A DNA stretch of 64,000 nt from Luteibacter sp. (GTDB lineage Bacteria; Pseudomonadota; Gammaproteobacteria; Xanthomonadales; Rhodanobacteraceae): positions 1 through 64,000 of the forward strand of contig NZ_WNDO01000016.1 in the NCBI RefSeq assembly GCF_009912395.1. The letters run 5' to 3'. The notes beneath the pieces were generated by a model. It did no database searches, was not told the origin of the DNA, and saw only the letters and a list, made by a program, of their open reading frames with translations. Positions within the stretch are counted from its first letter, which is position 1. The number at the start of each line of letters is the position of its first letter. This document shows positions 1 to 64,000 of this stretch, piece after piece. Position numbers and translations under genes: made by a program.

Positions 1-250
1 AAGCGTTCTCCTCCTCCAGCCGCGCCACTTCACGTTTGAGCCGTGCATGTTCGGCCAACTCCAAGCGTTGTGCCTGATCGTCCTGGTCGTGCCGCCGCGC
101 CTGGGCGCGCCAACTGTACAGCTGGGCAGGCTGCAACCCCAGATCACGAGCCACCGTGGTTACCCCTTCTGTGGCCGCTCGCAACAGTGCCTGCTGCCTG
201 AACTCCAGGCTGAACTCCTGCCCCTTTCTGCCTGCCTTGCTCTTGGTCAT
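1..250 (-). CDS. IS3-family transposase OrfA (partial, runs off the window)
   Basis: Only the N-terminal about 83 residues are present; the gene continues past position 1. The start ATG at 250 has a strong upstream ribosome site (AGGAGG). The protein begins MTKSKAGRKGQEFS and carries an N-terminal helix-turn-helix of the transposase_8 type (residues about 12-50, including TVARDLGLQPAQLYSWR), then a charged heptad-like stretch ending LKREVARLEEEN. That layout is typical of IS3 OrfA, which binds the terminal repeats and is made as a frameshift fusion with the integrase OrfB. OrfB is not in the window. The left end of the element lies about 60 bases upstream of this start and abuts an effector gene remnant. 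The family is clear; the exact IS is not named here. Confidence 0.85.
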   Translation of the reverse strand, partial: MTKSKAGRKGQEFSLEFRQQALLRAATEGVTTVARDLGLQPAQLYSWRAQARRHDQDDQAQRLELAEHARLKREVARLEEENA

Positions 251-308
251 CGTCCACCTCCTATTGCGATAGTTAATCGCTTATAGGGGTGTCCGTGAAA
301 CGGGGGCA
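251..308. mobile_element. Terminal segment of the IS3-family element
   Basis: This is the short non-coding end of the insertion sequence, outside orfA. Read on the minus strand, the outermost bases at 308 to 301 begin TGCCCCCG. A TG terminus with a run of C is common for IS3-family inverted repeats. The opposite end and the target duplication are outside the window, so the exact border at 308 is inferred. Confidence 0.5.
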
Positions 309-1014
309 AGATCACATCACATCTCCCACCGAGCAGGACGGCTATATCAAAGACATGGCATCGGCCTACTTCACCGCCACGCAAGAACGCTCTTATGACT
401 CACCGAACATTATCGGTAAGCACGATCATTACTTCATGCGCGACCGAGATGGCAACCGGGCCGAAATAACGACCCTGCATACAACTATCGGCATCGATCA
501 CGATATGAAGGACGTCATCGATCCGACGGAGATCCAGCGACTGGAAGACACCCGCAACCTCCGCCTGGAGCGTGAGGCCGCCCGCAAAGACTTCCACCCG
601 GACGATCCTGCGCAGTTGCAGGATTCACCGCACCCCCTCTCCGATCGTCGTCCTTCGTCGAGCTTCCCGACACCCGGCGATGACCCGGTCTATGCCGCGA
701 TGCGCCTTCGGCTTCCCCATGATGTCTCCGACGACAAGGTGGCCCAGATGGCGGTGGAGGCACGCCACATCGGCATCCACCATGAGCGCCAGCTGGCGGA
801 TGTGGATATCGAGGGGAGGCAGATCGTCTGTACCGGTGTCCGGCCGGGCACCGAAATCACGCTGTCCATGGATACGGCGGCACCACCCAAGGATGAAAGC
901 ATGGCACTGGCGCAGGGTCTCGACCAGCAGGCGTTTCAGCAGGCGCAAGCGAGGGAGATGCAACAGGCACAGCAGATGGCGATGCAACAGAGTGGTCCCG
1001 TCATGTCGCTTTAA
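289..1014 (+). CDS. C-terminal remnant of a probable X-T4SS effector (XVIPCD-like domain)
   Basis: The reading frame of 241 codons opens with a GTG inside the IS end, so its first seven or so residues are IS-derived and the native N-terminus is missing. Residues about 125-241 resemble the Xanthomonas VirD4-interacting C-terminal domain: a DDPVYAAMR-type opening, a helix with VAQMAVEARHIGI, short strands (QLADVDIEGRQIVCTGV) and a glutamine-rich tail with a QQAQAREMQQAQQ stretch. In Xanthomonas and Stenotrophomonas this domain routes antibacterial toxins to the type IV secretion coupling protein. No toxin domain is recognised upstream of it in the remaining piece. Most likely a dead fragment split by the IS, but the outward GTG could allow expression. 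No immunity gene is recognised nearby. Confidence 0.6.
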   Translation: MSVKRGQDHITSPTEQDGYIKDMASAYFTATQERSYDSPNIIGKHDHYFMRDRDGNRAEITTLHTTIGIDHDMKDVIDPTEIQRLEDTRNLRLEREAARKDFHPDDPAQLQDSPHPLSDRRPSSSFPTPGDDPVYAAMRLRLPHDVSDDKVAQMAVEARHIGIHHERQLADVDIEGRQIVCTGVRPGTEITLSMDTAAPPKDESMALAQGLDQQAFQQAQAREMQQAQQMAMQQSGPVMSL

Positions 1015-1164
1015 TGCTGTCGCGATATGCCTGCCACGGGCATTGTCATTAGCGACACCGTCGTTCCTTCGCACGCAGAAGCCGTGTTGTTCTTGCTCAG
1101 GCAAGAGCCATGTCGTCCGGCTGGTGCGACACACCACTCGCGATAGCCAAACGCTTCGCCGTAG

Positions 1165-1217
1165 GCACCGGCCTGCGCCGGTGCGACGCGTCCCGTCGTA
1201 CCGGCGCAAGCCGGTAC
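1165..1217. repeat. Head-to-head inverted repeat (ACCGGC...GCCGGT units)
   Basis: Two imperfect copies of a unit of about 23 bases face each other. Each contains its own internal palindrome ACCGGC(C/T)TGCGCCGGT and a GACG end, and a short CGTC spacer lies between them. The arrangement is typical of REP-like intergenic repeats in this order and can fold into a long hairpin. Confidence 0.6.
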
Positions 1218-1286
1218 CCACCGCATCGGTTCACCCGCAACGCGATAACGCTTCATCGGATCGTGTGCGGGCAACGCATTCACCGA

Positions 1287-1424
1287 TTCGTCGTTCCTGT
1301 GAAAACAGGAACCCAGCGCCCCGGTTCACCAGTACGGCGACCACGCACCATCAGCTTTGTGTAGGAGACGCACCCGCAAAAACCGAACGCACCGCACTGG
1401 GTTCCAGCGTGCGCTGGAACGACG
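1287..1424. repeat. Inverted pair of CGTCGTTCC...GGAACCCAG(C/T)GC repeats
   Basis: A unit at about 1287-1318 reads CGTCGTTCCTGTG then ACAGGAACCCAGCGC. A unit at about 1394-1424 is the reverse complement with changes (GCACTGGGTTCCAGCG then CGCTGGAACGACG). Each unit is itself an imperfect palindrome. About 75 bases without a gene separate them. Confidence 0.55.
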
Positions 1425-2011
1425 TGAGGGGGATTGAGAGGGTTCGCTATAAGCGCGTGCGCGATGGCGATGCGGGAAGAAACATCGCAACTTTTGGTCG
1501 CGTAGATGGCTCGGGACTACAGACAATCCGGAGATGTTCTGATACGTTCTCCGGCAGTTGTCGATGGATCGGATGCGAAGAAGAAGCATCGACAACCATT
1601 GCTCACCATCATGGTGAAAAGCGCAGAGAGGGTTCGGGTTGGCGCCCTTGCCCTCTCCACTGACCTCATCCTCTACAACAGGTATGAAGCTATGTCGAAT
1701 TCTACGGCATTCCCCCGTCCACCGCTTGGACGCGGCACTCCCCCCGACGGTACGCGCGCGGTCCGGCACATGTCCGGCCACGACTGAAGCGTCTCGGCGC
1801 CCGTCATCCTTATGCCTTTTGCCTAGCCGTCACCACGCGGCGCGTTGCCGCGTGGCCCGGATAAGACCGACTGACGTCAATCAATCGAGTACCAACCGCC
1901 CGTAATCCCTTCGCGGGGAGGCGTGGGGCAATAGCGCCTCACCGGTCGAGTGATGAGGAGTACGTCGAGAGGCGTGCTCCGCTCGGCAAGCGCGGCAACA
2001 AGGAGAACACC

Positions 2012-2299
2012 ATGAGCGCACCGGACGACCTCTGTCGGCTCGGCGAGGGCAGTTATGTCCTCGATCCCGAAGCCAGCCTCGATACCTTGCTTGACGATGC
2101 CGGCGAATGGCTGGCGTATGCCGAAGGGCTCAACGAGGTGTTGGCGGAAACCTTCGCCGATATGGAGCTGCCGAATCGAAAGCACCTCATACGCTTGCTT
2201 GGCGCTACCTCGCTACTCACACGCATGAGCACGCAATGCGTCCAACAGGCGAAAGTACGCCGTATATGGGATGCGCAAGCCACGCTGGGAGGCGACTGA
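2012..2299 (+). CDS. Small hypothetical protein
   Basis: A protein of 95 residues with a good ribosome site (AAGGAGAAC) just before the ATG. It is acidic at the N-terminus and helical by eye (LDTLLDDAGEWLAYAEGLNEVLAETF, then a Leu-rich helix), with no signal peptide or membrane segment. The general look is like small DUF3077/DUF6124-type proteins of pseudomonads and xanthomonads, but I cannot assign it. It is followed after two bases by a small membrane protein gene, so the two are probably co-transcribed. It sits downstream of the effector remnant, so a link to that accessory island is possible but unproven. Confidence 0.6.
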   Translation: MSAPDDLCRLGEGSYVLDPEASLDTLLDDAGEWLAYAEGLNEVLAETFADMELPNRKHLIRLLGATSLLTRMSTQCVQQAKVRRIWDAQATLGGD

Positions 2300-2301
2300 T
2301 C

Positions 2302-2598
2302 GTGCTTCCCATCATTCCCATCCTCACCGGCGGCATCGTGTTGCTTGCCGTGAACCTCATCGTCTATATCGACCGCATGCATGGCCGAACGCGCTCATGC
2401 CGCAGCGCGCGCGATTTCTGCGCGGTGTCATTCGTCTTCTTCCTTGCCGCCCTGTTCGCGCTGCTCGACCTGACAACGCAGGTGTGGATCGACCCAAGCG
2501 AGAACCTGGCTCTGGCGATCCTGAAAAGCACGGGAGGCGGCCTCGCGATATCGACCGCCTCGGCCCTCGGCTTCTGCATGGCCGCCCGCCTTGACTGA
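2302..2598 (+). CDS. Small hypothetical membrane protein
   Basis: I chose the GTG at 2302, which follows the stop of the preceding gene by two bases and has GGGAGGCG as a ribosome site. The longer upstream frame would overlap that gene completely. The product is 99 residues with three predicted membrane helices (about 3-20, 38-57 and 73-92) and little else. No family recognised. Co-transcription with the 95-residue protein upstream is likely from the spacing. Confidence 0.55.
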   Translation: MLPIIPILTGGIVLLAVNLIVYIDRMHGRTRSCRSARDFCAVSFVFFLAALFALLDLTTQVWIDPSENLALAILKSTGGGLAISTASALGFCMAARLD

Positions 2599-2607
2599 TA
2601 CCCCACC

Positions 2608-2677
2608 TGTAGGAGCGCGCTTGCGCGCGATGGGGGGCTTGCGGCAGCCTGGCATCGCGCGCAAGCGCGCTCCTACA
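2608..2677. repeat. Palindromic repeat, full copy 1 (TGTAGGAGCGCGC...)
   Basis: Left arm TGTAGGAGCGCGCTTGCGCG and its reverse complement as right arm, with a variable centre. The arms match the copies at 25296 and 50871 almost base for base. It is intergenic, between the small membrane protein gene and the phosphatase gene, and can form a strong hairpin that might act as a transcription end. Confidence 0.85.
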
Positions 2678-2754
2678 AGGGTGGGGGTGCGCGGGTTTTT
2701 GCCAAATGGACGTATCCTGTCTTCGCTACCCATAGACATAGACAGCCCTCACCC

Positions 2755-3249
2755 ATGAATGCCACCGACGCACCCCACGCTTCCGTTCTTTTCGTCTGTA
2801 CCGGCAATATCTGTCGCTCGCCCACGGCGCATGCGCTGCTCGTCCACAAGGCCGCGGCCGCTGGGTTGATCGTGGACGTGGATAGCGCCGCGGTGACCGA
2901 TTCGGAAGTGGGCAACCCGCCTGATGCCCGTTCGCTCGCCGAATTACGCCGACGCGGCATTCCCATGCCCGCGCATCGGGCGCGCCGGGTGACGGCGGAA
3001 GATTTCGCTCGCTTCGATCTGGTGGTGGGCATGACGACGGCCCATGTCGCCACGCTGCGGCGGATGGCGCCGGAGGCGGTGCAGAAGATCGGGTTGATGA
3101 TGGTGCATTCCGCCGATCACGGCGCGATCGACGTGCCGGACCCGTGGTACGGGAAACAAGCGGACTTCATCGAGGTGTTCGATATGCTCGACGTGGCGGT
3201 CGACGGCCTGCTGGCCTCGCTGCGCCGACGCGATACCGCGATCAGTTAA
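2755..3249 (+). CDS. Low-molecular-weight protein tyrosine phosphatase
   Basis: This cytoplasmic phosphatase removes phosphate from tyrosine residues; family members often act on tyrosine kinases of exopolysaccharide export. The P-loop CTGNICRS (Cys15 to Ser22) has the catalytic Cys and Arg of the CX5R motif, and DPWYG near residue 129 supplies the general acid. At 164 residues the length fits the family. No tyrosine kinase gene is adjacent, so its substrate is unknown. The gene stands alone; a palindromic repeat lies upstream. Confidence 0.9.
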   Translation: MNATDAPHASVLFVCTGNICRSPTAHALLVHKAAAAGLIVDVDSAAVTDSEVGNPPDARSLAELRRRGIPMPAHRARRVTAEDFARFDLVVGMTTAHVATLRRMAPEAVQKIGLMMVHSADHGAIDVPDPWYGKQADFIEVFDMLDVAVDGLLASLRRRDTAIS

Positions 3250-3430
3250 GCGCGCTGTCGCGCCCTTCGCCATGAGGGGTGGGCAGCAGGCCGGCCAGGA
3301 GCCAGCGGGCGCTGTCGCCGGGGCGGTCGCCATGCACCAGCTCTACGCCATATTGGCGCGAGAACAGCAGCAAACCGAAATCCACCGTGTGGCCACAGAG
3401 GGCGAGCACGGCACAGGCCATGGCTTTCAT
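3242..3430 (-). CDS. Small hypothetical protein, second of a coupled pair
   Basis: A protein of 62 residues starting MKAMACAVLALCGHTVDFG, with a short hydrophobic N-terminus that may be a membrane anchor or weak signal. Its ATG overlaps the TGA of the upstream gene by one base (TGATG), which suggests translational coupling. Its 3' end overlaps the phosphatase gene on the other strand by 8 bases. No family recognised and no function suggested. Confidence 0.45.
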   Translation of the reverse strand: MKAMACAVLALCGHTVDFGLLLFSRQYGVELVHGDRPGDSARWLLAGLLPTPHGEGRDSALN

Positions 3431-3678
3431 CAGCCTCGCCTCCCCGCGTCGATGGCCCGCAGCACGCGGACCAGGGCAGCCCCCTGGCCGGTCGCAAGGG
3501 CGCCTTCGGCGGTCAGACCGCCCAGCTCACGGATGGGGTCGTGGTGGAACCAGTCGGCGCGCAGCTCGGCGTCCGGCTCGATCCGGGCGGCGAGCGACAG
3601 GGCCTGGACGACCGGGTTTCGCGGTGCCCGGCGGACCGAGGTGCGAACAAGGGCAACGGCAAGGGCGGCGGTGGGCAT
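3430..3678 (-). CDS. Small hypothetical protein, first of a coupled pair
   Basis: A protein of 82 residues from the ATG at 3678 (MPTAALAVALVRTS...); an in-frame ATG at 3762 would add 28 residues that look less protein-like. It contains a helical centre (NPVVQALSLAARI) and a C-terminal helix (GQGAALVRVLRAIDAG). No family is recognised. The one-base overlap with the 62-residue gene and the divergent position next to the two-component system are the only context clues. Confidence 0.45.
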   Translation of the reverse strand: MPTAALAVALVRTSVRRAPRNPVVQALSLAARIEPDAELRADWFHHDPIRELGGLTAEGALATGQGAALVRVLRAIDAGRRG

Positions 3679-3784
3679 GGCGGGCGGACCAGGGGGAAGG
3701 TGCCGGAAAGTCTGCGCGCCGACCTTGTCCCGGGTTTGTCCGCATTGCATCCGGAAGGTCACTTTGTGTCTGGCTTGAAATAAA

Positions 3785-3812
3785 TGACTTACCGGTCTCC
3801 AAAGGCTATAAC
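3785..3812 (+). promoter_or_regulatory. Possible sigma-70 promoter of the response regulator gene
   Basis: TGACTT at 3785-3790 and TATAAC at 3807-3812, spaced 16 bases, lie about 30 bases before the GTG start. The -10 box is good and the -35 box moderate. Prediction from sequence only. Confidence 0.35.
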
Positions 3813-3842
3813 GGCGCTGTTTTTTCCTGTGGGTGAAAGATC

Positions 3843-4553
3843 GTGCGACGTATCCTGGTGGTGGACGATGACGAGGAAATCGGCGACTTGCTGAGCCGCT
3901 TTCTCGAACGCAATGGCTTCACGGTGGACGTAGCGATGTCCGGCGTGGCCATGGACGATTACCTCGGCCGCCATGACTACGACCTGATGACCCTCGATCT
4001 CATGCTGCCGGGCGAGGACGGTTTGTCGCTTTGCCGTCGCGTGCGGGCGAAATCGTCGTTGCCGATCATCATGCTCACGGCGACCGGCGCCACCTCCGAG
4101 CGCATCGTTGGCCTGGAAGTCGGCGCCGACGACTATCTCGCGAAGCCCTTCGATCCCCGCGAACTACTGGCCCGCATCCGCGCGATCCTGCGTCGCGCCG
4201 AAAACACGCCCAGTGCCCCGCCCAGCGGCACCCGTGCCTGCGTGCGTTTCGCCGGCTGGAGTCTCGACGTGGCGCGGCGTGAATTGCGCGCGGCGGACGA
4301 TACGCTGGTGCCGCTCTCCGGGGGCGAGTTCGACCTGCTGATCGCCTTCGTAGAGCATCCCCAACGCGTACTCACCCGCGAACAATTGATCGACCTTGCG
4401 CGCGGCAGCCGTCACGAGGCCTTCGACCGCAGCATCGACGTGCAGGTGAGTCGCCTGCGTCGCAAGTTCAGCACCGATGCGCATGCGCCCGAAGTGATCC
4501 GCACGATACGCAACGTCGGCTACATGTTCGTCGTGCCGGTGGAAAACGCATGA
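3843..4553 (+). CDS. OmpR-family response regulator
   Basis: A DNA-binding response regulator of 236 residues with an N-terminal receiver (about 1-120) and a C-terminal winged-helix domain (about 135-233). The acidic pocket is DDD at 8-10, the phospho-acceptor is Asp52 (TLDLML) and the conserved Lys lies in LAKPFDPREL. The effector domain shows the OmpR pattern SGGEFDLL, DRSIDVQVSRLRRK and TIRNVGYMF. The GTG start has an A/G-rich ribosome site (GTGAAAG). The gene overlaps the sensor kinase gene by four bases (ATGA), so they form a pair. The targets are unknown; the PNAG genes directly downstream are candidates by position only. Confidence 0.9.
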   Translation: MRRILVVDDDEEIGDLLSRFLERNGFTVDVAMSGVAMDDYLGRHDYDLMTLDLMLPGEDGLSLCRRVRAKSSLPIIMLTATGATSERIVGLEVGADDYLAKPFDPRELLARIRAILRRAENTPSAPPSGTRACVRFAGWSLDVARRELRAADDTLVPLSGGEFDLLIAFVEHPQRVLTREQLIDLARGSRHEAFDRSIDVQVSRLRRKFSTDAHAPEVIRTIRNVGYMFVVPVENA

Positions 4554-5890
4554 GCCGCCTGCGCTGGCGTCTCAACACCCTGGCCGGGTGGCTCATGGCC
4601 AACATCATGGCGGCCATCGGCCTGCTCATGCTGCTCAATGCCCTGGTCATCCTCTTCGTCAGCGTCTGGACGCGTCCGGGTCTCGATGGCGGCGTCATGC
4701 TCGAACAGATGAGCATGGTGCAGCGCGCGGTGGATGCCACGCCGGTGGACCGGCGTGCCGACCTGCTCGCCGCCATTTCGTCGCGCACCGAGTTCGGCAT
4801 CCACTGGTATCCGAACCGGGCGTCCGTACCGATGCCATCGATTCCGTGGCGCGACAACGTCATGAGCGAGCGAATGCGGAAGATCCTGGGACAACGCACG
4901 ATCGAAGGCTTCGACCCGCATCAGGACGATCCCGGCACGACGGGACAGACGCATTACGTGCTCGCCATGCAACTCGATGACGGCACCTGGCTGGCCTTCG
5001 ATACGGCGACGCGTATCTGGGGCCTCGCTCCGTTCACGCAGATCATGATCATCATCCTGTTCGCGCTGTTTTCCGGCATCGTGGTGGCGGCCTTCGCCAG
5101 CCGTCGCCTGTCGCGTCCGATGAACCTGCTGGCTGGCGCCGCCGAGCGCTTCGGTGCCGACGTACAGGCACCGGCGATCCGGCCGGAAGGCCCCCTGGAA
5201 ATCCAGGTGGCGATGCGTGCGTTCAACGAAATGCAGGGGCGCATCCAGCGCTTCGTCCGTGATCGCACCGAGATGCTGGCCGCGATCTCCCACGATCTGC
5301 GCGCGCCACTCACGCGCATGCGCCTGCGCGGCGAGTACATCGACGACTCCCACCAGCAACGCCGGCTGTTCAACGACGTGGACGAGATGCGCGCCATGGT
5401 GGACGCCGCGCTGGCCTTCTTCCGCGGCGATGGCGAAGAAGAGCCGATGACGCGCTTCGACATGACGGCGCTCGTGCAGACGGTGATCGACGATTCCCGC
5501 GACGAAGGCGCGGACGTGAGCTACGAGGGGCCGGAACGGATGATCTACGAAGGCCGCCCGAAGGCGCTCAAGCGCGCGCTCGTCAACCTCGTCGGCAATG
5601 CGGTCCGCTATGGCGGCGCCACCTGCGTGGTTCTCGATGAACCCGACGGCCAGGTCCGCGTGCGCGTGGTGGATCACGGCCCGGGCATTCCCGAGGCGTT
5701 GCACGAGACCGTGTTCCGCCCATTCTTCCGCGCCGAGGGCTCGCGCAACCGGCATACCGGAGGCGTTGGCCTCGGCCTGCCCACCGCCCGGAACATCGTC
5801 CGCGGCCATGGCGGCGACATCACGCTGCGCAACCTGAACGAGGGGCTGGAAGCAAGCCTTTGGCTGCCAAAGTCGCCCCGGCCTACCTGA
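4550..5890 (+). CDS. EnvZ-type sensor histidine kinase
   Basis: A membrane kinase of 446 residues paired with the response regulator before it. Two membrane helices (about 16-38 and 163-184) flank a periplasmic domain of about 125 residues. A HAMP segment (about 185-237) is followed by the dimerisation/phosphotransfer helix with AAISHDLRAPLTR (phospho-acceptor His248). The ATPase domain has the N box (LVNLVGNAVRYGG), G1 (VDHGPGIP) and G2 (GGVGLGLPTARNI). The organisation matches EnvZ and related kinases; the sensed signal cannot be told from sequence. Confidence 0.9.
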   Translation: MSRLRWRLNTLAGWLMANIMAAIGLLMLLNALVILFVSVWTRPGLDGGVMLEQMSMVQRAVDATPVDRRADLLAAISSRTEFGIHWYPNRASVPMPSIPWRDNVMSERMRKILGQRTIEGFDPHQDDPGTTGQTHYVLAMQLDDGTWLAFDTATRIWGLAPFTQIMIIILFALFSGIVVAAFASRRLSRPMNLLAGAAERFGADVQAPAIRPEGPLEIQVAMRAFNEMQGRIQRFVRDRTEMLAAISHDLRAPLTRMRLRGEYIDDSHQQRRLFNDVDEMRAMVDAALAFFRGDGEEEPMTRFDMTALVQTVIDDSRDEGADVSYEGPERMIYEGRPKALKRALVNLVGNAVRYGGATCVVLDEPDGQVRVRVVDHGPGIPEALHETVFRPFFRAEGSRNRHTGGVGLGLPTARNIVRGHGGDITLRNLNEGLEASLWLPKSPRPT

Positions 5891-6062
5891 ACGGTTTCGG
5901 CAACTCCTACACATCTTGTCAACATCGCGTTGCCAGAATTGCCGGAAAGGCGCATGCGGTCACCACTGATTGGACCGCGTAAGTCGCCCCGGACGAAGGA
6001 AGGCAGGCGATGGGCGAAATCCGGATCGTGGCGCGGTGGCGCCACGCACGCAGGGAGGCGAC
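5891..6062 (+). promoter_or_regulatory. GGA-rich leader of the first PNAG synthase gene
   Basis: The leader before pgaC1 contains six GGA motifs (at 5944, 5972, 5991, 5998, 6023 and 6054), the last inside the ribosome site GGGAGG. Two hairpins are visible: GCGGTC/GACCGC (5956-5978) and GTGGCGC/GCGCCAC (6028-6045). The E. coli pga leader is bound by CsrA at several GGA sites that cover its ribosome site; the same type of control is inferred here. No clear promoter boxes were identified. Confidence 0.4.
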
Positions 6063-7313
6063 ATGGACGCCTCGTTGATGCATTCACTCCTGCAGTACGC
6101 GTTCTTCTACCCGTGGGTGATGTCGCTGTTGTGGATGAGCGGCGGCCTGATCTACTTCGTCCGCGTGGAGCGCCATGCCGGTGACCGGGAACGCCCTCCG
6201 TTGCTCACCGAATACCCCTTCGTGACCCTGATCGTGCCGTGCTTCAACGAGGGCGACCAGGTGCGTGAAACGATTGCGCAACTCGACGCGCAACGCTGGC
6301 CCGAGTTCGAGATCATCGCCGTGAATGACGGTTCGTCCGATGACACCGGGCGCATCCTCGACGCGCTGATGCACGAATACCCGCGACTTCGCGTGATGCA
6401 CCTGGAATCCAACCACGGAAAGGCGATGGCGTTGCGCGCAGCCGCGCTGGCCGCGCATGGCGAATACCTGGTCTGCGTGGATGGCGATGCCCTTCTGGAC
6501 GACTACGCCACGCACTGGATGGTCTCGCATCTGGTGCGGTCCCCGCGCGTGGGCGCCGTTACCGGCAATCCGCGCATCCGCAACCGCTCCACGTTGCTGG
6601 GCAAGCTCCAGGTCGGGGAGTTTTCGTCGATCATCGGGCTCATCAAGCGCGCGCAGAGCGTGTACGGGCGCATCTTCACCGTATCGGGCGTGATCGCGGC
6701 GTTCCGCAAGAGCGCGCTGCATGACATCGGCTACTGGAATACCGACATGGTCACGGAAGACATCGACGTGAGCTGGCGCTTGCAGATGCGCCACTGGGAA
6801 ATCCGCTACGAGCCGAACGCGCTGTGCTGGATCCTCATGCCCGAGACCCTGCGCGGCCTGTGGAAGCAGCGCCTGCGCTGGGCCCAGGGCGGTTCCGAGG
6901 TGTTGCTGCGACATGGTCCGGCCCTGTTCCGCTGGCGCCAGCGGCGCATGTGGCCGCTCGCCATCGAGTACGTGCTGAGCCTGGTGTGGTCGTACGTGAT
7001 GGGCACGATCATCGTGCTCTGGGCGCTGGGCAAGTTCATCGACGTGCCGCCGCCGTTCCATGTCGGCACGCTCATGCCGCAATGGCACGGCGTGGTGCTG
7101 GGCGTGACCTGCCTCGCACAGTTCATGCTGAGCCTGATGGTCGATCGCCGCTACGAAACCCGCATCGGCCGTAACTACTACTGGATGATCTGGTACCCGC
7201 TGGCGTACTGGACCATCAACACCGCCACCTCGATCGCCGCCCTGCCCCGCGCCGCCGCGCGCCGGCACGGGGTGAGAGCGACCTGGGTCAGTCCGGACAG
7301 GGGTATCCAGTGA
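6063..7313 (+). CDS. pgaC: Poly-beta-1,6-N-acetylglucosamine synthase, first copy
   Basis: This inner-membrane family-2 glycosyltransferase polymerises UDP-GlcNAc into PNAG, a biofilm exopolysaccharide. The ATG at 6063 is chosen for its GGGAGGCGAC ribosome site; longer frames add non-homologous residues. Of 416 residues, one N-terminal helix (about 10-33) precedes the catalytic domain with VDGD (Asp140/142), TED (Asp233) and QRLRW (269-273), followed by three or so C-terminal helices. It overlaps the pgaD copy by three bases. A second copy, nearly identical through residues 165-285, lies 5.8 kb downstream, so the locus has two synthases. Activity in E. coli needs PgaD and c-di-GMP. Confidence 0.93.
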   Translation: MDASLMHSLLQYAFFYPWVMSLLWMSGGLIYFVRVERHAGDRERPPLLTEYPFVTLIVPCFNEGDQVRETIAQLDAQRWPEFEIIAVNDGSSDDTGRILDALMHEYPRLRVMHLESNHGKAMALRAAALAAHGEYLVCVDGDALLDDYATHWMVSHLVRSPRVGAVTGNPRIRNRSTLLGKLQVGEFSSIIGLIKRAQSVYGRIFTVSGVIAAFRKSALHDIGYWNTDMVTEDIDVSWRLQMRHWEIRYEPNALCWILMPETLRGLWKQRLRWAQGGSEVLLRHGPALFRWRQRRMWPLAIEYVLSLVWSYVMGTIIVLWALGKFIDVPPPFHVGTLMPQWHGVVLGVTCLAQFMLSLMVDRRYETRIGRNYYWMIWYPLAYWTINTATSIAALPRAAARRHGVRATWVSPDRGIQ

Positions 7314-7774
7314 AGGCCGACGCCATCCTCATCGACCGCCCGGAGCGCCAGTCCTGGCCGCGCCGTCTCGCCTACGCCCTGCTGACCGTGGTCGCCTGGT
7401 TGCTATGGGGTCTGCTGTGGCTGCCCGCACTGCACCGGCTCGCCCGCGACTGGGGCCTGCCCGCCCGCTATTCACGCTGGGTCCCCGACGTGGTGTTCAG
7501 CGGACTGGGCGACCTGGCCGGCATCGTATGGATCGCCCCCTTCAGCCTGGTGGTTTTCCTGGCCTGGTCGTTCTACGACGGCCGCCGTCGCCGACGTGGC
7601 GAGCGACGACGACGGGCCCAGCCGGTGGAGGTACCCGCCACGGCGGAATCACTGGGCACCAGCATGGCCGACGCGCTATGCATCCGAGATAGCCGTCGGG
7701 CCGTATTACGTATCGACGAGGACGGTGGCATCGGGGTCGCTACGACGGATACGCCCCGCTTACACCAAGAGTAG
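7310..7774 (+). CDS. pgaD: PgaD-like PNAG synthase accessory subunit, first copy
   Basis: A small membrane partner of the synthase; in E. coli PgaC and PgaD together bind c-di-GMP. It starts at a GTG overlapping the pgaC1 stop. The 154-residue product begins MKADAILIDRPERQSWPRR, has two membrane helices (about 20-42 and 65-88) and a basic RRRRRGERRRR stretch, then a variable cytoplasmic tail. The second copy shares the MKADAI-I-RPERQS opening. Its length is close to the E. coli protein (137). Confidence 0.85.
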   Translation: MKADAILIDRPERQSWPRRLAYALLTVVAWLLWGLLWLPALHRLARDWGLPARYSRWVPDVVFSGLGDLAGIVWIAPFSLVVFLAWSFYDGRRRRRGERRRRAQPVEVPATAESLGTSMADALCIRDSRRAVLRIDEDGGIGVATTDTPRLHQE

Positions 7775-7975
7775 GTGTGTCAAGCCCTTCACGGCTCGAT
7801 CATCGTAAGTTGTTGCAGCTTTATTAGGCCCCTTGGCCTTACCATGCGCACAGACCGTCAGCAGGGGATGGACGGTCCGACTTTCACCGCCGTTTGCCGG
7901 GAATGGATATCCGGCTTCGCCGATAGCAGGTCAACTGGCAGGATGGGACTGACTTCGACGATACCTCCGCGCGAT
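7775..7975 (+). promoter_or_regulatory. GGA-rich leader between pgaD1 and pgaA
   Basis: About 200 bases without a good gene. Six GGA motifs lie between 7866 and 7948. One is in the 10-base loop of the hairpin GCCGG/CCGGC (7896-7915), the classic form of a CsrA/RsmA site. A frame continues through this stretch in phase with pgaA, but residues before the ATG at 7976 do not look like protein. Translational control of the exporter is inferred. Confidence 0.4.
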
Positions 7976-10015
7976 ATGCGCGTGCCCCGGGCAAGGCTTT
8001 GCCTGGCGCTGATTTTCGCTTTGCAGGGTTCGCTGGCCATGGCCAGTACGGATGTGAACGAACGCGACGCCCTCATGGCGAGGGTGAAGACCGAACGTGA
8101 ACAAGGCCACCGGGTCGATGCCCTGGCGCATTGCCAGGCGATCCTCGACCGCTGGCCGGACGATCGCGAAGCGCGGGCCATGAACGTCACGCTCCTGGGC
8201 GAGCTGGGCGCGACCACGCGTGCGCGCGAACTGGCCGCGCAGCTCGACCCGCCGCAGACTGTGTCCGAGCGCTTCCACCTGGATGCCGACAACATCGGCC
8301 ATGAGATCCGCTGGGCCAATGGCGAGCCAGCCGACCCGCGCCAGCCCTATGCCGAAGCCGATCGTGCGGTGGCCGACGCCCGCCGCCTGGCCGACGACAC
8401 GTCGCTGCCGGAAGAACTCCGCGCCCGCGAACGGCTCGACCTGCTGGTCGCGCTGGACCAGGCCGGCCTTTCCGCCGAGGCGACGCAGCGCTACGACGAG
8501 CTGAAGAAGAACGGCGTCACTACCTTCCCCGCCTACGTCGAACGACCGGTGGCCGATGCCCTGCTGGTGCAGCGTCGTCCGGCGGAGTCGGCGAAGGTTT
8601 ATGAAGATTCGATCGTGAAGGACCCCGGTCCCTACGACGCGGCCGAGAGCGAGCCGCGCATCGGCCTGATGTACGCCTACCTGGAGTCGGACCAGACCCG
8701 GAAGGCCTTCACCACTATCGACGAGCTGGCCGCCAAGGAGCCGGCGTGGATCCGCGTGCCCGGTATCCGCCTGCCCGTGCAGAACCCGCGCAAGGTGGAC
8801 GCCGAGCTCAATGCCGCCGTGCTGCGTGAATACGTGAGCATGCCCGCCGAGGCCTATGCCCGCTTGGTGCCGCTCAGCCGCGAAGCACCGTCGAACGCTC
8901 AGATCCGCCGCGAACTGGGCATGACGGAACTGGCCCGTGGCTGGCCACGCATGGCGGAAGAAGACCTCAACATCGCCGGCACGCTCGACGAGCGCGACGT
9001 GGGCGCGTACATCGGCCAGGCCGACGCCGCACGCACCCTCCACGACTACCAGGATGTCGAGGAAAACCTCGGCATCGCTCGCAGCCTGGCCGACCGCAAT
9101 GGACGCGTCGAGCGTGCGGAGCAGTCGTGGCAGCGCGAGAAGGGCTGGCAGTTCGACATCACCAGCGAGCGCGGCAAGGGCTCCAGTCCCGACTACGGCG
9201 ACCGTGACGGCGCGACCCAGGCGACGATCGCCAGCCCGTTGATCGACGACCACTGGCGCGTGCTGGCCCTGGCCCGCTATTCGACGGCCGACCTGCCCGA
9301 GGGCGACGTGCGGCGCAGCCGCGTGGGCCTGGGCATCCGCGGTTATGCGCGCGGTGTCGAAGCCTATGTGCAGGCCCTGCCCTCCACGGATCGCTACGTG
9401 GGCAAGACCGCGCTCGAAGCCGGCGTGAACTGGGCGATGACCGACCGCTGGTCGCTCAACGCCGATTTCAGCACGGCCGGCGAGGACGCACCGCTACGCG
9501 GCCAGTACTACGGCATCTCCGCCAAGACGCTGGATACCGCCATCACCTACCGCGCCAGCGAGTTGTTCCAGGCTCGCCTTGGCCTGTCGCGCGACAACTT
9601 CAGCGACGGCAACAAGCGCACCGGCTGGCTGGCGACGGTCGTCCAGCGCCTGCATACCTCGCCCTACCTATCGATCGACGGTGGTATCGAGGTGGGCGGG
9701 TCGATGAACACGAAGACCGAGCGCCCCTACTTCAACCCTCGTCGCGACAACAGCTATGCCATCACCGGCCGGCTGGAGAACGTGATCAGCCAGTACTACG
9801 AGCGCAGCCTCACCCAGCGACTGGACGTGGCTTTCGGTCAGTACGACGAAAAGGGCTATTCCAGCGACTGGATGGCCACCGTGCGCTATGGCCAGATCTT
9901 CCAGCCGCAGCAGGGCTTCCGCCTCGGCTGGGGCGTGGCCTGGCACAACCAACCCTACGACGGCCGCCGCGAGCATCGCGTCGTCCTCGACCTGACCCTT
10001 CATTGGGGAGACTGA
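7976..10015 (+). CDS. pgaA: PNAG export outer-membrane porin
   Basis: This outer-membrane protein lets PNAG leave the cell. From the ATG at 7976 the product has 679 residues: a signal peptide (MRVPRARLCLALIFALQGSLAMAS), a periplasmic TPR-rich superhelix (about 30-360; several pairs such as VDALAHCQAILDRWPDDREA) and a C-terminal beta-barrel (about 390-679) with alternating aromatic strands, ending in HRVVLDLTLHWGD. E. coli PgaA is longer (807), mainly in the TPR part. The gene lies between pgaD1 and pgaB and its GGA-rich leader suggests separate post-transcriptional control. Confidence 0.9.
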   Translation: MRVPRARLCLALIFALQGSLAMASTDVNERDALMARVKTEREQGHRVDALAHCQAILDRWPDDREARAMNVTLLGELGATTRARELAAQLDPPQTVSERFHLDADNIGHEIRWANGEPADPRQPYAEADRAVADARRLADDTSLPEELRARERLDLLVALDQAGLSAEATQRYDELKKNGVTTFPAYVERPVADALLVQRRPAESAKVYEDSIVKDPGPYDAAESEPRIGLMYAYLESDQTRKAFTTIDELAAKEPAWIRVPGIRLPVQNPRKVDAELNAAVLREYVSMPAEAYARLVPLSREAPSNAQIRRELGMTELARGWPRMAEEDLNIAGTLDERDVGAYIGQADAARTLHDYQDVEENLGIARSLADRNGRVERAEQSWQREKGWQFDITSERGKGSSPDYGDRDGATQATIASPLIDDHWRVLALARYSTADLPEGDVRRSRVGLGIRGYARGVEAYVQALPSTDRYVGKTALEAGVNWAMTDRWSLNADFSTAGEDAPLRGQYYGISAKTLDTAITYRASELFQARLGLSRDNFSDGNKRTGWLATVVQRLHTSPYLSIDGGIEVGGSMNTKTERPYFNPRRDNSYAITGRLENVISQYYERSLTQRLDVAFGQYDEKGYSSDWMATVRYGQIFQPQQGFRLGWGVAWHNQPYDGRREHRVVLDLTLHWGD

Positions 10016-10021
10016 CCCGTC

Positions 10022-11896
10022 ATGCGTTCGCTGTTGTCACTGCTGGCCCTGATCGGCCTCGCGCTGCCCGCCTTCGCGCAGCCGGTCGCTCCCGTGCGGG
10101 CGCCGTTGATCGTGCTGGCCTATCACGACGTCCGCGACGACGTCGGCACCCTGGCCGACCGCGATCCGGACGCGACCAGCACCGATCACCTCATCGCCCA
10201 TTTCGACTGGCTCAAGGGCAACGGCTATAACGTCGTCAGCCTCGAACAGGTCGTGCAGGCCGGACAAGGCGGCGCCGCGCTGCCGCCCAACGCCGTGCTG
10301 CTGACCTTCGATGACGGCCTGGAGAGCTTCTACACCCGCGTCTATCCCCTGCTGCGCGCCTACAACTACCCGGCGGTGCAGGCCATCGTGGGTTCCTGGG
10401 TCGACCTGCCGGCCGGCAAGCGCATGCCGTACAACGGCAGCGACTGCGACCGCTCCTGCTTCCTCTCGTGGGACCAGGTGGCGGAAATGCAGAAGTCCGG
10501 CCTCGTGGAGTTCGCCTCGCACTCCTGGGCATTGCACCAGGGCATGAGCGGCAACCCGCAGGGCAACCTGCTGCCGGCCGCCGCCTATGTGAACTACGAC
10601 CCGGCGAAGAAGCACTACGAGACCGAGCCGGAATACATCGCCCGTCTCCAGGCCGACCTGGAACACAGCGCGAGCGAGATCGCCGAGCACACGGGCGTGC
10701 GTCCGCGCGCGATCGCATGGCCGTACGGCGCCTATACGCAGATCGGCCAGAACGTCGCCGCCAGCGTCGGCATGAAGATCTCCTTCAGCCTCGGCGACCG
10801 CCTGCCGAAGGTCGGCGCCGGCGGCACCATCCCGCGCCTGCTGGTCAGCGGCAACATCACCGCCAACCGCCTCGGCTGGCTGATGCGCCACCTGTCGCGT
10901 ACCGATCCCGTGCGTGCCGTGCAGGTGGATCTCGACTACGTGTACGACCCCGATCCGGCGCAGCAGGACCGCAACCTGTCCAAGCTGCTCGACCGCATCA
11001 AGCGCATGCATCCCAGCCATGTCTGGTTGCAGGCCTATGCAGATCCCGACGGCGATGGCGTGGCCGACGCGGTGTACTTCCCGAACCGCCACCTGCCCAT
11101 GCGCGCGGACCTGTACTCGCGTGTGGCCTGGCAGTTGCGCACCCGTGCCGGCGTGAAGGTGTATGCCTGGTTGCCGGTGCTTGCCTTCCGTTTCCCGGAC
11201 GGCAAGGACCTGCCCTCGCTCGGCGGCGAACCGAAGCCCGGCGGCGATCACTTCCGCCTCGCGCCGTACGACCCGAAGGTCCGCCAGATGATCGGCGACG
11301 TGTACGAGGACCTCGCCATGCACGCGGACGCGGGCGGCCTGCTGTTCTCCGACGACGCCTATATCCGCGACACCGACAACCTAGGCCCCTGGGCGAAGAA
11401 CACCCCGGGCCAGAACACCCAGGCGCTGATCGACTTCACCCGCGAGCTGACCACCCGCGTGCAGCGCTGGCGGCCGCAGGTGCGCACGGCGCGCAACATG
11501 TTCGCCCTGCCTGTGTTCCAGCCGAACGCGGAAGCCTGGACGGCGCAGAACCTCGCAGCCTTCAACCAGGCCTACGACTTCACCGCGATCATGGCGATGC
11601 CGCAGCTCGACAAGCAGTCGGACAAGATCAGCTGGTACCGCAACCTGGTCCACAAGGTAGCGGCGACGCCGGACGCGCTCGATCGCACCGTGTTCGAGTT
11701 CGCGACGCAGAACTGGCGCACCAACAAGCCGATCCCGTCGGACGAGATCGGCCAGCGCATGCGTGCCGTCCAGGCCGAAGGCGCCCGCCACATCGGCTAC
11801 TACCCCGACGACTTCCTGCACGACCACCCCGACCTGGAGAGCATCCGCCCGTACATCTCGGCGTCCGACTATCCCTGGCCGGAGCCGGCACGATGA
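10022..11896 (+). CDS. pgaB: Poly-beta-1,6-GlcNAc N-deacetylase/hydrolase
   Basis: This periplasmic enzyme partly deacetylates PNAG, which is needed for export, and its C-terminal domain cleaves partly deacetylated polymer. The 624-residue product has a signal peptide (about 1-20, ending AFAQ), a NodB-type deacetylase domain (about 28-280) with LLTFDDG (Asp97/98), a SHSWALH metal motif and AWPYG, and a GHL13-type domain (about 295-620). E. coli PgaB is a lipoprotein; here no cysteine lies at the cleavage region, so it looks soluble. It overlaps pgaC2 by four bases. Confidence 0.92.
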   Translation: MRSLLSLLALIGLALPAFAQPVAPVRAPLIVLAYHDVRDDVGTLADRDPDATSTDHLIAHFDWLKGNGYNVVSLEQVVQAGQGGAALPPNAVLLTFDDGLESFYTRVYPLLRAYNYPAVQAIVGSWVDLPAGKRMPYNGSDCDRSCFLSWDQVAEMQKSGLVEFASHSWALHQGMSGNPQGNLLPAAAYVNYDPAKKHYETEPEYIARLQADLEHSASEIAEHTGVRPRAIAWPYGAYTQIGQNVAASVGMKISFSLGDRLPKVGAGGTIPRLLVSGNITANRLGWLMRHLSRTDPVRAVQVDLDYVYDPDPAQQDRNLSKLLDRIKRMHPSHVWLQAYADPDGDGVADAVYFPNRHLPMRADLYSRVAWQLRTRAGVKVYAWLPVLAFRFPDGKDLPSLGGEPKPGGDHFRLAPYDPKVRQMIGDVYEDLAMHADAGGLLFSDDAYIRDTDNLGPWAKNTPGQNTQALIDFTRELTTRVQRWRPQVRTARNMFALPVFQPNAEAWTAQNLAAFNQAYDFTAIMAMPQLDKQSDKISWYRNLVHKVAATPDALDRTVFEFATQNWRTNKPIPSDEIGQRMRAVQAEGARHIGYYPDDFLHDHPDLESIRPYISASDYPWPEPAR

Positions 11897-13146
11897 GCGG
11901 CGGCGGCATCCTCCACGTTCTGCTGGAGTTCGCGTTCTACTATCCGCTGATCATGTCGCTGATCTGGATGAGTGGCGGCGTGATCTACTTCCTGCGCTGG
12001 GAACGCAACGAGCCGATGCGCGTAAAGCCGCCGGAGCTGTCGGAATACCCGATGGTGTTCCTCGTGGTGCCTTGCCATAACGAGGGCGAGCAGGTGCGCG
12101 AGACCATCGCCCACCTCGCCTCGCAGCAGTATCCGAACTTCGAGATCATCGCGATCAACGACGGTTCCACGGACGACACCGGCGCCCAGCTGGATCAACT
12201 GCTGGAGCAGTATCCGCGCCTGCGCGTGATCCACATGTCGAGCAACCAGGGCAAGGCCATGGGTCTGCGTGCCGCCGCGCTGGCGTCCAATGCCGACTAC
12301 TTGGTCTGCGTGGACGGCGATGCTTTGCTCGACGACTACGCCACCCACTGGCTCATCTCGCACATGCTGGAAAGCCCGCGCGTGGCGGCCGTCACCGGCA
12401 ACCCGCGCATCCGTAACCGCTCTACCCTGCTGGGCAAGCTCCAGGTGGGTGAGTTCTCGTCCATCATCGGCTTGATCAAGCGCGCACAGCGCGTGTACGG
12501 GCGCATCTTCACGGTATCCGGCGTGATCGCCTGCTTCCGCAAGAGCGCCCTGCACGATGTCGGCTACTGGAACACCGACATGGTCACGGAAGACATCGAC
12601 GTGAGCTGGCGTTTGCAGATGCGCCACTGGGAGATCCACTACGAGCCGAACGCTCTCTGCTGGATCCTCATGCCCGAGACCCTGCGCGGCCTGTGGAAGC
12701 AGCGCCTGCGCTGGGCCCAGGGTGGTTCCGAAGTGTTGCTCCGCTACACCAGCAAGCTGTTCAAGTGGCGCCAGCGCCGAATGTGGCCGGTGGCGCTGGA
12801 ATACGTGATGAGCCTGCTGTGGTCGTACAGCATGGCGATCATCATCACGCTGTGGGTGGTCGGTCATTTCATCCCGCTTCCCGACTCCCTGCGCATCAAC
12901 ACCTTGCTGCCGCAGTGGCACGGCGTGGTACTCGGCGCCATCTGCCTGCTGCAGTTCCTGATCAGCCTGCTGGTCGACCGCCGCTACGAGACGCGCATCG
13001 GCCGCAACTACTACTGGATGATCTGGTACCCGCTGGTGTACTGGCTGCTCAATACGGCGACCTCCATCGTCGCGATGCCCAAGGCGCTGCTTAAGCGCAA
13101 GGGCACCCGTGCGGTATGGGTCAGCCCGGATCGGGGACTGCGATGA
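11893..13146 (+). CDS. pgaC: Poly-beta-1,6-N-acetylglucosamine synthase, second copy
   Basis: Second family-2 synthase of the locus, 417 residues, with the same architecture: N-terminal helix, VDGD (Asp141/143), TED (Asp234), QRLRW (270-274) and C-terminal helices. The stretch from TGNPRIRNRSTLLG to LRWAQGGSEVLLR is almost unchanged from copy 1, while the N-terminus and the segments before the last helices differ. Its ATG overlaps the pgaB stop (ATGA), and it is translationally coupled to the export genes. Whether the two copies are redundant or make different polymers is not known. Confidence 0.93.
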   Translation: MSGGGILHVLLEFAFYYPLIMSLIWMSGGVIYFLRWERNEPMRVKPPELSEYPMVFLVVPCHNEGEQVRETIAHLASQQYPNFEIIAINDGSTDDTGAQLDQLLEQYPRLRVIHMSSNQGKAMGLRAAALASNADYLVCVDGDALLDDYATHWLISHMLESPRVAAVTGNPRIRNRSTLLGKLQVGEFSSIIGLIKRAQRVYGRIFTVSGVIACFRKSALHDVGYWNTDMVTEDIDVSWRLQMRHWEIHYEPNALCWILMPETLRGLWKQRLRWAQGGSEVLLRYTSKLFKWRQRRMWPVALEYVMSLLWSYSMAIIITLWVVGHFIPLPDSLRINTLLPQWHGVVLGAICLLQFLISLLVDRRYETRIGRNYYWMIWYPLVYWLLNTATSIVAMPKALLKRKGTRAVWVSPDRGLR

Positions 13147-13586
13147 AAGCCGATGCCATCATGATCCAGCGCCCGGAGCGCCAGTCTTCGGCGCAAAAGG
13201 CGGTGTTCACCGCGATCACCGTGTTTGCGTGGCTGTTCTGGGCGTTTCTCTGGTTGCCGCTGATCACCCTGGGTGCCTGGGCCTTCGGCCTGCGCAACGC
13301 GTGGCTCCAGCTGCACGTGCTAGATCCGATCGGCGATGGCGGCGACATCAACATCGTGCTGATCGTCGCCATCATCTGTGCGGCCGTGTTCAGCTCATGG
13401 TCCGCCTATAACCACGCCCGTTTCGCCGGCAAGCAAAAGCGTCGTGGCAATTCCCCGGTCAGCGTCGCCGAAACCGCCACCGCCATCGGCGCCACCACCG
13501 ACGACGCCGTCCGTATCCAGAGGCATCGTCGCGCGGTGGTCAGCGTGAGCGACAACGGTTTCATGACCGTCGACGAAGTGCGCTGA
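13143..13586 (+). CDS. pgaD: PgaD-like PNAG synthase accessory subunit, second copy
   Basis: A 147-residue partner of the second synthase, starting at an ATG that overlaps the pgaC2 stop by four bases. It opens MKADAIMIQRPERQSSAQK, like copy 1, and has two membrane helices (about 20-45 and 65-88) followed by a cytoplasmic tail ending in VSVSDNGFMTVDEVR. The tail differs from copy 1, which suggests divergence after duplication. It is the last gene of the locus and runs convergent with egtBD. Confidence 0.85.
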   Translation: MKADAIMIQRPERQSSAQKAVFTAITVFAWLFWAFLWLPLITLGAWAFGLRNAWLQLHVLDPIGDGGDINIVLIVAIICAAVFSSWSAYNHARFAGKQKRRGNSPVSVAETATAIGATTDDAVRIQRHRRAVVSVSDNGFMTVDEVR

Positions 13587-13608
13587 AGGTCGTTACACGG
13601 CCTTCAGC
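13582..13608. terminator. Hairpin across both stop codons of convergent pgaD2 and egtBD
   Basis: Arms GCTGAAGG and CCTTCAGC (8 bp, 11-base loop). The left arm overlaps the pgaD2 TGA and the loop contains the egtBD stop. There is no T-run, so intrinsic termination is uncertain; it could act on both strands. Confidence 0.35.
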
Positions 13609-15773
13609 ACATAGATGCCGAAGGCCGGATCGGCCGACACCCACTCCCGCTCCACGACCCAGCCGCCCGCCTGGGCCAACGCCGCGAACGATGTCGGCGT
13701 GAACTTGTGCGAGTTCTCCGTATGGATCGACTCGCCAGCGGCGAAGTCGAACGACTGGCCGGCGACCGTGACCCGCTGGGCATGACGGCTGACCAGATGC
13801 ATCTCGATGCGCGCCCTGTAGGCGTTCCAGATCGCCCGGTGCTCGAAGGCGCCGACGTCGAAGTCACCGCCTAGTTCGCGATTGATCCGCACCAGCACGT
13901 TGCGGTTGAACGCAGCCGTCACGCCTTCGGCGTCGTCGTAGGCCGCAATGAGGGTGCCGGTGTCCTTGACCTGGTCGGCACCCACGATGAAGCGCGACCC
14001 GGCGCCCAGACCGGAGCGCACCGAACGCAGTAGTTCGACGGCCTCCGCCACCGTGAAGTTGCCGATCGTGGAACCCGGGAAGAACGCCACCACCGGCCGC
14101 CCCGCCACCTCGGCAGGCAGTTCGATGGCACGGGTGAAATCGCCCACGCGCGGATGCACCTCCAGCGACGGATAGGCGGCGCGCAAGCGTTCTGCGGCAC
14201 CTTCCAGCGCGTCCGGACTGATATCCAGCGGCACGTAGGCGGCGATCCAGGGCGCGGCGTCCAGCAACACACGCGTCTTCTCGCTGGCTCCGCTACCGAG
14301 TTCCAGCAGTGCCGCGCCTTCGGGAATGCAGGCGGTGAGTTCGGGCGCGATGTCCTTCAGCAAGGCGGTCTCGGTACGCGTCGGGTAATACTCCGGCGTG
14401 GCGCAGATGGCCTCGAACAGCGCGGAGCCCGCGCCATCGTAGAAGTACTTCGGCGAGAACGCCTTCGGTTCGGCGGCCAGGCCCGCCAGCGTGTCGCGGA
14501 GGAAGAGGTCGCGCTCGTCCTCGCGTTCACCGCCCGCATCATGCGCAAGGCGCAGGCCTGAAAACATCCAGCGCTGCCCCGCACGGTAGAAGTTGCGGTA
14601 GGACACACGGGTATGCCCCGGCGGCGTCACCATCGCGCCGCCGCGCAACACCATCTGCCCGCTCATGAACTTGCCGTTGTATTCGCCCACGGCATCGTCG
14701 GAGGCACGGAATCCCGGATAGGCCGTGTATGCGCTGGCCGTCCACTGCCAGGCGACATCGTCCACCTGTTCCAGGTCGCGACGCGAACGCACCGCGTGTT
14801 CCCATTCCGCCTCGGTCGGCAGTCGCGCACCGGCCCAGCGCGCATAGGCATCCGCCTCGTAGTAGCTGACATGCGTGACCGCCGCATCGGGATCGACCGG
14901 CTGCCAACCGGCTGGCGTCATGTGCGACCAGACCTCGCCTTCGCGCTGCCAGTACGACGGTGCCTCCCAGCCTTCCTCGCGGCACTGCGCCCAGCCATCG
15001 GAAAGCCACAGATCGGCCCGGCGATAACCGCCCATGCCCATGAAGGCCAGCCACTGGCCGTTGGTGACCAACCGGTCGGCGATGTCGAACGGCTCCAGCC
15101 ACACCGTATGGCGAGGGCCTTCGTTGTCGAAGGCGAACGGCTCGTCGACGGCGCCGATGCGGACGGGACCACCGCCCACGCGACGGAATCGCGCCACACG
15201 CCCCGGCACCGGCAAGCGCCATGCCGGATCGAACGCCGGCTTCAGCGGCGACTGCGCGAACAGATGCTGCACATCCATCACCAGAAGCTCCTGGTGCTGC
15301 TCCTCGTGGGCGAGACCCAGCCGCAGCAGCGCCTCCGTGTCGGCGTCGAGCGGTGTCGCCAACAGCGTCCGCATGTGCGTGTCGACATGCTCGCGATAGG
15401 CGAACACTCGCTCCAGCGGCGGACGGGTCAGCAGGCCTCGCATCGGACGCGGATGACGCGGACCGACCGCCTCGTAATACGAATTGAAGAGAAACCCGAA
15501 CTGCTCGTCGAACACGGCGTAGCCGGGCACGTTCGGCCCGAGGAGGAAGGTCTCGAAGAACCAGGTCGTGTGTGCGAGGTGCCATTTCGCCGGACTGGCG
15601 TCGGGCATGGACTGCACCACCATGTCTTCGGGATCGAGCGACGCGACGAGGCGCCGGGTACGCTCACGCACGACGCGATAGCGCTCGGCGAGGGAGGATG
15701 TGGCCGTTTCCGTGCTACAGGGCGGCGCAGCGGCGGGGGCGTCGGCCGCGAGGGAATCGATGAGGGCTTGCAT
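13593..15773 (-). CDS. Fused ergothioneine synthase: EgtB (N-terminal) and EgtD (C-terminal)
   Basis: One 726-residue polypeptide joins two steps of ergothioneine synthesis. Residues about 28-410 are an EgtB sulfoxide synthase: a DinB-like domain with the three iron-binding histidines (His68 in HLAH, His156 and His160 in HEEQH) and an FGE-sulfatase domain (RLPTEAEWEHA, QWTAS, SYRNFYR, SGLRLAHD). Residues about 415-726 are the histidine trimethylase EgtD: SPKYFYDGAGSALFEAI, LLELGSGASEK for SAM, PGSTIGNF, AYDDAEGVTAAFNRN and HTENS. Fungal Egt1 has the opposite order, and OvoA carries a different methyltransferase. No egtC/egtE nearby. It follows a DUF427 gene by 21 bases. Confidence 0.9.
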   Translation of the reverse strand: MQALIDSLAADAPAAAPPCSTETATSSLAERYRVVRERTRRLVASLDPEDMVVQSMPDASPAKWHLAHTTWFFETFLLGPNVPGYAVFDEQFGFLFNSYYEAVGPRHPRPMRGLLTRPPLERVFAYREHVDTHMRTLLATPLDADTEALLRLGLAHEEQHQELLVMDVQHLFAQSPLKPAFDPAWRLPVPGRVARFRRVGGGPVRIGAVDEPFAFDNEGPRHTVWLEPFDIADRLVTNGQWLAFMGMGGYRRADLWLSDGWAQCREEGWEAPSYWQREGEVWSHMTPAGWQPVDPDAAVTHVSYYEADAYARWAGARLPTEAEWEHAVRSRRDLEQVDDVAWQWTASAYTAYPGFRASDDAVGEYNGKFMSGQMVLRGGAMVTPPGHTRVSYRNFYRAGQRWMFSGLRLAHDAGGEREDERDLFLRDTLAGLAAEPKAFSPKYFYDGAGSALFEAICATPEYYPTRTETALLKDIAPELTACIPEGAALLELGSGASEKTRVLLDAAPWIAAYVPLDISPDALEGAAERLRAAYPSLEVHPRVGDFTRAIELPAEVAGRPVVAFFPGSTIGNFTVAEAVELLRSVRSGLGAGSRFIVGADQVKDTGTLIAAYDDAEGVTAAFNRNVLVRINRELGGDFDVGAFEHRAIWNAYRARIEMHLVSRHAQRVTVAGQSFDFAAGESIHTENSHKFTPTSFAALAQAGGWVVEREWVSADPAFGIYVLKAV

Positions 15774-15794
15774 GGAATGTCCCTGGCTGGCGGC

Positions 15795-16172
15795 TCAGTC
15801 GGCCACGTGCTCGATACGCACGCGGTCGGAATAAAAGGCGAGATGGTCGCGGATCGCGGCGACGGCGTCGTGCGGCGACTCGTAGCTCCAGATGGCGTTG
15901 ATCGCCCGCTCGCTGTTTCCGGGAAGGCTGAAGTACGACGCCTCCCCCTTGTAAGGGCACCAGGTGTGGTGCTCGGTTCGCACCAGCGACGCCATGTCGG
16001 CATCGTCGCGGGGTACATAGAACACCGGGGGATAGCTGGCCTCCTGCAAGCGGAGCGCCTTGCGCGTATCGACGATCACCCGATCCCCATCGCGTACAGT
16101 CACGCGGCCCTGGAAGGGCTCGACGGTGATGGGATGGTCGGGTCCGGGAATCTTGACGGCTCGGTTCGTCAT
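15795..16172 (-). CDS. DUF427 domain protein
   Basis: A 125-residue protein starting at the ATG at 16172 (MTNRAVKIPGPDHPIT), which has GAGGAAA as ribosome site. It shows the DUF427 signature: a beta-rich fold with VRDGDRVIVDTRKAL, PPVFYVPRDD, HHTWCPYKGEASYF and a C-terminal IRDHLAFYSDRV. The biochemical role of the family is not established. It lies 21 bases upstream of the EgtB-EgtD fusion and is probably co-transcribed, which hints at a link with sulfur or thiol metabolism only by context. Confidence 0.85.
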   Translation of the reverse strand: MTNRAVKIPGPDHPITVEPFQGRVTVRDGDRVIVDTRKALRLQEASYPPVFYVPRDDADMASLVRTEHHTWCPYKGEASYFSLPGNSERAINAIWSYESPHDAVAAIRDHLAFYSDRVRIEHVAD

Positions 16173-16313
16173 GGACGGTTTCCTCGTCAGGCAGGCAGAT
16201 AGTGAAGCGTGGGTGCGCCGCCTCGCGATTCCTAGCCGCGAGCGCGGCAAAAAAAGGATTCCTCTGTCGCACCAATGGCAGAATCAGCCGCATCATGGCT
16301 GGATTTGATGCTA

Positions 16314-16354
16314 TTGCTATCCGGCGGACGATCTCCATAATGAGTGCTCACTCA
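16314..16354 (+). promoter_or_regulatory. Promoter and TetR-like operator of the SDR gene
   Basis: TTGCTA (16314-16319) and CATAAT (16336-16341) with a 16-base spacer form a plausible sigma-70 promoter. The palindrome TGAGTG-CT-CACTCA (16341-16354) overlaps the end of the -10 box, the usual placing of a TetR-family repressor site. The regulator itself is not in the neighbourhood. Confidence 0.5.
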
Positions 16355-16385
16355 CTTATTTATTTCTTCCGCGGAGGAAGGCTCC

Positions 16386-17252
16386 ATGTCCAAGCAAACC
16401 TGGCTCGTCTCCGGCAGCGCCGCCGGCCTCGGACGCGATATCGTCGAACGCGCCCTCGCCGAAGGACACGAGGTGGTCGCGACCGCCCGCCGCCCGGCCG
16501 CCCTCGACGACCTTGCCGCCCGGTATCCGGGGCAGCTGCGCACGTTCGTCCTCGACGTCACCGACGCGTCGGCCTGCGAGGCTGCCGTCCGTTTCGCCAT
16601 CGACACCTTCGGTCACCTCGACGTGCTGGTGAACAACGCCGGCTACGGGAACATGGTGCCTTTCGAGAACATGGGCGCCGACGATTTCCGCGACCAGATC
16701 GAGACCAACCTCTTCGGCGTAGTGCAACTGACGCGTGCCGCCCTTCCCCACATGCGTGAGCGGCGCCATGGCTGGATCATCAACGTGTCGTCCGTTGGCG
16801 GCCGCCTGGCCAATCCCGGCCTGTCCGCCTATCAGGCGGCCAAGTGGGCCGTCGGTGGCTTCAGTGGCGTGCTGGCCGGTGAGCTGGCCGGGCTGGGCGT
16901 GCATGTCTGCACGCTGGAACCGGGTGGCATGCGCACCGACTGGGCGCGGCGCGCGAGTACGGATACGCCTGCGTTCCACACCGACTATGCCGCCACGGTC
17001 GGTGCGATGCTCGAACTGATCCGCCAATATGCGGGCAACGAAGCGGGCGATCCGCGACGCGTGGCGGAAGTCGTGCTGCGTATCGCGGCCCACCCGCAGC
17101 CGCCGGTCCACCTGCTGCTCGGCAGCGACGCCGTGCACTACGCTTCGCTGGCCGAGCAGGCACGTCGTGAAAGCGACGCGCGCTGGGTCGAGGTGAGCCG
17201 CGGCACCGACGTGGGGGACGAACGACCCGTTCCTCCCTTCCCCGCCTACTGA
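16386..17252 (+). CDS. Short-chain dehydrogenase/reductase
   Basis: A classical SDR of 288 residues acting on an unknown substrate with NAD(P). It starts with MSKQTWLVSGSAAGLG (nucleotide-binding glycine motif), followed by LVNNAG, the catalytic Ser in NVSSVGG and the YQAAK Tyr/Lys pair. The ATG at 16386 has GGAGGAAGG upstream. A TetR-like palindrome in the promoter suggests induction by a small molecule. The next gene (9 bases on) is another Rossmann-fold protein, so the two likely form an operon. Confidence 0.88.
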   Translation: MSKQTWLVSGSAAGLGRDIVERALAEGHEVVATARRPAALDDLAARYPGQLRTFVLDVTDASACEAAVRFAIDTFGHLDVLVNNAGYGNMVPFENMGADDFRDQIETNLFGVVQLTRAALPHMRERRHGWIINVSSVGGRLANPGLSAYQAAKWAVGGFSGVLAGELAGLGVHVCTLEPGGMRTDWARRASTDTPAFHTDYAATVGAMLELIRQYAGNEAGDPRRVAEVVLRIAAHPQPPVHLLLGSDAVHYASLAEQARRESDARWVEVSRGTDVGDERPVPPFPAY

Positions 17253-17261
17253 GGACACACG

Positions 17262-17927
17262 ATGCGCATTCTTCTGTTCGGCGCGTCCGGCATGGTCGGG
17301 CAAGGCGTTCTTCGCGAGTGCCTGCTCGCAAACGATGTCACCGAGGTCGTCGCCGTGGGGCGCTCGCCCCTGGAGGTGACCCATCCGAAGCTCACCGCGA
17401 TCGTGCATCCGGACCTCACCGATACCGCGATCCTCACCGGTCGTTTCGATGCCTGCTTCTTCTGCGTGGGCGTCTCGTCCTTCCGCATGGACGAGGCGAC
17501 CTACACGCGCCTGACCTACGACATGACGCTGGCCGTCGCCACCGCCTTGTCACGGCGTGATCCCGACATGAGCTTCGTGTATGTGTCCGGCGCCGGTGCG
17601 GATTCGACCGAGGCGAGCGACACCATGTGGGCACGGGTCCGTGGGCGCACGGAGAATGCGTTGGCCCGGCTACCCTTTCGCCATGTGCATGCCATACGTC
17701 CCGCCCTTATCCGGCCGATGTATGGAGCCACCTCGCGGACTCGCGCCTACCGGCTGATCTATCCGTTCTTCGCGCCCATACTGCCCCTGCTTCGGGCATG
17801 GCGGTCTCACTCGGTGGCCACGACGGAGTCGATCGGTCGCGCCTTGCTGGAACTGGCACGCCATGGGTACGACAAGACCATCCTCGAAACGGCGGATATC
17901 GAGGACGTCGCACGACGTCATACCTGA
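17262..17927 (+). CDS. NAD(P)-binding Rossmann-fold protein (epimerase/NmrA-like)
   Basis: A 221-residue protein with an N-terminal dinucleotide-binding motif (MRILLFGASGMVGQG), the conserved FVYVSGAGAD strand and a membrane-proximal or hydrophobic segment (RLIYPFFAPILPLLRAW). It belongs to the atypical SDR/NmrA-like group that lacks a clear YxxxK active site, so it may be a sensor or reductase of unknown substrate. It follows the SDR gene by 9 bases and may share its TetR-type control. Confidence 0.8.
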   Translation: MRILLFGASGMVGQGVLRECLLANDVTEVVAVGRSPLEVTHPKLTAIVHPDLTDTAILTGRFDACFFCVGVSSFRMDEATYTRLTYDMTLAVATALSRRDPDMSFVYVSGAGADSTEASDTMWARVRGRTENALARLPFRHVHAIRPALIRPMYGATSRTRAYRLIYPFFAPILPLLRAWRSHSVATTESIGRALLELARHGYDKTILETADIEDVARRHT

Positions 17928-18034
17928 CGTTCACATTTGCGCGCGTGCGGGCCGTACCATGTGCCCATGATTTTGGCCCCCTCCGCAGCACCGGCCGCGA
18001 ACGTCCCCACGTCGCAGGCAGGGAAAACCCCGCG

Positions 18035-19543
18035 ATGATGCCCGTCATCATCGCGGCGGTGCTTGCGTTCGCCCATGCCTGCCTGCTGCGCATCCTGCCG
18101 GACCACGGCATGACCGTGTCCTACGTATCGTTCTTCGGCGTGGCGGCACTCGCGATGGTCTCCACCGTCCGCGCGTGGTATCGATCGGGTACGCCGCGCG
18201 ACCATCGCTGGTGGCTGGTACTGGGAAGTCTCGGGCTCTGGGCCGTCGGCATGTTCTTCGCCGCACGCCAGAGCTATGTCTACGACAACGCCAATCCGGC
18301 GCCCGGCGACAGCATCTTCTTCTATGTGCTGTATGTCCTGCCCGTACTCGTCTCGATATCGTCGGCACCGGTCGCGGCACGCAAGCAATGGGCGGTGGCC
18401 ATCGACCTCGTCCTGGCCTCCTTGCTGGGCGTGTTGTTCTATGTGCGCACGTTCTCCATCGTGTCCGTGCAGGGCGCGCTGGGCATGGATCAGGCCATGG
18501 ATGTGGCATGGATGCTGGATTTCGAGAACACCTGCCTGGCCGTCGCGGCGTTGCTGCGTTTCCTTGCGACGGATCGTCCGGAAGACCATTACTTCTTCCG
18601 GGCCGTGATGTCGTTCTTCGTCACGTATGCCCTTTCCGGCTTCGTCTATAACCACTACATCGCGCTGGGCGGTCATCCCGAATTCGGAACCTCGTCATGG
18701 GATGCCGTGCTCGATCTGCCCTTCCTCGCGCTCTTCGTCACGACCGCATGGCGACAACCGCGACGCCACTGGCACCCTCCGGTCTACCTTGTCCGCTTCG
18801 TGCAGGGCGCCAGTCCCACCTTTCTCGCCATGAGCGTGTTGGGCTTCGGATTGATGATCATTCCCGACTACCCGTCGCTCGGCATCAGTGCCGCCATCGT
18901 GGCCGTCGTGGGTATCGGCCTGTGGGTTACCGTGGCGCAGGTAGACGTCGTGGAAGAGGAATACCGCCTGTCGCGCAACCGGGACGAACTCGAAGGACTG
19001 GTCTTCATCGACGGCCTCACCGGCCTGGCGAACCGTCGCGCGCTCGACGAGCGCCTGTTGCGGGAATGGCATCGGCCCGATCAGCGCGACCCCATCGCAC
19101 TGCTCATGATCGATGTCGATTTCTTCAAGGAATACAACGACCGGTACGGACACCTCGCCGGTGACGATTGCCTTCGCGCGCTCGCCAGCACGCTGCTCTC
19201 CCGCGGGTTGCGGGCGGGCGACTTCATCGCACGGTTCGGTGGCGAGGAATTCGCCGTCGTCGCGCCGGGCACCCGATTGCAGGATGCCGTGGCGCTGGCG
19301 GAAGACCTGCGCTCGCACGTCGAGGCCCAGGCGCTGGTCCATCCGCTGAGCCCCTTCGGCGTGCTGACCGTCACCGTCGGCGTGGCGACCCTGCACGCCC
19401 ATGCCTCCAGCAGTCCGCTGGATCTCCTCAACGCGGCGGATCGCGCGCTCTACCGGGCCAAGCAGTCCGGCCGCAATCGCGTGGGAACCATGGGCGACCT
19501 GCCCCTCGACGTGCCGTCGGGCCCTCCACGCCACACGGTTTAA
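18035..19543 (+). CDS. Membrane diguanylate cyclase (GGDEF)
   Basis: It makes the second messenger c-di-GMP from GTP. From the ATG at 18035 (MMPVIIAAV, with GCAGGGAAA upstream) the product has 502 residues: an N-terminal block of about nine or ten membrane helices (about 1-305) as sensor and a C-terminal GGDEF domain (about 325-490). The active-site motif is FGGEEF, and RAGD five residues before it is an intact RxxD inhibitory site, so product inhibition is expected. Longer upstream frames would overlap the previous gene. It lies 4.5 kb from the pga locus, whose synthase is c-di-GMP dependent in E. coli; a link is inference. Confidence 0.92.
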   Translation: MMPVIIAAVLAFAHACLLRILPDHGMTVSYVSFFGVAALAMVSTVRAWYRSGTPRDHRWWLVLGSLGLWAVGMFFAARQSYVYDNANPAPGDSIFFYVLYVLPVLVSISSAPVAARKQWAVAIDLVLASLLGVLFYVRTFSIVSVQGALGMDQAMDVAWMLDFENTCLAVAALLRFLATDRPEDHYFFRAVMSFFVTYALSGFVYNHYIALGGHPEFGTSSWDAVLDLPFLALFVTTAWRQPRRHWHPPVYLVRFVQGASPTFLAMSVLGFGLMIIPDYPSLGISAAIVAVVGIGLWVTVAQVDVVEEEYRLSRNRDELEGLVFIDGLTGLANRRALDERLLREWHRPDQRDPIALLMIDVDFFKEYNDRYGHLAGDDCLRALASTLLSRGLRAGDFIARFGGEEFAVVAPGTRLQDAVALAEDLRSHVEAQALVHPLSPFGVLTVTVGVATLHAHASSSPLDLLNAADRALYRAKQSGRNRVGTMGDLPLDVPSGPPRHTV

Positions 19544-19600
19544 CCCCATTCGCCCTCCTGCTTCGTTTCACCTCATGTCACCCCACCGAGGCCATGCAGG

Positions 19601-21367
19601 ATGAATACGTTGCGCACCACCCTTCCGCTCTTTTTCGCTGGCCTGGTCTTCGCCGCCGGTACCGCCGCCAACGGCCAGCCACGCACGCCGTTGTCGACGC
19701 TGCCCGTCCCCGACGACAGCCAGGCCGACTGCGGCACCGTCGCGCCGGTGAATCCCCGCATCCTGCGGCGCACAGGCGGGGCCCCTCGCGCCGAGACGAT
19801 GATGGCCATGCCCGTGGCCGCCCCGCCGCCGGCTCCACCCGCACCACCGTCGCCGCCGGCCTCGCCCGTAACCATGTCGCAGGCACCGGTGGCCATGGCC
19901 GCGAAGATCGCGCCCGTGATGGGATACATGCCGATGGCGCCCGAACCGGTCGATACCAGCAACTACCGTCATCGCGACACCAACCCCGTGCACGTCGCCG
20001 CGACCGACCCGGTGTCCACCTTCAGCATCGACATCGACACCGGCTCTTATACGAACGTGCGCCACATGCTCCAGAAGGGCGACCTTCCTCCGGCCGATGC
20101 GGTGCGCAGCGAAGAATTCATCAACTACTTCAACTACGGCTACGCCCCGCCGACCGACCGCGCGCAACCGTTCAGCGTCACGACCGAACTGGCCCATGCA
20201 CCGTGGAACGCGAATCGCGAACTGCTGCTGGTCGGCATCCAGGGCTACACGGTGCCGGCGAACCAGATTCCCGCCGCCAACCTCGTCTTCCTCGTCGATG
20301 TCTCCGGCTCGATGGGTGAACCGGACAAGCTGCCCCTGCTCAAGGCCTCGCTGCGGCAGATCGTGCCGAAGCTGCGCGCGCAGGATCGCGTGTCGCTGGT
20401 GACCTACGCAGGTGCTACCTGCGTCGCCCTGCGCTCGACCCCGGGCGACCAGCACGCGAAGATTCTGGCCGCGATCGACGCGCTCCAGGCGAGCGGTTCC
20501 ACCAACGGCGCGGCCGGCATCGAACTGGCCTATGCGCAGGCGGCGAAGGGCTTCATCAAGGGCGGCGTGAATCGCGTCATCCTCGCCACCGATGGCGATT
20601 TCAATGTCGGCATCGTCGATCCCGAAGCACTCAAGACGCGCATCGCCGAAAAGCGCAAGAGCGGCATCGCCCTGACCACGCTGGGCTTCGGCGAAGGCAA
20701 CTATAACGATGCCATGGCGGTGGAACTGGCCGACGTGGGCAACGGGAGCCATCACTACATCGACAGCCTGGAGGAAGGTCGGCGCGTGCTGGTGGACGAG
20801 ATGTCCGCGACGCTCATGACCATCGCGAAGGACGTGAAGATCCAGGTGGAATTCAATCCTGCCGTGGTGACGGAATACCGCCTTATCGGCTACGAAAAGC
20901 GCATGCTCGCCCGAGAGGATTTCAACAACGACGCGGTCGATGCTGGCGAGATCGGCGCGGGTGCGAACGTCACGGCCATTTACGAAGTGACGTTGAAGGA
21001 TTCGAAGGGTAATCGCGTCGATCCGCTGCGCTACGGCAAGACGGAAGCGCCCGCCGCGAAGGGCGACGAACTGGCCTTCCTGCGCCTGCGCTACAAGCCC
21101 GCCGATGGTGGCGCGAGTCGGCTGATCGAGCACCCGCTTTCCGCGACCGTCGAAGCCGAAGCTAGCGATCGCCTGCGCTTCGCCGCCGCCGTGGCCGCGT
21201 TCGCCGACAACCTGCGCGGCGGCAAGTACAGCGACGGTTTTGGCTACGACAAGGTCGCGGAACTGGCCCGTGGTGCGCTCGGTGCCGACCCGGGTGGCTA
21301 CCGCGCCCAGATGGTCAAGCTCGCCGATATGGCGAACAGCATGCAGACGCAGCCGGCCTCGCGATAG
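19601..21367 (+). CDS. Secreted von Willebrand factor A protein (YfbK-like)
   Basis: A 588-residue protein with a signal peptide (about 1-25), a Pro/Ala-rich linker (about 70-100), a conserved N-terminal domain before the vWA module (SNYRHRDTNPVHVAATDP, DTGSYTNVRHMLQKG, NYFNYGY), the vWA domain with the metal site DVSGSMG (about residue 230) and a DUF3520-type C-terminal region. E. coli YfbK is similar and its role is unknown. An ECF sigma factor and a putative anti-sigma factor follow on the same strand, an arrangement that suggests a shared envelope-related task. Confidence 0.85.
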   Translation: MNTLRTTLPLFFAGLVFAAGTAANGQPRTPLSTLPVPDDSQADCGTVAPVNPRILRRTGGAPRAETMMAMPVAAPPPAPPAPPSPPASPVTMSQAPVAMAAKIAPVMGYMPMAPEPVDTSNYRHRDTNPVHVAATDPVSTFSIDIDTGSYTNVRHMLQKGDLPPADAVRSEEFINYFNYGYAPPTDRAQPFSVTTELAHAPWNANRELLLVGIQGYTVPANQIPAANLVFLVDVSGSMGEPDKLPLLKASLRQIVPKLRAQDRVSLVTYAGATCVALRSTPGDQHAKILAAIDALQASGSTNGAAGIELAYAQAAKGFIKGGVNRVILATDGDFNVGIVDPEALKTRIAEKRKSGIALTTLGFGEGNYNDAMAVELADVGNGSHHYIDSLEEGRRVLVDEMSATLMTIAKDVKIQVEFNPAVVTEYRLIGYEKRMLAREDFNNDAVDAGEIGAGANVTAIYEVTLKDSKGNRVDPLRYGKTEAPAAKGDELAFLRLRYKPADGGASRLIEHPLSATVEAEASDRLRFAAAVAAFADNLRGGKYSDGFGYDKVAELARGALGADPGGYRAQMVKLADMANSMQTQPASR

Positions 21368-21476
21368 TTCCTCAAGGCAGCCACCGGAGGGATGGCCCCT
21401 CCGGTGGCGATGTCACTGACGACGATAAACCGTGCGGATTTCTCTCTCCACCGAAGATGACGTAACCTCACCGGCC

Positions 21477-22031
21477 ATGGACGCACCCCTGGCCGACGAT
21501 GGCGCACTGATGCAAGCCTGGACAGGCGGGGATGCGGCTGCCTTCGCAACGCTCTACGGCCGACACAAGGGAGCGCTCTATCGCTTCCTGCTGCGCACGG
21601 TGAAGGATCGCGCGCTGGCCGACGAGCTGTTCCAGGAGACATGGAGCCGGGTCGTGGTGGCACGCTCGCGCTATCGCCCGGACGCTCGCTTCAGCACGTG
21701 GTTGTTGCAGATCGCGCATAACCTCGCCATCGACAGCTTTCGCAAGCAGCGTCCGCAGGCGGGCACGGAGGAAACCGAAGCCGTGTTCGCCGCGCAGGCC
21801 GCGCCCGAACGCGAACAGCCCGAGCACGCACTGTCGGACTTCGAACAACGTCGACGCATGCAACTGGCCATCGAGAGCCTGCCCGACGAACAACGCACGG
21901 CTTTCGTGCTGCGCATGGAAAACGAACTATCCGTCGAGGAGATCGCCACCGTCACCGGAGTGGGTCGTGAGACCGCGAAGTCGAGGCTTCGCTACGCCAT
22001 GGCCCGGATCCGCGAACTCGTAGCCGACTGA
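21477..22031 (+). CDS. ECF-family RNA polymerase sigma factor
   Basis: A group-4 sigma factor of 184 residues from the ATG at 21477 (a GTG at 21432 is an alternative). Region 2 is seen in AFATLYGRHKGALYRFL, DELFQETWSRV and FSTWLLQIAHNLAIDSFRK; region 4 in AIESLPDEQRTAFVLRM, LSVEEIATVTGVGRETAKSRL. The putative anti-sigma gene starts one base after its stop, so the two are co-expressed. No promoter with a matching ECF consensus was found by eye. Confidence 0.9.
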   Translation: MDAPLADDGALMQAWTGGDAAAFATLYGRHKGALYRFLLRTVKDRALADELFQETWSRVVVARSRYRPDARFSTWLLQIAHNLAIDSFRKQRPQAGTEETEAVFAAQAAPEREQPEHALSDFEQRRRMQLAIESLPDEQRTAFVLRMENELSVEEIATVTGVGRETAKSRLRYAMARIRELVAD

Positions 22032-22032
22032 C

Positions 22033-22860
22033 ATGAATCCGAACACGCCACCGCCCAGCGACGACGACCTGCCGGACGAGCAAGCGCTCGCCGCGCTGTA
22101 CGCGCGCCTGCCGCGAGCCGAGCCCGATCCCGCGCTCGACGCCGCTGTGCTCGCCGCGGCCGCGCGGGCGACGGTGCCCCGGCGCCGGCCACGCTGGCCC
22201 GTCGCCCTTGGCTCGGCGGCCGTGCTGGTACTCGCGGTCGGCATGGCCTGGCAATTGCGCCAGAGCGCGCCGGCCCCCATCGCCTACACGCCGGCGGTCC
22301 CGGCATCGCCGTCCGAGGACGTCGCCGCCCCGCCCCCTCCGGCGCCGCCGCCGATCGAGATGCCGGCCGCGCAGGAAACGGTCCAGAAGGCCTCCCCGGC
22401 CGCGGCGCGGCGCGTGGCGCCGACCGTTCACGCCCAGGTGCGCAAGGTCGTGCGCGCGGCTCCGCCGCCGCTCGAGCAGCCCGCACCGATGATCATGGCC
22501 GCGCCCGCCGAACCGGCGCCGGTCGCGGCACCGCCCGCGCCGCCGGCGCCCCCCTCGCCGCCCGCCTCGCTCACGCCACCGGTGCCCGGCGAAGTGCGCA
22601 CCTATGTCGCCGCGCCGTCGCTCAAGCTCGACAGCGCCCCCGCCGCACGGGAGAACGCCGCCTATGCGCCCTCCGGGGCCGTGGCCACGCCCGCCCCGAT
22701 GACGTCCGCGCCGACCCTCGATCCGGACACCCGGGTCGCGGAGATCCGTCGCCTGCTGGGCGAAGGCCGACGCGACGAGGCGCTGCGTGAACTGAAGACC
22801 CTGCGCCGCGAGCATCCGCGCTACGAGTTGCCGCAAGACCTGCGCGACCTCGAGCGGTGA
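22033..22860 (+). CDS. Putative anti-sigma factor, Pro/Ala-rich membrane protein
   Basis: A 275-residue protein directly after the ECF sigma gene. A short cytoplasmic N-terminus (about 1-55, with ALYARLPRAEPDPALDAAVLAAA, like anti-sigma zinc-less domains) precedes one membrane helix (about 57-76). A long periplasmic Pro/Ala-rich stretch (about 80-230) follows, then a helical end (TRVAEIRRLLGEGRRDEALRE, TPR-like). Only the position and the single-helix topology point to an anti-sigma role. Its stop overlaps the yigZ GTG start by four bases. Confidence 0.6.
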   Translation: MNPNTPPPSDDDLPDEQALAALYARLPRAEPDPALDAAVLAAAARATVPRRRPRWPVALGSAAVLVLAVGMAWQLRQSAPAPIAYTPAVPASPSEDVAAPPPPAPPPIEMPAAQETVQKASPAAARRVAPTVHAQVRKVVRAAPPPLEQPAPMIMAAPAEPAPVAAPPAPPAPPSPPASLTPPVPGEVRTYVAAPSLKLDSAPAARENAAYAPSGAVATPAPMTSAPTLDPDTRVAEIRRLLGEGRRDEALRELKTLRREHPRYELPQDLRDLER

Positions 22861-23450
22861 GCCTGGTACAGACGCTCGCCTCGCCCTGGCGCCACGAGGA
22901 AGACATCAAGAAGAGTCGTTTCCTCGCCCAGGCCGCTCCCGTCGCCGGCGCCGACGAGGCACTGGCATGGATCGCCAGCGTGGGCGACGCCTCGGCCACT
23001 CACAATTGCTGGGCCTACCGCATCGGCGACGCCTACCGGTTCAACGACGACGGCGAGCCGGGCGGCACAGCGGGCCGCCCCATCCTCCAGGCCATCGAGG
23101 GCCAGGGCTGCGACCGGGTGGCCGTGGTCGTCACGCGCTGGTACGGCGGCATCAAGCTTGGTGCGGGTAGCCTCGCCCGCGCCTACGGTGGTAGCGCGGC
23201 GGAATGCCTGCGCCTGGCGCCACGCGTGGACATCGTCGAGACCGGGCGACTGCACATGCATTGCGAGTTTGCCGAGCTGGCGCTGGTGTCCGCGCGAATC
23301 CGTGAACTGGGCGGCGAGATCGAGCGGGAAGTCTTCGTGGCAGACGGTGCGGAACTGACCGTGCTGGCGCCAAAGGACCTCCTCGACGCCATCGCGGCCC
23401 GTGTGACCGACGTCACGCGTGGCAGGATCGTACCCCGGCCCGTGGACTGA
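22857..23450 (+). CDS. yigZ: YigZ/IMPACT family protein
   Basis: A 197-residue protein of the UPF0029/IMPACT family, found in almost all bacteria; the exact function is unresolved, with a role in translation or proteolysis proposed. The signature stretch is present: IKKSRFLA, SHNCWAYR-like THNCWAYRIG, NDDGEPGGTAG, and VVVTRWYGGIKLGAGSLARAY, then a ferredoxin-like C-terminal domain. The GTG start overlaps the preceding stop. Confidence 0.92.
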   Translation: MSLVQTLASPWRHEEDIKKSRFLAQAAPVAGADEALAWIASVGDASATHNCWAYRIGDAYRFNDDGEPGGTAGRPILQAIEGQGCDRVAVVVTRWYGGIKLGAGSLARAYGGSAAECLRLAPRVDIVETGRLHMHCEFAELALVSARIRELGGEIEREVFVADGAELTVLAPKDLLDAIAARVTDVTRGRIVPRPVD

Positions 23451-23481
23451 ACCGCCCGACACGGATTGAATAGCGAACCGG

Positions 23482-25287
23482 ATGGCCCCATCCGTCCACG
23501 AACCCCCGAGGACCGCGCAGCGCATGACCGAAGAACGCAGGGAGAAATCACGCAAGATCGGCGCGCTACGCCATTTGTGGCCGTTCCTGAAACCCCACAG
23601 GAGCCTGGCGTTCGGCTGGCTGTTCTTCCTGGCGCTGTCGTCCGGCGCGTCGCTGATCCTGCCAGTGGCCGTGCGCCACATCATCGACCACGGCTTCCTC
23701 GCCGCCAACATCGCCACGATCAACGGCACCTTCCTCGCCCTGTTCGGCGTGGCCGTGGTGCTCGCCATCGCCACTGCGGCGCGCTATTACTGCATCGCCC
23801 TGCTGGGCGAGCGCTCGCTCGCCTCGCTGCGCACCGCCCTTTACCGGCACGTGATGGGGCTGGACGTCGGCTTCTACGAAAGCACGCGCGTGGGTGAGCT
23901 CACCTCGCGCCTGGGCACCGATACCGAGGTGGTGCAGACCCTGGTCGGTTCGGGCATCTCGGTGGCCCTGCGCAGCGCCGTGATGCTGATCGGCGCCGCC
24001 GTCGCCATGGCCTGGACCAGCCCGCGCCTCGCCGGCCTCACCGCGCTGGTGATCCCGGCGGTGATGCTGCCCATCCTGATCTTCGGTCGGCGGGTGCAGA
24101 AGCTGTCGCGGCACAGCCAGGACCGCATCGCCGACGCCGCCGCTGTCGCCAATGAAACGCTCAACGCCGTGCAGGCGGTGAAGGCCTACGGCCGCGAACC
24201 GATCGAGAGCCGCCGCTACGCGGATGCCATCGCCCGCGCGTTGGCGACCGCGCGCCTGCGTATCGGCATGCGTTCGCTGCTCACCGCCGCCGTCATCGTA
24301 CTGATCTTCGGTGCGATCACCCTGGTGCTGTGGGCGGGCGCGCGCGACGTGATCTCGGGCGATCTTGCACCCGGCGTGCTCAGCCAGTTCGTGCTCTATG
24401 CAATCTTCGCCGCCGGTTCGGTGGCGGGTCTTTCCGAGGTGTGGGGCGATGTCCTGCGCGCCGCCGGCGCGATGGAGCGCATCGGCGAGCTGTTCGCCGA
24501 GCATCCGGTCATCAAGACGCCCGACGCACCGGAGCCGTTGCCCCGCCCTGTCACCGGCTCGCTGCGCTTCGACGATATCTCGTTCCGCTATCCCACCCGA
24601 CCCGATGTACTGGCCCTCTCCGGCTTCGACCTGGACATCGCACCGGGCGAGACGGTGGCCCTGGTCGGGCCGTCTGGCGCCGGCAAGAGCACGGTGTTCA
24701 GCCTGCTGCTGCGCTTCCACGATCCGGCCACGGGTTCGATCCGCTTCGACGGCGTGGACCTGCGCGCCATGGCGTTGCCCGAACTGCGTGGCGCCATCGC
24801 GCTCGTGCCGCAGGAAACCGTGATCTTCGGTGGCACCGCCGCCGACAATATCCGCTTCGGACGCGAGAACGCGGACGACGGCGAAGTGCGCGAGGCCGCG
24901 CGGCTGGCAGAGGCGGATGGCTTCATCTCCGCCCTGCCCGATGGTTACGACGCCGCACTGGGCGAACGTGGCGTGCGACTTTCCGGCGGCCAGAAGCAGC
25001 GCATCGCCATTGCGCGCGCCATCCTTCGCGATGCCCCGTTGCTGTTGCTCGACGAGGCGACCTCCGCCTTGGACGCCCAGTCCGAGGCCGCGATCCAGCA
25101 GGCCTTGGAACGCCTGGAAAAGGGCCGCACGACGCTGGTGATCGCCCACCGCCTCGCCACCGTACAGCGCGCCGATCGCATCGTGGTGATGGACGGCGGC
25201 CGCATCGTCGCGCAGGGCACGCACGAGGAGCTGCTGCGCCAGGGTGGTCTTTATGCGGAACTGGCACGACTGCAGTTCGTCGCCTGA
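23482..25287 (+). CDS. ABC exporter, fused permease/ATPase (MsbA-like)
   Basis: A 601-residue half-transporter that functions as a homodimer in the inner membrane. Six membrane helices (about 30-330) come before an ATPase domain with GPSGAGKS (Walker A), LSGGQKQR (signature), LLLLDEAT (Walker B) and the IAHR switch His. The substrate is unknown; the group includes lipid and drug exporters. The ATG at 23524 would remove 14 residues and fits relatives better, but neither start has a clear ribosome site. The gene is alone and ends next to a palindromic repeat. Confidence 0.88.
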   Translation: MAPSVHEPPRTAQRMTEERREKSRKIGALRHLWPFLKPHRSLAFGWLFFLALSSGASLILPVAVRHIIDHGFLAANIATINGTFLALFGVAVVLAIATAARYYCIALLGERSLASLRTALYRHVMGLDVGFYESTRVGELTSRLGTDTEVVQTLVGSGISVALRSAVMLIGAAVAMAWTSPRLAGLTALVIPAVMLPILIFGRRVQKLSRHSQDRIADAAAVANETLNAVQAVKAYGREPIESRRYADAIARALATARLRIGMRSLLTAAVIVLIFGAITLVLWAGARDVISGDLAPGVLSQFVLYAIFAAGSVAGLSEVWGDVLRAAGAMERIGELFAEHPVIKTPDAPEPLPRPVTGSLRFDDISFRYPTRPDVLALSGFDLDIAPGETVALVGPSGAGKSTVFSLLLRFHDPATGSIRFDGVDLRAMALPELRGAIALVPQETVIFGGTAADNIRFGRENADDGEVREAARLAEADGFISALPDGYDAALGERGVRLSGGQKQRIAIARAILRDAPLLLLDEATSALDAQSEAAIQQALERLEKGRTTLVIAHRLATVQRADRIVVMDGGRIVAQGTHEELLRQGGLYAELARLQFVA

Positions 25288-25295
25288 CCTCTTTC

Positions 25296-25363
25296 TGTAG
25301 GAGCGCGCTTGCGCGCGATGGGGGTTCCCTCGAGCACCCATCGCGCGCAAGCGCGCTCCTACA
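25296..25363. repeat. Palindromic repeat, full copy 2
   Basis: Full copy with arms TGTAGGAGCGCGCTTGCGCG and the reverse complement, separated by CATG..CCCTCGAGC-type centre sequence. It lies between the convergent ABC exporter and molybdopterin-fold genes and may end both transcripts. Confidence 0.85.
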
Positions 25364-25368
25364 GAGGA

Positions 25369-25875
25369 TTACTGGCGCGGTGTTGAGCCGTCGACCAGTT
25401 CGATCGTGGTGACGTTGCGAATCCAGCGTGCCGCGCGCACATCCACGGGAACCACGATGCGATAAGGGCCGTCGCTGCCATCGATGGGATGCCCGTCGCG
25501 CCGATTGGCAAGCAGGACTTTCTCCGCACCGAGGTCGGGATCCAGTTCGCCGAGGCTGAAGACCACCTGGTAGCCGTCGCTGGCCGTCACGCGCACGAAC
25601 TTCGCCAGCGCACCACCGCGCAGGGCCTTGTCCATGGGAGCCCCCTGCTCACGCAGCAGGTCGATGAGGGCGATACCCTCCCAGGTGCTGACCGGATCGC
25701 CATGCGTGGCGCCCTTCGCGCTCGCGTGCGGGAGCTTCGCCAGCGCAGCGGCGTCGAGCGTCACCGCCGGTCGGCCTGGCGCGATATAGCGCACGCTTTC
25801 CGCCGCGTAGGCCGACGACATCCATGCAGCCGCCATGACGAACGCGGAGCCCAGTACGAATCGGTGCATCGACAT
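25369..25875 (-). CDS. Periplasmic molybdopterin-fold (SUOX-like) protein
   Basis: From the ATG at 25875 (GGGGAACG upstream) this 168-residue protein has a signal peptide (about 1-23, ending SAYAA) and a domain resembling the molybdopterin-binding fold of sulfite oxidase: VTLDAAALAKLP, STWEGIALIDLLREQG, VTASDGYQVVFSLGELD and RIVVPVDVRAARWIRNVTTIEL. The usual cofactor Cys is not seen, so it may bind no cofactor and have a structural or partner role. Its gene is upstream-neighboured by cutC on the same strand. Confidence 0.7.
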   Translation of the reverse strand: MSMHRFVLGSAFVMAAAWMSSAYAAESVRYIAPGRPAVTLDAAALAKLPHASAKGATHGDPVSTWEGIALIDLLREQGAPMDKALRGGALAKFVRVTASDGYQVVFSLGELDPDLGAEKVLLANRRDGHPIDGSDGPYRIVVPVDVRAARWIRNVTTIELVDGSTPRQ

Positions 25876-25894
25876 CACGAAGTCGTTCCCCTTA

Positions 25895-26614
25895 TCAAGC
25901 GAGCGCTTTGACGAGCGCCCGTACGGTATCCAAGTCGGTACGTGTTTCACCGCCACCCATGCCGAGCGTATCGGCGGGCACGCGACGCATCGCCGACGGC
26001 AGGCGTCGTTTCGCCGATGCGTGGAATTCGCGGGCACGCGTCGTTTCGCGCAACGCGGCGATGTTGTCCGGGCCGATGCCCGCACCGGGCATGACCACGA
26101 TGCGATGCGCGGCCTGCGCGACGAGGCGCGACAGCACCGCTGCGCCGCTTACGGCACTCGGCATGCCGCCGGAGCTCAGCACGCGTTCGAAACCAAGATC
26201 GATCACGGTTTCCAACGCCTCCATCCTGTCCGGCACGAGATCGAAGGCACGGTGGAAGGTCACGCCCATCGGGCCCGCCTCCTCCACGAAGCGCTCGCAT
26301 ACGTCGACATCGATCTCCCCCTCGGCGGTGAGCGCGCCGACGACCACGCCGGCGCATCCCAGTTCACGGCAATGGGCGATATCGTCGAGCATGGCCTCGA
26401 CTTCGTCGTTCTCGTAGAGGAAATCGCCCGAACGCGGCCGGATCAATACGTAAAGCGGAATGCGCAAGCCTTCGCGCGCCAGCCGGATCGTGCCATGCGA
26501 TGGCGTGACACCCCCTTCGTCGAGGCTTGCGCACAGCTCGATGCGGTGAGCGCCCCCTTCCTGCGCCGCGAAAGCGGAGGCCACCGAATTGGCGGCGACT
26601 TCAAGCAAGCCCAT
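25895..26614 (-). CDS. cutC: CutC family protein
   Basis: A 239-residue TIM-barrel protein named for copper homeostasis; later work questions a direct copper role. Conserved parts are EVAANSVASAFAAQEGGAHRIELC, LDEGGVTPS, VLIRPRSGDFLY, TFHRAFD, RVLSSGG and VMPGAGI. The length fits the family. It directly follows the glycosylasparaginase stop by one base, so the two are likely one transcript. Confidence 0.9.
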   Translation of the reverse strand: MGLLEVAANSVASAFAAQEGGAHRIELCASLDEGGVTPSHGTIRLAREGLRIPLYVLIRPRSGDFLYENDEVEAMLDDIAHCRELGCAGVVVGALTAEGEIDVDVCERFVEEAGPMGVTFHRAFDLVPDRMEALETVIDLGFERVLSSGGMPSAVSGAAVLSRLVAQAAHRIVVMPGAGIGPDNIAALRETTRAREFHASAKRRLPSAMRRVPADTLGMGGGETRTDLDTVRALVKALA

Positions 26615-26615
26615 G

Positions 26616-27659
26616 TCAGTACGTGCTCTTGCCCGGGATCAAGGTGTCCTGCTTCGCTGCATCGCAGACGGCATAGGAGAAGCCCTTCTGGATCGCCCAC
26701 GCACCGACATTGCCCTTCTTGTCCATCGCGAGGAAACCGACCTGGATGTCCTTGGCGCCCGGCTTGCGACGAAGGATGCGTTCAACGGCCTCGCGGCAGG
26801 CGTCTTCGGGCGAACGTCCCTGGCGCATCAGTTCCACGACGAGGAAGCTGCCGACGTTGCGGATGACTTCCTCACCCACGCCCGTGGACGTGGCCGCACC
26901 GACTTCGTTGTCGACATACAGGCCGGCGCCGATGATCGGGCTGTCGCCGACGCGACCGTGCAGCTTCCACGCCATGCCACTGGTGGTGCAGGCGCCGGAA
27001 AGATTGCCGTGCGCGTCAATGGCGAGCATGCCGATGGTGTCGTGGTTGCTCGCATCGCCCGGCGTGCCACCGGGACCGGCGTTGTAGGTTTTCACTTCGC
27101 TGTTGGCGACCGGCTTGTATTTCGCCGTCTTCAGCCATTCGTGCCAGGCCTTGTCGGACTCCGGCGTCAGCAATTCTTCGCGGGGAAAGCCCTGTTCCAG
27201 CGCGAATTGCAAGGCACCGTCACCGACGAGCAGCACGTGCGGCGTGCGCTCCATGACGCGACGGGCGACGGAAATGGGATGGGCGATGTGTTCGATGGCG
27301 GCGACGGCGCCGCAATTGCCCTGCTCGTCCATGATGCTGGCGTCGAGCGTGACCTTGCCATCGCGGTCGGGATACCCCGCGCGGCCCACGCTGTGGTTGC
27401 GCAAGTCGGCTTCCGGTACGCGCACGCCCTGCTCCACCGCGTCGAGCGCGCGACCGCCATCGGCGAACACTTTCCACGCCGCCTGGTTCGCCGCGATGCC
27501 GAAGTCCCAGGTGGAGCACACGCGCGGTCGCGTACCGCCGCCGCTGCCGCTGCCGCTGCCGCTGCTCTTCGGCTTCGCGTCAATCCGGGCCAGCGCGTCA
27601 GCGCCGAGAGCCAGACCCGACGCCAGCGTCGCGCCCTGGAGGAATCGCCTGCGATCCAT
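26616..27659 (-). CDS. N4-(beta-N-acetylglucosaminyl)-L-asparaginase
   Basis: An Ntn-hydrolase that removes asparagine-linked GlcNAc, or an isoaspartyl peptidase relative. From the ATG at 27659 the 347-residue product has a twin-arginine-like export signal (MDRRRFLQGATLASG), a short SGSGSGSG linker (32-41), and an alpha chain with GAVAAIEHIAHPISVARRVME. The autoprocessing site NHDTIGM gives the catalytic Thr208 and is followed by GMAWKLHGRVGDSPIIGAG. The bacterial Flavobacterium enzyme is similar. It begins inside the end of the upstream pilin-like gene. Confidence 0.88.
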   Translation of the reverse strand: MDRRRFLQGATLASGLALGADALARIDAKPKSSGSGSGSGGGTRPRVCSTWDFGIAANQAAWKVFADGGRALDAVEQGVRVPEADLRNHSVGRAGYPDRDGKVTLDASIMDEQGNCGAVAAIEHIAHPISVARRVMERTPHVLLVGDGALQFALEQGFPREELLTPESDKAWHEWLKTAKYKPVANSEVKTYNAGPGGTPGDASNHDTIGMLAIDAHGNLSGACTTSGMAWKLHGRVGDSPIIGAGLYVDNEVGAATSTGVGEEVIRNVGSFLVVELMRQGRSPEDACREAVERILRRKPGAKDIQVGFLAMDKKGNVGAWAIQKGFSYAVCDAAKQDTLIPGKSTY

Positions 27660-27894
27660 GATGTGCCTCGTTCGACGACGCGCCTGCCGCGCCGTCGTCG
27701 ATGGTCGCATGCGCGCATTGCGGCTGACCACCGTCGACGTCACACCGCATGAACTCGCGGCGCGTCGCTTCGCGGAAGGCACGGACGGCGGCTAGGCGTG
27801 ACGCGGCATCGCGCGCCACGAACGCGCCCACGAGCGCGAGGATCGCGAGCGCGCAGAGCACGAAGATCAGGATGCCGCCCCGGCAGCGCGTCAT
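27598..27894 (-). CDS. PilX-like minor pilin or type II/IV pseudopilin, atypical
   Basis: A 98-residue product with a prepilin-like start (MTRCRGGILIFVLCALAILALVG; one membrane helix, about 7-28). The +5 Glu expected of pilins is missing, as in some PilX proteins. The C-terminal half looks unlike a fold, and the last 62 bases overlap the asparaginase signal region. The ATG overlaps the PilW stop (ATGA), supporting a real gene. Probably truncated or degraded at its 3' end. Confidence 0.45.
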   Translation of the reverse strand: MTRCRGGILIFVLCALAILALVGAFVARDAASRLAAVRAFREATRREFMRCDVDGGQPQCAHATIDDGAAGASSNEAHHGSQAIPPGRDAGVGSGSRR

Positions 27895-28277
27895 CGTCGC
27901 ACCACCGCGCGTTCGTAGAGGCGTCCGTCATGCAGGACGAGACGAATCGTCAGCGTCTCCGGTGAGCCGCCATCCGTGAGGACGTCCAGCGACGCGACGC
28001 CGTTCGTGTAGGGTTGGCAGTGCTCGCGGCAGTACGCTAGGCCATCGTCCACCCGCCAACGCTTGTGACAGGTCGTCGTGTCGCGGCATTCCTTGTCGGC
28101 AGCTATCGCTGCCAGCGCCAGCCACGCTTCGTCATCGGATCTGCGGGCCGCGAGTCCCCTTCGATGCGTGGCCCCCATCGCCGAAAGCCCCGTCATGACG
28201 ATGATCGCCACGAGCGATGCCACGGCCAATCCCACGAGCAACTCGACCAGCGTCATGCCCCGAGACGCAGCCGCCAT
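27891..28277 (-). CDS. PilW-like minor pilin
   Basis: A 128-residue prepilin whose leader MAAASRG ends at a Gly before the mature start MTLVELLVGLAVASLVAIIV (Glu at +5). This is cut by the prepilin peptidase and gives a type IV pilin-like N-terminal helix. The rest contains a Cys-rich central part (CRDTTTCHKRW, YCREHCQ) which may be disulfide-bonded, and a C-terminal strand region. Assigned as PilW-like by order and N-terminus. Overlaps the PilV-like gene by 25 bases. Confidence 0.75.
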   Translation of the reverse strand: MAAASRGMTLVELLVGLAVASLVAIIVMTGLSAMGATHRRGLAARRSDDEAWLALAAIAADKECRDTTTCHKRWRVDDGLAYCREHCQPYTNGVASLDVLTDGGSPETLTIRLVLHDGRLYERAVVRR

Positions 28278-28672
28278 GCCAGTTCCTCCTGTCCGGCCCA
28301 GGCGATACGAATGACGCAGACACGCGGTTCCGGGCAGTCGACCCGGCCTTGGCCACGCGGCCCCAGGTGTCGCCCAATACCGTCATGGAAGGCCTGCAGA
28401 TCGGCCATGGCCAGGGCGGCGTTTTCGCACTGAACCTGGCATTCAGGAAAATTTGCCGCTTTTGCGTAAAGCCCCTCTCGCAGCCCCTCAGGGTTACGGC
28501 GCATGCGCTCGGCAAGACTCACCGCGAGCGTCGTCGCAGCGAAGGACCGCGAGGCGCGCGCATGCACGCCGAGGGAATGGGCAAGCCAGGTGGCGTGGCA
28601 TCCCGTGCCCACGGCGAAGACCGCCAGGGCCACGAGGCATTCGATGAGCGAGGAGCCGGAACGATGGCGCAT
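28253..28672 (-). CDS. PilV-like minor pilin
   Basis: Prepilin of 139 residues from the ATG at 28672 (a GTG at 28687 adds five residues). Leader MRHRSG then SSLIECLVALAVFAVGTG, with Glu +5. Conserved PilV-like features follow (FAATTLAVSLAERMRRNPEGL) and a C-terminal domain with paired cysteines. First of three orphan minor-pilin genes; no pilY1, pilE or fimT in the window. The set may prime a type IV pilus or secretion pseudopilus encoded elsewhere. Confidence 0.75.
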   Translation of the reverse strand: MRHRSGSSLIECLVALAVFAVGTGCHATWLAHSLGVHARASRSFAATTLAVSLAERMRRNPEGLREGLYAKAANFPECQVQCENAALAMADLQAFHDGIGRHLGPRGQGRVDCPEPRVCVIRIAWAGQEELAWRLRLGA

Positions 28673-28733
28673 CGACCCAGCATGCACGTGTCCTATCCCA
28701 CGCCACTATCGGCTTCGCCCGCTCACCGGACAT

Positions 28734-28763
28734 AAAAAAACCCCGCGCAAAGCGCGGGGTTTT
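28734..28763 (-). terminator. Rho-independent terminator of the cold-shock gene
   Basis: Perfect 8-bp stem CCCCGCGC/GCGCGGGG with a 3-base loop (28741-28759) followed on the minus strand by seven T. It ends csp transcription before the pilin genes. The plus-strand side also carries four T. Confidence 0.85.
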
Positions 28764-28786
28764 CATGACATCGATGCGGGCCTGGA

Positions 28787-28993
28787 TCAGGCCGCGATTT
28801 CGACGCCCGACGCCTGGGCACCCTTCGGGCCCGTCGTCACTTCGAACTTCACGCGCTGGCCTTCCTGCAGGCTACGGAAGCCCTTGGAATTGATCGCAGA
28901 AAAGTGGACGAACACGTCCTCCCCACCGTCCTCGGGCGCGATGAAACCGAAACCCTTGGCGTCGTTGAACCACTTGACCGTACCGAAACGCAT
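28787..28993 (-). CDS. Cold-shock protein, CspA family
   Basis: A 68-residue OB-fold protein that binds single-stranded RNA/DNA and melts RNA structure. RNP1 (KGFGFI) and RNP2 (VFVHF) are intact; it starts [12 protein letters not shown] promoter and about 80 bases of untranslated leader are seen upstream, and a strong terminator downstream. Cold regulation through the leader is possible but not demonstrated by sequence. Confidence 0.92.
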
Positions 28994-29082
28994 TGCGGAA
29001 ACCTCTGGACATGGACTGGAAGCACCCGGACGGCGAGGCTACCCCATGGATCCCCTTGGCCTGCCCCCGCGGCGCAGACGAA

Positions 29083-29111
29083 GTATCAACATGTTTTAGA
29101 CAAAAGCGCAA
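29083..29111 (-). promoter_or_regulatory. Probable sigma-70 promoter of the cold-shock gene
   Basis: On the minus strand TTGCGC (29111-29106) and TGATAC (29088-29083) with a 17-base spacer. Start of transcription would be near 29077, giving an untranslated leader of about 80 bases, typical for cspA-like genes. Confidence 0.5.
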
Positions 29112-29128
29112 CTACGACTCTTTCCGAG

Positions 29129-29875
29129 TCAGGCCGGGGAAAGCAGCCTGCCCAGGATGGGAGCGACGTTGGCCGTGGCTGCCTTGAGGTGCGCGAAGAT
29201 CTCCTCGATGCTGATTTCCGCTTCGTCTCCCGCACCGGCCGCGAAGTTGGCGACCAACGCCAGGCAGGCGAATTCGAGATCCAGTTCGCGGGCCAGGACA
29301 GCTTCCGGCATGCCGGTCATACCCACCAGGTCGCATCCGTCGCGCTTCATACGCGCGATCTCGGCACGGGTCTCCAGGCGCGGTCCCTGGGTGACGCCAT
29401 GGACGCCGCCGTCGATGATCGCCAGCCCTTCGGCCCGAGCCGCGGCGAGGATCGCCTGGCGCAGGCTTTCGGTGTACGGCTCGCTGAAGTCGATGTGACG
29501 CACTTCGGCGCCCTCGACATCGTTGAAGCTCGTGTAGCGACCGTGGGTGTAGTCGATGACCTGGTCGGGCACGACCAGGGTGCGCGGCCCCATGTCGTCG
29601 CGGATGCCGCCCACGGCGTTCACCGCAACGACGCGACGCGCGCCGAGCGAATGCAGCGCCCAGAGGTTAGCCCGGTAGTTCACGCGGTGCGGCGGCACAG
29701 TGTGGCTCTCGCCGTGACGGGCGAGGAAGGCCAGGCGCTTGCCGTGGAAATCACCCGTGACGATGTCGCCGGAAGCCGGGCCGAACGGCGTGTCGACGCT
29801 GTGCCGCTCGGTGTTTTCCAGGCCTTCGAAGGCGTACAGGCCGCTGCCGCCGATGACGGCGAGATCGAGGGTCAT
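29129..29875 (-). CDS. S-methyl-5'-thioinosine phosphorylase
   Basis: A 248-residue member of the MTAP family that splits methylthioinosine into hypoxanthine and methylthioribose-1-phosphate (after adenosine deamination), as in Pseudomonas aeruginosa. The ATG at 29875 begins MTLDLAVIGGSGLYAFEG. Phosphate and purine regions are FLARHGESHTVPPHRVNYRANLW, VAVNAVGGIRDD, YTHGRYTS and GMTGMPEAVLARE. The MTIP assignment over MTAP rests on relatedness to the pseudomonad branch and on the neighbouring HPRT gene, which would use the hypoxanthine. Confidence 0.85.
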   Translation of the reverse strand: MTLDLAVIGGSGLYAFEGLENTERHSVDTPFGPASGDIVTGDFHGKRLAFLARHGESHTVPPHRVNYRANLWALHSLGARRVVAVNAVGGIRDDMGPRTLVVPDQVIDYTHGRYTSFNDVEGAEVRHIDFSEPYTESLRQAILAAARAEGLAIIDGGVHGVTQGPRLETRAEIARMKRDGCDLVGMTGMPEAVLARELDLEFACLALVANFAAGAGDEAEISIEEIFAHLKAATANVAPILGRLLSPA

Positions 29876-29879
29876 CGGA

Positions 29880-30428
29880 TCAGTCCTTGAGCGCGTGGAT
29901 GGCAGGCAGGTTGCGGGCCTGCTCGTGGTAATCCATGCCGTAGCCGAAGACGTAGCGGTCCGGCAGGTCGACGCCGTTGAAGTCGGCCTCGATGCCTTCG
30001 GCGCGACGGTCGTGGATTTTGGTGCAGAGCACGGCGAGAAGCACGCGCTTCGCTCCCATCTCCAGGCAAGCGTCCCGCACGGACTTGAGCGTGTGACCCT
30101 CGTCGAGGATGTCGTCCACCAGCAGGACGGTGCGACCGTTGAGCGGCACCTCGGGACGACGCAGCCAGTGCAGGTCGGCGCCACGCGTCTCACCGCGGTA
30201 ACGGGTCGCGTGCACGTAGTCGAATTCCAGGTCGGTGCGGATCGACAGCGCGAGCTGGCTGGCGAAGATCAACGCACCGTGCATCACGGTGAGGAACACG
30301 GGACGCTCGCCGGCGAGCGCCGTGTCGATCTCCTTGCCCATGCGGACGATCTCGGTATCCAGCTGTTCGCGGGAGAACAGGACGTCGGAATGCGCGAGCG
30401 CGTGCTCGAGTGAAGCGGATGCGGACAT
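29880..30428 (-). CDS. hpt: Hypoxanthine phosphoribosyltransferase-like protein
   Basis: A 182-residue type I phosphoribosyltransferase that salvages hypoxanthine/guanine with PRPP. The PRPP motif is VLLVDDILDEGHTL; PVFLTVMHGALIFASQL and the C-terminal YVFGYGMDYHEQARNLPAI match. It is four bases upstream of the thioinosine phosphorylase gene and likely handles the hypoxanthine released by it. Alternative: other 6-oxopurine transferases. Confidence 0.88.
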   Translation of the reverse strand: MSASASLEHALAHSDVLFSREQLDTEIVRMGKEIDTALAGERPVFLTVMHGALIFASQLALSIRTDLEFDYVHATRYRGETRGADLHWLRRPEVPLNGRTVLLVDDILDEGHTLKSVRDACLEMGAKRVLLAVLCTKIHDRRAEGIEADFNGVDLPDRYVFGYGMDYHEQARNLPAIHALKD

Positions 30429-30433
30429 GGTGC

Positions 30434-31435
30434 TTAGGACTCCAGGACGGTCACGCGAGCGATGAATCGATCGCGTTGGGGATTGGCGGCGAGACCCGCC
30501 CAGGTTGAACCGATCGCGCCACGCAGGGGAGCGATCCGATCGATGGGCGACAGTTTGCGGTGCTTGACCGCGGCGATGGCCTCGGAAACCACATCGGGAA
30601 AACAGGCGAGCACGAGATCGCAGCCCGCGTCGAGGTTGGCGTTGACTCGCGCGGCGACGCCACCGACGCTGCCGGCGGCCGCCATGCTGATGTCGTCGCC
30701 GAACACGCAGCCGCGGAAACCGAGTTCGCCGCGCAGGATGTCTTCGATCCAGACGTGCGAGTAACCGGCGGGCTGGTCGTCCACGGCGGTGTACTTCACG
30801 TGCGCGGCCATGACGGCCTCGGCCCGGGCTTCGACGCCGGCGACGAAGGGCAGCAGGTCGGTACGGAAGATCTCGTCCTTGCTGCGCGGATCCACGGCGA
30901 CGGATTCATGGGTGTCTTCGGCCACGGAACCGTGACCGGGAAAATGCTTCAGCACCGCGGCCATGCCGCCGAGATGCATGCCGCGCACATAGGCCTGCAC
31001 CAGCTCCGCCGTGACGACCGGATCGGCGTGGAACGCCCGATCGCCGATGGCCTTGCTGCCCCGGTCGATGTCGGTCACGGGCGCGAAGCTGAAATCGACA
31101 CCGATGGCGCGCATTTCGCTGGCCATGATCCAGGCGTGTTCTTCCGCGCGGTCGACGGCCTCGACAGGCGAGGTGTCATAAAGCTTGCCCAGCGCGCGCA
31201 GCGGCGGCAGCCGGGTGAAGCCCTCGCGAAAGCGTTGCACGCGGCCGCCCTCCTGGTCGACGCAGACGAGGAAGTCCTCGCCCGCGACCTCACGGACGGA
31301 GTCGATCAGCGCGGCGACCTGCTCGCGCGATTCGAAGTTGCGTGCGAACAGGATGACACCGGACACACCATGCGCCGTGAGATGGGCATGTTCATGCGCT
31401 TCGAGCCGGGTACCGGCCAGGCCGATGATCAGCAC
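30434..31435 (-). CDS. nagZ: Beta-N-acetylhexosaminidase
   Basis: A 333-residue family-3 glycosidase of peptidoglycan recycling; it removes GlcNAc from muropeptides in the cytoplasm. The sequence has VCVDQEGGRVQRFREGFTRLPPL, FAPVTDIDRGSKAIGDRAF, the signature KHFPGHGSVAEDTHE (catalytic His) and GFRGCVFGDDISM. Five bases upstream of hpt; its start overlaps the preceding CYTH gene by seven bases. Confidence 0.93.
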   Translation of the reverse strand: MLIIGLAGTRLEAHEHAHLTAHGVSGVILFARNFESREQVAALIDSVREVAGEDFLVCVDQEGGRVQRFREGFTRLPPLRALGKLYDTSPVEAVDRAEEHAWIMASEMRAIGVDFSFAPVTDIDRGSKAIGDRAFHADPVVTAELVQAYVRGMHLGGMAAVLKHFPGHGSVAEDTHESVAVDPRSKDEIFRTDLLPFVAGVEARAEAVMAAHVKYTAVDDQPAGYSHVWIEDILRGELGFRGCVFGDDISMAAAGSVGGVAARVNANLDAGCDLVLACFPDVVSEAIAAVKHRKLSPIDRIAPLRGAIGSTWAGLAANPQRDRFIARVTVLES

Positions 31436-31950
31436 GTGGTGTCCTCCTTACCTTCCCGCTCGGCGGCCGTCCATGACGCAAAAGGCCGCTCGATGAGATT
31501 GACGTTGTAGTACCGCACCTGCTCGCTGACTTCCTTGCCCAGCCAGCCGGGACGGGGATAGGCGGCATCGGCCGCCGGCAATTCGATTTCCGCGACGATC
31601 AGCCCTTCGTTGTCGCCATGGAACTCGTCGATCTCGAAGTGTGCGCCTTCGAACATGACATGGTGACGATCCTTTTCCAGCACGCCGTCGCACAGCCCCA
31701 GAAGGTTCACGGCGTCATCCATCGGCACCGGGTACTCGTATTCCTGGCGCTCGATGCCCAGCGTGGCGGATTTGATGTTCAGCCATGCCTTGTCGCCCGA
31801 ACGGCGCACGCGCACCGACGAGCGCGCGAGCCCTGCCCCGATGGCCGCGCCGGACACGAGGTAGCCTTGCGCGATGCGTTCGCTGCGCTCGATGTACGCG
31901 CGCCAGCCATCGCCGGCCAGGAGAAACTTGCGTTCGATCTCGATGCCCAT
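31429..31950 (-). CDS. CYTH-domain protein (class IV adenylate cyclase/triphosphatase-like)
   Basis: A 173-residue protein of the CYTH superfamily, which hydrolyses triphosphates such as tripolyphosphate. Start ATG at 31950 with GAGGAAAGG. Its first strand has EIERKFLL (ExExK motif); SVRVRRSG, LNIKS, RQEYEYPVP, EKDRHHV, EIDEFHGDNEG and VAEIELP supply the charged tunnel residues. Probable function: tripolyphosphatase; substrate not proven. Downstream neighbour nagZ overlaps it. Confidence 0.85.
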   Translation of the reverse strand: MGIEIERKFLLAGDGWRAYIERSERIAQGYLVSGAAIGAGLARSSVRVRRSGDKAWLNIKSATLGIERQEYEYPVPMDDAVNLLGLCDGVLEKDRHHVMFEGAHFEIDEFHGDNEGLIVAEIELPAADAAYPRPGWLGKEVSEQVRYYNVNLIERPFASWTAAEREGKEDTTC

Positions 31951-31958
31951 GCCTTTCC

Positions 31959-33260
31959 TCAGCGACGCTCGAACAGCGCGATGGATTCCACGTGCGCCGT
32001 GTGCGGGAACATGTCCATCACGCCCGCGCTGACCAGTCGGAAGCCATGCTTCTCGACGAGGATGCCGGCATCGCGCGCCAGCGAACCCGGGTGGCAGGAC
32101 ACATAGACGATGCGATCGGTGCCCTTGCGCGGCAGGTATTCCAGCACTTTGTCGGCGCCGGCGCGCGGCGGGTCGAGCAACAGGCGGTCCCAGGCCTGCG
32201 TGGCCCAGGGCTCCTTGCGCTGGTCTTCGAACAGGTTGGCGACGCGGAACGAGGCATTGGCGATGCCGTTGCGCGCCGCGTTGGCGGCCGCGCGCTCGAC
32301 CAGGCCATGCTCGCCCTCCACGCCGACCACTTCGGCCGCATGGCGGGCGATGGGCAGCGTGAAGTTGCCCAGGCCGCAGAACAAGTCGAGCACGCGGTGC
32401 TCGGGACGCAGGTCGAGCAGTTCCAGCGTGCGCGCCAGCATGCGCTGGTTCATGCCCGCGTTGACCTGGACGAAATCGAGCGGAAGGAACTCCAGCTCGA
32501 CGTTGTCGGCGGGGATCGCGAACGCCAGGCGCGGCGATTCCGGCCACAACGGGTAGACGCTGCTGTGGTTGCCCGGCTGCAGGTAGATGGCGAAGCCATG
32601 CTCCTTCGCGAAGGCGGTGAGCGTCGCCTTGTCGTTGTCGGACATCGGCGAAAGATGGCGGAACACCAGGGCCACCGTGTCGTCGCCGGCGGCGAACTCC
32701 ACCTGGGGAATATCGCGGGCGACGTCGAGCGACTGGATCACCGATGCCAACAGACCCACCTTCGGCCCGATCGCCGGGTGGATCACCTCGCATTGTTCGA
32801 TGTCCGCGACGAACGCGGGATTGGATTCCTCGCGGAAACCGACCAGCACCCGCCCCTTCTTGGTGACGAAGCGCACCGAGAAACGGCCCTTGCGGCGATA
32901 CGCCCAGGGTTCGTCGGTTAACGGCGGCAGCCAGGATTCCGGGGTGACCTTGCCGATACGCTCGAAGTTTTCCGCGAGCACGTTCTGCTTGGCGGCAATT
33001 TGCGCGGCCGGTGCCAGGTGCTGCAAGGAACAGCCGCTGCACTGGCCGAAGTGCTTGCACTTCGGCTCCACGCGATCGGGGGAGGCCTCGATCACGGAGA
33101 CGACTTCGGCGTCGTCGTAGTTGCGGTGGCGCTTGCGGTACTTCAGCAGCACCCGCTCACCCGGCAGGGCGCCGGAGACGAAGGTGGCCTTGTTGTCGAT
33201 GCGGGCGACACCCCGGCCGTCGTGGCTGAGGTCGGTGATGGTGGCTTCGAATTCGGTCAT
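31959..33260 (-). CDS. rlmD: 23S rRNA (uracil1939-C5)-methyltransferase
   Basis: A 433-residue SAM-dependent RNA methyltransferase. The TRAM domain is at the start (about 1-58). An iron-sulfur cluster is bound by Cys68, Cys74 and Cys77 (CX5CX2C) and a later Cys in IEQCEVI. The catalytic Cys is in YVSCHPGSLARD; SAM-binding LDLFCGLGNFTLPIA and DPPRAG. The gene's ATG at 33260 was chosen because the upstream extension lacks homology. Eight bases upstream of the CYTH gene. Confidence 0.93.
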   Translation of the reverse strand: MTEFEATITDLSHDGRGVARIDNKATFVSGALPGERVLLKYRKRHRNYDDAEVVSVIEASPDRVEPKCKHFGQCSGCSLQHLAPAAQIAAKQNVLAENFERIGKVTPESWLPPLTDEPWAYRRKGRFSVRFVTKKGRVLVGFREESNPAFVADIEQCEVIHPAIGPKVGLLASVIQSLDVARDIPQVEFAAGDDTVALVFRHLSPMSDNDKATLTAFAKEHGFAIYLQPGNHSSVYPLWPESPRLAFAIPADNVELEFLPLDFVQVNAGMNQRMLARTLELLDLRPEHRVLDLFCGLGNFTLPIARHAAEVVGVEGEHGLVERAAANAARNGIANASFRVANLFEDQRKEPWATQAWDRLLLDPPRAGADKVLEYLPRKGTDRIVYVSCHPGSLARDAGILVEKHGFRLVSAGVMDMFPHTAHVESIALFERR

Positions 33261-33351
33261 GCGCTCTGAAACTGAAAGCCCGGAACGAGTCCGGGCTGGC
33301 TGGGAGGACGCGCCACGCGAGCGTGCGGTGGCGGGCGTTCCTGGCGGATGC

Positions 33352-33948
33352 CTACTTGCGCTTCCAGGCGCCAGAGGCGTCACGATAATACCAGCCCGAA
33401 GGCGCGCGCTGGATCCAGCCGTCGGCGAAGGTCTTGCGGATCTGCCCTTCCCACTCCGGGTGACCGTTGGCCTTGGCGATGGCGGCGTAGAGCGCGTTGC
33501 GGTCGCCGTTTTCCTGGTCGACGAGCGAGCGCTGGTCGAGCGGGATGGCGCCCGGATCGCGCGCAGCCACGAGGCCGTCGGCCGTGAAGCCCACCGCGCC
33601 GCTGTCGAACAGGCTCTTGAGGGCGCCACCGAAGCGGTTCTTCATGCGCTCGCGGATCGCGTCGGTTTCCGGCGTACGCACCTGGATATCGGGCGATTCG
33701 GCGGCGTAGGCGGCCGGGATCAGCAGATCCAGGATGGCCGCCGAGGGCTGCTTGCCCGGGGCCGGCTGGGTCGGGGTGGTCGAGGAACCATTGGCCGGGC
33801 GGGCCACGCCACTATCGTCGAGCACGTTGCCGATGAATTGGTCGGCGGCCTTCTGCGCGGCGGCTTCCGGGAAGTAGACGTTGATGGTGACGCAGCCCAC
33901 GAGGGTGATGGCGACGGCGACGATCAGGGTGGTCAGTAGCTTGCGCAT
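33352..33948 (-). CDS. YdbL-type DUF1318 lipoprotein with an extended N-terminus
   Basis: A 198-residue lipoprotein (lipobox TLVGC at 15-19; CVTINVYFPEAAAQKAAD follows). DUF1318 is C-terminal (about 95-198: RTPETDAIRERMKNRFGGALKSLFDSG, GADGLV-like, GHPEWEGQIRKTFADGW). In E. coli YdbH, YnbE and YdbL are encoded together, and YdbH with the lipoprotein YnbE bridges the two membranes for lipid transport. Here no separate ynbE is present and the lipid-anchored strand-like N-terminus of this protein may replace it. It lies 97 bases downstream of the ydbH-like gene. Confidence 0.75.
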   Translation of the reverse strand: MRKLLTTLIVAVAITLVGCVTINVYFPEAAAQKAADQFIGNVLDDSGVARPANGSSTTPTQPAPGKQPSAAILDLLIPAAYAAESPDIQVRTPETDAIRERMKNRFGGALKSLFDSGAVGFTADGLVAARDPGAIPLDQRSLVDQENGDRNALYAAIAKANGHPEWEGQIRKTFADGWIQRAPSGWYYRDASGAWKRK

Positions 33949-34013
33949 GGTTGTTGCTGTCCTTTCGATGTTTTTGCCTGGCCTGGGGTGCGGCTTCCGG
34001 GCTTCGTTGGCTT

Positions 34014-34037
34014 ATCGCGCGCGAGCGCGCTCCTACA
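34014..34037. repeat. Palindromic repeat, half copy 3
   Basis: Only the right arm (ATCGCGCGCGAGCGCGCTCC followed by TACA) is present, with one base change from the full copies. It is in the short gap between the YdbH-like and YdbL-like genes. Confidence 0.7.
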
Positions 34038-34045
34038 CACCTTCG

Positions 34046-36073
34046 CTAGCGGACGACGGGAGCGCCGCCTTCGGTGGCCGCCTGCAAGCGACGCACCAGC
34101 GTGGGCCAGTCCACGTCCCGCTGGTGGCCCAGCACCGTCAAGCGCGGCAGGCCGCTGCCCTCGACGATAGTGTAGCCATCCTTCGCGGGGCCCAATCCGC
34201 CCATGCTGCACACATCGCCCTTGAGGGTGCAGGACATGCCGATGCGACGGTACCCGAAGGTCTTGAAGATCTTCAGCACGGTGCCCTGGAGGCCACCGGC
34301 GATGCCACCACCGCCGACCGAGGTGAGGTTGTTGACCGCCTTCTGGCTGATCCGGCCGCCTTCGTCGGCAAGGAAATTCGCCTTGAACGCTACCGGTTTC
34401 CAGGCTACGAGGCGCAGGTCGTCGATGGCGCCGTTCATCCGGCCGGTGATGTTGCCGAAGTCGAACACGGAGGTGAGCAGCCCCAGGTCGAGCTTGCGCA
34501 GCGCGATGTCGCCCGTGAGCACCGGCACGTCGCTGAAAGGCTTGGACACGGTCATGCCAGTAATGTCGACGAAGCCGTCGAACACGCTGATCGACAGACC
34601 ACCGCCCAGTTCCACCCGGTCGTCGACATAACGAAGGCTGGGAATGGCGCCGCCGACCTTGCCCTTGAACTCGGGCCAGCCCAGGGCACGGCAAAAGGCG
34701 GCCATGTCCACCTGGGTCAGCGCCAGCGAGGTCTGCAGGCGCTCGCCGCTGGCCGCGCCGGGCTTCCAGCCGAGGCCGAGCACCCGCAACTGGCCGTCAA
34801 GAACCGGAATCGAAAGCGGTTTTTCGAGCGCCAGCGTGCCGCCCTGGCTACGCCAGCTGCCTTCCGCCGCGCCGTTGGGAATCTTGAGGACCTGAAGCGA
34901 TCGCCAGCCCAATCGGGTCGTGGGACGATCTTCGGTGGCACTCCAGTCCAGGCCACCGCGCAACCCGACGATGCCCAGGCGACCGTCGGCGAAGGAGAGG
35001 TCCAGGCCGCCGGTCTGCAGGGCGAAGGCCGAAGGGATCCCGCGCGCCATGGACAGGTTGCCGGAGAGATCACCGGTAGCGCTCAGGCCGTCGATGCCGG
35101 CGTTGCGCAGGAGACCCTTGCCGTAGCGATCGTAGGCGGCAGGGAAGCGAGCGTTGAAGTGGTCGAGTTCGAGCGTGGCCAGGTCGCCCTTCGCATCGAA
35201 AGCCAGTCCGCCCTCCAGTTGCAAGGCGTCGGGATCGATCACTCGGAGGCGATGAATGGCCAGCTCGCCCTTTTGCGAGCGGGTCGAGAGCGACAGCTGG
35301 ACCGGGTGCGACGGCAGCGCCGCGTACAGCGGCCCAAGCAGCAGCTCACCGCCCTTCAAGGAGCTGTCCAGCTCGATCGAGGTGCCGTCCTGCTGGTTGT
35401 CCACGCCGACGCGGCCGCCACCGGAGAGCTTGCTGCCGGCCAGCTTGCCACCCGGCCCCTCGAAACCGACACCATCCAGCGCGAACTGCCCCGCCGCCTG
35501 TACGCCTTCACCGAGCAGGTCGAGGGCCAGGTCGGCATCGACCTTGCCCGTGGTCAGCTTGCCCGCCCACACCGTGGACACCAGCCCCTGCAGCCACCCG
35601 CTGGGCAGCCCCTTGAGCGTGATCTGCGCGTGCGTAGGCTGGTCCATGGGCAGCGCCAGCTGGGCACTGGCCTTGTCCTGGCGGATATCGACCTCAAGGG
35701 TGTTGGCCGACTCATCGGCCACGATCCTCAGCGTGGCGTCGCTGAGCGCGGCACCTGGCGCACCCTTCAGGCGAACCCGGCCGTCGAAGACCCAGCGCCC
35801 GAGTTCATCGCGGTCGAGGTCGCCCTCGATCCCTACCCCCAGCTTCTTCCAGCCCATCGCCGGCACATCGGCACGGCTGGCTGACAGGCTTACCGCCACG
35901 CCCTTGCCGTCATCGCCCGGATCGAGGTCGGCCTTCAGGCCGCCCATGCTCAGCCCCGGTAGATCGATGCTGTCGGCGCCCACCGACAGGCCCGCGCAAG
36001 CGAGGCCCGGCCAGGCGATGGCGCACCAGGCAAGGAGGATGAGACGACGCGGGCGGGTTGATACGGGGAGCAT
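34046..36073 (-). CDS. YdbH/AsmA-like intermembrane transport protein
   Basis: A 675-residue protein from the ATG at 36073 (an ATG at 36091 is possible). An N-terminal signal or anchor (about 9-30) is followed by a long beta-rich body of AsmA-like repeats and a YdbH-type C-terminal segment: VNNLTSVGGGGIAGGLQG, FKTFGYRRIGMSCTLKGDVCSMGG and the end strand near GLPRLTVLG. YdbH is one of three large AsmA-like proteins in E. coli (YhdP, TamB, YdbH) that carry phospholipids to the outer membrane. The downstream YdbL-like gene supports this assignment. Confidence 0.8.
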   Translation of the reverse strand: MLPVSTRPRRLILLAWCAIAWPGLACAGLSVGADSIDLPGLSMGGLKADLDPGDDGKGVAVSLSASRADVPAMGWKKLGVGIEGDLDRDELGRWVFDGRVRLKGAPGAALSDATLRIVADESANTLEVDIRQDKASAQLALPMDQPTHAQITLKGLPSGWLQGLVSTVWAGKLTTGKVDADLALDLLGEGVQAAGQFALDGVGFEGPGGKLAGSKLSGGGRVGVDNQQDGTSIELDSSLKGGELLLGPLYAALPSHPVQLSLSTRSQKGELAIHRLRVIDPDALQLEGGLAFDAKGDLATLELDHFNARFPAAYDRYGKGLLRNAGIDGLSATGDLSGNLSMARGIPSAFALQTGGLDLSFADGRLGIVGLRGGLDWSATEDRPTTRLGWRSLQVLKIPNGAAEGSWRSQGGTLALEKPLSIPVLDGQLRVLGLGWKPGAASGERLQTSLALTQVDMAAFCRALGWPEFKGKVGGAIPSLRYVDDRVELGGGLSISVFDGFVDITGMTVSKPFSDVPVLTGDIALRKLDLGLLTSVFDFGNITGRMNGAIDDLRLVAWKPVAFKANFLADEGGRISQKAVNNLTSVGGGGIAGGLQGTVLKIFKTFGYRRIGMSCTLKGDVCSMGGLGPAKDGYTIVEGSGLPRLTVLGHQRDVDWPTLVRRLQAATEGGAPVVR

Positions 36074-36118
36074 GCTCGTCCATTCTGCCAAATCCTGATG
36101 AACGACATGGAACGTTGA

Positions 36119-36868
36119 ATGTTGCAGAAGCTCCCGGACCCTCCTCCCGAGCCATCCAGACCCGCCTCCCGCCGGGTGCTGGTGGCCGACGACGACGCTT
36201 CCACACGAGAATTTCTCTCCGCGGCGCTCAAGGGACTCGGTTACGCGCCCACCCTCGCCACCGACGGCCCCGATGCACTGGCCATCGCAATCAGCGAGCG
36301 CCTGGACATCCTGCTACTCGACTGCCGCATGCCCGGATCGGGCGCTGTCGAGGTGCTGACCGCCCTGAGGAAAAACGCCCACGCCGCGTCGCGCGATGCC
36401 CACGCCTTCGCCACCAGCGCGGAAATGTCTCCCACCCAGCGGCAGGCGTTGCTCGCCGCGGGCTTCGTCGGCGTCATCGAAAAACCCTGCCGTGTGGCCA
36501 CCCTGGGCCAGGCGCTTTCTTCCGCCGTCACCCAGGGGGCGACAAGCGACCTGAAGCGACTGGACGACGACGAGGCCATGCAGGCCACGGGCGACATCCG
36601 CACCATGCAGGCGCTGCGGGCGCTGTTTCGACAGGAGCTGGCCCAACTCGATAGCGAGATGGACACGCTCGCCCCCGAGGCCTTGGTGGAGCGTTTGCAT
36701 TGCCTGCGCTCCGGCTGCGGCTTTTGCGGCACCCCTCGCCTCGGCACCCAGGTGCGTGCCCTGCAGGTCCATGTCGATACGCATCGCCAGGTCCGAGGCG
36801 ACACCTTCGTCGCCTTCCGCAAGGAACTTCGCGCCACCCTGGCCGCACTGGAAGCGGCCCTGGCGTGA
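36119..36868 (+). CDS. Response regulator with C-terminal HPt-like domain
   Basis: A 249-residue protein with a receiver (about 18-130: VLVADDDAS, phospho-Asp in ILLLDCRMPGSG, conserved Thr/Ser, Lys in IEKPC) and a helical C-terminal domain resembling histidine phosphotransfer (ERLHCLRSGCGFCGTPRL, with the His in HxLRSG). Such proteins relay phosphate within hybrid kinase systems. The linker carries an EAMQATGDIRTMQ helix. Its kinase is not nearby; it lies divergently to the YdbH-like gene. Confidence 0.75.
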   Translation: MLQKLPDPPPEPSRPASRRVLVADDDASTREFLSAALKGLGYAPTLATDGPDALAIAISERLDILLLDCRMPGSGAVEVLTALRKNAHAASRDAHAFATSAEMSPTQRQALLAAGFVGVIEKPCRVATLGQALSSAVTQGATSDLKRLDDDEAMQATGDIRTMQALRALFRQELAQLDSEMDTLAPEALVERLHCLRSGCGFCGTPRLGTQVRALQVHVDTHRQVRGDTFVAFRKELRATLAALEAALA

Positions 36869-36871
36869 TGA

Positions 36872-37564
36872 TCAGCGCAGCACGCGCCACGCCTTGAGTT
36901 CGCCACCTCCCAGGTGGAACGAAATAACTTGCCTCATCATCCGTCGCAGGGCAGCCAGGCCCGCCGTATCGGGCGCCTCGTCGGCCGCGAGCGCGAGCAG
37001 GTCGGCACCACGCAACCCATGTGGATCACCGGCGCGGCCTGGCGTCGCGCCGGCCTCCGGGTCGTAGTAATAACTACGTGACGGGTCGAGCGGCTCGCCA
37101 CTGCCTGCGTCGATGTCGAGCTGAAGCGCATAGCCCAGCGAATCGAGCATGTCCCGCTCGAAGCGCCGCAGGGTCCAGGCGAGAGGCTCGGCATCGGCGA
37201 TACGGCGGAGAGTGCGCTCGTACTGGCCGAACAGCGTCGGATTCGGATCCTGGCGGCCCGTAAGGCGCACCACCAGTTCGTTGAGGTAGAGCCCTGCCAT
37301 GCCGGCGTCGCCGGTCAGGCGCATGACCGGCCCGACCGGCTCCGCGTCACGCAGGGTGGCCAACTCGCCTTTCAGCATCAAATCGAGCTCGAGCCGCTGG
37401 AACGGTTCGAGCTGGGCACGTTGGAGGCGCGCCCGCTCGCGCCGGACGCCACGTGCGACGACGCCGAGCCGCCCGTGGTAGCAGCTCAGGCATTCGACCA
37501 GCAGCGAGGTCTCGCGATAAGGCCGCGCGTGCAGGACGAAGGCAGGCTCTCGCTCGACGCGCAT
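36872..37564 (-). CDS. recO: DNA repair protein RecO
   Basis: A 230-residue protein that helps load RecA at gaps in the RecFOR pathway. N-terminal OB fold (AFVLHARPYRETSLLVECLSCYHGRLGVVARGVRRERARLQ), followed by helices with YLNELVVRL and a C-terminal region. The four zinc Cys of some RecO proteins are absent, common in proteobacteria. Follows era by 16 bases on the same strand in the usual rnc-era-recO order. Confidence 0.93.
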   Translation of the reverse strand: MRVEREPAFVLHARPYRETSLLVECLSCYHGRLGVVARGVRRERARLQRAQLEPFQRLELDLMLKGELATLRDAEPVGPVMRLTGDAGMAGLYLNELVVRLTGRQDPNPTLFGQYERTLRRIADAEPLAWTLRRFERDMLDSLGYALQLDIDAGSGEPLDPSRSYYYDPEAGATPGRAGDPHGLRGADLLALAADEAPDTAGLAALRRMMRQVISFHLGGGELKAWRVLR

Positions 37565-37580
37565 GCGGCCCGACTCCGAC

Positions 37581-38507
37581 TCACTCGTAGCCGAAGCGCT
37601 TCAACAGGTTCTCGTCGTCGGCCCAGCCTTCGCGGACCTTGACCCAGAGCTTCAGGAAGACCTTGCGCTCGAAGAGGTGTTCCATGGCCTTGCGCGCCGA
37701 CGACCCGATGGCCTTCAGCTGCGCGCCACCGGCACCGATGACGATCGCCTTCTGGCCATCGCGCTCCACCCAGATCACCGCATGCACCTCGGCCACGCCA
37801 TCCGGGCGATCGGCGAAGCCTTCGATCTCCACGGTGGTGGCGTAGGGAAGCTCCTGGTCGAGGCGCAGCATGAGCTGCTCGCGGACCAGTTCGGCGGCAA
37901 GGAAGCGCTCGCTGCGATCGGTGATCTCGTCTTCGCCGTACACCGCCGGCTGCTGCGGCAGGCGCTTCAGGATGCCCTTCTCCAGGCCATCAAGACCCTT
38001 GGACTTGAGCGCGCTGACGTAATAGACGTCGTCGAAGGCGTGCGTTTCCATCAGGCCGGCGACGAAGGGAAGCATGGCCGCCTTGTCCTTCTGCAGGTCG
38101 ACCTTGTTGATCGCCAGCAGCTTCGGCAGGTCCTTCTGCTCGGATATCGCCGCGTACATGGCGGCGTCTTCGTCGGTCCAGCGACCGGCCTCGATCACCT
38201 GCACGGCCAAGTCGACCTCGGTGATGGCGGCACGTGCCGTACGGTTGATGCTGCGGTTCATGGCGCGCTTGCCACCACGGTGCATACCCGGGGTATCGAC
38301 GTAGAGGATCTGGCCCTCCGGCTTCGTCGAGATGCCCAGGATGCGATGGCGCGTGGTCTGCGGGCGATGGCTGACGATGCTCAGCCGTACGCCGATGAGC
38401 GCGTTGAGGAGCGTGGATTTGCCCACGTTGGGACGCCCCGCCAGGGCCACGTAGCCGCAGCGGAAATCGGTGGGGGCTTCGCCCTCGGAGTGTTCGATGT
38501 CGTTCAT
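37581..38507 (-). CDS. era: GTPase Era
   Basis: A 308-residue Ras-like GTPase with a KH domain, needed for 16S rRNA maturation and 30S assembly. G1 [10 protein letters not shown]3 DTPG, G4 NKVD; the C-terminal KH domain has [39 protein letters not shown]. Its ATG overlaps the rnc stop by four bases. Confidence 0.96.
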
Positions 38508-39160
38508 GATTTCGGGATTTCCTGGATTCGACGGAGCACGGACTCGGCGGCCTCCTGCTCGGCGGCACGGCGGCTTCCCGCCCTGCCCTCCACCCGGATC
38601 GCGGCGGGTTCGTCGATGGAACAGCTGACGTCGAAGGTCTTGGCGTGATCTTCGCCGTAGCTGTCGATGAGTTCGTAGACGGGCAAGGGCAGGCCCTTGC
38701 CTTGCAACCATTCCTGCAAGCGCGTCTTGGCGTCCTTGCTGGAACGTTTCAGTTCGGCGATACGCGGCGTGAAGAGCCGACGCACCACCTGGCGACAGGC
38801 GTCGTAGCCGTCGTCGAGATAGACCGCTGCGATCAGCGCCTCGAAGGCGTCGGCAAGGATCGACTCACGACGAAAGCCGCCGCTTTTCAGCTCGCCGGGC
38901 CCCAGCTTGAGTCGGTCGCCTAGTTCAAGCTCGCGCGCGATGACGGCGAGCGCCTGCCCGTTCACCAGTTGCGAACGCAGGCGCGAAAGCTCGCCTTCGC
39001 TCGCAAAGGGATGGGCGTCGTACAGCAATTCGGCGACCGTTACGCCCAACAGCGCGTCGCCGAGAAACTCCAACCGCTCGTTGTTCGGCTTGCCCACGCT
39101 GCGATGAGTCAGCGCGAGGTCCGCGAGGGCAGGATTACGAAAGTGATGCGGAAACTCCAC
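38504..39160 (-). CDS. rnc: Ribonuclease III
   Basis: A 218-residue double-strand-specific RNase that processes rRNA and other transcripts. The catalytic motif is [12 protein letters not shown] (acidic residues for metal), with [19 protein letters not shown] and the double-stranded-RNA-binding domain at about 155-218 ([22 protein letters not shown]). Classic rnc-era-recO context; the DUF4845 gene and lepB lie upstream. Confidence 0.96.
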
Positions 39161-39169
39161 GATGACCTG

Positions 39170-39544
39170 TTACGCCTGGCTGTTCCTCATGGGCACCGCG
39201 TTCTCGAAGTGCAGGAGGAAATCGATGTTGTAGATGAAGTGCACACGCTTGTCGTAGGACAGCTTGAGCACCGTGGCACCGTTCTGGCGGTCGAGAGTGA
39301 TGTCCTTCGGCTGGATCGTGGAATCGTCCACGTACTGGAAGTTCATCTTGAATGCGAGGTTCCGCCGGATCTCGTTGAGATCACCGGAGCCGCCATCCGC
39401 CGCCAGCTGGCTCATGGCCTTCTTGGCGCCGAAGAACTCGATGTAGCACGGCACCAGCTTCATGCCCATGTAGGCGAAAAAGCCCAGGACAACCAGCAAC
39501 AGCAGGAAGCCGATGAGGGAAATACCCGATTGCCTGTTCTTCAT
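39170..39544 (-). CDS. DUF4845 membrane protein
   Basis: A 124-residue protein with an N-terminal type IV pilin-like/hydrophobic segment (SGISLIGFLLLLVVLGFFAYMG) and a small soluble domain (YIEFFGAKKAMSQLA, ISITL-like strands). DUF4845 proteins are commonly encoded between lepB and rnc; their function is unknown. Here the context is exactly that. Confidence 0.85.
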   Translation of the reverse strand: MKNRQSGISLIGFLLLLVVLGFFAYMGMKLVPCYIEFFGAKKAMSQLAADGGSGDLNEIRRNLAFKMNFQYVDDSTIQPKDITLDRQNGATVLKLSYDKRVHFIYNIDFLLHFENAVPMRNSQA

Positions 39545-39683
39545 ATGTCGTGTCCAGCTGCCCGCGAAGGGCCCCCTGTCAATGCCGAGAATGCGTGCGG
39601 GGCGCCAGGCGCCCCGCAGCGGAGATTACCGCGTCCTGAGGCGATCGCAACGCCGGAAGGCGTGACGGGCGCCGCCGTTCACG

Positions 39684-40586
39684 TCAGTGGATGACCCGTC
39701 CCATCCGGCTGAAATCGAGCAGACCGTTGTCGAAACCGCGCCATGCCAGCCAGACGAAGAAGGCCTTGCCGACCAGGTTCTGCTCCGGCATGCAGCCCCA
39801 CCAGCGGCTGTCCGTGCTGTTCATGCGGTTGTCGCCCATCACGATGTAGCAGCCCTTGGGCACTTCCGAGGGCACGGCCGCGTTGGGGATGTCCATCGGC
39901 GTCGTATAGGCCGGGGTCAACGCGATCGTGTGGTTCACGCTGCCCAGGTGCTCCGTGTAGAGCTTGGAGCCGTAGGTCATCAGCAGGCGGTCCTCGGGCT
40001 CGTTCATGTTGCCCTTGTACGACCCGATCTCGTCGACGCCGATACGCTCGCCGTTGATGTAAAGCTCGCTTCCACGGGTCTCGATACGGTCGCCCGGCAG
40101 GCCGATCACGCGCTTGATCCAGTTTTCGCTGGGCACGGGCGCATGCGGGTTCTGGCAGGAGATGTCGCCGCTACGGATGCTGTTGCCCTGCTCGTCCTTG
40201 CAGACGTAGCCCGGGAAACGGAAGACCACCACGTCGCCACGGCGGGGCTCGCCGTTTTCGAGCAGCTTGTTGTTGAAGGCCGGCATGCGCAGGCCGTAGG
40301 TGAACTTGTTCACCAGGATGAAATCGCCGACGTCCAGGGTGGGCATCATGGAGCCCGACGGGATGCGGAACGGTTCGGCCACGAACGAGCGCAGCAGCAG
40401 TACCACGAGGATGACCGGGAACAGGGAGCGGGCCCAGTCGACCGGCCAGGGCTCCGGCTGGTCTTCGCCACGGGCCTCGGCACGGGCGCGGCGGCCCTTC
40501 ACCAGGAAAAGGCGATCGAACAGCCAGATCAGTCCGAAAAGAACCGTCAGCCCGAGCAGGATCGCCGAGAAATCGAGTGCCGCCAT
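39684..40586 (-). CDS. lepB: Signal peptidase I
   Basis: A 300-residue inner-membrane protease that removes signal peptides. Start ATG at 40586. Two N-terminal membrane helices (about 4-24 and 53-73) precede the catalytic domain: Ser in PSGSMMPTL, Lys in IKRVIGLPGDRIE, and YIVMGDNRMNSTDSRWWG. It lies downstream of lepA in the typical order. Confidence 0.95.
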   Translation of the reverse strand: MAALDFSAILLGLTVLFGLIWLFDRLFLVKGRRARAEARGEDQPEPWPVDWARSLFPVILVVLLLRSFVAEPFRIPSGSMMPTLDVGDFILVNKFTYGLRMPAFNNKLLENGEPRRGDVVVFRFPGYVCKDEQGNSIRSGDISCQNPHAPVPSENWIKRVIGLPGDRIETRGSELYINGERIGVDEIGSYKGNMNEPEDRLLMTYGSKLYTEHLGSVNHTIALTPAYTTPMDIPNAAVPSEVPKGCYIVMGDNRMNSTDSRWWGCMPEQNLVGKAFFVWLAWRGFDNGLLDFSRMGRVIH

Positions 40587-40684
40587 GCCATCTCCGTCAG
40601 TCGTATCGAGGGGCCTTGCGGCCCATTCCGGCGCATCCGGCACCGGGGTTCCATAGGTAAAACGTCACCCCAACAGGGCGGCGT

Positions 40685-42475
40685 TCATTTATCCACCTTG
40701 AGCACGGCCAGGAAGGCCTCCTGCGGAATCTCCACGCTACCGACCTGCTTCATGCGCTTCTTGCCTTCTTTCTGCTTTTCCAGAAGCTTCTTCTTACGCG
40801 AGACGTCGCCGCCGTAGCACTTGGCCAGGACGTTCTTGCGCAGGGCCTTCACGGTGGAGCGGGCGATCACCGCGGCGCCGATAGCGGCCTGGATCGCCAC
40901 ATCGAACTGCTGGCGGGGAATCAGGTCCTTCATGCGCTCGACCAGCTCGCGACCGCGGCGATCCGCGTGCGAGCGGTGCACGATGAGGCTCAGCGCGTCG
41001 ACGCGATCGCCGTTGATCAGGATATCCACGCGCACGAACGGACCGGCGTCGAAACGCTCCAGCTGGTAGTCCATGGAGGCGTAGCCGCGCGACACCGACT
41101 TCAGGCGATCGAAGAAGTCGAGCACCACTTCAGCCAGCGGCAACTCGTAGGTGACCTGGACCTGGGTGGCGAGGTACTGGATGGAGCGCTGGACGCCGCG
41201 CTTCTCCTCGCACAGCTTGATCACGTTGCCCACGAATTCCGCCGGCGTCAGCACATTGGCGACGATGATCGGCTCGCGGATCTCGGCGATGGTCTGCGGC
41301 GGCGGGAGCTTGGCCGGGTTGTCCAGTTCCATCACGCTGCCGTCGGTCTTGGCGACTTCGTAGACGACCGTGGGCGCGGTGGTGATGAGATCGAGGTCGT
41401 ACTCGCGCTCGAGGCGCTCCTGCACGATCTCCATGTGCAGCATGCCCAGGAAGCCGCAGCGGAAGCCGAAGCCCATGGCTTCGGAGCTTTCCGGCTCGAA
41501 GAACATGGCTGCGTCGTTGAGGCGGAGTTTGTCCAGGGCCTCGCGCAACGCGGGGTAGTCGTCGGCCGAGACAGGGAACAGGCCGGCGAACACGCGCGGC
41601 TGCATGGTCTGGAAGCCCGGCAGCGGCTCCTCGGCCGGCTTGCCGGCCAGGGTGAGCGTATCGCCCACGGGCGCGCCGTGGACGTCCTTGATGGACGCGT
41701 TGATCCAGCCCACCTCGCCCGCCGAAAGCTTTTCGAGCTTCTTGCGCTTGGGCGTGAACACGCCGACGTCGTCGACCAGGTGGGTGCGACCGGTCGACAT
41801 GACCAGGATCTTGTCGCCCGGCTTGATCTCGCCCTGCATGACTCGCACCAGCGAGACGACGCCCAGGTAGTTGTCGAACCAGGAGTCGATGATCAGCGCC
41901 TGGAGCTTGTCCGTGTCGCGCGGCTTCGGCGCCGGGATGCGATGGATGATCGCTTCAAGCACCTCGATCACGTTCTGACCGGTCTTGGCGCTGACGGGGA
42001 TGGCGTCGGAAGCATCCAGGCCGATCACGGCCTCGATTTCGGCCTTGGCCTTGTCGATGTCGGCGGTGGGCAGGTCGATCTTGTTGAGGACCGGGATGAC
42101 TTCCAGGCCCTGCTCGATCGCCGTGTAGCAGTTGGCCACCGACTGGGCCTCGACACCTTGCGCGGCGTCGACCACCAGCAGCGCGCCCTCGCAGGCGGAC
42201 AGCGAGCGACTCACCTCGTAGGAGAAGTCGACATGCCCGGGGGTATCGATGAAATTGAGCTGGTAGGTCTTGCCGTCACGCGCCTTGTACGGCAGCGAGA
42301 CCGACTGGGCCTTGATCGTGATGCCACGCTCGCGCTCGATCGGGTTGTTGTCGAGGACCTGCGCTTCCATTTCGCGCTCGGAGAGGCCTCCGCACAGCTG
42401 GATGATGCGGTCGGCCAGGGTCGACTTACCGTGGTCGATGTGGGCAATGATGGAGAAGTTGCGGATGAGTTCCAT
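40685..42475 (-). CDS. lepA: Elongation factor 4 (LepA)
   Basis: A 596-residue GTPase with roles in ribosome function. G1 [15 protein letters not shown]3 DTPGHVDF, G4 NKIDLP; EF-G-like domains and the LepA C-terminal domain ([47 protein letters not shown]) are intact. The typical lepA-lepB neighbour pair. Confidence 0.97.
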
Positions 42476-42606
42476 GGAGCGCCGTGGTCACGTTCACCAT
42501 CGCTCGCGGCGCGAACGACGCGCACCAGCCCTCATGACCAGTGCGAATCCAGCATTATCGCATGGAAGGCCACCCGCCGCCGACCGGCGGGTGGCCCGGC
42601 GTGCCG

Positions 42607-44046
42607 TCAGCGGTCGCTGGGCACGGTGATACCGATGAAGCTGGTCGAATCGCCGCGGCGGACCAGCAGCATGGCGGTGTCGCCCGGCTTGATGCCCTTG
42701 CTGGCTTCGCGGAAGGCGGCGGCGCTGCCGACCCGCTTCTGGTTGACCATCAGGATGATGTCGCCGGACTGAAGGCCGACACTGGCGGCCGCACGGCCGG
42801 AAATCCGGCTGACCACCACGCCCTCGCCCGCCTTGAGGCCCAATTCGGAACGCGTGGCAGCGTCGATGTCCTGCACGGCCAGCCCCAGCGCCGACGCCGA
42901 CCCGGCCGCCGCGGCGCCATCGTCTCCACCGCTGGCAGCCGCCAGGGCGTTCTTGTCACGGGGCAGTTCGCCGACCTTGACCTCCACGGTCTGCTTCTTG
43001 CCGTCGCGGAGCAGATCCACCTTGGCCGTGCTGCCTGGCTTGGTGATGCCCACCAGCGGCGGCAGGTCTTCGGACGAGGTGATCGGGGTGCCATTGAAGG
43101 CAAGGATCACGTCGCCTTGCTTCAGGCCGGCCTTGTCGGCGCCGCTACCCGGGGAGACCTGGGCTACGAGGGCGCCATTGGCATCGGGCAGGTCGAGGTT
43201 CTTCACGAACTGGTCCACGGGCTGGACCGTCACGCCCAGCATGCCGCGCGAGACGTAGCCCTTCTCCTTGATCTGCTGGACCACGTTCATGGCCACGTCG
43301 ATCGGGATGGAGAACGACAGGCCCTGGTAGCCGCCCGAGGTCGAGTAGATCTGCGAATTCACGCCGATCACCTGGCCCTGCAGGTTGAACAGGGGGCCAC
43401 CCGAGTTGCCGCGATTGATCGGTACGTCGGTCTGGATGAATGAGGTGTAGGGCTGGTCGCGGCTGCCCAGGTTGCGACCGACGGCACTGATGATGCCGTG
43501 GGTGACCGTGGCGTCCAGGCCGAACGGCGAACCGATCGCAAGCGCCCACTGGCCGCGCTTCACGCTACGCGAATCGCCGATGGCCACCGTAGGCAGCGCG
43601 CTGGCGTCCACCTTGAGCAAGGCGATGTCGTACTGCGGATCCTTGCCGACCACCTTCGCCGTGAAGGTGCGGCGATCCTGGAGGCGGACCTTCACCTCGT
43701 CGGCACTATCTACCACGTGGTCGTTGGTCAGGATGTAGCCGTCGGCGGAAATGATGAAGCCCGAACCCAGCGAGGTCTGCTCACGCGGCTCGGCCGGCAT
43801 GCCCGGCATGCCGAAGAAGCGTCGAAGCATGTCGCTCCGATCGTCGGGATCGACGTAGGGCGAGCCACCGCCCTTGCCCTTGGCGAACGCCTTCTGGCCG
43901 CCGCCCGACTTCGCCTCGACATGGACGACTGCCGGCGCGTACTTGTCGACGATTCCCGTGAAATCCGGCAGGGATTGCGCCTGTGCGCCAACCGATGCGA
44001 TGACGAGGGCGCCACCGAGTAGCGCGCGTGCATGCCAGAAAGCCAT
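42607..44046 (-). CDS. degP: Periplasmic serine protease, Do/DegP family (MucD-like)
   Basis: A 479-residue HtrA protease with signal peptide (about 1-24), a trypsin-like domain with catalytic triad His110 (TNDHVV), Asp140 (YDIALLK) and Ser215 (RGNSGGPL), and two PDZ domains (about 280-365 and 385-479). It removes misfolded envelope proteins. Downstream of rpoE and rseA, as mucD follows algU-mucA in pseudomonads, so it probably belongs to the sigma-E response. Confidence 0.94.
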   Translation of the reverse strand: MAFWHARALLGGALVIASVGAQAQSLPDFTGIVDKYAPAVVHVEAKSGGGQKAFAKGKGGGSPYVDPDDRSDMLRRFFGMPGMPAEPREQTSLGSGFIISADGYILTNDHVVDSADEVKVRLQDRRTFTAKVVGKDPQYDIALLKVDASALPTVAIGDSRSVKRGQWALAIGSPFGLDATVTHGIISAVGRNLGSRDQPYTSFIQTDVPINRGNSGGPLFNLQGQVIGVNSQIYSTSGGYQGLSFSIPIDVAMNVVQQIKEKGYVSRGMLGVTVQPVDQFVKNLDLPDANGALVAQVSPGSGADKAGLKQGDVILAFNGTPITSSEDLPPLVGITKPGSTAKVDLLRDGKKQTVEVKVGELPRDKNALAAASGGDDGAAAAGSASALGLAVQDIDAATRSELGLKAGEGVVVSRISGRAAASVGLQSGDIILMVNQKRVGSAAAFREASKGIKPGDTAMLLVRRGDSTSFIGITVPSDR

Positions 44047-44124
44047 CTGTTACTCCTTTTTTTTCACAGCCACAGCCAGTCGTGCGACGCCTGCCGCACG
44101 GTTCGAGATGAATGAGGGGAACGA

Positions 44125-44151
44125 CGCGCGCCGAAGGACGATCGGCGCGCG
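44125..44151. other. Strong hairpin between rseA and degP
   Basis: Arms CGCGCGCCGA and TCGGCGCGCG form a 10-bp stem with a 7-base loop. No T-run follows on either strand, so it is not a plain terminator; it may slow transcription, mark processing or reduce degP expression relative to rpoE-rseA. Confidence 0.6.
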
Positions 44152-44167
44152 CGGGAACGTCGCAGCC

Positions 44168-44833
44168 TTAGTGGGTCTGCGACGCCGTGACCGGGGCCAC
44201 GTAGCGGCTGCCGTCCGGACGGACCAGCAGCATGTAGCCGTTGTCTTGCGCCTGGGCGGCGCGAGTACGGTGGATCTGGTAAGGCGTGGAACGCGGGAGG
44301 TAGACGGCACCGCCATCGCCACCCGGGCCTTCATAGGCGGCCTTCTGGGTGAACTGCGAAGCCATGTTGCCGCCGCTGAGCCACTGCGGCGCCACGGGCG
44401 CGGATGCCGGCTCCGGCACGGAGGCTTCGGCGACCTGGCTGCCACTGGTGATGGCCGCGCCCTGCGCGACCTGGGCTTCGCCACCCACGGACCGGCTGTT
44501 GCCGGCGGGCTGCGAGAGCATGAGCGCGGCGACAGCGACGCTGGTGGCAATGGCGCCACCCGCCGACCAGTGCAGCCAGCGACGACGCGGTGCGGCTCCT
44601 GGAGCGACGATAGCGGACTCGGCGTCGATGGCGGCCATGACGCGGCTGGCAAAATCGCCGGAGACCGAGGGCACGCCTTGCCGGCGCAGGCCGTCGCGTG
44701 CCACGTGGTACCGCGACCAGCTATCGGCCAGGCCTTGATCGGCCTCCAGGCGACGCAGAAGGAAGCGGATTTCCTCCCGTGACAGCTCACCGTCCATACC
44801 GGCGGAGAGGAATTCCCGATTGGCTTCGCTCAT
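44168..44833 (-). CDS. rseA: Sigma-E anti-sigma factor RseA-like
   Basis: A 221-residue single-pass membrane protein. Cytoplasmic sigma-binding part at about 1-88 (MSEANREFLSAGMDGELSREEIRFLLRRLEAD, DSWSRYHVARDGLRR) and one membrane helix (about 91-107), then a periplasmic domain. It holds RpoE inactive until envelope stress triggers proteolysis. Its start overlaps the rpoE stop by four bases. Confidence 0.9.
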   Translation of the reverse strand: MSEANREFLSAGMDGELSREEIRFLLRRLEADQGLADSWSRYHVARDGLRRQGVPSVSGDFASRVMAAIDAESAIVAPGAAPRRRWLHWSAGGAIATSVAVAALMLSQPAGNSRSVGGEAQVAQGAAITSGSQVAEASVPEPASAPVAPQWLSGGNMASQFTQKAAYEGPGGDGGAVYLPRSTPYQIHRTRAAQAQDNGYMLLVRPDGSRYVAPVTASQTH

Positions 44834-45426
44834 GGGTTCTTGTCCTCGCGGTCGGAAAGCAGCGGCCGCAGTTTGTCGTCGATGGCTTCACGAGCCCTGA
44901 AAATACGCGAACGGACGGTGCCGATGGGGCAGTCCATGATGGCGGCGATTTCCTCGTAACTCTTGCCGTCCACCTCGCGCAGGGTAATCGCGACCCGAAG
45001 CTCCTCGGGCAGGGCTTGGACAGTGGAAAACACCGTTTGTTCCACCTGCTCACGCATCAGTTCACGTTCGGGGGTGGCGCTTTCGTGCATCCGGCTGGCG
45101 CCGGGCACGTAAACGGCATCTTCCGCGTCGATGTCGCCCGTGGGCGGGCGGCGACCCATGGCCACCAGGTGGTTCTTGGCCGTGTTGACGGCGATCTTGT
45201 ACAGCCAGGTGTAGAAGGCACTCTCGCCCCGGAAGGAGCCCAGCGCACGCCATGCGCGCACGAAGGCCTCCTGGGCGATGTCTTCGCACTCGGTCCAGTC
45301 GTGCACGTAGCGCGAGATCAGCGCGACCACCTTGTGCTGGTACTTGCGGACAAGCAGATCGAACGCGCGCCGGTCACCCTGCTGCACGCGTTCGACAAGT
45401 GCCTGATCCAGTTCGTTTTCGCCCAT
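44830..45426 (-). CDS. rpoE: RNA polymerase sigma factor RpoE (sigma-E/AlgU)
   Basis: A 198-residue ECF sigma factor for envelope stress. Start ATG at 45426 (MGENELDQALVERVQQGD). Region 2 has FDLLVRKYQHKVVALISRYVHD, DIAQEAFVRAW and FYTWLYKIAVNTAKN; region 4 has ALPEELRVAITLREVDGKSYEEIAAIMDCPIGTVRSRIFRARE. rpoE-rseA-degP order matches algU-mucA-mucD. A sigma-E-like promoter lies upstream, suggesting autoregulation. Confidence 0.95.
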   Translation of the reverse strand: MGENELDQALVERVQQGDRRAFDLLVRKYQHKVVALISRYVHDWTECEDIAQEAFVRAWRALGSFRGESAFYTWLYKIAVNTAKNHLVAMGRRPPTGDIDAEDAVYVPGASRMHESATPERELMREQVEQTVFSTVQALPEELRVAITLREVDGKSYEEIAAIMDCPIGTVRSRIFRAREAIDDKLRPLLSDREDKNP

Positions 45427-45471
45427 CCGGGCCGTCTCCTTAACTCTTTCGGGGCCAGTCGCGGGCGCAAA

Positions 45472-45498
45472 TGAGACAAATGCGGCCCACGCAAGTTC
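45472..45498 (-). promoter_or_regulatory. Sigma-E-type promoter of rpoE
   Basis: On the minus strand GAACTT (45498-45493) and TCTCA (45476-45472) with a 16-base spacer match the sigma-E consensus (GAACTT and TCnnA). It lies about 50 bases before the ATG and fits autoregulation. Confidence 0.6.
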
Positions 45499-45546
45499 AC
45501 TGGCACGACGCATCCTGGAGAAAATATGCGGTTAGGCGGTGCCAGC

Positions 45547-48075
45547 TCAAGCCGGTACCGTCGCCGCCCCCTCCCCGACCAGTCGCTCGCGCTCCGCCAG
45601 GAGCTTGTCGAAGGTCACCACGGGCAGCGGACGGCAGAACAGATAACCCTGGAGTTCGTCGCAGCCTTGGGCGCGCAGGAACTGGAGATGCTCCTCCACC
45701 TCCACACCTTCGGCCACGACGCCACGCTTGAGGCGATGGGCCATTTCGATGGTCGAGCGCACGATCGCCTCGTCGTCAGGATCGACTCCGATGTTTCTCA
45801 CAAAGCTCTGGTCGATCTTGATGCGGTCGGCCGGCAGGCGACGCAGGTAGTCCAAAGAGGCCGCTCCCGTGCCGAAATCGTCGATGGCGATGCGGCATCC
45901 CAGCGCATGGAGGGCTTCCAGGGTGTCGACCAGATGGGGCACAGTCTTCACGCTGATGCTTTCGGTCACCTCGAGCTCGAGTCGGGCGGCATCGAGCCCG
46001 GTCTCCTTCAGCACGGTAGCAACCGTGACGGCGAGATTGGGCTGCATGAGCTGCACGGCCGACAGGTTCACGCCCAGACGCAGGCCCAGGCCGTAGCGGT
46101 CTTCCCAGAGCTTCGCCTGCTCGCAGGCCGTGCGTAGCACCCACTCGCCGATCGGCACGATCAGGCCGGTGGTTTCGGCCAGCGGAATGAAGAACGCGGG
46201 GCTGATCATCCCCAGCTCGGGATGCTCCCAGCGCACCAGCGCCTCCATGCCGACGATGTCCTCGGTGACGGCGGCAACTTGGGGCTGGTAGAAGACGCGC
46301 AGCTCGCCATTGCGTACCGCGTGGCGCAATCGGGCCTTCAGTTCGATCTGCTGCTGTTGCGAAGCATCGAGGTTGGCGGCGTACACCTGGTAGTTGTTAC
46401 GCCCCAGGCTCTTCGCCCCATACATCGCCTCGTCCGCATGATGCAGCAGCAGCTCGCCTTCCACCGCATCGTCCGGGAAGAAGGCGATGCCCACGGAAAC
46501 GGTGGCCTGCAATTCGGAACCATCGCCGAGATCGAGGGGCACTTCCATCGCCTGCACCACCTTTTCGGCGATGCGCTGAACGTCGTCGCGCTTGACGATA
46601 TGGCGCAGGATCATCGTGAATTCGTCGCCCGCGTAGCGCGCCACCGTATCGGAGCCGCGCACGCTGGCGCGCAATCGCCGGGCGACCGCCGCGAGCACCT
46701 GGTCGCCCACGGCGTGACCGAGGGTGTCGTTGATGCCCTTGAAGCGATCCAGGTCGACCATCAACGCGGCGAAGCACTCGCCCGTGCGCTGGGCTTCGCG
46801 AATCGTGGTGTCCAGGCGATCGTTGAACAGCAACCGGTTGGGCAAGCCCGTCAGCGGATCGATCAGTCCGCGCGCCCGCCCCTGCTCACGACTTCGACGC
46901 AATTCCAGCGAAGCGGCAAACCGGGCTCCCACGGCGCGCAAGGCGGTTTCCAGCATGCGTCCCGCGCCACCATGCGCACGACTGCCGGCCAGCATGGCAC
47001 CGAGTACCGTATGGCGCTCGTCGAGCAAGGGGATGAAGGCAAATGGCTCCAGGCCCAGCGAATCCACCAGCGGATCGGTCCAGGGTGTCACCTGACCCTC
47101 GACGAGGCGTGAGATCGCCTCGCCGCCCAGGCAAACCTTGAGCAAGGAAATATCCGCGGCCTCCGCCCACTCCACCTGCTCCATGCCGTTCCACACGCGA
47201 GCCACGAGTTCCGGGTCGTGGTCGCTTTCGGGAAACGCGGACCACACGGCAAGCACGTCGAGTCCAAGGGCGTCGGCCACGCGGGCAGCCATCGCCCCCA
47301 TGCCCTCGTCATCGGCGGGAAACGCGTCCATGGCGGCGAGCAGGTCCAGGGCGCGATCGGCGGTATGCCTCACTCGCAGGTCGCGAAACGCCAGGGCTAC
47401 GCGATGCCCCTTCGCATCGACCAGATGACGGACATCGACCTCGCCCGGAATGCCGCCACCATCCGGCCGACGCAGCACGCAAGGCTGGCCATCGCCATCC
47501 GGCAAGGGCCAGCCGGCCTCGGCGGGCCATTCGAAAAGCTCGCTCAACAACCGCCCCCGGACCGGACCGTCACCCGCACACAGACGATCCATCACAAGGC
47601 CACTTTCGAGAATCAGGCCTTGCGGCGTGTTCGCGACCACCCAGGCAGCGCCGGCGTCGAAGGCGAAGCGATAATCGTCGCCTGGCGGCGGTGTCGGCGC
47701 AGGCGGTGCCGCGAAAGCCATCGCCGCGCGGATGCGGTGGACGAGTTCGGTGGCGATCGCGCTTTCGCGCAACCAGAACGCGTGACCGTCGGGCGGTGTG
47801 GCGACGGCCTCGTCGGCCACCAGGTAGACGACGGGCACGTCCGCATAGCTCGGCGAACCGCGCAGGATGCGCAGTCCCGCAGCCAGGTCGTCGGTGCCAT
47901 CGGCGGCCACGACGGCCACATGCAACGGCGGCGTGTCGGCCAGCAAGGCGGTGAGCTGCTCGGCGTCGCGCGCGCTCAGCAGAAGCACGTCGCCTTCCGC
48001 GTCCAGCGCGTCGAAGACCGCGCGGCGGATCTCGCGGCGCGGCGTAAAGATCAGGACCCCCTGTGAATCGGACAT
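45547..48075 (-). CDS. GGDEF-EAL phosphodiesterase/cyclase with N-terminal sensory region
   Basis: An 842-residue cytoplasmic protein. N-terminal receiver-like domain lacking obvious phospho-Asp (about 1-125), a PAS/GAF-like region (about 150-390), a GGDEF domain with YAGDEF (first Gly changed to Ala; activity uncertain) and an EAL domain (about 570-825) with EALVRWEHP, DDFGTG and VAEGVE. It probably breaks down c-di-GMP or has both activities. The upstream small gene ends 8 bases before it. A start at 48096 (MGGLSGRMSD) is an alternative that overlaps it. Confidence 0.9.
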   Translation of the reverse strand: MSDSQGVLIFTPRREIRRAVFDALDAEGDVLLLSARDAEQLTALLADTPPLHVAVVAADGTDDLAAGLRILRGSPSYADVPVVYLVADEAVATPPDGHAFWLRESAIATELVHRIRAAMAFAAPPAPTPPPGDDYRFAFDAGAAWVVANTPQGLILESGLVMDRLCAGDGPVRGRLLSELFEWPAEAGWPLPDGDGQPCVLRRPDGGGIPGEVDVRHLVDAKGHRVALAFRDLRVRHTADRALDLLAAMDAFPADDEGMGAMAARVADALGLDVLAVWSAFPESDHDPELVARVWNGMEQVEWAEAADISLLKVCLGGEAISRLVEGQVTPWTDPLVDSLGLEPFAFIPLLDERHTVLGAMLAGSRAHGGAGRMLETALRAVGARFAASLELRRSREQGRARGLIDPLTGLPNRLLFNDRLDTTIREAQRTGECFAALMVDLDRFKGINDTLGHAVGDQVLAAVARRLRASVRGSDTVARYAGDEFTMILRHIVKRDDVQRIAEKVVQAMEVPLDLGDGSELQATVSVGIAFFPDDAVEGELLLHHADEAMYGAKSLGRNNYQVYAANLDASQQQQIELKARLRHAVRNGELRVFYQPQVAAVTEDIVGMEALVRWEHPELGMISPAFFIPLAETTGLIVPIGEWVLRTACEQAKLWEDRYGLGLRLGVNLSAVQLMQPNLAVTVATVLKETGLDAARLELEVTESISVKTVPHLVDTLEALHALGCRIAIDDFGTGAASLDYLRRLPADRIKIDQSFVRNIGVDPDDEAIVRSTIEMAHRLKRGVVAEGVEVEEHLQFLRAQGCDELQGYLFCRPLPVVTFDKLLAERERLVGEGAATVPA

Positions 48076-48083
48076 ACGACCGC

Positions 48084-48566
48084 TCAGACCACCCATCGTC
48101 CATCGCGCAGCCGGGGCGCTGTCGATCTCGCATGGCGGTCGGCATCCACCATCGCGACTTCATCACCCAGGCCACCCAACTGGGCAGCCGTCGATCCCAA
48201 AAGCACGATCTTCCGGACGTGGCCGATACGGGCCTTGGCGAGTTGCCGCAAAAGCGCACTGTCCGTCGCACTGATCGGCCCCGGCGGGACTTCGACCAGG
48301 TAGACGCCGAAATGCAGGCTCTGCAGCACGTACCGCAAAGCATCGCCTAACCGGGTACAGCCAGGGACGCGCATCTGGGCGTCGCGAAGGCTGACCAACC
48401 CCTCCTGGGGCCGCCACAGGTACACGGCCTGCCCCGTCCGACGGGCGATCAGGCGGAACGACTCAAGCAACTCCGCCGTACTGGCGGCCTTGAGCGCCAC
48501 CAGCGGCCCCGACGCCGACAGGATGCGGTCGAACAAATCGGTACCGGCTTGGGGATCGACGGACAT
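48084..48566 (-). CDS. Hypothetical protein upstream of the GGDEF-EAL gene
   Basis: A 160-residue protein beginning MSVDPQAGTDLFDRIL, with no signal peptide or membrane helix. The N-terminal half is helical (LVALKAASTAELLESFRLIARRTGQAVYLW), then beta-strand rich (YVLQSLHFGVYLVEVPPG) and a C-terminal region with VRKIVLLGSTAAQLGG. No family recognised. The eight-base gap to the GGDEF-EAL gene suggests an operon and thus a possible regulator or partner of c-di-GMP turnover. Confidence 0.7.
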   Translation of the reverse strand: MSVDPQAGTDLFDRILSASGPLVALKAASTAELLESFRLIARRTGQAVYLWRPQEGLVSLRDAQMRVPGCTRLGDALRYVLQSLHFGVYLVEVPPGPISATDSALLRQLAKARIGHVRKIVLLGSTAAQLGGLGDEVAMVDADRHARSTAPRLRDGRWVV

Positions 48567-48726
48567 GACCACGCATTCATGTGAAATATTTGAGAAGTAT
48601 CGAACCAAACGTCGGGTCGCGCCAGCACCGGACCTCCCGGAAGCGGGGCACCATACGCGGGGGTATCTCGCATTCGTCCGGACGTAACGGTATGGTTGTG
48701 CGCTCATTCGCCACCGCACGACCGCC

Positions 48727-50784
48727 ATGTTCGAAGGACTCCGATTCAAGCACTGGAAGACCAGCGAAGGCGACGACGGCATCGTCGTCCTTACCTTCGA
48801 CCGTGACGGAAGCAGCGCCAACGCGCTGTCCCGCGAGGTGCTCGACGAACTGGGCACCCTCGTCGAACGCCTGGCCATCGAAGGGCCGCGCGGCGTCGTC
48901 ATCCATTCCGCCAAGCCGTCGGGCTTTGCCGTGGGCGCCGACATCCGCGAGTTCGTGGAATACGCCAAGGCGGGCTCCATCCTCGACAACATCGAGAACG
49001 GCCAGCGCGTGTTCGAGGCACTGGCCCGACTACCCTTCCCGACTGTCGCCGCCATCCACGGCGCCTGCATGGGCGGCGGCACCGAACTGGCCCTGGCCTG
49101 TCGCCAGCGCATCGCCGCGGACGACGAAAAAACGAAGATCGGCCTGCCCGAAGTGATGCTGGGCATCCATCCCGGCTGGGGTGGCACCGCCCGCCTGCCG
49201 CACCTCATCGGTGCGCCGGACGCTCTGCCCGCCATGCTCACGGGCAAGCCGTTCAATGCCCGTCGCGCGAAGGCGGTGGGCCTGGTCGACCGCCTGGCCA
49301 ACCCCGACGAACTGCTCGCCGAGGCGCGCCTCCTGGTCAAGCGACCACACGTGCGCCCACTCGCCCAGCGCGCGAAGGCCTGGGCCACCAACACGGCGCT
49401 TGCCCGCGCGATCCTTGCGCCGATGGTGCGCAAGCAGACCGCCGCGAAGGTCCGCAAGGAGCACTACCCCGCGCCGTTCGCCATGATCGATGTCTGGGCC
49501 CGTGGCGGCAGCAGCATCCAGCAGCGCCTGAAGCTCGAGGCGAAGTCCGTGGCCAAGCTCGCCACTACGCCCACGGCACGCAACCTGATTCGCATCTTCT
49601 TCCTCCAGGAGCGCCTCAAGGGCCTCGGTGGTGGCGTCGAACACGGCATCAAGCATGTGCACGTCGTGGGCGCCGGCACGATGGGTGGCGACATCGCCGC
49701 CTGGTCGGCCTTGAAGGGCTTCGACGTCACCCTGCAGGACCGCGAGCTGCGCTTCATCGAGCCCGCCATCAAGCGAGCCCGCACCCTTTTCGAGAAAAAG
49801 TTGAAGGCCAGCAGCAAGGTCGACGCCGCCGTGGCTCGCCTGCGCGCCGATGTCGAAGGCAAGGGCGTAGCCGAGGCCGACCTTGCCATCGAGGCCATCT
49901 ACGAGAACCCGGAAGCCAAGCACGCGCTCTATGCGGCGATCGAGCCGCAGTTCCAGTCCGACGAGATCCTCGCCAGCAACACCTCGTCCATTCCGTTGGA
50001 CGAACTGCGTCAGGGCCTCGCCGCGCCGCAGCGCTTCCTCGGCCTGCACTTCTTCAATCCCGTGGCTCAGATGCCACTGGTGGAAGTGGTGCGCCACGAC
50101 CGTCTCGATGCGGATATCGAGAAGCGCGCACTCGCCTTCTGCAAGGCCATCGGCAAGTTGCCGGTACCGGTCAAGGGCACACCGGGCTTCCTGGTCAACC
50201 GCATCCTCATGCCGTACCTGATGGAAGCCCTGCGCCTTTACAACGAAGGCGTACCCGGCCCCGTGCTTGACCGCGAGGCAAAGAAATTCGGCATGCCCAT
50301 GGGCCCGATCGAACTGGCCGACACCGTGGGCCTCGATGTCTGCGCCTCCGTCGGCAAGGAGCTCGCCCCCTTCCTGGGCTTGGAGATTCCGCAGGGCCTG
50401 GAAGAAAAGCTCGCCGCGAACAAGCGCGGCAAGAAGGACGGCGAAGGTCTCTACGTCTGGAAGGAAGGCAAGCCGGAAAAACCGGACGTCGATCCGGATT
50501 ACGTGCCGCCGTCCGATATCCAGGACCGAATGATCCTGCCCATGGTCAACGAAGCCGTGGCCTGCCTGGCCGAGCATGTAGTGGACGACGCCGACCTGCT
50601 CGACGCCGGCGTCATCTTCGGCACGGGCTTCGCCCCGTTCCGCGGCGGCCCGATCCAGTACGTGCGCACCGAGGGCGTCGCCGTGGTCCGCGAGCGCCTC
50701 GCGAAGCTGGAGCAGAAGCACGGCCCCCGTTTCGCGAAGAAGGAAGGCTGGGACAATCCGGAACTGACCGTTCCGGCCGCCTGA
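48727..50784 (+). CDS. Fatty-acid oxidation complex alpha subunit (FadB/FadJ-type)
   Basis: A 685-residue bifunctional enoyl-CoA hydratase/3-hydroxyacyl-CoA dehydrogenase. The crotonase domain (about 1-200) has GGGTELALAC and GLPEVMLGIHPGWGG with the two catalytic Glu. The dehydrogenase domain (about 310-680) has VHVVGAGTMGGDIA for NAD, SNTSSIP and GLHFFNPVAQMPLVEVV (catalytic His). No thiolase (fadA) gene is adjacent. A terminator follows. Confidence 0.92.
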   Translation: MFEGLRFKHWKTSEGDDGIVVLTFDRDGSSANALSREVLDELGTLVERLAIEGPRGVVIHSAKPSGFAVGADIREFVEYAKAGSILDNIENGQRVFEALARLPFPTVAAIHGACMGGGTELALACRQRIAADDEKTKIGLPEVMLGIHPGWGGTARLPHLIGAPDALPAMLTGKPFNARRAKAVGLVDRLANPDELLAEARLLVKRPHVRPLAQRAKAWATNTALARAILAPMVRKQTAAKVRKEHYPAPFAMIDVWARGGSSIQQRLKLEAKSVAKLATTPTARNLIRIFFLQERLKGLGGGVEHGIKHVHVVGAGTMGGDIAAWSALKGFDVTLQDRELRFIEPAIKRARTLFEKKLKASSKVDAAVARLRADVEGKGVAEADLAIEAIYENPEAKHALYAAIEPQFQSDEILASNTSSIPLDELRQGLAAPQRFLGLHFFNPVAQMPLVEVVRHDRLDADIEKRALAFCKAIGKLPVPVKGTPGFLVNRILMPYLMEALRLYNEGVPGPVLDREAKKFGMPMGPIELADTVGLDVCASVGKELAPFLGLEIPQGLEEKLAANKRGKKDGEGLYVWKEGKPEKPDVDPDYVPPSDIQDRMILPMVNEAVACLAEHVVDDADLLDAGVIFGTGFAPFRGGPIQYVRTEGVAVVRERLAKLEQKHGPRFAKKEGWDNPELTVPAA

Positions 50785-50812
50785 TTCACGACAGCGCCTG
50801 CATCAGCAAAAA

Positions 50813-50838
50813 GCCCCGGTCCTGGACCGGGGCTTTTT
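50813..50838 (+). terminator. Rho-independent terminator after fadB-type gene
   Basis: Stem GCCCCGGTC/GACCGGGGC with a 3-base loop (50813-50833) followed by five T. Confidence 0.85.
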
Positions 50839-50870
50839 GCTGGGCTCCTCGCGACGGATCACCTCGATCC

Positions 50871-50938
50871 TGTAGGAGCGCGCTTGCGCGCGATGGGGAT
50901 TATCGCGAGCACCCGTCGCGCGCAAGCGCGCTCCTACA
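50871..50938. repeat. Palindromic repeat, full copy 4
   Basis: Full copy with both arms (TGTAGGAGCGCGCTTGCGCG and reverse complement) with a GGGATTATCGCGAGCACC centre. Located between the fadB-type gene and the DUF2058 gene. Confidence 0.85.
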
Positions 50939-50947
50939 ACAGCAAGG

Positions 50948-51031
50948 CATCGCCGCTAAAGCGGCTCCCACCCCTTCGGTAGCGAGACTGCTACCGAATG
51001 GGTGGGAGCGGACCGTGTCCGCGATCCGGCG
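50948..51031. repeat. Second palindromic repeat family, composite
   Basis: Two short units lie head to head: CATCGCCGCTAAAGCGGCTC then CCACC at 50948-50972, and GGGTGGGAGCGGACCGTGTC then CGCGAT at about 50999-51025, with GGTAGCGAGACTGCTACC between. Different from the TGTAGGAGC family and immediately after it. Confidence 0.55.
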
Positions 51032-51070
51032 GCAGCCGGCACGTATCGGTTAATCACCTGCTTTCGTGGA

Positions 51071-51697
51071 TCACCACATCAGGTCGTCGGGCACGCCATC
51101 GTCGGACATGCTGGGCGCATTCGGATCGACCAGCAGGGCAATCAACTCAGGCGCGATGACACGCAGTTCGTCGATCACCGCCTTCTGAACGACGAGATAG
51201 CGGCCATTCTGCTGCACCACGCCCAACTCACCCGCATTGAGCGCCGTCAGCTGCGTCGCGTCGACGTGCACGCGACGAATCTTGTCGCCATAGGGGAAAT
51301 GACGAACCTGGTCGGCCTCGGCAAGATTGAGGGCCTTGCCCTTGAGCAGCTCCTCGACCTTGCGCTTCTTCTCCTTGCGCAGGCGTGCCTGCTCTGCCGC
51401 TTCGGCTTCGGCCTTGCGTCGCTCGGTGGATTCGGTCTGCGCGCGGATCGCGTAGGCCTTGGCGAGATCGATCTCGCCATCCTTGCGCGGCGGACGCTGC
51501 GGGTTGCCCTGCGGCTTGCCGCCACCCTGCCCCGGCTTGCCACCGTGCGGCTTACCGGCATGACGGGGATTCTTGCCCGCATACGGTTGACCACTCGCAC
51601 CACCCTGCTTCGGCGGCGGCGAGGACTTCCTTTTCTCTTCGCGGATCTCCTTGACGAGGCCGCTCTTCAACAACTGGTCGCGCAGGGACTCTGCCAT
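51071..51697 (-). CDS. DUF2058 protein
   Basis: A 208-residue protein beginning MAESLRDQLLKSGLVKEIREEKRK. It is highly charged with a Gly/Pro/Lys-rich disordered centre (about 25-75), a coiled-coil-like charged stretch (SERRKAEAEAAEQARLRKEKKRKVEEL) and a conserved C-terminus (VRHFPYGDKIRRVHVDATQLTAL). DUF2058 (YaiL) is conserved in gammaproteobacteria; function unknown. Followed at its 3' end by palindromic repeats. Confidence 0.9.
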   Translation of the reverse strand: MAESLRDQLLKSGLVKEIREEKRKSSPPPKQGGASGQPYAGKNPRHAGKPHGGKPGQGGGKPQGNPQRPPRKDGEIDLAKAYAIRAQTESTERRKAEAEAAEQARLRKEKKRKVEELLKGKALNLAEADQVRHFPYGDKIRRVHVDATQLTALNAGELGVVQQNGRYLVVQKAVIDELRVIAPELIALLVDPNAPSMSDDGVPDDLMW

Positions 51698-51720
51698 GAT
51701 CGGTAAGACTCGTTCGTTGT

Positions 51721-51933
51721 TCAGTAGTGCGGCGGCGGCGGTTCGGTAGCCGGATCGCTACCCAGGCCGGCGCGCATGTTCACCAGGTCCGAGCGCAGGT
51801 CGCGCATGGCCCGTTCCAGTAGATCGAGGCGGCGGGCAATTTCCGCATCCGCCGACGACAGGCCATTGACCGTGTCGTCGATGAAGGCAAGCCGCACCTC
51901 GAGTTCCATCATTCGTTCGTCGAGATCAGCCAT
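51721..51933 (-). CDS. slyX: SlyX family protein
   Basis: A 70-residue coiled-coil protein from the ATG at 51933 ([26 protein letters not shown]). The C-terminus is Pro-rich ([10 protein letters not shown]). SlyX function is not known. It overlaps the ugd stop by eight bases. Confidence 0.85.
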
Positions 51934-53275
51934 GCTCACGCCCCAGTAGGCTGCGGCCGCGGCCGATGCCGTAGTAGGCGATACCGGCGTCTTCCACCAC
52001 GGCCGGATCGTAGAGATTGCGGCCATCGAAGACCACCGGCACGCGGAGCAGCGACTTCACGCGAGCGAAATCCGGGCTGCGGAACGCCTTCCACTCCGTG
52101 ACGATGACCAGTGCGTCGGCACCTTCCAACGCCTCGTAGGGACGTTCCACCAGCCGTAGGTCGTCGCGCTCGCCGTAGATGCGGCGCGTCTCTTCAGCGG
52201 CCTCGGGATCGAAGGCGCGCACCTGGGCGCCTGCCTCCCAGAGCTTCTCGATGAGACGACGGCTGGAGGCTTCGCGCATGTCGTCGGTATTCGGCTTGAA
52301 CGCCAGGCCCCAGACCGCCACGGTGAGCCCCTTCAGCTGGCCGTCGAAGTGCTTCGACAGCAGCTCGAAAAGGCGCGATTTCTGCGAGTCGTTGACCGCT
52401 TCCACCGCGTCGAGCAGCCGTGCCTCGTAGCCGACGTTGTAGGCCGTGCGGGCAAGCGCCTGCACATCCTTCGGAAAGCACGAGCCGCCATAGCCAGCGC
52501 CCGGGTAGATGAAGTGGTAGCCGATGCGCGGATCGGCGCCGATGCCCTGGCGCACCAGTTCGACGTCGGCACCCACGCGCTCGGCGATGTTGGCGATTTC
52601 ATTCATGAAGCTGATCTTGGTCGCCAGCATCGCGTTGGCCGCGTACTTGGTCAGCTCGGCCGAGCGCTCGTCCATCACCACCATGCGATCGTGGTTGCGG
52701 TTGAAGGGCGCGTAAAGCTTGCGCAGCACGCCGATGGCCTTCTGGCTGGACGCGCCCACGATGATGCGGTCGGGACGCATGCAGTCTTCCACCGCGTCGC
52801 CTTCCTTCAGGAATTCGGGGTTGGATACCACGTCGAACGCCACGTCGGAACCGCGCGCGGCGAGGCGCTCGGCGATGGCGGTGTTCACGCGATCCGCCGT
52901 ACCCACGGGCACCGTCGACTTGTTGACCACGACGGTATAGCGGTCGATGTGGTCGCCGATGGTGCGGGCCACGGCCAGCACGTACTGGAGGTCGGCGCTG
53001 CCATCCTCGTCGGGCGGCGTGCCGACCGCGATGAAGACGATATCGCCATGGGCGATGCCCAGCGCCGCGTCGGTGGTGAAGTCGAGGCGACCCTCACCGT
53101 GGTTGCGAACCACCATCGGCTCGAGGCCGGGCTCGTAGATCGGAACCTCGCCCTGCTTCAGGCGCTCGACCTTGCCGGCGTCCACATCCACGCAGACGAC
53201 GTGATTACCCATCTCGGCAAGACAGGTCCCCGTGACGAGGCCGACATAACCGGTTCCGAAGATCGTGACTTTCAT
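51926..53275 (-). CDS. ugd: UDP-glucose 6-dehydrogenase
   Basis: A 449-residue enzyme that oxidises UDP-glucose to UDP-glucuronate, for polysaccharide or lipid A modification. N-terminal [10 protein letters not shown] for NAD, and the catalytic Cys in [24 protein letters not shown] in the C-terminal domain. Its start ATG is at 53275. slyX overlaps its end. Confidence 0.95.
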
Positions 53276-53340
53276 GAAGCTCCCGGGAGACTTCGACGTG
53301 CGTGTCGTAACCCGGAATTGTATGCCGCCCGCACGGGCGA

Positions 53341-53371
53341 GCAAAGAAAAAGGCGCGGATCGCTCCGCGCC
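53341..53371 (-). terminator. Rho-independent terminator after the FKBP gene
   Basis: Stem GGCGCGGA/TCCGCGCC with a 4-base loop (53352-53371), followed on the minus strand by TTTTTCTTT. It separates the FKBP transcript from ugd. Confidence 0.8.
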
Positions 53372-53399
53372 TCTTTCAGCATCACGCTGGAACCAGGGC

Positions 53400-54173
53400 T
53401 TACTTGGCGCCCTTGTCCTGGATCTGCGGGCCCTGGCCGGCGGCCGTCGGACCGGTCTTGACCAGCTCCACGTCGAAGATGATCGTCGCGTTCGGCGGGA
53501 AGCCGTTTTCCGGCTTGGCGCCGTAGGCGATGTTCGACGGGATGAACAGCTTGTACTTACCGCCGGTCTGCATCAGCTGCAGGCCTTCGCGGAAGCCCGG
53601 GATCACGGCGGCCAGCGGAATCTGGGCCGCACCCGGCGGCTGGTGGTCGGCCGAGGAGTCGAACTTCTCGCCATTCACGAAGGTGCCGGTGTAGTTGATG
53701 GTGACCGTGTCGTTCGGACCCGGACGCTGGCCGGTACCGGCCTGGACGACCTGGTACTGGAGGCCCGAGGCCGTGACCTTCACGCCGGCAGCCGACTTGT
53801 TCTTGGCGAGGAAGTCGTCGCCTTCCTTCTTGTTCTCGGAGGCGACCTTGTTGTACTCGGCCTCGGCCTTCTTCTTGAGGTCGGCGACGAAGGCGTCGCG
53901 GGTCGCCTTGGCTTCGGCTTCCGTCATGGTCGGCTTCTGACCGGACAGGGCGGCCTGCAGGGCCTTGGCGACGGTGGCCGGGTCGACTTCCTTGGCCACG
54001 AGCGGCGGCAGCGAGCTGGCGAGATCCCAACCCACGACGTAGCTGGCCTTCTGCTTATCGACCGCGCCCGAAGCGGCAGCCGGCTTGGCGGCCTGGGCGG
54101 ATGCGCCCGCAGCCGTACCCAGCGCAACCGCCAGGGCGACGGCCGTCATCGTAGGACGCAAAAAGTGCTTCAT
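53400..54173 (-). CDS. FKBP-type peptidyl-prolyl isomerase (FkpA/Mip-like)
   Basis: A 257-residue periplasmic or outer-membrane-associated folding helper. From the ATG at 54173 (GAGGGAGTACC upstream): signal peptide (about 1-32), an N-terminal dimerisation helix region ([21 protein letters not shown], then charged helices) and a C-terminal FKBP domain (about 135-245: [56 protein letters not shown]). It ends in a short charged tail. Alone in its transcript. Confidence 0.92.
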
Positions 54174-54337
54174 TCGGTACTCCCTCTCTTTGAAAGATTC
54201 GGCGACGCCGCCGGTACACCTCCTTGTGGAGGCGGAAACGCCATTGTGCTGTGGTTCGCGTGTCGCTTGCAATGACGGGCCAGAGACAGGCTTCCACACG
54301 AAAAGTTCAGAAAGCTTTCCATCATGTGACGGATGCC

Positions 54338-56098
54338 TCACTCGTCATGGCCGTGCCCCGGCTTCTCGAGGGTATCGCGCAGCGCCGCCTGCAGCCGGGC
54401 ATGCACCTGGACCAGTACTCGCCACAGCAGCCAGGTCAGCAGAATTCCTATGAGAATCAGCACGAACGCAACTTCTCGCGGAGGCAGGATCGTGGACGCC
54501 AACGCCGCCACGAGCAGGCCAAGGATGAGCATCGCGACCACGGGGATGATCCGACCCAGCACGGCCCGTATCTTGTACGTGCGATCGCCGAAGCGATCGG
54601 GGATGCTCAGTTCCGCCAGCAGCATGCCCAGCGCCCCCGCCTTGCGATAGGCCGCCACCACCATCGGCAGCGACAGCAGGGCCGCGACGGACCACGCCAG
54701 GCTCCGGTGCACCGCGGATTCGTCGCTCAGCACCTCCAGGTGCAGGAAGCCGCGGCGATAAGCGAAGGCCACGATGATGAACACCGCGATCACCAGCACC
54801 ATGTTGATGACCACGTGCCAGACGAGCCGGCGGATCATCTTCATCACCATGGCGCCCTGCCCTTGCAGGCCGAGGTTGCCCATCCAGTCCGTGTAGGCGG
54901 AAAACACGCCTGTGACGCGGCTGGGAAGGACGCGGCCCAGGGTATTGGCGAGCGGGTCGGATGCCCGGATGAGATAGGGCGTAAGGAAGGTGGTGATCGC
55001 CGACACGGCGACCGCGACGGGATACAGGAAGTTGCTGGTGACCTTCAGGGTGAGGCCCAGCGAGGCGATCACGAAGGAGAATTCGCCGATCTGGGCCAGG
55101 CCCATGCCCACCCGCAGCGACGTACGGCCATCGTTGCCGGCGACGAAACTGCCGAAACTGTATGTAATGACCTTGCCCACCACCACGGCGATGGTGACGA
55201 TCGTGATCGGCCAGGCGTAGTCCATGAGCAGGGCCGGATCGATCAGCATGCCGATGGCGACGAAGAAGATGGCACTGAACATGTCGCGCACGGGCATGAT
55301 GATCCGCTCGATGCGGGCCACGCTCTCCGACTCCGCCACGATGGCGCCGATCATGAACGCGCCCAGCGCCACGCTGTAGCCCAGCTCGGTCACCAGCAGG
55401 CAGAAGCCGAAGCAGATGCCCAGCACGGCCACCAGCAGGACGTCGTTGCGACTGACCTTCGCGATGTAGTCCACCACGCGCGGCACGAGCAACAGGCCGA
55501 CGACCAGCGACACCGCCATGAACAGGCCCAGTCGACCGACGGCCGCGAAGGCCTGCCCCGCCTCCACGCCGCCGGTGCTGGCGATACCGGTAAGCAGGGC
55601 CATCAGGACGATGGCCAGCAGGTCCTCGACGATCAGGATGCCGAACATCAGCTGGACGAAGCGTTCGCGCTTGAGGCCGAGGTCCTCCAGCGCCTTCATG
55701 ATGATCGTGGTGGACGAAATGGACAGCATCGCGCCAAGGAACAGCGAATCCATCGCCGTCCAGCCGAAGAACCGGCCGATCTCGTAGCCGATCCAGACCA
55801 TAAGCACGATCTCGGCGAACGCGGCGACCAGGGCCGCCCCACCCACGGCGCGCAGTTTCTTCAGGCTGAATTCGAGGCCCAGCGCGAACAGCAGGAGGAT
55901 CATGCCCAGCTCGGAGAGCGTGCGGATCGTCTCCTCGTCGTGGATGAAGATCACCGGGAGGGTGTGCGGGCCGATGAGGAGGCCCGCGATGATGTAGCCC
56001 AGCACGACCGGCTGGCGGAGGCGCTGGAACAGCACCGTGGTGAGTCCGGCCACGAGCATCACCGTGGCGAGGTCCTGGATGAATACGATGCCGTGCAT
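54338..56098 (-). CDS. Monovalent cation:proton antiporter (CPA2 family)
   Basis: A 586-residue inner-membrane antiporter for K+ or Na+. From the ATG at 56098, about 12 helices (about 5-395) carry the CPA2 pattern (LLFALGLEFSLKKLRAVG, ISSTTIIMKALEDLGL, VALGAFMIGAIVAES, IGEFSFVIASLG). The C-terminus has three or four more helices rather than the TrkA-N/RCK domain of KefB/KefC/YbaL. No KefF/G-like regulator is adjacent. Substrate unknown. Confidence 0.88.
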   Translation of the reverse strand: MHGIVFIQDLATVMLVAGLTTVLFQRLRQPVVLGYIIAGLLIGPHTLPVIFIHDEETIRTLSELGMILLLFALGLEFSLKKLRAVGGAALVAAFAEIVLMVWIGYEIGRFFGWTAMDSLFLGAMLSISSTTIIMKALEDLGLKRERFVQLMFGILIVEDLLAIVLMALLTGIASTGGVEAGQAFAAVGRLGLFMAVSLVVGLLLVPRVVDYIAKVSRNDVLLVAVLGICFGFCLLVTELGYSVALGAFMIGAIVAESESVARIERIIMPVRDMFSAIFFVAIGMLIDPALLMDYAWPITIVTIAVVVGKVITYSFGSFVAGNDGRTSLRVGMGLAQIGEFSFVIASLGLTLKVTSNFLYPVAVAVSAITTFLTPYLIRASDPLANTLGRVLPSRVTGVFSAYTDWMGNLGLQGQGAMVMKMIRRLVWHVVINMVLVIAVFIIVAFAYRRGFLHLEVLSDESAVHRSLAWSVAALLSLPMVVAAYRKAGALGMLLAELSIPDRFGDRTYKIRAVLGRIIPVVAMLILGLLVAALASTILPPREVAFVLILIGILLTWLLWRVLVQVHARLQAALRDTLEKPGHGHDE

Positions 56099-56261
56099 GC
56101 CTGTCCCTGTAGGTATGGACGGACAGGTTAACCCGCGCGGTGTGACGAGAGCACGGAATGCCCCCACGAAAGGCGTAAAATGATGCGATCGCGCAAGTGC
56201 ATGCCCACGTTAACGTTTCCCCAAAATGGGGAAAAAATTTAAAAAAATCTGTAACGAATGC

Positions 56262-56290
56262 TTGACGGAATGGCGGTCGGTCCGTATTCT
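56262..56290 (+). promoter_or_regulatory. Promoter of the tRNA cluster
   Basis: TTGACG (56262-56267) and TATTCT (56285-56290) with a 17-base spacer; GC-rich sequence follows the -10 box, typical of stable RNA promoters under stringent control. Start near 56297, about 10 bases before tRNA-Ala. Confidence 0.75.
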
Positions 56291-56306
56291 TTGCGGCTTC
56301 CAGCAG

Positions 56307-56382
56307 GGGGCCATAGCTCAGCTGGGAGAGCGCCTGCATGGCATGCAGGAGGTCGCCGGTTCGATCCCGGCTGGCTCCACCA
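56307..56382 (+). tRNA. tRNA-Ala (anticodon GGC), copy 1
   Basis: 76 bases with CCA encoded. The acceptor stem GGGGCCA/TGGCTCC pairs; the anticodon loop ATGGCAT in stem CCTGC/GCAGG gives anticodon GGC. Confidence 0.97.
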
Positions 56383-56393
56383 ACTTCTAGTAC

Positions 56394-56469
56394 GTCCCCA
56401 TCGTCTAGAGGCCTAGGACATCACCCTTTCACGGTGGCGACCGGGGTTCGAATCCCCGTGGGGACGCCA
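56394..56469 (+). tRNA. tRNA-Glu (anticodon TTC), copy 1
   Basis: 76 bases with CCA encoded. The anticodon loop CTTTCAC gives TTC; the acceptor stem begins GTCCCCA. Confidence 0.97.
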
Positions 56470-56546
56470 CTTCCCTGGTTCGCCAGAGAAGATGATGTAC
56501 GGAAGTTGGTATGTTGTTTGTTGTTGTAAGGTTTGAAAAGTAATTC

Positions 56547-56623
56547 GGAGCGGTAGTTCAGTCGGTTAGAATGCTGGCCTGTCACGCCGGAGGTCGCGGG
56601 TTCGAGTCCCGTCCGCTCCGCCA
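56547..56623 (+). tRNA. tRNA-Asp (anticodon GTC), copy 1
   Basis: 77 bases with CCA encoded. Anticodon loop CTGTCAC gives GTC; acceptor stem GGAGCGG/CCGCTCC. Confidence 0.97.
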
Positions 56624-56642
56624 TTACTTTCATGAAAAAGAT

Positions 56643-56667
56643 TCCGCCCGCGGGGCGGATTTTTTTT
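56643..56667 (+). terminator. Terminator inside the tRNA cluster
   Basis: Stem TCCGCCC/GGGCGGA (3-base loop) with eight T, between tRNA-Asp copy 1 and tRNA-Ala copy 2. Only six bases remain before the second triplet. Confidence 0.75.
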
Positions 56668-56673
56668 CGGTAC

Positions 56674-56749
56674 GGGGCCATAGCTCAGCTGGGAGAGCGC
56701 CTGCATGGCATGCAGGAGGTCGGCGGTTCGATCCCGCCTGGCTCCACCA
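56674..56749 (+). tRNA. tRNA-Ala (anticodon GGC), copy 2
   Basis: Same fold as copy 1 with changes in the T-arm stem (GGCGG/CCGCC instead of GCCGG/CCGGC); CCA encoded. Confidence 0.97.
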
Positions 56750-56760
56750 ACTTCTAGTAC

Positions 56761-56836
56761 GTCCCCATCGTCTAGAGGCCTAGGACATCACCCTTTCACG
56801 GTGGCGACCGGGGTTCGAATCCCCGTGGGGACGCCA
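56761..56836 (+). tRNA. tRNA-Glu (anticodon TTC), copy 2
   Basis: Identical to copy 1 over the tRNA body; CCA encoded. Confidence 0.97.
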
Positions 56837-56906
56837 CTTTCCTGGTTCGCCAGGGAATGTCGGGTACAGAAGTTGGTGGGTTGCTGTAAGGTTTGCAAAG
56901 CAGTTC

Positions 56907-56983
56907 GGAGCGGTAGTTCAGTCGGTTAGAATGCTGGCCTGTCACGCCGGAGGTCGCGGGTTCGAGTCCCGTCCGCTCCGCCA
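56907..56983 (+). tRNA. tRNA-Asp (anticodon GTC), copy 2
   Basis: Identical to copy 1 over the tRNA body; CCA encoded. Confidence 0.97.
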
Positions 56984-56996
56984 TTGCTTTCATGAG

Positions 56997-57024
56997 AATC
57001 CGCCCCTTGAGGCGGATTTTTTTT
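56997..57024 (+). terminator. Terminator at the end of the tRNA cluster
   Basis: Stem AATCCGCC/GGCGGATT with a 6-base loop (56997-57018) and a run of eight T (57017-57024). Confidence 0.85.
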
Positions 57025-57062
57025 GCCTCTTGCGCGCTATCCGCCGGTTGGGGCAAGCACCC

Positions 57063-57087
57063 CATCGCGCGCAAGCGCGCTCCTACA
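57063..57087. repeat. Palindromic repeat, half copy 5
   Basis: Only the right arm (CATCGCGCGCAAGCGCGCTC followed by CTACA). The minus-strand TAG at 57085-57083 is the stop codon of the DUF1249 gene. Confidence 0.8.
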
Positions 57088-57559
57088 GTGCTGGGGTGTC
57101 GCCTATGCGTTCCAGGGTCCCGATGGAGTGGCCCTGCTCTGCCAGGTATTCCAGCCAGCGGCTGAGGAAGCCATTCATGCGCAGGCGGTGTTGGAAGACC
57201 GTATGAGCGGGCGGAAACGGGCCGAGCACCTGCCAGAGCTTGCGGCCCGGATGGCAGTGCATGGCCTCCGCCACATGGGCGTCGGTGTACATGCGCAGCT
57301 GCGCGGACGGGGACGGCTGCCCCGTGGCCTCGTCGACGAAATCGTAGGTGAGTTCCAGCTCGAGCGTGTAGGGGTGCTTCTCCTGCAGGTCGAGCCGCAC
57401 CTTGAGGCCATCGTCCACGTCGGACAGGTAACGCCCGGGCGCAAGCCGCTGTGGCGCGAACAGGCGCGCCAGGCGGTGGTAGTTCTCCGAGTAGAGCCCC
57501 ATCAGGAACTCGAAACGTCCCGGGAGAAGCGCGGGTGGGCGGTCGATCACGGCGGTCAT
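57083..57559 (-). CDS. DUF1249 protein (YqiB-like)
   Basis: A 158-residue protein with the YqiB pattern: FEFLMGLYSENYHRLARLF, LDLQEKHPYTLELELTYDF and CHPGRKLWQVLG. Its function is unknown. Its TAG stop is inside a palindromic repeat, so the original C-terminus may be changed. It lies 16 bases downstream of ppsR. Confidence 0.85.
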   Translation of the reverse strand: MTAVIDRPPALLPGRFEFLMGLYSENYHRLARLFAPQRLAPGRYLSDVDDGLKVRLDLQEKHPYTLELELTYDFVDEATGQPSPSAQLRMYTDAHVAEAMHCHPGRKLWQVLGPFPPAHTVFQHRLRMNGFLSRWLEYLAEQGHSIGTLERIGDTPAL

Positions 57560-57575
57560 GTGCTGCGTCGGTCTC

Positions 57576-58391
57576 CTAGTACATATGCCTTTCGATGCCG
57601 AGGTACTCGAATATCTTGCTCGAGATTTCCTCGATCGAGGTGTGCGTCGTGTTGAGGACCGGGATGTTCTCCCGGCGCATCAGGCGGTCGGCCTGCTCCA
57701 GCTCCCAGCGGCACTGCTTGAGGGTGGCGTAACGGCTTCCGGGGCGGCGCTGCTCGCGGATCTGGGCCAGGCGCTCCGGGTCGATCGTGAGGCCGAACAG
57801 ACGGCTTCGGTACGGACGAAGGCGAGCCGGCAGATCGAGCTTGTCGAGGTCGTCGTCCGTGAGCGGGTAATTGGCGGCGCACACGCCGTAATGCAAGGCC
57901 ATGTAGAGGCAGGTCGGGGTCTTGCCCGAGCGGGACACTCCCACCAGCACCACGTCGGACTGGTTGTAGTCCACGTCCAGGCCGTCGTCGTGGGCCAGGG
58001 CGTAGTTGGTAGCCTCGATACGCGCCTCGTAGCGCTCGAAATCCACCAGGCCATGGGAGCGGTTCACGGCGCCCGACTGCTTGGTCCCAAGCTCGTTCTC
58101 CAGGGGCTCGATGAAGGGGGCGAACACGTCGAGCATCAGCGCCCCGCTACCCGCCACGATGTCGCACAGGGCTCGCGAGGTCATGGTATTGACCACGATC
58201 GGCCGCTGGCCATCCTGGGCATATTTGGTCTTGATGCGCAGCGAGGCCGCCTCGGCCTTGGCCGGGTTGTCGATAAAAGGCAGGCGATGGGTATCGAACT
58301 GCACCCCGTCGAACTGGGCCAGCATGCTGTTGCCGATCGTCTCGGCCGTGATGCCGGTCGAGTCGGAAATGAAGAACACGGTACGCCGCAT
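57576..58391 (-). CDS. ppsR: PEP synthase regulatory protein (kinase/pyrophosphorylase)
   Basis: A 271-residue DUF299 protein that phosphorylates and dephosphorylates PEP synthase. From the ATG at 58391: FFISDSTGITAETIGNSML, the P-loop GVSRSGKTPT and YLGIERHMY at the end. It is divergent from ppsA, which it controls. Confidence 0.93.
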   Translation of the reverse strand: MRRTVFFISDSTGITAETIGNSMLAQFDGVQFDTHRLPFIDNPAKAEAASLRIKTKYAQDGQRPIVVNTMTSRALCDIVAGSGALMLDVFAPFIEPLENELGTKQSGAVNRSHGLVDFERYEARIEATNYALAHDDGLDVDYNQSDVVLVGVSRSGKTPTCLYMALHYGVCAANYPLTDDDLDKLDLPARLRPYRSRLFGLTIDPERLAQIREQRRPGSRYATLKQCRWELEQADRLMRRENIPVLNTTHTSIEEISSKIFEYLGIERHMY

Positions 58392-58575
58392 CGAACGGTT
58401 TCCTTGAGGGAGTTCCATGACTCCCACCTTAAGACCAATACACCGATATCACCATCCACCCCCCAAAATGTCGGGAAGTTTGTGCAACGCCGCTTGTGCG
58501 AAGGGTAATACCACTACGACAATGCGCTGATTTTTCCAGCGCGGCCCGCCGCCCAACCGATGTGAGGATCTTCCT

Positions 58576-60948
58576 TTGAGCGACCTGGTACTTTGGCTCG
58601 ACGCGCTACGCATGACCGACCTTGGCAAGGTGGGCGGCAAGAACGCCTCCCTTGGCGAAATGATCGGCAACCTGGCGAAGCTGGGCGTGTCCGTTCCGGG
58701 TGGCTTCGCCACCACGGCCGACGCCTTCCAGACCTACCTCGAAAAGAGCGGCCTCGCGAAGCGCATCGCCGAGCGACTGGCCACGCTGGACGTGGACAAT
58801 GTGGACGAACTGACCCGCGGCGGCAAGGAAATCCGCGGCTGGATCGTCGACACCGCCCTGCCCTCCGATCTCGAGCAGGCCATCCGTGACGCCTACATCA
58901 AGCTCTGCAAGGACGCAGGCGCCACCGATATCGCCGTCGCCGTTCGCTCATCCGCTACCGCCGAGGACCTCCCGGACGCCTCGTTCGCCGGCCAGCAAGA
59001 AACCTTCCTCAACGTCGTCGGCATCGACGACGTGCTGCACAAGGTGAAGGAAGTCTTCGCCTCGCTCTATAACGACCGTGCCATCGCCTATCGCGTGCAC
59101 CAGGGCTTCAAGCACGAGGACGTCTTCCTGTCCGCCGGCGTGCAGCTCATGGTCCGCTCGGACGTCGGCGCCTCCGGCGTACTGTTCACCCTGGACACCG
59201 AATCCGGCTTCCGCGACGTCGTCTTCGTCACCGGCTCCTACGGTCTGGGCGAGATGGTCGTCCAGGGCGCCGTGAATCCGGACGAGTTCTATGTCTTCAA
59301 GCCCACGCTGAAGGAAGGCAAGCCCGCCGTCCTGCGTCGCAGCCTCGGCGCCAAGCAGCAACGCATGGTCTACTCCGACCAGCCGGGCGAGCGCGTCCGT
59401 ATCGAGGAGACCCCGATCGACGACCGCCACCGCTTCTGCATCAACGACGCGGACGTCGAGGAGCTGTCCCGCCAGGCGCTCGTCATCGAAAAGCACTACG
59501 GCCGCCCGATGGACGTCGAGTGGGCGAAGGACGGCAACACCGGCAAGCTCTACATCGTGCAGGCCCGCCCGGAAACGGTGAAGTCGCGCGCGCACGCCAC
59601 CACGCTCGAGCGCTTCCAGCTCAACGAAAGGGGCAAGGTGCTGACCGAAGGCCGCGCCATCGGCCAGAAGATCGGCGCCGGCCGTGCCCGCGTGATCCGC
59701 TCGCTGGCCGACATGAACAAGGTACAGCCCGGCGACATACTCGTGGCCGACATGACCGACCCCGACTGGGAGCCGGTGATGAAGCGCGCCGCCGCCATCG
59801 TCACCAACCGTGGCGGTCGCACCTGCCACGCGGCGATCATCGCGCGTGAGCTGGGCGTGCCGGCCGTGGTCGGCTGCGGCAACGCACTGGACACCATTCC
59901 CGACGGCGCGGAAGTCACCGTGTCGTGCGCCGAAGGCGACACCGGCACGATCTACGAAGGCACACTGAAGTTCGACCGCATTACCGCCGATCTCGGCGCG
60001 ATGCCGGAAGCCCCGCTCAAGATCATGATGAACGTGGCCAACCCGGAACGCGCCTTCGACTTCGGCATGCTGCCGAACGCCGGCATCGGCCTCGCCCGCC
60101 TGGAAATGATCATCGCCAGCCACATCGGCGTGCATCCGAAAGCCCTGCTCGAATACGGCAAGCAGGACGCCGAGACCAAAGCACGCATCGACGCCCGCAT
60201 CGCCGGCTACAAGGATCCGATCTCGTTCTATGTGGACCGCCTGGGCGAAGGCATCGCCACCATCGCCGCCTCGGTGTACCCGAAGCCGGTCATCGTGCGC
60301 CTGTCCGACTTTAAGTCCAATGAGTACGCCGGCCTGCTCGGCGGTTCGCGCTACGAGCCGCACGAAGAAAACCCGATGATCGGCTACCGCGGCGCCAGCC
60401 GTTACGTGTCGCCGGACTTCGCCGAGTCGTTCGCGCTGGAGTGCAAGGCGGTCAAACACGTGCGCGAGACCATGGGTCTTGGCAACGTGTGGGTCATGAT
60501 CCCGTTCGTGCGCACGCTGGACGAAGGCCGCAAGGTGATCGAGGTCCTGCGCAAGAACGGCCTCGTGCAGGGCGAGAACGACCTGAAGGTCATCATGATG
60601 TGCGAAGTGCCCTCGAACGCCCTGCTGGCGGACGAGTTCCTCGACATCTTCGATGGCTTCTCGATCGGCTCGAACGACCTCACCCAGCTCACCCTGGGCC
60701 TCGACCGCGACTCCAGCATCGTCGCCAACCTGTTCGACGAGCGCGATCCGGCGGTGAAGAAGCTGCTCGCCCTCGCCATCAAGACGGCCCGCGAGAAGGG
60801 CAAGTACGTCGGCATCTGTGGCCAGGGCCCGTCCGATCATCCGGACCTTGCCGAATGGCTGATGGAACAGGGCATCGAGTCGGTGTCGCTGAATCCGGAT
60901 ACCGTGGTCGATACCTGGTTGCGCCTGGCGAAGAAGAAGGCGGGCTGA
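58576..60948 (+). CDS. ppsA: Phosphoenolpyruvate synthase
   Basis: A 790-residue enzyme that makes PEP from pyruvate and ATP for gluconeogenesis. TTG start at 58576 with GAGGATC upstream. N-terminal ATP-grasp domain ([39 protein letters not shown]), phospho-His in [15 protein letters not shown], and C-terminal PEP/pyruvate domain ([41 protein letters not shown]). The 185-base divergent gap to ppsR contains a GCGCTG/CAGCGC hairpin (58524-58542) in the ppsA leader. Confidence 0.97.
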
Positions 60949-60953
60949 TCGGT

Positions 60954-61006
60954 GCGTGCGATGGGGGCGTTTCGACACCCCCATCGCGCGCAAGCGCGCT
61001 CCTACA
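60954..61006. repeat. Palindromic repeat, truncated copy 6
   Basis: Right arm complete (CATCGCGCGCAAGCGCGCTC then CTACA); the left arm is shortened and changed (GCGTGCGATGGGGG). The minus-strand TAG at 61004-61002 is the stop of the DeoR-type gene. Confidence 0.8.
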
Positions 61007-61772
61007 GGTGGACTGCCACGCCTGCGTGGCGGTAGCGCTCCAACATGGACGCATCCGTATCCGATGCCACCACCAGGTGCGTCAGTGCCGTGATCGGCGC
61101 CGTATGATGCGTCGCCGACGCCACCAGCTTGTCGGGCGTGGCGATCACCACCGTCTCGCCGCTGGCTTCGATCATCGCCTGCTTGAGTACCGTCTCTTCC
61201 TCGTCGAACGTCCATAGTCCGCTGACCGGATCGAGCGCGCAGACGCCCGGAAAACACAGGTCCGCGCGGATGTCCTGTGCCTGGCGAATCGTACGCGAGC
61301 CGATGGCGCCGCCGATGCGCGGATCGAGCCTGCCGCCAAGCAGGATCACCTCGAACCCGGGCCGTCCGAGCACGGCGGTCGCTACGTCCGGCGCGTTGGT
61401 CACGACCGTCAGCGAACGATGGTCGGGCAAGGCCTTGGCCAGCGCGGTGTTCGTCGAGCCCGCGTCGATGAAGATGATCTGCTTCTCCCCGACCAGCGAT
61501 GCCGCTACGCGCCCGAGCACCCGCTTCAGTTCGGCGCGCTCGTGATGCCGCTCGCCGAGAGGCGCTACCGGAGTCTGGGCCAGCAAAGCCCCGCCATAGA
61601 CGCGCCGGCACAAGCCCTGCGCGGCGAGATCGCGCAGATCACGCCGGATGGAGTCTTCCGACACCTTGAACTCCAGCGCGAGATCCGTGGCGACGACCTT
61701 GCCGTCACGATGCAGGCGCTCGAGGATCAGGCCCTGCCGCTCACGCGGCAGCGTGGCATCGGTGACGCTCAT
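61002..61772 (-). CDS. DeoR-family transcriptional regulator
   Basis: A 256-residue repressor. N-terminal helix-turn-helix (RERQGLILERLHRDGKVVATDLALEFKVSEDSIRRDLRDLAAQGL, with RVYGGAL) and a C-terminal sugar-phosphate sensor domain (FIDAGSTNTALAKAL, VVTNAPDVA, LLGGRLDPRIGGAIG). Its ATG overlaps the stop of the HAD hydrolase gene (ATGA). Its TAG stop lies inside a palindromic repeat. It may control the HAD and MFS genes. Confidence 0.9.
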   Translation of the reverse strand: MSVTDATLPRERQGLILERLHRDGKVVATDLALEFKVSEDSIRRDLRDLAAQGLCRRVYGGALLAQTPVAPLGERHHERAELKRVLGRVAASLVGEKQIIFIDAGSTNTALAKALPDHRSLTVVTNAPDVATAVLGRPGFEVILLGGRLDPRIGGAIGSRTIRQAQDIRADLCFPGVCALDPVSGLWTFDEEETVLKQAMIEASGETVVIATPDKLVASATHHTAPITALTHLVVASDTDASMLERYRHAGVAVHL

Positions 61773-62389
61773 GCGTGCAGGAAACCCAGTTCGACCAGTT
61801 CCTTCCGCAACTGCGCGGGCGAATGGAAATGGATGCCATGGATGCCCAGGGCCTCGGCGGCGTCGACGTTGACCTTGTTGTCGTCGATGAACACCGCCCT
61901 TTTCGGATCGATGTCGTAGCGCTCAAGCAAGGTCTCGTAGAGCTTCGGATCCGGCTTGATCATCTTCTCGTCACCGGAAACCACGATGCCGTCGAACCAG
62001 TCGAAGAATTCGTAGCGATCGCGCGCGTACGGGAAGGTCTCGTGCGACCAGTTGGTCAGCCCATAAAGCGGATGCCCTGCGTTTTTCAGGTCGTGCAGGA
62101 TGGTGATGCTGTCGTCGATGGGCCCCTTGAGGGTTTCGGGCCAGCGTTCGTGGTACGCGGCGATCAGGTCGGCATGCTGGGGGTGCTGCGACGTAAGCAG
62201 ACCCACTGCCTCGGCCCACGGACGCCCCTTGTCCTGCTGGAGGTTCCACTCGGTGGTGGTGACTTCGGACAGGAAGCGCTCCATGCCCTCCTCGTCGTCA
62301 CCGAAGAGCTTTCGATAAAGATGGCGCGGATTCCAGTCGACGAGCACGCCGCCGAAATCGAAGATGACCACATCGCGTTTGGAATGCAT
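61769..62389 (-). CDS. HAD-family hydrolase
   Basis: A 206-residue HAD-IA phosphatase (YihX-like). Motif I VIFDFGGVLVDWN, motif II LTNWS, the Lys in EKMIKPDPKLYE and motif III FIDDNKVNVDAA. The second acid of motif I is replaced by Gly, as in relatives that act on sugar phosphates. It overlaps the DeoR gene, which suggests a sugar phosphate pathway. Confidence 0.88.
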   Translation of the reverse strand: MHSKRDVVIFDFGGVLVDWNPRHLYRKLFGDDEEGMERFLSEVTTTEWNLQQDKGRPWAEAVGLLTSQHPQHADLIAAYHERWPETLKGPIDDSITILHDLKNAGHPLYGLTNWSHETFPYARDRYEFFDWFDGIVVSGDEKMIKPDPKLYETLLERYDIDPKRAVFIDDNKVNVDAAEALGIHGIHFHSPAQLRKELVELGFLHA

Positions 62390-62404
62390 GGAAGGAACTC
62401 CGGA

Positions 62405-63526
62405 TCAGCGGCGCGCGATCGACGCGCAAAGGGATACGACGACAAGCAATACGGCCACGCCGAACAAGGCGATGGGCAGGCTGCTCACATGGGCGACGAA
62501 ACCGATGGCGGCCGGACCGGCGAGCATACCCGCGTAGCCCAGCGAGGTGACGGTGGCGATCGCGATGCCCGGCGAGGTGCCCTTCTGGCGGCCCGCCGCG
62601 CTGAACAGCACCGGCACGATGTTCGACGCACCCAGGCCGACGAGGACGAAACCGACAAGCGCCGCGGCGCCCCAGGGCACCGTCGTCACGATGACGAAGC
62701 CCGCGGCGGCCAACGCACTGCCCAGGCGAACGATGGTCACGGGACCCAGCGCCGACGTGATGCGGTCGCCCAGCAACCGGCCCAGCGCCATCGCCACCGA
62801 GAACGCGGCATAGCCCAGGCCCGCCGTCGAGGCATCGAAACCGCGTGAGAAACGCAGGAAGACCGCGCTCCAGTCCAGCATCGAACCCTCGGCCAGGAAG
62901 GTCACCAGGCAGAGGAAACCCAGCAGGAAAACCGCGCCGCCCGGCATGCGGAAGCCTTCGTGGCGCACTGCCTCGTCGTCCTCGTGGCGCACGATGAAAT
63001 GCCGCCATTGGGTCAGCACGATCAGCAACAGCAACGCGGACACGGCCAGGGCGCTACCCGTGAGCGGCGCACCCGCCTTCAACAGCGCGGCCATGCCCGC
63101 CGAGCCGGCGAGGCCGCCGACACTGAACAGGCCGTGGAAGCCCGACATCATGGGCTTGCCCTGCACCTTCTCGACATCGACGGCATGCGCGTTCATCGCG
63201 ACATCGACCAGGCCTAGCGATGCGCCAAAGAACAGCAGCGCGGCACCCAGCCACCACACATCCGGCGCGAGCGTGAGCAAGGGCAACGCGATGCAGAGCA
63301 GGAGTCCGCTGACGCCGATCACGTCGCGATTGCCGAAGCGATGGGTCAAGAACCCTGCGAGGGGCATGGCGACGGTGGCACCGCAACCCATGCAGAGCAG
63401 CACCAGGCCGAGGACACCGTCATCGAGACCGAGCCGGGCTTTCGCGTAGGGAACCATCGGGGCCCAGCTGGCCATGCCGATGCCGGACAGCAGGAAGATA
63501 AGGCGGGTGGCACGTACGGGATTCAT
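62405..63526 (-). CDS. MFS transporter (YbjJ-like)
   Basis: A 373-residue transporter with about 12 membrane helices. N-terminal MNPVRATRLIFLLSGIGMASWAPMVPYAKARLGLDDGVLGLVLL; inter-helix LAGFLTHRFGNRD-type loop and a cytoplasmic centre with RHEDDEAVRHEGFRMP. Substrate unknown. From the ATG at 63526 with no clear ribosome site. It precedes the HAD and DeoR genes on the same strand by 15 bases and they form one cluster. Confidence 0.88.
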   Translation of the reverse strand: MNPVRATRLIFLLSGIGMASWAPMVPYAKARLGLDDGVLGLVLLCMGCGATVAMPLAGFLTHRFGNRDVIGVSGLLLCIALPLLTLAPDVWWLGAALLFFGASLGLVDVAMNAHAVDVEKVQGKPMMSGFHGLFSVGGLAGSAGMAALLKAGAPLTGSALAVSALLLLIVLTQWRHFIVRHEDDEAVRHEGFRMPGGAVFLLGFLCLVTFLAEGSMLDWSAVFLRFSRGFDASTAGLGYAAFSVAMALGRLLGDRITSALGPVTIVRLGSALAAAGFVIVTTVPWGAAALVGFVLVGLGASNIVPVLFSAAGRQKGTSPGIAIATVTSLGYAGMLAGPAAIGFVAHVSSLPIALFGVAVLLVVVSLCASIARR

Positions 63527-63625
63527 GCGGGGAAAGGCATCACAGCGGCAAAGAATACGCATCAATGTATGCAATCGTGCATAAACGTGCAATACCGGGT
63601 GCGATCTTTTTCAACGGATGGCCTA

Positions 63626-63660
63626 TTGCATCCCCGTACGCGGCTGTGTACAAATGTACG
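63626..63660 (+). promoter_or_regulatory. lexA2-type promoter with LexA operator
   Basis: The palindrome TGTACAAATGTACG (63647-63660) matches the operator described for Xanthomonas LexA2 (TGTAC-N4-GTACA) except the last base. It overlaps a -10 box TACAAA (63649-63654) paired with TTGCAT (63626-63631) at 17 bases. Transcription would start at about the ATG (63662), giving a leaderless message. Confidence 0.75.
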
Positions 63661-63661
63661 C

Positions 63662-64000
63662 ATGCCGACACCAAACCTCACCGAGCGCCAGCAGCGCACC
63701 CTCGCCTTCCTGCATGAGTACATGCAGGCCCAGGGTCTGCCGCCCACCCTGCGCGAGATCGCCGATGCCCTGGGCTTTCCCAGCCACAGCTCGGCGCAGG
63801 CCTGTGTGGAGTCGCTCGTCCGCAAGGGCGTGCTCGAGCGCTCGCCCCAGCATCGCGGCCTCCGCCTGCCCGCCGGCAACGCGGCGGCCATGCGCGCGGC
63901 GCTGGGCAACGAACTCCCCTTGATCGGTCGCGTCGCCGCCGGCTCGCCCATCCTCGCCGAGGAAAACATCGAGTCGCAGGTGGACATCGACCCCGCCCTC
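63662..64000 (+). CDS. lexA: LexA repressor, LexA2-type (partial, runs off the window)
   Basis: The first 113 residues of the SOS repressor. DNA-binding winged helix (about 1-68: LTERQQRTLAFLHEYMQ, TLREIADALGFPSHSSAQACVESLVRKGVLERS) and the start of the S24 protease domain with the self-cleavage Ala-Gly in VAAGSP. Its own operator overlaps the promoter. In xanthomonads the lexA2 gene leads an imuA-imuB-dnaE2 mutagenesis cassette; the genes beyond the window edge could be those. No ribosome site is seen, in line with a leaderless start. Confidence 0.92.
   Translation, partial: MPTPNLTERQQRTLAFLHEYMQAQGLPPTLREIADALGFPSHSSAQACVESLVRKGVLERSPQHRGLRLPAGNAAAMRAALGNELPLIGRVAAGSPILAEENIESQVDIDPAL

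Follow-up and report, generated by a model that had tools for sequence, protein, structure and literature searches.

A second PgaCD synthase pair in Luteibacter, altered at PgaC222 and PgaD75, may make PNAG without c-di-GMP control

In a 64,000-nt window of Luteibacter sp. (the whole stretch of DNA analysed here), six intact genes at positions 6063–13586 are arranged as pgaC1–pgaD1–pgaA–pgaB–pgaC2–pgaD2, and the first synthase pair alone is changed at the equivalents of Escherichia coli PgaC Arg222 and PgaD Asn75. This copy-1-only change is new here; it was not noticed in the sequence-only reading that we followed up, which had given the coordinates and the gene order correctly, as judged by gene calls and NCBIfam scores. 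We think it probable that two working PNAG synthases feed one PgaA/PgaB exporter: PgaC2–PgaD2 would be an ordinary c-di-GMP-gated enzyme, and PgaC1–PgaD1 a second, ungated synthase that has escaped c-di-GMP control through changes in the protein itself, with both pairs predicted to use the one PgaA and PgaB.

All of these genes lie on the forward strand. The GT2 subunit of the first PNAG synthase, pgaC1 (6063–7313), scores 622.7 bits against TIGR03937 (PgaC_IcaA; cut-off, 422.3), and its stop is overlapped by the GTG start of pgaD1 (7310–7774), which encodes the small subunit (TIGR03940, PGA_PgaD, 63.1 bits; cut-off, 31.45). After a spacer (7775–7942) come pgaA, the outer-membrane exporter (7943–10015, with an uncertain start at ATG 7943 or 7976; TIGR03939, 380.8 bits; cut-off, 366.65), and pgaB, a deacetylase and glycoside hydrolase (10022–11896; TIGR03938, 762.7 bits; cut-off, 321.9). 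The second copies, pgaC2 (11893–13146; TIGR03937, 645.2 bits) and pgaD2 (13143–13586, starting at ATG 13143; TIGR03940, 88.6 bits), occupy the canonical place. The whole-protein scores of both PgaC, both PgaD, PgaA and PgaB exceed the curated cut-offs, and from 7943 to 13586 pgaA, pgaB, pgaC and pgaD are adjacent and in the same direction, forming a PNAG operon that the extra CD pair precedes. The c-di-GMP-activated pgaABCD locus of E. coli K-12 (NC_000913.3) comprises the same four protein families but has one synthase pair, whereas the CDABCD loci of Luteibacter have a second pair 5′ of pgaA that is altered at both positions. As context, an OmpR/EnvZ-like two-component pair (3843–5890; Pfam and NCBIfam) lies 5′ of pgaC1; such a pair is close to pga in 3 of the 21 loci read (the window, L090 and L096).

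Two PgaD genes approximately 5.8 kb apart occur in 7 of 23 Luteibacter genomes, and all seven have the CDABCD order. The sequence-only reading had proposed such a survey of related genomes, and had named an assembly error, or inactivity of one copy in other strains, as ways in which it could be wrong. Recurrence of the order in seven genomes, five of them single-contig genomes, rules out an assembly error as the source of the duplication. Nor was a broken copy seen among the seven, in all of which the pgaC1 and pgaD1 reading frames are open, but 13 of 20 uncut loci from the genus lack C1D1 altogether.

Of the 137 PgaC columns that are at least 95% conserved in 92 other PgaC sequences, a single one is changed in all seven PgaC1, with Ser in place of E. 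coli Arg222. Excerpts of a review list Arg222 of PgaC under ‘Cyclic di-GMP binding site’ and R222A of the E. coli protein as affecting binding (PMC10333796). In the window, the Ser is codon 199 of pgaC1 (AGC, 6657–6659), and the equivalent codon 200 of pgaC2 (CGC, 12490–12492) encodes Arg. The partner subunit is changed as consistently: PgaD75 is acidic in all seven PgaD1 (Asp in four, Glu in three; in the window codon 90, GAC, 7577–7579), whereas it is Asn in 21 of 21 other Luteibacter PgaD, including the window’s PgaD2 (codon 90, AAC, 13410–13412), and in 92 of 100 others. Copy 2 therefore has the E. coli-type combination of Arg222 and Asn75 in 7 of 7 pairs, and copy 1 in none. The change in copy 1 extends past these two residues: each of the seven PgaD1 also departs from two other conserved PgaD columns, W46 and F79, and lowering the cut-off to 85% adds F33, Y102 and K419 to the PgaC columns altered in every one of the seven PgaC1.

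An E. coli variant with V227L in PgaC and N75D/K76E in PgaD is reportedly c-di-GMP-independent, the source cited for it being Steiner et al. 2013. Excerpts of PMC11358092 state the same of this variant, which carries its three changes together, so that the effect of N75D alone is not separable. PgaD1 resembles the variant in having Asp (or Glu) at position 75. Copy 1 differs from it in lacking K76E as such, with an insertion there, and in having Ile rather than Leu at PgaC227; conversely, the variant is not described in those excerpts as altered at Arg222, as PgaC1 is. Ile227 is found throughout the clade of both Luteibacter copies, and Luteibacter PgaD2 likewise has a residue other than Lys at the K76 equivalent. 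We infer that Ser222 with Asp or Glu at position 75 would let PgaC1 and PgaD1 assemble and polymerise without c-di-GMP, although loss of the Arg could equally mean that the enzyme is no longer stimulated. If our explanation holds, PNAG synthesis without c-di-GMP control would be shared with staphylococcal IcaAD, which excerpts of PMC10333796 and PMC7112194 state not to need c-di-GMP; IcaD is reported not to be a homologue of PgaD (excerpts of PMC7112194), whereas PgaD1 is a true PgaD by its NCBIfam score.

The same residues might instead mean that PgaC1–PgaD1 is still allosteric, with its site retuned to another nucleotide or signal, or to a different affinity for c-di-GMP. Conservation of Ser222 and of an acidic residue at PgaD75 in 7 of 7 copies looks like a defined new state, and beside position 75 PgaD1 carries one inserted residue as well as basic residues. 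We nevertheless consider retuning unlikely, given that N75D belongs to the variant reported to be c-di-GMP-independent and that no candidate ligand emerged from the analysis.

The seven PgaC1 form one clade (100/100) apart from PgaC2, which rules out a recent tandem copy, and the clade appears to be old. Because PgaC1 does not nest within Luteibacter PgaC2, an older duplication, an outside origin and fast evolution cannot be told apart here as putative sources of copy 1. The branching order of PgaC1 agrees with the PgaA + PgaB tree, and transfer between species of the genus would therefore not be needed; on that tree the least-change history has about three losses, and copy 1 has probably been lost three times. 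The dN/dS values of copy 1 (0.067–0.128 for C1 and 0.141–0.313 for D1) exceed those of copy 2, indicating faster evolution, and show that copy 1 is under purifying selection. The motifs NDGS, DGDA, TED and QxxRW, which we take to be the catalytic markers of GT2 enzymes, are present in 14 of 14 PgaC1 and PgaC2 from the seven genomes, in keeping with the earlier statement that both PgaC copies keep all catalytic motifs. It seems rather improbable that copy 1, deprived of activation, is inactive or in the process of being lost. Decay would fit its absence from 13 of 20 loci, the three or so losses, its raised dN/dS and the low identity of PgaD1 to PgaD2; against it stand dN/dS well below 1 for both genes, catalytic motifs in 7 of 7, reading frames open in all seven genomes and the age of the clade.

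The two PgaC of the window share the same residue at 310 of 416 positions (74.5%), and PgaD1 and PgaD2 at 56 of 146 (38.4%); the latter identity is only 31–40% across the CDABCD genomes. In 50-codon segments of PgaC, the core (codons 176–275) has 47, 47 and 49 of 50 positions identical between copies, and the ends (within codons 1–125 and 276–400) have 26–38. The earlier description of the catalytic parts as almost unchanged thus holds for the PgaC core and not for the PgaC ends, and differing PgaD tails and leaders proved an understatement, as PgaD1 diverges along its whole length. The near-identical cores and a weak gene-conversion signal in PgaC could be read as gene dosage, in which a second pair merely adds synthase under the same regulation as the first; we regard this as quite improbable, as every copy 1 carries the PgaC222 and PgaD75 changes and no copy 2 does, and the PgaD copies are far apart in sequence. 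That the two synthases make different polymers, a heterogeneous product suggested in the sequence-only reading, found no support and is very improbable, the catalytic core being the most conserved part of PgaC and both PgaC passing the same PNAG synthase model.

To return to a gated and an ungated synthase, the timing of each pair would be set by separate transcription. We scanned up to 300 bp upstream of pgaA with TGGCACG-N4-TTGCW, the sigma-54 consensus, holding GG and GC fixed and accepting at least 10 of 12 matches. A sigma-54-like element lies upstream of pgaA in 18 of 20 Luteibacter loci; in 5 of 7 CDABCD loci it sits in the pgaD1–pgaA spacer, and in none of the seven is it found 5′ of pgaC1. 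The scan upstream of pgaA fails in the window (best score 9, inside pgaD1) and in L090 (6); at approximately 7820–7838 the window’s spacer aligns with the element of other Luteibacter, which is absent here. The sigma-54-like promoter has been lost in the window’s lineage, and because it is gone the six genes there may be read as one unit. Scans of 5800–8050 returned no sigma-70 promoter and one terminator-like site (7987–8006), inside pgaA and at chance level. The earlier proposal that one export system serves two synthases under different regulation thus gains the copy-1-only changes in both subunits and the element of five loci, loses that element in the window itself, and is still something that we infer.

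Across 101 PgaC–PgaD pairs, residues 222 and 75 covary in sequence: 66 have Arg222 and Asn75, 23 have Arg222 without Asn75, none has Asn75 without Arg222 and 12 have neither, most of the covariation stemming from few independent events. A single operon from another family (L209) combines Glu75 with Leu222 and has four intact GT2 motifs. Tentatively, and at somewhat less than an even chance, we propose that PgaC222/PgaD75 is a two-protein switch that has flipped at least twice, in Luteibacter C1D1 and separately in L209, freeing PNAG synthesis from c-di-GMP, and that CDABCD Luteibacter run gated and ungated synthases, possibly including mixed PgaC/PgaD pairs, through one exporter. An origin of copy 1 in the L209 lineage was rejected: a clade joining L209 to five PgaC1 sequences has p-AU 0.0028, with the caveats that the L209 branch is long and that the group was chosen once its residues were known. 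Two PgaCD sets are also present in Crenobacter (L059) and in two Moraxellaceae (L057 and L060); we discounted them as parallel cases, since their second sets belong to a different PgaD class that lacks the YN motif, although the one in L059 has Met at PgaC222.

Duplication of pga genes has been surveyed before: excerpts of PMC7112194 describe partial copies in Acinetobacter baumannii, a whole-operon copy and tandem pgaC copies. These resemble the Luteibacter case in that pga genes duplicate, but none is described there as CDABCD, and the tandem pgaC clade is without detectable pgaA and pgaD, unlike the Luteibacter loci; the main text makes no mention of Luteibacter or Dyella. In the open-licence PMC literature, searched outside subscription journals and mostly by listing, nothing appeared on a Luteibacter pgaCD duplication or on natural PgaC222/PgaD75 changes. 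Among solved structures, PgaC2 matches 22 sequences with E values no higher than 1e-5; these are GT2 enzymes, cellulose synthase among them, and none is named PgaC. Matches to PgaD2 begin at E 0.15 and include no chain named PgaD.

According to excerpts of PMC8461298, the mechanism by which c-di-GMP stimulates PgaCD has yet to be established. A natural pair in one cell, with and without the presumed site, together with a second covarying case from another family, would offer direct comparative material, and the covariation would join two residues of two proteins into one unit whose pattern predicts which natural synthases need c-di-GMP. For Luteibacter, the extra copy may make PNAG without awaiting the c-di-GMP signal; if so, bacteria would retain two routes to one biofilm polymer, one of them constitutive and the other conditional.

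The sequence-only reading described a PNAG locus at 6063–13586 with a synthase pair both before pgaA and after pgaB, and this order holds. Six intact genes lie on the plus strand as pgaC1, pgaD1, pgaA, pgaB, pgaC2 and pgaD2; each scores above the cut-off of its NCBIfam PNAG equivalog model, and the matching Pfam families were also detected. Four-base overlaps join pgaC1 to pgaD1, pgaB to pgaC2 and pgaC2 to pgaD2. PgaC1 of the window is 92% identical to its Luteibacter anthropi match, a kinship that on sequence places the genome in Luteibacter.

A search for PgaD (PF13994) in 23 Luteibacter genomes, including that of the window, yielded matches in 21, of which 7 have two PgaDs about 5.8 kb apart; this PgaD-only search gave no match in two members of the genus (G005 and G013). 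For every one of the remaining 20 genomes with PgaD, one locus was fetched, and gene order was read by tblastn across these loci and the window. The survey of relatives proposed by the sequence-only reading found the extra pair before pgaA (CDABCD) in 7 of 21 Luteibacter loci, the canonical order (ABCD) in 13 and a contig-cut locus in 1 (L107). Five of the seven CDABCD carriers are single-contig genomes.

Luteibacter is the sole carrier of PgaD pairs at this spacing in three wider surveys, each based on one PgaD model that divergent PgaDs can escape. Such pairs occur in 7 of 52 PgaD-bearing genomes of the family (233 genomes), in 6 of 98 of the order (398 drawn; the genome G001 lies outside the draw) and, among 21 class-level genomes with a PgaD match (369 drawn), in the window alone. 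Additional PgaD matches located far off or on separate contigs were found in the family (G123, G105 and, as a weak fragment, G093) and in the class sample (G574, and G594 as fragments).

The two copies differ at positions linked to c-di-GMP in Escherichia coli. The residues are described in papers that cite the primary study (Steiner et al. 2013). According to one source, c-di-GMP binds PgaC and PgaD and stabilizes an active complex, by an exact mechanism still to be worked out (PMC8461298). Another enters R222A of PgaC in a column headed ‘Cyclic di-GMP binding site’ (PMC10333796), and a third describes activity that is c-di-GMP-independent when PgaC V227L is combined with PgaD N75D/K76E (PMC11358092). 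In PgaC, 92 other sequences define 137 columns with conservation of 95% or more, and a single one of these, that of E. coli Arg222, is changed in all seven PgaC1 proteins; five more vary in some of them. PgaC1 has Ser at this position (7/7), and the 92 others have Arg (88), Lys (3) or Met (1). At a cut-off of 85%, the columns of E. coli F33, Y102 and K419 are also changed in all seven. In PgaD, three of the 17 columns at least 80% conserved in 122 others (E. coli W46, N75 and F79) are changed in every PgaD1. E. coli Asn75 sits within a W-A-L-Y-N motif, which in all seven PgaD1 proteins reads W-S-x-Y-[D/E]-[G/S] with an inserted residue (Asp in four, Glu in three). The other 21 Luteibacter PgaDs all have Asn75. 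Among 100 sequences fetched from outside the genus the residue is Asn in 92, Pro in 6, Ser in 1 and Glu in 1, a count that omits four full family-survey hits (G101, G106, G144 and G232) and weak or fragment hits (the second of G093, both of G594, G281, G478 and G579); the six Pro belong to a PgaD class with a deletion at that place.

The two sites also covary. In 101 PgaC–PgaD pairs, including that of E. coli, 66 have Arg222 with Asn75, 23 have Arg222 without Asn75, none has Asn75 without Arg222 and 12 have neither; these 12 are the seven Luteibacter C1D1 pairs, the locus L209, and three Lys and one Met in a motif-less PgaD class. L209 and L210 were added for their odd PgaD75 residues (Glu and Ser, respectively) before their PgaCs were inspected; position 222 is Leu in L209, and L210 retains Arg. 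Acidic PgaD75 is therefore accompanied by loss of Arg222 in 8/8 sequences of two origins (Fisher p 7e-7 for the association, overstated as relatives are treated as independent). L209 is a single ABCD locus with intact catalytic motifs in a genome (G797) from a different family of the same order, with PgaC on the reverse strand (5157–6398 of the reverse complement). This PgaC groups among those of Lysobacteraceae, and a clade uniting it with PgaC1 was rejected (p-AU 0.0028), a result tempered by its long branch. L209 is possibly a c-di-GMP-free PNAG operon that has no second synthase.

Other double sets are arranged differently. In two Moraxellaceae loci (L057, 7954–16779; L060, 6746–15734) a B-C-D half operon converges on an A-C-D half operon; each half has a synthase pair of its own, and the two pairs differ in PgaD class. 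In Crenobacter luteus (L059, 5673–15600) the order is A-B-C-D-B-C-D, and the second PgaC has Met222 and a PgaD without Asn75.

In a tree of 98 PgaCs, the seven PgaC1 proteins form one clade (100/100) on a long stem (0.29), separate from Luteibacter PgaC2; two further Luteibacter sequences and a Dyella group branch at its level, where resolution is poor. An open tree of PgaA and PgaB from 28 loci, built from the locus's own genes rather than whole genomes, unites all seven CDABCD loci with four of the ABCD type (87/93) and requires at least four changes, for example one gain and three losses. Flanking genes show that the presence or absence of C1D1 is local: two-component genes lie upstream of pgaC1 both in the window and in L090, its nearest relative, and immediately upstream of pgaA in L096; ORF clusters 8, 3, 7 and 20 precede pgaC1 in L092 and pgaA in L102; and clusters 2 and 11 precede pgaC1 in three loci (L089, L091 and L093), whereas in L106 they precede pgaA, from which cluster 7 separates them. 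Downstream, an EgtB/EgtD-like gene was matched in 18 of 21 loci read, counting the window, with none in L098, L101 and the cut L107. In the window this is a single 726-residue frame (13593–15773, minus strand) with DinB_2, FGE-sulfatase and histidine-specific methyltransferase domains, apparently a fusion of the ergothioneine proteins EgtB and EgtD.

Copy 1 is constrained, yet evolves faster than copy 2. NG86 dN/dS across five genome pairs, rough because dS is 0.46–1.03, is 0.067–0.128 for pgaC1 versus 0.032–0.092 for pgaC2 and 0.141–0.313 for pgaD1 versus 0.072–0.215 for pgaD2 (pgaA, 0.113–0.255; pgaB, 0.085–0.192). Within genomes, C1 and C2 resemble each other more than permutation predicts, both at third positions (p 0.0024 for the whole gene, 0.0067 for window 181–220 and 0.0073 for 201–240) and over all nucleotides (p 0.036); with related genomes, overlapping windows and uncorrected p values, this points weakly to gene conversion within the core of PgaC. 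D1–D2 likeness did not exceed permuted expectation (p 0.77 and 0.93). Core DNA at about 6735–6887 and 12568–12717 of the window is unusually similar. Over codons 226–275, PgaC1 DNA is 96% identical to that of PgaC2 versus 91% to PgaC1 of L090, which hints at recent conversion between these cores.

Alignment revealed a conserved TGGCAC...TTGC block upstream of pgaA, which resembles a sigma-54 promoter. Scored against the sigma-54 consensus (GG and GC fixed; maximum 12), this element reaches 10 or 11 before pgaA in 18 of 20 Luteibacter loci (L107 omitted); among 426 background stretches of 300 bases from the window and its complement, 3 scored 10 and none 11. Upstream of pgaC1 the best sigma-54 score is 7–9 in all seven loci. 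The element is absent before pgaA in the window (spacer 7775–7942) and L090, mutual nearest relatives, and present in the 18 others scanned, a promoter change specific to their lineage. In five CDABCD loci it lies in the pgaD1–pgaA spacer, and pgaABC2D2 could therefore be transcribed separately from pgaC1D1. The genome has an rpoN gene and 22 GGDEF matches, so both regulators are encoded; action on pga does not follow from either. One of these GGDEF proteins lies about 4.5 kb downstream of pgaD2 (18053–19543, plus strand).

Throughout the CDABCD genomes it is copy 1 in which both c-di-GMP-linked residues are changed, with nearly all other conserved PgaC columns unaltered. This pattern is best explained by a PgaC1D1 synthase that would be released from c-di-GMP with catalysis kept. 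Because the locus has one pgaA and one pgaB, both synthase pairs would share export through PgaA and PgaB.
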